From positions 1 to 10,327 of the forward strand of contig DKTP01000060.1 in NCBI GenBank assembly GCA_002473085.1: a DNA stretch of 10,327 bases. Direction: 5' to 3'. Position 1 is the first letter of the stretch. Every line of letters starts with the position of its first letter. The translations under genes were made by a program, and so were the position numbers. The notes under the pieces were generated by a model. That model was not told where the DNA came from. It saw only the letters and a program-made list of their open reading frames with translations, and searched no databases. Origin of the DNA: Anaerolineales bacterium UBA7227 (GTDB taxonomy: Bacteria > Chloroflexota > Anaerolineae > Anaerolineales > Villigracilaceae). This document shows positions 1 through 10,327 of the stretch, piece after piece.

Positions 1-1
1 C

Positions 2-112
2 CGCGTCCAGCGTGGCGGGTCGTTCAACAACAATAGTGACAACGCCCGCTGTGCGTTCCGCAACAGGAACAATCCAGACAACTCCAACATCAACAACGGG
101 TTTCGGGTGTGT
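2..112 (+). other. Putative DGR variable region (VR), 5' end possibly outside window
   Basis: The codons read as a series of AAC/AAT triplets in which several positions hold TTC (23, 56), AGT (35), TCC (83) or ATC (89). Each is reachable from AAC or AAT by changing adenines only, as expected for a VR copied by mutagenic retrohoming from an AAC-rich template. The GC-rich end at 98-109 (GGGTTTCGGGTG) would be the initiation-of-mutagenic-homing side. That this is a VR rather than the template repeat is inferred from the non-Asn codons. It needs the matching template repeat, which is not in the window. Confidence 0.55.
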
Positions 113-364
113 GCGTCCCATGCCTTTCCAAGTTATATGCACATCTCCGGGTTCTCCAAAGATTCGGAGATTTGCAGCGAGCCGGCAATGCTCTCCGTTT
201 ACGGACGGAAGCCGAGGCAAAACAGGAGAGATAGCGCGGTTGTGTCCTGTCTGGGCGTTTTCCGTCTTCATCAATGGGCAATGGAGGCGGGCAGCCCCCT
301 GCGGGGGCGCTGCGCGGGGAAGGGCGCTCCGACAAATATAAAAAAGCCCCGCTCGTTGGAGTAG
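2..364 (+). CDS. C-terminal part of a DGR-type target protein (FGE-sulfatase/C-type-lectin fold), 5' truncated
   Basis: The gene enters from the left edge and reads from base 2 to a TAG at 362-364. The first ~37 residues carry the hallmark of formylglycine-generating-enzyme-like domains used as targets of diversity-generating retroelements: RGGSFNNNSDNARCAFRN, then RNNPDNSNINNGFRV. Eleven of 29 residues in the core are Asn, nearly all AAC. FGE-like domains of this type form a lectin-like fold whose exposed residues are varied by A-directed mutagenesis. In the same frame the reading continues for ~80 residues (from CASHAFPSYMHI) that are Arg/Cys-rich and have no domain I recognise. DGR variable regions usually lie near the C-terminus, so this tail may be incidental read-through of non-coding DGR DNA. 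No reverse transcriptase or Avd gene is visible, so the DGR assignment rests on this segment alone. The alternative is an ordinary SUMF1-type enzyme, but then the Asn density would be unusual. Confidence 0.7.
   Translation, partial: RVQRGGSFNNNSDNARCAFRNRNNPDNSNINNGFRVCASHAFPSYMHISGFSKDSEICSEPAMLSVYGRKPRQNRRDSAVVSCLGVFRLHQWAMEAGSPLRGRCAGKGAPTNIKKPRSLE
291..313. other. Hairpin with 4-nt loop downstream of the VR
   Basis: GCAGC (291-295) plus CCCC (296-299) pair with GGGG (304-307) and GCTGC (309-313), giving nine base pairs, a TGCG loop and one bulged C at 308. DGR target genes commonly have a short hairpin or cruciform with a 4-nt loop downstream of the variable region, which promotes homing. 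This one is about 180 bp past the VR, farther than in the studied phage example, so its role is uncertain. A second, weaker hairpin (ATCTCCG 143-149 / CGGAGAT 165-171) is nearer the VR. Confidence 0.35.
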
Positions 365-398
365 CGTTTCGCGAATCTCCGGGCGGGGCGCCCTTTTT
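346..398 (+). terminator. Structured intrinsic terminator after the DGR-type gene
   Basis: GCCCCGC (346-352) pairs with GCGGGGC (383-389), GGAG (358-361) with CTCC (377-380) and GCG (364-366) with CGC (370-372), forming a long interrupted hairpin. It is followed by GCCC and a run of five T (394-398). The TAG stop of the upstream reading frame lies inside the hairpin. Confidence 0.7.
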
Positions 399-430
399 AC
401 TCGCCAGTTTCGAGTAACTTTGGATGCGTG

Positions 431-447
431 TATAATACCTGAAGAGG
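431..447 (+). promoter_or_regulatory. -10 box and ribosome binding site of the antitoxin-like gene
   Basis: A perfect TATAAT stands at 431-436, and GAAGAGG (441-447) lies 5 nt before the ATG at 453. The -35 candidate at the right spacing (TTTCGA, 408-413) is weak. The very short distance between the -10 box and the RBS means transcription would start within or just before the RBS, giving a leader of only about 10 nt. Confidence 0.5.
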
Positions 448-452
448 TTCAA

Positions 453-671
453 ATGGATACTCTCGTTACCCTGAAAAGCCTGCAATTCGTTGTGGACGCC
501 AGTGGAAAACAGGCCGCCGTTCAGGTTGGCATGGAAGACTGGCGAAAACTCCTCGATTATTTTGAGGAGTTGGAAGACCGCGCATCCGTAAAACAATTGT
601 TACATCGCATCAAAATCGGGCCCGAGAAATCGGGCGCGCTCGATTGGCAGGAGGCGCGAAAACAATGGTAA
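453..671 (+). CDS. Small antitoxin-like protein (RelB/Phd-YefM style), no partner toxin seen
   Basis: The product is 72 residues. Its N-terminal part (LKSLQFVVDASGKQAAVQVG) reads as a short beta-hairpin of the kind found in Phd/YefM- and RelB-like antitoxins (target sequence, then 'VVD.SGK..AV.V'). It is followed by a helical, acidic region (MEDWRKLLDYFEELED) and a C-terminal tail ending in LDWQEARKQW. Such antitoxins bind their own operator through the N-terminal half and wrap a RelE/ParE-type toxin with the C-terminal half. Here no toxin gene follows: a strong terminator comes 70 bp after the stop and then queA. An in-frame TTG at 420 would precede the -10 box, so the ATG at 453 with its RBS is preferred. 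Family assignment is by general resemblance, and a stand-alone regulator or a remnant of a toxin-antitoxin pair are both possible. Confidence 0.65.
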   Translation: MDTLVTLKSLQFVVDASGKQAAVQVGMEDWRKLLDYFEELEDRASVKQLLHRIKIGPEKSGALDWQEARKQW

Positions 672-742
672 AGCGGGGGAAACAGGCCGCCTTATCAATA
701 CGAAGACTTGCAGGAACTTGTATCCAAACTTCGATGAACTTT

Positions 743-769
743 GCGGCGCAATTCAAGCGCCGCTTTTTT
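743..769 (+). terminator. Intrinsic terminator after the antitoxin-like gene
   Basis: A perfect 7-bp stem GCGGCGC (743-749) / GCGCCGC (757-763) with loop AATTCAA is followed directly by six T (764-769). It separates the antitoxin-like gene from queA and lies only 21 nt before the queA start. Confidence 0.88.
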
Positions 770-790
770 ATCCATATGACTGCTTCGCTT

Positions 791-1801
791 ATGAACACCT
801 CCGACTTCGACTATCCCCTCCCCGAATCCTCCATCGCACAGACTCCCCTCGAGCCGCGCGACTCCTCGCGTCTCCTCGTCTTGAAGCGCGGGACGCCGAA
901 TGTGGAACACCGTCTCTTCCGCGAGATCGGGGAGTATCTCCGCCCGAACGACCTCCTCGTCCTCAACCAGACGCGCGTCATCCCGGCGCGTCTGTTTGCG
1001 CGCAAATCCACGGGCGGACGCGTCGAACTGCTGCTCCTCCGCCGCCGCGACCTGTTGACGTGGGAGGCGCTGGTCGGCGGGAAAGGATTGCGGATAGCCA
1101 GAAAGGTAAAGGTGGAAGACGGCCCCGAAGCCGAGATCGTGGAATTGCTGAACGGCTCCGGGCGGCTCGTCCGCTTCTCCGAACCCATCGAGCCGTATTT
1201 CCCGAAGGCGGGACACGTCCCGCTCCCGCCGTACATCCACGAGGAGTTGAAGGACCCCGAGCGCTATCAAACCGTCTACGCGCGCGAGTCCGGCTCTGCC
1301 GCCGCGCCCACGGCCGGACTCCACTTCACGCCGCGGCTGCTGGACGAGTTGCAGGGCAGGGGAGTGAAGATCGCCTACGTCACATTGCATGTCGGTCTCG
1401 ACACCTTTGCCCCCGTCAACGAGGACGACCCCGCCGCGCACAAGATCCACACGGAGTGGTGCGAACTTCCGCAAGCCGCCGCCGACGCCGTCAACGAAAC
1501 CAAACGCCTCGGCGGACGCGTCATCGCGGTCGGCACAACCTCCGTCCGCACCCTCGAAACCGCCGCCAATCTCCAATCTCCAATCTCTGCTTACTCTGGC
1601 CCCACCTCCCTCTTCATCCTCCCCGGCTATCAATTCAAAATCGTGGACGCCATGATCACAAATTTCCACCTGCCCAAGTCCACGCTGATCATGTTGGTCA
1701 GCGCCTTCGCGGGGCGGGAGAAGATTCTCGAAACATACCAACTCGCGGTCAGGGAAGGCTATCGCTTTTACTCTTTCGGCGATGCGATGTTGATCCTCTA
1801 A
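791..1801 (+). CDS. queA: S-adenosylmethionine:tRNA ribosyltransferase-isomerase QueA
   Basis: QueA transfers and isomerises the ribose of S-adenosylmethionine onto preQ1 at the wobble position of tRNAs with GUN anticodons, giving epoxyqueuosine. It is a cytoplasmic enzyme. The 336-residue product has the usual length and family landmarks: FDYPLPESSIAQTPLEPRD with SRLLVL (6-31), NQTRVIPARL (59-68), AAPTAGLHFT (171-180), LHVGLDTFAPV (199-209), VGTTSVRTLETAA (247-259) and ITNFHLPKSTLIMLVSAFAG (289-308). The start at 791 gives the standard N-terminus. An in-frame ATG at 776 would add five residues, and ATGs farther upstream lie before a terminator, so they are excluded. No Shine-Dalgarno is visible. 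Residues 260-266 are encoded by 7-bp repeats in a variable loop. The gene leads a likely operon with the uracil-DNA glycosylase and the S51-like gene. Confidence 0.96.
   Translation: MNTSDFDYPLPESSIAQTPLEPRDSSRLLVLKRGTPNVEHRLFREIGEYLRPNDLLVLNQTRVIPARLFARKSTGGRVELLLLRRRDLLTWEALVGGKGLRIARKVKVEDGPEAEIVELLNGSGRLVRFSEPIEPYFPKAGHVPLPPYIHEELKDPERYQTVYARESGSAAAPTAGLHFTPRLLDELQGRGVKIAYVTLHVGLDTFAPVNEDDPAAHKIHTEWCELPQAAADAVNETKRLGGRVIAVGTTSVRTLETAANLQSPISAYSGPTSLFILPGYQFKIVDAMITNFHLPKSTLIMLVSAFAGREKILETYQLAVREGYRFYSFGDAMLIL
1564..1584 (+). repeat. Heptanucleotide repeats CTCCAAT inside queA
   Basis: Two exact CTCCAAT units (1571-1577, 1578-1584) follow a degenerate one (CGCCAAT, 1564-1570). They are in frame and encode the NLQSPIS stretch in the loop between the SVRTLETAA and FILPGYQ motifs, a region that varies in QueA. 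The same unit recurs in the gap after queA. Confidence 0.75.
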
Positions 1802-1814
1802 CCGCCAACCCTAG

Positions 1815-1842
1815 TTCCAGTCTCCAATCTCCAGTCTCCAAT
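1815..1842 (+). repeat. Four heptanucleotide repeats between queA and the glycosylase gene
   Basis: The units are TTCCAGT, CTCCAAT, CTCCAGT and CTCCAAT, end to end. They fill most of the 47-bp gap and finish 6 bp before the ATG of the next gene. This is the short-tandem-repeat style known from cyanobacteria and filamentous Chloroflexota. Confidence 0.85.
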
Positions 1843-1848
1843 CGCCTC

Positions 1849-2520
1849 ATGCAAACTCTCACCGCCCTCAATCAACAAATCACTTCCTGCCGTCTCTGTC
1901 CCCGCCTCGTCGCTTGGCGCGAGGAAGTGGCGCGGGTCAAGCGCAAGGCGTATATCAACGAAGAATACTGGGGCAAGCCCGTCCCCGGATTCGGCGATCC
2001 GCGAGCGCGCGTCCTTGTAGTGGGACTCGCCCCCGGCGCGCACGGCTCCAACCGCACGGGACGCCAATTCACCGGCGACGCCTCGGGCAATTTTCTCTAT
2101 CCCGCCCTCTTCCGCGCCGGGTTTGCGAACCAGCCCGTCTCGGTCTCGCGCGACGACGGCCTGACTCTGCGCGACCTGTACCTCACCGCCTCCGCGCGCT
2201 GCGTCCCTCCCGACAACAAACCCACGCCCGAAGAACTCGCCAACTGCCAGCCGTATTTGGAAGCGGAGTTGAAAATCATCCGTCCCAAAGTGATCGTGTG
2301 TTTGGGACGCGTCGCCTTCGAGCGGATTTTAAAAATTTATGGCCTGCGAATCTCGGAATATAAATTTTCGCACGGCGCGCGTTATCGGCTGGACGCGGGC
2401 CCCTGGCTTCTCTGCTCCTACCACCCCAGCCAGCAAAATACGCTGACGGGAAAACTCACCGTCGAAATGTTCGACGAAATCTGGCGGCAAGCCAAATCCC
2501 TCCTCGATACTGCCCACTGA
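1849..2520 (+). CDS. udgB: Family 5 (UDGb-type) uracil-DNA glycosylase, Fe-S protein
   Basis: The enzyme removes uracil and some other deaminated bases from DNA as the first step of base excision repair. The product is 223 residues. Four cysteines, C14 and C17 (CRLC) plus C118 and C133, match the 4Fe-4S ligands of family 4/5 glycosylases. Motif A, GLAPGAHGSNRTGRQFTGD (59-77), is the family-5 form, with Ala-Pro-Gly-Ala-His in place of the catalytic Asp or Asn of other families. Motif B is HPSQQN (192-197) followed by TLTGKLT. The ATG at 1849 gives the expected N-terminus. The frame stays open far upstream across queA, but that reading is a shadow. No Shine-Dalgarno is present, only the heptad repeats ending 6 bp before the start. 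The last three codons (Thr-Ala-His) and the TGA stop lie inside another heptad repeat. It is likely co-transcribed with queA. Confidence 0.94.
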   Translation: MQTLTALNQQITSCRLCPRLVAWREEVARVKRKAYINEEYWGKPVPGFGDPRARVLVVGLAPGAHGSNRTGRQFTGDASGNFLYPALFRAGFANQPVSVSRDDGLTLRDLYLTASARCVPPDNKPTPEELANCQPYLEAELKIIRPKVIVCLGRVAFERILKIYGLRISEYKFSHGARYRLDAGPWLLCSYHPSQQNTLTGKLTVEMFDEIWRQAKSLLDTAH

Positions 2521-2564
2521 TCACTGCCCACTGATCACTGATAACTGATGACTGATGACTGACC
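2509..2564 (+). repeat. Eight tandem ACTGNNN heptads spanning the glycosylase stop codon
   Basis: The units are ACTGCCC, ACTGATC, ACTGCCC, ACTGATC, ACTGATA, ACTGATG, ACTGATG and ACTGACC, contiguous over 56 bp. The second unit provides the TGA stop of the upstream gene (2518-2520), and the array ends 4 bp before the ATG of the next gene. Because it codes in one frame only as far as that stop, unit-number changes would leave the protein end almost unchanged. Confidence 0.92.
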
Positions 2565-2568
2565 ACCC

Positions 2569-3606
2569 ATGACTCCCGGACGCATCGCCTTTCTTGGATC
2601 GGGCGAGACCTCCCTCGCGGGCGGCCGCGTCTTCGAGACTCTCGCCCGCCTCCTTCCTGACCCGCCGCGGGCCGCGATCCTCGAGACGCCTGCCGGCTTC
2701 GAGCTGAACTCCGCCTCCGTCGCGGGACGCGTCGCCGACTTTCTTCGGACGCGCCTGCAAAATTACAATCCCCGCGTGGACGTGGTCCCCGCGCGCAAAC
2801 GTCATTCCCCTTTCAGCCCCGACGACCCCGAAATCTTAAAACCCCTCCTCGACGCCAATCTCATTTTCATGGGACCCGGCAGTCCCACGTATGCCGTCCG
2901 CCAGTTGAAAGGGACTCTCGCCTGGGACCTGATCCGCGCGCGTCATCGCCTCGGCGCGGCGCTCGTCTTCGCCTCGGCCGCGACGATCGCGGTCGGCGCG
3001 TGGACTCTGCCCGTGTACGAAATTTACAAGGCGGGAGAAGACGTCCGCTCCCTGCCCGGGCTCGATCTGTTCGGCGATTTCGGCGTTTCGCTTTCCTTCA
3101 TCCCTCACTGGAACAACGCCGAGGGCGGCGAGGATTTGGACACCAGCCGCTGCTTCGTCGGCATGGAGCGCTTCGCGCAGTGGCGCGCCGCCCTGCCGCC
3201 CGGCCAGACGATCCTCGGCCTGGACGAGCATACGGGCTTGGTCGTGGACTTCGAAAAGCAGGAATGTACGGTCAGCGGGGTGAGTTCGGTTTCGTTGATA
3301 CGAGATCGCGATCTGAAAATCTACGCCTCGGGAAAAGTATTTCCGCTCGCCGAATTGGGTGAATTCAAAGCGCCCGCGCCGGAGACGGGTATCTCGTCCG
3401 CCGCATGGGAACTGGCGCGCGGCGCGGGTCGGACGGAGTCGGAATCTCCCGACGCGGAGACGCTGTCCCTGCTCGACGCGCGCGGACGGGCGCGCGCCGC
3501 GAAGGACTGGGAGACCTCCGACCGTTTGCGCGATCAGATTGCCGCCCGCGGCTGGTCGGTGACCGATACCGCCGAAGGCCAGACCGTGAAGAAGAATCCC
3601 CGATAA
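2569..3606 (+). CDS. Peptidase S51/type 1 glutamine amidotransferase-like protein with CysRS-type C-terminal tail
   Basis: The product is 345 residues with two parts. Residues 4-245 resemble the cyanophycinase/peptidase-S51 class of the glutamine-amidotransferase fold: a first strand RIAFLGSGETS (5-15), FMGPGSPTYAV (100-110), a nucleophile-elbow-like FASAA (134-138, candidate Ser136), IPHWNN (178-183, candidate His180) and ILGLDEHTGLVV (215-226). S51 enzymes are serine peptidases cleaving after acidic residues or acting on cyanophycin or alpha-aspartyl dipeptides, but the substrate here is unknown. Residues ~295-341 (LLDARGRARAAKDWETSD, then RLRDQIAARGWSVTDTAEGQ) match the C-terminal anticodon-side helix bundle of cysteinyl-tRNA synthetase, with its ending 'D-x-x-E-G'. 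There is no signal peptide, so it is cytoplasmic. The ATG lies directly after the heptad array with no Shine-Dalgarno. It is third in the queA-udgB series. Catalytic activity is not established by what can be seen. Confidence 0.85.
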   Translation: MTPGRIAFLGSGETSLAGGRVFETLARLLPDPPRAAILETPAGFELNSASVAGRVADFLRTRLQNYNPRVDVVPARKRHSPFSPDDPEILKPLLDANLIFMGPGSPTYAVRQLKGTLAWDLIRARHRLGAALVFASAATIAVGAWTLPVYEIYKAGEDVRSLPGLDLFGDFGVSLSFIPHWNNAEGGEDLDTSRCFVGMERFAQWRAALPPGQTILGLDEHTGLVVDFEKQECTVSGVSSVSLIRDRDLKIYASGKVFPLAELGEFKAPAPETGISSAAWELARGAGRTESESPDAETLSLLDARGRARAAKDWETSDRLRDQIAARGWSVTDTAEGQTVKKNPR

Positions 3607-3623
3607 TCTTAAAATTTAAGATT
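3605..3623. repeat. Perfect 9-bp inverted repeat over the stop codon
   Basis: AATCTTAAA, a single central A, then TTTAAGATT. It overlaps the TAA stop at 3604-3606. It is AT-rich in a GC-rich setting and precedes the terminator by about 15 bp. Confidence 0.6.
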
Positions 3624-3638
3624 CAATGAATTTCTGCT

Positions 3639-3674
3639 CGCGCGTTTTCAATCTGAACGCGCGCGCGGTTTTTT
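3639..3674 (+). terminator. Intrinsic terminator of the queA-udgB-S51-like operon
   Basis: Stem CGCGCGTT (3639-3646) / AACGCGCG (3656-3663) with a 9-nt loop, then CGCGG and six T (3669-3674). The five bases between stem and T-run are unusual, though alternative pairing of the CG repeat could move the stem closer to the T-run. Confidence 0.75.
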
Positions 3675-3682
3675 ATATTCCA

Positions 3683-3784
3683 ACCTTAAAGTTTTCTTTT
3701 TTGCGCGAATGTTAAGGTCTGTAACCTTGATTCTTATTCGGAATGTAGTATAAATCGAATCGAAGTCGTTTCGATGAAAGGAGA
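3683..3784 (+). promoter_or_regulatory. Promoter, inverted repeats and RBS of the ATP-grasp/GNAT operon
   Basis: TTGATT (3727-3732), a 16-nt spacer and TATAAA (3749-3754) make a reasonable sigma-70-type promoter. AAGGT (3714-3718) and ACCTT (3724-3728) form an inverted repeat overlapping the -35, and ACCTTAA (3683-3689) pairs with TTAAGGT (3712-3718). These are candidate operator sites. In the leader, ATCGAA (3759-3764) / TTCGAT (3770-3775) can form a small hairpin. The AAGGAG at 3778-3783 is 16 nt from the ATG at 3800, longer than usual, and no alternative start codon in that frame lies between them. Confidence 0.55.
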
Positions 3785-3799
3785 ATCTTAAATACATCA

Positions 3800-4819
3800 A
3801 TGGATGCCGACGATTCATTAATTGCGCTCATCTACAATCAGGAAGAGGAGATTGTTAAGGGCGATTCGCAAGACCTGATCGCGTTGCAGTACACCACGAA
3901 GACAGCCACATCCATATACGAAGCCTTGAAACGTCTCGGCTATCCGACGGTGATGGTGCCGGTGCGGGACGACCTGGAGGCGTTCGCCCGCGAACTGGGA
4001 CAGTATTCGCCGCGCAATACTTTTGTGTTTAACGTTTGCGACGGATTCGCCGGGGACAATTTCAGCGCGTCCCTCATTCCGCAGGCGCTCAAGGAACTGG
4101 GCTTTAAATATACAGGATCGAAATCCGAGGCGGTCCGCTTATGCACAGACAAGGCGCGCGCCAAGCGCCGCCTCCTCCGGCAGGGAGTTCCGACTCCCGC
4201 CTATCAGTTGTTCTCCAGGCCCAAAGGCGGAGTGTCGCTGCAATTCCCCGCCATCGTCAAGCCGGTCCGTGAGGACGCCAGCCTGGGCATTAACGAAAAT
4301 TCGGTGGTGACCAACGCCAGCGATATGTTTGACCGCGTGGATTACGTGGTGAGCGAGTACCGCCAGCCCGCGCTCGTGGAAGAATACATCACCGGGCGCG
4401 AGTTCTCCGTCTCGATGTGGGGCAACGGCACAATGGAAGTGATGCCCATTTCGGAACATGATTTTTCCGCAGTGGACGATCCGCTGAAATCGCTCCTCAC
4501 CTATGAGTCCAAGTGGCTGGAAGATTCGTTCACCTACAACTCGTTCAGCGTGATCTGTCCCGCCGAGCTGGCCAAAAACGAGGAAGAGACCATCAAGACG
4601 ACGGCCGTCAACGCCTTCCGCGCCATCGGACTGCGCGACTTCGGCCGCGTGGACATGCGTTATCGCGACGGCATCCCCTACGTCATTGACATCAACGAAC
4701 TTCCCGATCTCGCTCCCGACGCCGGGTTTGCCAACAGCGCGGAGAAGGCCGGCTATCCCTACGACCAGATGGTGGACCGCATCCTCAGCCTGGCGCTGCA
4801 CCGCGAAGGTTGGAAATGA
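3800..4819 (+). CDS. D-alanine-D-alanine-ligase-like ATP-grasp enzyme
   Basis: ATP-grasp ligases join a carboxylate, activated as acyl phosphate, to an amine. The Ddl branch makes D-Ala-D-Ala or other dipeptides. The product is 339 residues. Ddl-like landmarks are FNVCDGFAGDN (77-87), where Ddl has 'FN..HG..GEDG', KYTGSKSEAVRLCTDKARAK (103-122), VPTP (130-133), IVKPVREDASLGI (152-164, ATP-binding Lys154), VEEYITGREFSV (193-204), LRDFGRVDMR (278-287) and VIDINELPDLAP (295-306, Mg ligands D297/N299). The final motif has Asn-Glu-Leu-Pro-Asp-Leu where true Ddl has Asn-x-x-Pro-Gly, and the His of the N-terminal 'HG' is absent. I therefore do not assign D-Ala-D-Ala activity; another amino-acid or peptide ligation is likely. 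It overlaps the GNAT gene by 4 bp, so the two are probably coupled in translation. It is cytoplasmic. Confidence 0.85.
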   Translation: MDADDSLIALIYNQEEEIVKGDSQDLIALQYTTKTATSIYEALKRLGYPTVMVPVRDDLEAFARELGQYSPRNTFVFNVCDGFAGDNFSASLIPQALKELGFKYTGSKSEAVRLCTDKARAKRRLLRQGVPTPAYQLFSRPKGGVSLQFPAIVKPVREDASLGINENSVVTNASDMFDRVDYVVSEYRQPALVEEYITGREFSVSMWGNGTMEVMPISEHDFSAVDDPLKSLLTYESKWLEDSFTYNSFSVICPAELAKNEEETIKTTAVNAFRAIGLRDFGRVDMRYRDGIPYVIDINELPDLAPDAGFANSAEKAGYPYDQMVDRILSLALHREGWK

Positions 4820-5265
4820 TCTTCGAACCAGCCAAACCGGAAGACCGCCAGGGCATCCTGGCGGTCACCGCGAAGATAGACGTTTTCACGGACGAGGAAA
4901 AAGATACCGTCCGCGAGCTGTGGGATGACGGCGGCTACGATTTCCTCGTCGCGCGCCGCGACGGACGGGTGGTCGGGTTTACCTGCTACGGCGAGCGCGC
5001 CCTCACCGAGGGGACGTACGACCTGTTTTGGATCGCCGTGGACCCGTCCGCGCGGAGGCTGGGGACAGGGAAAAGCCTGATGCGCGCGACCGAGGCCGAG
5101 GTCCAGAAAAGAGGCGGACGGATTCTGATCGCGGAGACCTCGGGCATGGAGTCGTACGCGTCCACGCGCGCGTTCTACGAATCGGTCGGATATCAAAAAG
5201 AAGCGGTCATCCGCGACTTCTACAAGCCGGGCGACGACCTGGCGATCTACACGTTACACTTTTAA
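4816..5265 (+). CDS. GNAT-family N-acetyltransferase
   Basis: The product is 149 residues. The acetyl-CoA pyrophosphate-binding motif appears as FWIAVDPSARRLGTGKSLM (71-89), with RRLGTGK matching the R/Q-x-x-G-x-G/A pattern. The C-terminal STRAFYESVGYQKEA (116-130) is the usual GNAT 'A..FYE..GF' segment, with Tyr121 in the general-acid position. The ATG at 4816 shares ATGA with the stop of the ATP-grasp gene. A TTG two codons earlier is possible but less likely. The target is unknown. The tight coupling suggests it acetylates the product, or an amine substrate, of the ATP-grasp ligase. GNAT enzymes also serve in drug or amino-acid detoxification, which cannot be excluded. Confidence 0.88.
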   Translation: MIFEPAKPEDRQGILAVTAKIDVFTDEEKDTVRELWDDGGYDFLVARRDGRVVGFTCYGERALTEGTYDLFWIAVDPSARRLGTGKSLMRATEAEVQKRGGRILIAETSGMESYASTRAFYESVGYQKEAVIRDFYKPGDDLAIYTLHF

Positions 5266-5314
5266 GTTTATTTCCCTAACTACCAGCCCCAGCCGTAGCG
5301 GATTGCCAGCCGCC

Positions 5315-6481
5315 TTATTTGTTTGTTCCTTTGTGAATCATTCCCCTCCCATACTTTTCCTGCAACGCGTCCACGGCCTCCTGCAATTTGCGGGACTTCT
5401 CCGTATTCGAATCCCATAGCCCCAGTTGGCGGACGGGTTCTCCCAGTCCCGTAACTCCGACCCCGATCAGGCGCACGGCCTCGCCCGATTTGCGAACGGT
5501 CTTCAGCAGCGCCAGCGCGGCCTGCGCGATTTCATCTTCCATGTCCGTCGGGCGGTTGATGGTCGTTTGGCGCGTCAGGGTCGTGAAGTCGGGCCAGCGC
5601 AGTTTAAGTTTGATCGTCCTGCCCGCGAGGTTCTCGCTCCTCAATTGCCGCGCCACCTCGGCGGATTGCTCCCGCAGGGTCGCCTCCAATGTTTTGTCGT
5701 CGCGGACGTCGCGCGCGAAGGTCGTCTCCTGGCTGATGGATTTGGTCTCGGATTCTGTGACGACGGGACGCTCGTCCTCGCCGCGCGCATGACGGGCGAG
5801 GTCGCGTCCGGGCTCGCCGAAGCGCCGCGCCAGTTCGGACGGGGGCCAGCGCGCGATGTCGCCGATGGTGTGGATGCCGAGTTCCGCCAGACGCGCGGCG
5901 GTCTTCGGGCCCACGCCCCACAGCATGTCCGCAGGCAGGGGCGCGAGGAACGCGGCCTCCTCGCCCGCGGGGACGACGGTCAACGCGCAGGGCGGCGCGT
6001 TTCCCTTCGCGGCTTTCTTCCCGACCTCGGTGGCGATCTTCGCCACAAGTTTGTTGGACGCGATCCCGATCGAGCAGGGCAGTCCCAGGTCGTCGCGGAT
6101 GCGCGCTTGAAGTTCACGCGCGACGCGTTCGACGGGGCCGCGCAGGTCGGCGAGGTCGAGGAAGGCCTCGTCAATGGAGATCTGCTCCACGAGGGGAGTC
6201 AGGTCCCGCAGTTTCGCCATCACATTTTTGGAGACCTCGCTGTAGGCGCGGTGACGTCCCGGGATGACAATCAGGCCGGGACAGATCCGCAGCGCGCGTG
6301 ACATCGGCATGGCGCTGCGCACGCCGAACATCCGCGCCGCGTAGGAGCAGGAGGCGACGACGCCGCGCTCGTCGGGACGTCCGCCCACCGCGAACGGCTT
6401 GCCGCGCAGGGATGGGTCGCGCGTCTCTTCGACGGCGCAGAAGAAGGCGTCCAGGTCGAGGTGCAGGATGACGCGTGGCAT
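5315..6481 (-). CDS. dinB: DNA polymerase IV (Y-family translesion polymerase)
   Basis: Pol IV copies past damaged template bases and extends misaligned ends with low fidelity. The product is 388 residues. The palm motif HLDLDAFF (7-14) has metal-binding Asp9 and steric-gate Phe14, and SIDEAFLDL (102-110) holds Asp104/Glu105. SIGIASNKLVAKIA (137-150) and a helix-hairpin-helix-like LWGVGPKTAARLAELG (187-202) follow, then the little-finger domain. QLGLW (352-356) fits the sliding-clamp-binding motif QLxLF. The frame stays open 37 codons upstream, but homology begins at MPRVILHLDLD, and a -10 box lies in the extension, so the ATG at 6481 was chosen. No Shine-Dalgarno is present. The gene converges on the GNAT gene across 49 bp and diverges from the large secreted-protein gene. 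No obvious LexA-type operator was seen. Confidence 0.96.
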   Translation of the reverse strand: MPRVILHLDLDAFFCAVEETRDPSLRGKPFAVGGRPDERGVVASCSYAARMFGVRSAMPMSRALRICPGLIVIPGRHRAYSEVSKNVMAKLRDLTPLVEQISIDEAFLDLADLRGPVERVARELQARIRDDLGLPCSIGIASNKLVAKIATEVGKKAAKGNAPPCALTVVPAGEEAAFLAPLPADMLWGVGPKTAARLAELGIHTIGDIARWPPSELARRFGEPGRDLARHARGEDERPVVTESETKSISQETTFARDVRDDKTLEATLREQSAEVARQLRSENLAGRTIKLKLRWPDFTTLTRQTTINRPTDMEDEIAQAALALLKTVRKSGEAVRLIGVGVTGLGEPVRQLGLWDSNTEKSRKLQEAVDALQEKYGRGMIHKGTNK

Positions 6482-6487
6482 GAGGCG

Positions 6488-6493
6488 ATTATA
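6488..6493 (-). promoter_or_regulatory. -10 box of dinB, implying a leaderless transcript
   Basis: On the minus strand TATAAT stands six bases before the dinB ATG (TATAATCGCCTCATG). A start site the usual 6-7 nt after the hexamer would fall on or next to the ATG, so the mRNA would lack a leader. That agrees with the missing Shine-Dalgarno. No good -35 box is present. Confidence 0.5.
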
Positions 6494-6546
6494 GTACGCT
6501 TGCAGGGTCGCTTTCGCGCCGCGGCAAATTTGGTAACTTCGGAATA

Positions 6547-6575
6547 TTGAACTATCTCTGGAGTAAGGATATACT
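6547..6575 (+). promoter_or_regulatory. Sigma-70-type promoter of the modular secreted protein gene
   Basis: TTGAAC (6547-6552), exactly 17 nt, then TATACT (6570-6575). Transcription would begin near 6582, giving a leader of about 68 nt before the ATG at 6650. This promoter lies within the open upstream extensions of both divergent genes, supporting the shorter starts. Confidence 0.75.
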
Positions 6576-6636
6576 AGAAAAGTCTGGAACATATTGCTCT
6601 TGTCCTTCGTTTGAGACCAGGAAGCATCGAACTGTT

Positions 6637-6644
6637 AAAGGAGG
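6637..6644 (+). promoter_or_regulatory. Strong Shine-Dalgarno that fixes the start at 6650
   Basis: AAAGGAGG lies 5 nt before the ATG at 6650, an almost perfect anti-16S match. It rules out the in-frame ATG at 6611, which has no such site and would bury the signal peptide. Confidence 0.9.
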
Positions 6645-6649
6645 ATGCG

Positions 6650-9145
6650 ATGAGAACCCGATCTATCATTATTTCAGCGGCTGTGCTGACCGCCCTGCTG
6701 TTTTCCTTCCTGCCGATGGCGGGAACGGGACCGCAGACGGCCGCCGCCGCGACCGTCTGCGACGCCGCGCAGTTCATCGCCGACGTGACCGTCCCCGACG
6801 GCTCGATCATGGCGCCGGGAACGGCATTTAAGAAGACCTGGCGGCTGAAGAACGTCGGGACCTGCACGTGGAGCAAGGATTACAGCCTTGTGTACGCGAG
6901 CGGCGAGAAGTTTTCCGGTCCCACTTCGGCTCTTTTGGGCGTCGCGGTGGCCCCCGGCCAGACGGTGGACATCTCCGTTGATCTGACCTCCCCGTCCAGC
7001 GCTGGAAAATTCCGAAGCAACTGGCAGCTGGCAAACGCCTCGGGCAAGACCTTTGGTATCGGTTACAACGCTAAAGGCGTGTTCTGGGTGGAGGTCGTCG
7101 TCTCGGGCGGCGGCAGCGCCGGCGTGGTCTACAACTTCGCGGACAAAGCCTGCGACGCGGCCTGGTCGAGCGGCGCGGGGACTCTCCCCTGTCCCGGAAC
7201 GGACGGCGACGCGAAGGGCTTTGTGCTGAAACAGGCCAATCCCAAACTGGAGAACGGCGTGGCAGACGCCAACCTCGGCCTCCTCGTCTCGCCGCAGGCC
7301 GTCAACAACGGCTACATACAGGCGGTGTATCCCGCCTTCCGCGTCCAAAGCGGCGACCGCTTCCAGGCCATCGTCAGCTGCGAACACAACGCTACATCCT
7401 GCTACGTCGCTTACCGCCTCGATTATCAGATCGGCTCGGGCGCAGTGCAGACCTTCTGGACGTTCCGCGAACGATACGAGGGACAGTTCTACCGCGCCAA
7501 CCTCGACCTGAGCCGGCTGGCCGGCCAGGACGTGAAGTTCATCCTCTACCTCAGCGCCTACGGCTCCCCGACCGGCGACCGCGCCTTGTGGGGCAACCCC
7601 GTCATCTATCGTTCGGGCGGCGGGAACGTTACGCCCGTCCCGACCACGCCCGGCCCCATTTCGGGCTGCGACAAGGCGCAGTTCATCGCCGACGTGACCG
7701 TGCCGGACAAATCGGTCTTCGCGCCCGGCGCGGCCTTCAAGAAAACGTGGCGATTAAAGAACATCGGTACTTGCACGTGGACGACCGGCTACTCCCTCGT
7801 CTTTTCCAGCGGCGAGAAGATGGGCGGCCCCTCCTCGGCGGCTTTCCCCACTAACGTCGCTCCCGGCCAGACCGTGGACCTCTCCGTCAACCTGACGGCC
7901 CCTGCCGCCAGCGGGACCTTCCGCGGCAACTGGATGTTGAAGAACGCCAGCGACCAGTTGTTCGGCATTGGCGCGAAGGCCAGCAACCCCTTCTGGGTGG
8001 AGATCGTCGTCACTGGCGGGCCGACCGTCACGCCCGGCCCCACCGTCACGCCCGGCGGACCGACCGTCACGCCCTCATCCGACACGGCCTATGACTTTGC
8101 GGCGCACGCCTGCGAAGCGAAGTGGGTGAGCGGCGCGGGCGTCCTGCCTTGCCCCGGCGCTGACGGCGACGCGAAGGGCTTCGTGTTGAAACTGACCAAT
8201 CCGCAACTCGAAACCGGCGCCGCCGATCCCCGTCCCGGCCTGCTGACCAACCCGCAGAACACCACCAACGGTTACATCCAGGGCATCTTCCCCGCTTTCC
8301 GCGTGCAGAAAGGCGACCGCTTCCAGAGCATCGTCAACTGCCAGTACGGAGCCGCCTCCTGCTATGTGATTTTCCGCCTCGACTACCAGATCGGCGCCAA
8401 CCCGCCCAAGACCTTCTGGACCTTCGGCGAAAAATATGACGGGCAGTACTACCAGGCCAACCTCGACTTAAGTTCCCTCGCCGGGCAGGACGTCCAGTTC
8501 ATCCTGACCGTGATGGCCGGGACCTACGCCGCTGGCGACCGCGCCGTTTGGGTCGCGCCGCGCATCCAGCGCGTCGGCGCCTCCGAGAGCGTCTCTTTGG
8601 CGACGACGGCCGCCGCGACCGCGACCCCGTCCGCGCCGACGACTGCCCCGACGACCGCCGCGACCGCGACCCCGTCCGCGACGGATACCACAGGCTGGAC
8701 CGTCTTCCAAAACCAGAAATACGGCTTCACGTTCAAGTATCCGCCCGGCTCCACCGTCGCTTTGCAGGAGGACGACGACGCCCGCATAGACCTGCCCTTT
8801 GCGCAGGGGACGCTCCTTACGTCCAAGTACATTGACATTAAAGTTGTCGAAGGCGCCAACCCGTGTAAAAACAGCGTCGCGGGAAGCCCGCCCGCCTCTT
8901 CGGGCGACGCGGCGTTCAACGGCATTACCTTCCTGAAAGAGACCGGCAGCGAACCGGCGGCCGGAAACGTGTACGATTGGGAAGTCTATTCCGCCGCCCG
9001 TCCGACCAACGCCTGCGTCAGTATCGGCTTTGTCCTGCGCTCTTCCAGCCCGGGCGCTTACTCCACACCGCCGCCCGCCTTTGACCGCGCTGCGGAGTCT
9101 GCCGTCTTTGCGGTCATCATGTCCACCTTCGCGTGGATACCGTAG
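6650..9145 (+). CDS. Large secreted protein: two NBR1-type Ig-like domains, two beta-sandwich domains, PsbP-like C-terminus
   Basis: The product is 831 residues. It starts with a Sec signal peptide: MRTR, a hydrophobic run IIISAAVLTALLFSFL, then an Ala-rich cleavage region near 31-35. Cys37 is not in a lipobox (ATVC) and recurs in both Ig-like copies, so it is probably structural. Order: NBR1-type Ig-like domain 1 (~37-152: FIADVTVPDG, FKKTWRLKNVGTCTW, PGQTVDISVDL, FWVEVVV); an unnamed beta-sandwich-like domain 1 (~160-322: YNFADKACDAAW, GYIQAVYPAFRV, GDRFQAIVSC, RANLDLSRLAGQDVKFIL); linker with Thr/Pro; Ig-like 2 (~340-455); linker of TVTPG repeats; sandwich 2 (~481-643); linker of TATPSAPTT type (~646-681); and a PsbP-like domain (~682-831: FQNQKYGFTFKYPPGS). 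The NBR1-type domain is frequent in secreted Anaerolineae proteins. Paired cysteines suggest disulfides outside the cell. Function is unknown: binding or adhesion at the cell surface is plausible, and no catalytic motif was seen. It has its own promoter and a strong RBS. Confidence 0.9.
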   Translation: MRTRSIIISAAVLTALLFSFLPMAGTGPQTAAAATVCDAAQFIADVTVPDGSIMAPGTAFKKTWRLKNVGTCTWSKDYSLVYASGEKFSGPTSALLGVAVAPGQTVDISVDLTSPSSAGKFRSNWQLANASGKTFGIGYNAKGVFWVEVVVSGGGSAGVVYNFADKACDAAWSSGAGTLPCPGTDGDAKGFVLKQANPKLENGVADANLGLLVSPQAVNNGYIQAVYPAFRVQSGDRFQAIVSCEHNATSCYVAYRLDYQIGSGAVQTFWTFRERYEGQFYRANLDLSRLAGQDVKFILYLSAYGSPTGDRALWGNPVIYRSGGGNVTPVPTTPGPISGCDKAQFIADVTVPDKSVFAPGAAFKKTWRLKNIGTCTWTTGYSLVFSSGEKMGGPSSAAFPTNVAPGQTVDLSVNLTAPAASGTFRGNWMLKNASDQLFGIGAKASNPFWVEIVVTGGPTVTPGPTVTPGGPTVTPSSDTAYDFAAHACEAKWVSGAGVLPCPGADGDAKGFVLKLTNPQLETGAADPRPGLLTNPQNTTNGYIQGIFPAFRVQKGDRFQSIVNCQYGAASCYVIFRLDYQIGANPPKTFWTFGEKYDGQYYQANLDLSSLAGQDVQFILTVMAGTYAAGDRAVWVAPRIQRVGASESVSLATTAAATATPSAPTTAPTTAATATPSATDTTGWTVFQNQKYGFTFKYPPGSTVALQEDDDARIDLPFAQGTLLTSKYIDIKVVEGANPCKNSVAGSPPASSGDAAFNGITFLKETGSEPAAGNVYDWEVYSAARPTNACVSIGFVLRSSSPGAYSTPPPAFDRAAESAVFAVIMSTFAWIP
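6758..8575 (+). repeat. Two-copy internal duplication of the Ig-like plus sandwich module
   Basis: Copy 1 covers 6758-7614 and copy 2 covers 7667-8575. Ig-like starts are offset by exactly 909 bp (303 codons). A 26-bp identical stretch (6767-6792 and 7676-7701) encodes QFIADVTV, and similar blocks occur around GDGDAKGFVLK and TFWTF. Synonymous and replacement changes between copies show the duplication is not recent overall, so the identical stretch may reflect conversion. Confidence 0.85.
8024..8074 (+). repeat. Triple ACCGTCACGCCC repeat coding a Thr-Val-Thr-Pro linker
   Basis: Exact 12-bp units at 8024-8035, 8042-8053 and 8063-8074 encode TVTP three times, the flexible linker between Ig-like domain 2 and sandwich domain 2. 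Confidence 0.85.
8612..8680 (+). repeat. 24-bp direct repeat in the Ala/Thr/Pro linker
   Basis: Positions 8612-8635 and 8657-8680 are identical and lie 45 bp apart, so the frame is kept. They encode AATATPSA twice in the low-complexity linker before the PsbP-like domain. Confidence 0.85.
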
Positions 9146-9154
9146 GAGACCTTC

Positions 9155-9201
9155 TTCCGTAGCGATTTGATTCCGTAGAGACGTTGCGTTGCAACGTCTC
9201 T
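9155..9201. repeat. 11-bp perfect inverted repeat with flanking direct repeat, dispersed-element-like
   Basis: AGAGACGTTGC (9177-9187), loop GTT, GCAACGTCTCT (9191-9201). An 8-bp direct repeat TTCCGTAG stands at 9155-9162 and 9171-9178, the second copy running into the palindrome. GTAGAGACGTTGCAACGTCTC-type palindromes are familiar small dispersed repeats in cyanobacterial and Chloroflexota genomes. No T-run follows, so it is a poor intrinsic terminator, though it could halt transcription from the upstream gene or fold in the leader of the regulator gene. Confidence 0.8.
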
Positions 9202-9213
9202 GCGTTTCCCACC

Positions 9214-9933
9214 ATGCCGAAAGACGACCGTCCCCTCATCCTCCTCGCCGACGACGACCCGTCCATCGCGGACACGCTCGCGCCCTTCCTTGAGCGCGCG
9301 GGATTCCACGTCCTCACCGTCTCCGACGGGGCGGCCGCGCTCGACAAGATCCGTTCGCGCCGTCCCGCGCTGGTGATCCTCGACGTGTTGATGCCGCGCA
9401 TGGACGGGCGCGAAGCCCTGCGCCGCATCCGCCGCGAGAATCTCTGGCTGCCCGCCATCCTGTTGACGCAGGTCGGCGAATCGTCCGAGCGGGCTCTCGC
9501 GCTCGAAGAGGGCGCGGACGACTATCTGAACAAGCCGTTCGATCCCCACGAACTGCTGGCGCGCATCCGCGCCGTGCTGCGACGCGCCCGCCCCGGCGAA
9601 CGTTCCCTCTCGGCCTCGTGGACTCTCTCTGCCCTCGATCTCGTCCTCGACCGAAAAGCGCGGCGCGCCTCGCTCAAAGGCGATCCCCTCGACCTGACGC
9701 CCAAGGCCTTTGCCGTCCTCGAATATCTGATGACTCATCCCGACGAATGCGTCTCGCGTGAACGTTTGCTGGACGCGGTCTGGGGCTGGGAATATCCCGC
9801 CGGGACGCGCACCGTGGACACGCGTATGGCCGAACTCCGCCGCGCTCTCGACGACGACCCCGAGTCCCCGCGCTACATCGAAACCGTCCCCGCGGAGGGA
9901 TACCGCTTCGCCGCCCCGGTGAAGGGGGAGTAG
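9214..9933 (+). CDS. OmpR/PhoB-family response regulator
   Basis: The product is 239 residues and is the DNA-binding half of a two-component system. The receiver domain (~7-120) has the acidic pair D13/D14, phospho-acceptor Asp57 in LVILDVLMPRMDG, Thr85 in ILLTQ and Lys107 in DYLNKPF. The winged-helix effector domain (~135-236) shows DLTPKAFAVLEYLMTHPDECVSRERLLDAVWG, TVDTRMAELRRAL and YIETVPAEGYRF, typical of the OmpR class. The start at 9214 puts the first receiver strand at the right distance. The in-frame ATG at 9184 lies inside the inverted repeat and is rejected. No Shine-Dalgarno is visible. The histidine kinase follows after 9 bp, so the two form an operon. Target genes cannot be read from the window. 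Confidence 0.95.
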   Translation: MPKDDRPLILLADDDPSIADTLAPFLERAGFHVLTVSDGAAALDKIRSRRPALVILDVLMPRMDGREALRRIRRENLWLPAILLTQVGESSERALALEEGADDYLNKPFDPHELLARIRAVLRRARPGERSLSASWTLSALDLVLDRKARRASLKGDPLDLTPKAFAVLEYLMTHPDECVSRERLLDAVWGWEYPAGTRTVDTRMAELRRALDDDPESPRYIETVPAEGYRFAAPVKGE

Positions 9934-9942
9934 CGTCTCCGC

Positions 9943-10327
9943 ATGGACCCGCGCTCGACGCTCCGCGATCTTTTGATTAAGGCGATCAACTCGCGCGTCA
10001 CGCGTTTCGTCATCTCCGTCCTGCCGCTGGCGGCCGGGCTGCTGGCGACGATCTACGTGCAGAATTTCCTCGACCCGGTCCCCATCCTCGCCTTCCGCGT
10101 GGACATTGGGATCGCCGCGCTGCTCTTCGGCTCCTTCCTGACGCTGCTGCTCGGCGCGTACTTCTTCGGCGACGAATCGCGCGGCTGGTTCGCGCGCGGC
10201 GAGATGGACGACGTCCGCCGCGAGATGGAGGAGAATCGCCGGCAGTTCATCCGTCGACTCGACCACGAGATCAAGAATCCGCTCACGGGACTCCAGGCCG
10301 CGCTCGTCAACATGTCGGAGGCCTCCG
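9943..10327 (+). CDS. Membrane sensor histidine kinase, N-terminal part (cut by window edge)
   Basis: The first 128 residues are present. Two hydrophobic segments (about 22-41 and 53-76) are separated by only ~10 residues, so the protein has little extracellular sensing surface and may sense within the membrane or from the cytoplasm. A coiled-coil-like charged linker (EMDDVRREMEENRRQFIRRL, 87-106) leads to the H-box LDHEIKNPLTGLQAAL, with phospho-accepting His108. The catalytic ATPase domain is beyond the edge. A GGGGGAG sequence overlapping the end of the regulator gene (9923-9929) lies 13 nt before the ATG and could serve as RBS. It is the expected partner of the regulator just upstream. 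Confidence 0.92.
   Translation, partial: MDPRSTLRDLLIKAINSRVTRFVISVLPLAAGLLATIYVQNFLDPVPILAFRVDIGIAALLFGSFLTLLLGAYFFGDESRGWFARGEMDDVRREMEENRRQFIRRLDHEIKNPLTGLQAALVNMSEAS

Follow-up and report, generated by a model that had tools for sequence, protein, structure and literature searches.

A frame dense in Asn/AAC codons opens the left edge of contig C6 of Anaerolineales bacterium UBA7227 (G000, a genome of 182 contigs), and it raises the question of which half of a DGR lies there, the copy that is rewritten or the copy that is read, and of where the reverse transcriptase (RT) that would act on it is encoded. The window analyzed here is the whole contig, 10,327 bases long; the frame (RVQRGGSFNNNSDNARCAFRNRNNPDNSNINNGFRVCAS) covers bases 2-118, read from base 2, and the left end of the repeat coincides with the contig edge (G000:C6:1). 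The likeness of the frame to an FGE C-terminus is weak (profile match to PF03781, E 3.6e-4, below the curated cut-off). With a probability of roughly 0.7, we consider that this repeat is the template of a DGR, that its cassette contains no RT, and that the RT acts on it in trans.

When its own genome was searched with window bases 1-230, the repeat was found again at the end of contig C121, at 92% identity over 119 bases; a second match lies on contig C53 (100 bases, 74% identity), and three additional matches are short and weak. In an ungapped comparison of the window and C121 copies, 10 of 119 positions differ, and all 10 are A in the window copy and G, T or C in the C121 copy (A>G at five, A>T at four and A>C at one), while none of the 90 non-A sites differs. 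Differences restricted to adenines would arise by chance with a hypergeometric P of 1.9e-7, and the repeat is real, not a chance resemblance. In DGRs the template is the copy that carries the adenines, which identifies the window copy as the template repeat (TR) and the C121 copy as the variable region (VR); the search of G000 found no closer template with A where the window copy differs. There is next to no doubt that this feature is the template repeat of a DGR:

1..119, plus strand: template repeat, with its partner VR at G000:C121:1-119 on the minus strand (adenine-only differences; TR-profile match at G000:C6:2-118, which is itself a member of that profile; position after avd in the same species)

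The target gene on C121 encodes 429 aa with TIR_2 and FGE-sulfatase domains and is open at the contig edge; its last 39 codons up to that edge are the VR, and the contig stops there, leaving the stop codon outside. Named relatives of this target are from Anaerolineales or Anaerolineae. Judged by its sequence, the protein would carry a C-type-lectin/FGE fold at its VR end, and we suspect it to be a defence sensor whose VR lies at the presumed ligand-facing end. A sequence-only reading of the window had proposed DGR membership with an FGE-type target, which the adenine-only pair and the TIR-FGE gene on C121 bear out. It had also expected a near-identical repeat with differences at A positions only, and the C121 repeat of 119 bases and 92% identity is such a repeat, but the adenines belong to the window copy. 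Its remark that the codons TTC, AGT, TCC and ATC can be derived from AAC or AAT is correct as arithmetic but carries no signal, because these codons are identical in the two copies.

The gap between C121 and C6 is unassembled in G000, and neither avd nor an RT is visible there at this locus. In a same-species genome (G007; 4 contigs, 96% complete), both G000 flanks are joined in one locus, at 97.9% identity for the C121 flank and 97.1% for the window flank. The order there is ruvB, a TIR-FGE target with its VR, avd, TR, then queA and further window genes. The G007 Avd scores above the NF033474 cut-off, and the VR and TR are separated by about 478 bp, with avd in the interval; they differ at 9 of 81 positions, all of them A. 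No RT was found at this cassette in the 18 kb stretch examined. Bases 1-42 of the window TR have no equivalent in the G007 TR, and the two targets are 55% identical in the TIR and 48% in the FGE domain; the cassette therefore differs between strains inside conserved flanks. The G007:C4 cassette appears swapped relative to that of G000, the target being 48-55% identical and the flanks 97-98%, with one breakpoint some 0.2 kb inside the target and the other at base 43 of the TR. Two window genes anchor the locus downstream:

791..1801, plus strand: queA, anchoring the ruvB - DGR cassette - queA locus at its downstream end (PF02547; relatives after the TR in seven genomes)
1849..2520, plus strand: uracil-DNA glycosylase superfamily gene (udg), second downstream anchor (PF03167)

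Relatives of queA follow the TR in five genomes with RT-less cassettes (G007, G022, G029, G017 and G033) and in two with RT-containing cassettes at the same ruvB-queA site (G023 and G057). ruvB and/or queA with udg flank the RT-less cassette in the same five genomes, and in G000 they do so on two contigs; ruvB lies beyond the examined stretch or contig in G033 and G057. The RT-less cassettes at this site belong to two genera (g1 and g6), and their targets are TIR-FGE (G000, G007), KAP NTPase-FGE (G022, G017) and NACHT-FGE (G033, G029) proteins; a cassette seems to be retained at the site, with its effector domains being replaced by others. Elsewhere in the window, a small ORF between the trailing RNA and queA (453-671) has a sub-threshold match to a RelB-like antitoxin (PF18506, 20.8 bits, cut-off 27), a run of short TGATCACTGAT-like repeats lies between genes at 2516-2569, with similar runs after the TR in G004:C11, a 345 aa protein (2569-3606) matches Pfam only in its 45 C-terminal residues (CysS_C), and an 831 aa protein (6650-9145) has two N_BRCA1_IG domains.

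As in other DGRs, a structured RNA follows the TR, and its parts in the window are:

119..391, plus strand: structured RNA after the TR, candidate RT-Avd binding or priming site (nine-cassette alignment, covariation, fold z -3.33)
124..230, plus strand: long-range helix directly after the TR, 124-129 with 225-230 (98.1% of cells paired)
141..173, plus strand: hairpin of 141-152 with 162-173, its pairing kept and its sequence changing (9 of 11 pairs changed on both sides)
181..238, plus strand: conserved RNA core, in which 210-235 is the search pattern (alignment; pattern in 13 of 152 family genomes)
346..391, plus strand: GC hairpin and then a T run, a terminator-like RNA end, with conserved CAAATATAAAA before it (two alignment helices)

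In the alignment of nine RT-less cassettes, the window included, the structure has 59 pairs with 95.7% of cells paired, 24 of them changed on both sides. The covariation score of 0.426, as against 0.204 in shuffles, was reached by none of 500 shuffles and approached by no slid version of the structure, which was predicted from the same alignment as was scored, a procedure that favours structure somewhat. A separate hairpin, CCGCCGTAAGGCGG, was found seven times in a search of six genomes, each of which has one or two copies, and every occurrence is in a DGR locus (7/7): at 7154-7167 of examined stretch L002, 12096-12109 of L024 (G007:C4), 2026-2039 of L086 (G045:C371) and four more positions. 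It lies between the target and the RT, avd or TR, and may be either a target-site hairpin or a terminator. In phage DGRs, as the accessible portion of the source describes them, a hairpin with a GRNA loop stands 4-34 bp downstream of the VR (PMC3240598), which the GTAA loop of these relatives and their greater distance from the VR do not fit. Before the TR in G059, G029 and G017, no hairpin of that kind was found.

To place the window among its relatives, we built a profile from 10 TR translations, that of the window among them, and searched 152 genomes of the family, 118 of which gave matches. The resulting set of 71 loci comprises 60 TR-like loci among the matches listed, a few of which are more VR-like (G045:C270, G102:C64), and 11 loci already in the set; PMLN01000104.1 (G008) and G045:C371 share coordinates and were treated as one locus. 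Over these 71 loci, more than 600 bases of RT are present in 49, a partial RT in five and none in 17. Seven of the 17 lie at contig edges (G109:C349, G109:C198, G071:C414, G133, G102:C64, G004:C11 and G000:C6) and 10 away from them (G022, G049:C82, G057:C26, G011:C112, G059, G029:C362, G017:C16:79621, G033:C20, G007 and G045:C371), and at two of the five partial loci (G083 and G075:C474) the RT remnants are within contigs. A VR-TR gap of about 0.5-0.75 kb was dropped as a sign of RT loss, because the RT follows the TR in 12 cassettes (13 counting the VR-like G045:C270).

The trailing RNA delimits a subfamily within this set. Compared with all 71 TR-start sequences, window bases 120-400 match themselves and nine of the 70 others at E <= 7e-17 (G007, G022, G059, G033:C20, G029:C362, G133, G017:C16:79621, G049:C82 and G045:C371), and no RT was found beside those nine loci in the stretches examined. 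The best RT-containing cassette reaches 39 bits with the same bases, and the RT-less G057:C26 and G011:C112 are outside the best 30 matches. The 26-base core pattern, at up to two mismatches, occurs once in each of 13 of the 152 family genomes, with 0 for the reversed-pattern control; among 400 genomes of the order it was found in 11, every one of which belongs to the family. Ten of the 12 other members with the RNA core have clear context and no RT, and in these 10 the chromosome continues for about 2 kb or more on both sides; G133 has no RT on a contig that ends 160 bp past the TR, and G135 is at a contig edge. Beyond the target, avd and ruvB/queA/udg, no neighbour gene that might replace the RT is common to the 13 loci; those common to two or three of them are an ORF of 77-88 aa (G133, G029, G017), another ORF (G007, G017) and several in G022 and G033. 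From these relatives, the window cassette is likely to have no RT of its own and to belong to this non-autonomous DGR subfamily.

Two further arrangements were observed in the subfamily. In G133:C3, a DDE transposase gene (3876-5234 of the examined stretch) separates the VR from the TR of a cassette without an RT, and these two repeats differ at 16 A and at no other base; a novel polymerase had been considered for this 1.77 kb interval and was rejected, the long ORF there being the transposase. In G028:C17 and G127:C113, the subfamily RNA directly follows the VR, and the examined stretch contains no TR and no RT; recombination between VR and TR that deleted the template could give this arrangement.

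The best of the competing explanations is an ordinary complete DGR in cis, with an RT and avd (about 1.5 kb) in the C121-C6 gap that were lost as short contigs not kept. Eight other DGR loci of the genus show the order target-RT-Avd-TR, or as much of it as their contigs contain (G000:C53; G002 C104, C210, C248 and C289; G005 C27 and C38; and the end of G004 C13 with the start of C11), and the shortest of 10 sampled G000 contigs measures 3443 bp, so that a 1.6 kb piece could be missing from the assembly. RT-containing cassettes also occupy the same locus in G023 and G057; however, the same-species allele in G007 has no RT, and the trailing RNA of the window groups with RT-less cassettes only, which makes the complete DGR in cis an unlikely account. 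The sequence-only reading had allowed for an RT upstream of the repeat or elsewhere in the genome. Judged by the relatives that share its trailing RNA, an RT upstream of the window TR, in the C121-C6 gap, appears unlikely, yet two genomes do have RT-containing cassettes at the same site; the second possibility is realized, as a DGR RT with avd is present on C53.

Contig C53 holds a complete DGR in the order NACHT-FGE target, RT (PHROG 1423, E 4e-115), Avd and TR, with a TR/VR pair that differs at 20 A and at no other base, apart from one 3-base gap, and its RT is the sole RT found in G000. This DGR resembles the window cassette in its homologous FGE VR, in a TR that is 74% identical over 100 bases and in related RNA tail motifs, but it differs in having its own RT and avd and in an RNA tail that scores only 37 bits against that of the window. 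We lean slightly toward C53 as the locus that serves the window cassette in trans. A search of the genus for the avd family gave 19 matches in eight genomes; five that passed the cut-off, with no RT in the examined stretch (G000:C71, G007:C3, G004:C1, G003:C57 and G005:C48), may be other four-helix proteins, and G006:C16 and G001:C27 are more distant RT/Avd loci (37-38% identity). At G004:C14:62107, a NACHT-FGE target is followed by the hairpin CCGCCGTAAGGCGG and a truncated avd, with no TR or RT seen, as in a decaying cassette.

The C53 RT was searched against nine subfamily genomes beside G000, with G028, G127 and G135 outside the search. A DGR-like RT, present over most of its length and 59-67% identical to the C53 RT, is encoded elsewhere in the genome in G049, G017, G029, G033 and G045, that of G045 reaching a contig edge at 314 aa. 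No full-length DGR-like RT was found in four of the nine (G007, G022, G133 and G059), and in G133 no RT of any kind. The sole RT of G007 (592 aa, 28% identical to the C53 RT) lies on another contig beside a Mutator-type transposase, and in G059 a DGR-like RT is present only as an 82 aa piece, together with an RT flanked by cas6 and cas1 and a further RT at G059:C24. Stand-alone RT genes between cas6 and cas1 were observed at G059:C91 and G022:C13. The RTs of G007, G022:C13 and G059:C91 were rejected as hidden DGR enzymes, as they adjoin a transposase or cas6/cas1 and are 28-30% identical to the C53 RT. The four genomes would represent one of three situations, namely incomplete bins, recent loss or an unrecognised enzyme.

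The TR/VR pairs of the subfamily bear on whether rewriting has continued. VR partners were located by local alignment within the examined stretches, and the 15 of 71 loci without a VR there were left out of the pair counts. Non-A differences number 0 in six of 10 subfamily pairs and 1, 2, 5 and 9 in the others, so that eight of the 10 have 0-2 at about 88 sites (61 in G007), whereas the TRs of different members differ at a median of 17.5% of non-A sites (minimum 4.7%); the VRs have therefore been rewritten after the lineages split. Two observations weigh against the proposed reading. The four genomes without a full-length DGR-like RT (G007, G022, G133 and G059) have 0, 2, 0 and 0 non-A differences, and the drifted pairs of G029 and G017 (5 and 9 of 87 non-A sites) are from genomes that do have an RT, opposite to the correlation one would expect. 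A sites have changed equally often in the subfamily (134/266) and in RT-containing pairs (606/1205), and at 82/178 in six other pairs without a full RT. Pooled non-A changes amount to 17/855 in the subfamily (G017 and G029 contribute 14 of them), 4/499 in the other six pairs and 11/3247 in 40 RT-containing pairs, a contrast between subfamily and RT-containing pairs that is not significant when counted by pair (P 0.19).

The three subfamily members that keep avd (G007, G029 and G033) form one clade with support of 100/99 and no RT-containing member inside, in a tree of 57 Avd proteins (two of 59 were dropped as too short) for which the program warned of long branches elsewhere; six other Avd entries, marked as lacking an RT or as lying at a contig edge, are dispersed through the tree. 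Among the three, avd dN/dS is 0.09-0.10 at dS 0.8-1.3, indicating purifying selection. A frozen relic, in which the RT is lost and the TR/VR pairs record past activity, or activity in other cells with an intact version, is less likely again than a complete DGR in cis. It would agree with G007, G022 and G133, where a DGR-like RT was not found, with the RT remnants in G083 and G075, with the drift in G029 and G017, with the vanished TR of G028 and G127 and with the missing TR bases of G007, but it sits poorly with the intact C53 RT and the 0/90 non-A differences in G000, with the selection on the avd of three RT-less members and with TR/VR pairs that co-evolve across species.

That the assembler separated two alleles of a single VR into C6:1-119 and C121:1-119 is highly improbable even though each copy stops at a contig edge: every difference is an A in the same copy, trailing RNA rather than target sequence lies downstream of the window copy, and the G007 locus, with both copies about 478 bp apart and avd between, rules it out. 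The assignment of the window copy as the variable region, which the sequence-only reading had drawn from an open frame with an FGE-like C-terminus, is scarcely credible, as the differing adenines lie in the window copy, the VR with non-A bases at all 10 sites is in the TIR-FGE target gene on C121, and in G007 the counterpart of the window copy follows avd and is not part of the target gene.

The TR/VR pair, its adenine specificity, the target domains, the same-species gene order and the conserved RNA are established, and beyond them we propose an RT-less cassette that is served in trans. An error-prone RT-Avd complex would copy the TR RNA of the window together with its structured tail (119-391), turning adenines into random bases, and the cDNA would replace the VR at the 3' end of the C121 TIR-FGE gene, thereby varying the presumed ligand-facing end of the suspected defence sensor. 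The RT, and perhaps also Avd, would be supplied in trans, in G000 from the complete DGR on C53. More broadly, there may be a lineage of non-autonomous DGRs, each with a target, an optional avd and a TR with its own conserved RNA, at the ruvB-queA site and elsewhere, long free of an RT and still rewritten by one from another locus that recognises foreign template RNA; we judge the odds of this to be even. Should the RT-less cassettes prove active, a single RT would be able to diversify several templates and several sensors, counts of hypervariable defence genes in a genome would be too low, and the templates that an RT accepts would be defined by the RNA tail.

The target of the Bordetella phage BPP-1 DGR has a lectin-type fold. 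As far as the available part of the literature describes it, this system (mtd/avd/TR/brt) resembles the window cassette in its A-specific transfer from TR to VR, in Avd and in the structured RNA after the TR, a spacer RNA that recruits RT-Avd in BPP-1 (PMC12875486). It differs in that the BPP-1 parts are all found at one locus, whereas the window TR has no visible RT beside it and the relatives that share its RNA are without one. According to the accessible portion of its description, Thiohalocapsa PB-PSB1 has DGRs with STAND/TIR/FGE-type targets and degenerate loci missing machinery, and trans diversification was proposed for some, although for two loci with broken RTs, intact-RT variants in the population are the preferred account over trans action (PMC10907252). 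By analogy, such variants could offer an alternative to trans action for the RT-less subfamily. In the portion of that description available, the remote VRs of Thiohalocapsa match the TR of a complete DGR, whereas each TR-bearing RT-less cassette here keeps its own TR, VR and distinct conserved RNA, and two genera have the cassettes at a common chromosomal site, while others have them at different places.

Partial TR-VR pairs, possibly without an RT, have been accepted in human microbiome contigs (PMC4159848), which in the part of that source available is a rule for incomplete contigs, whereas the 10 clear cases here are flanked on each side by at least about 2 kb of chromosome. Within the accessible parts of the open-licence literature, including PMC10907252, PMC12875486, PMC3240598, PMC4159848, PMC8144416, PMC8867640 and PMC4891356, we met no account of a conserved TR-VR lineage that lacks an RT and keeps its own TR. 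The FGE-type DGR is an already known kind, of which the window holds a further member, and the RT-less subfamily, to which the window very probably belongs and for which we infer a trans mechanism, appears to be a new form of it. If they are indeed rewritten by an RT from another locus, the RT-less cassettes would be to complete DGRs what SINEs are to LINEs.
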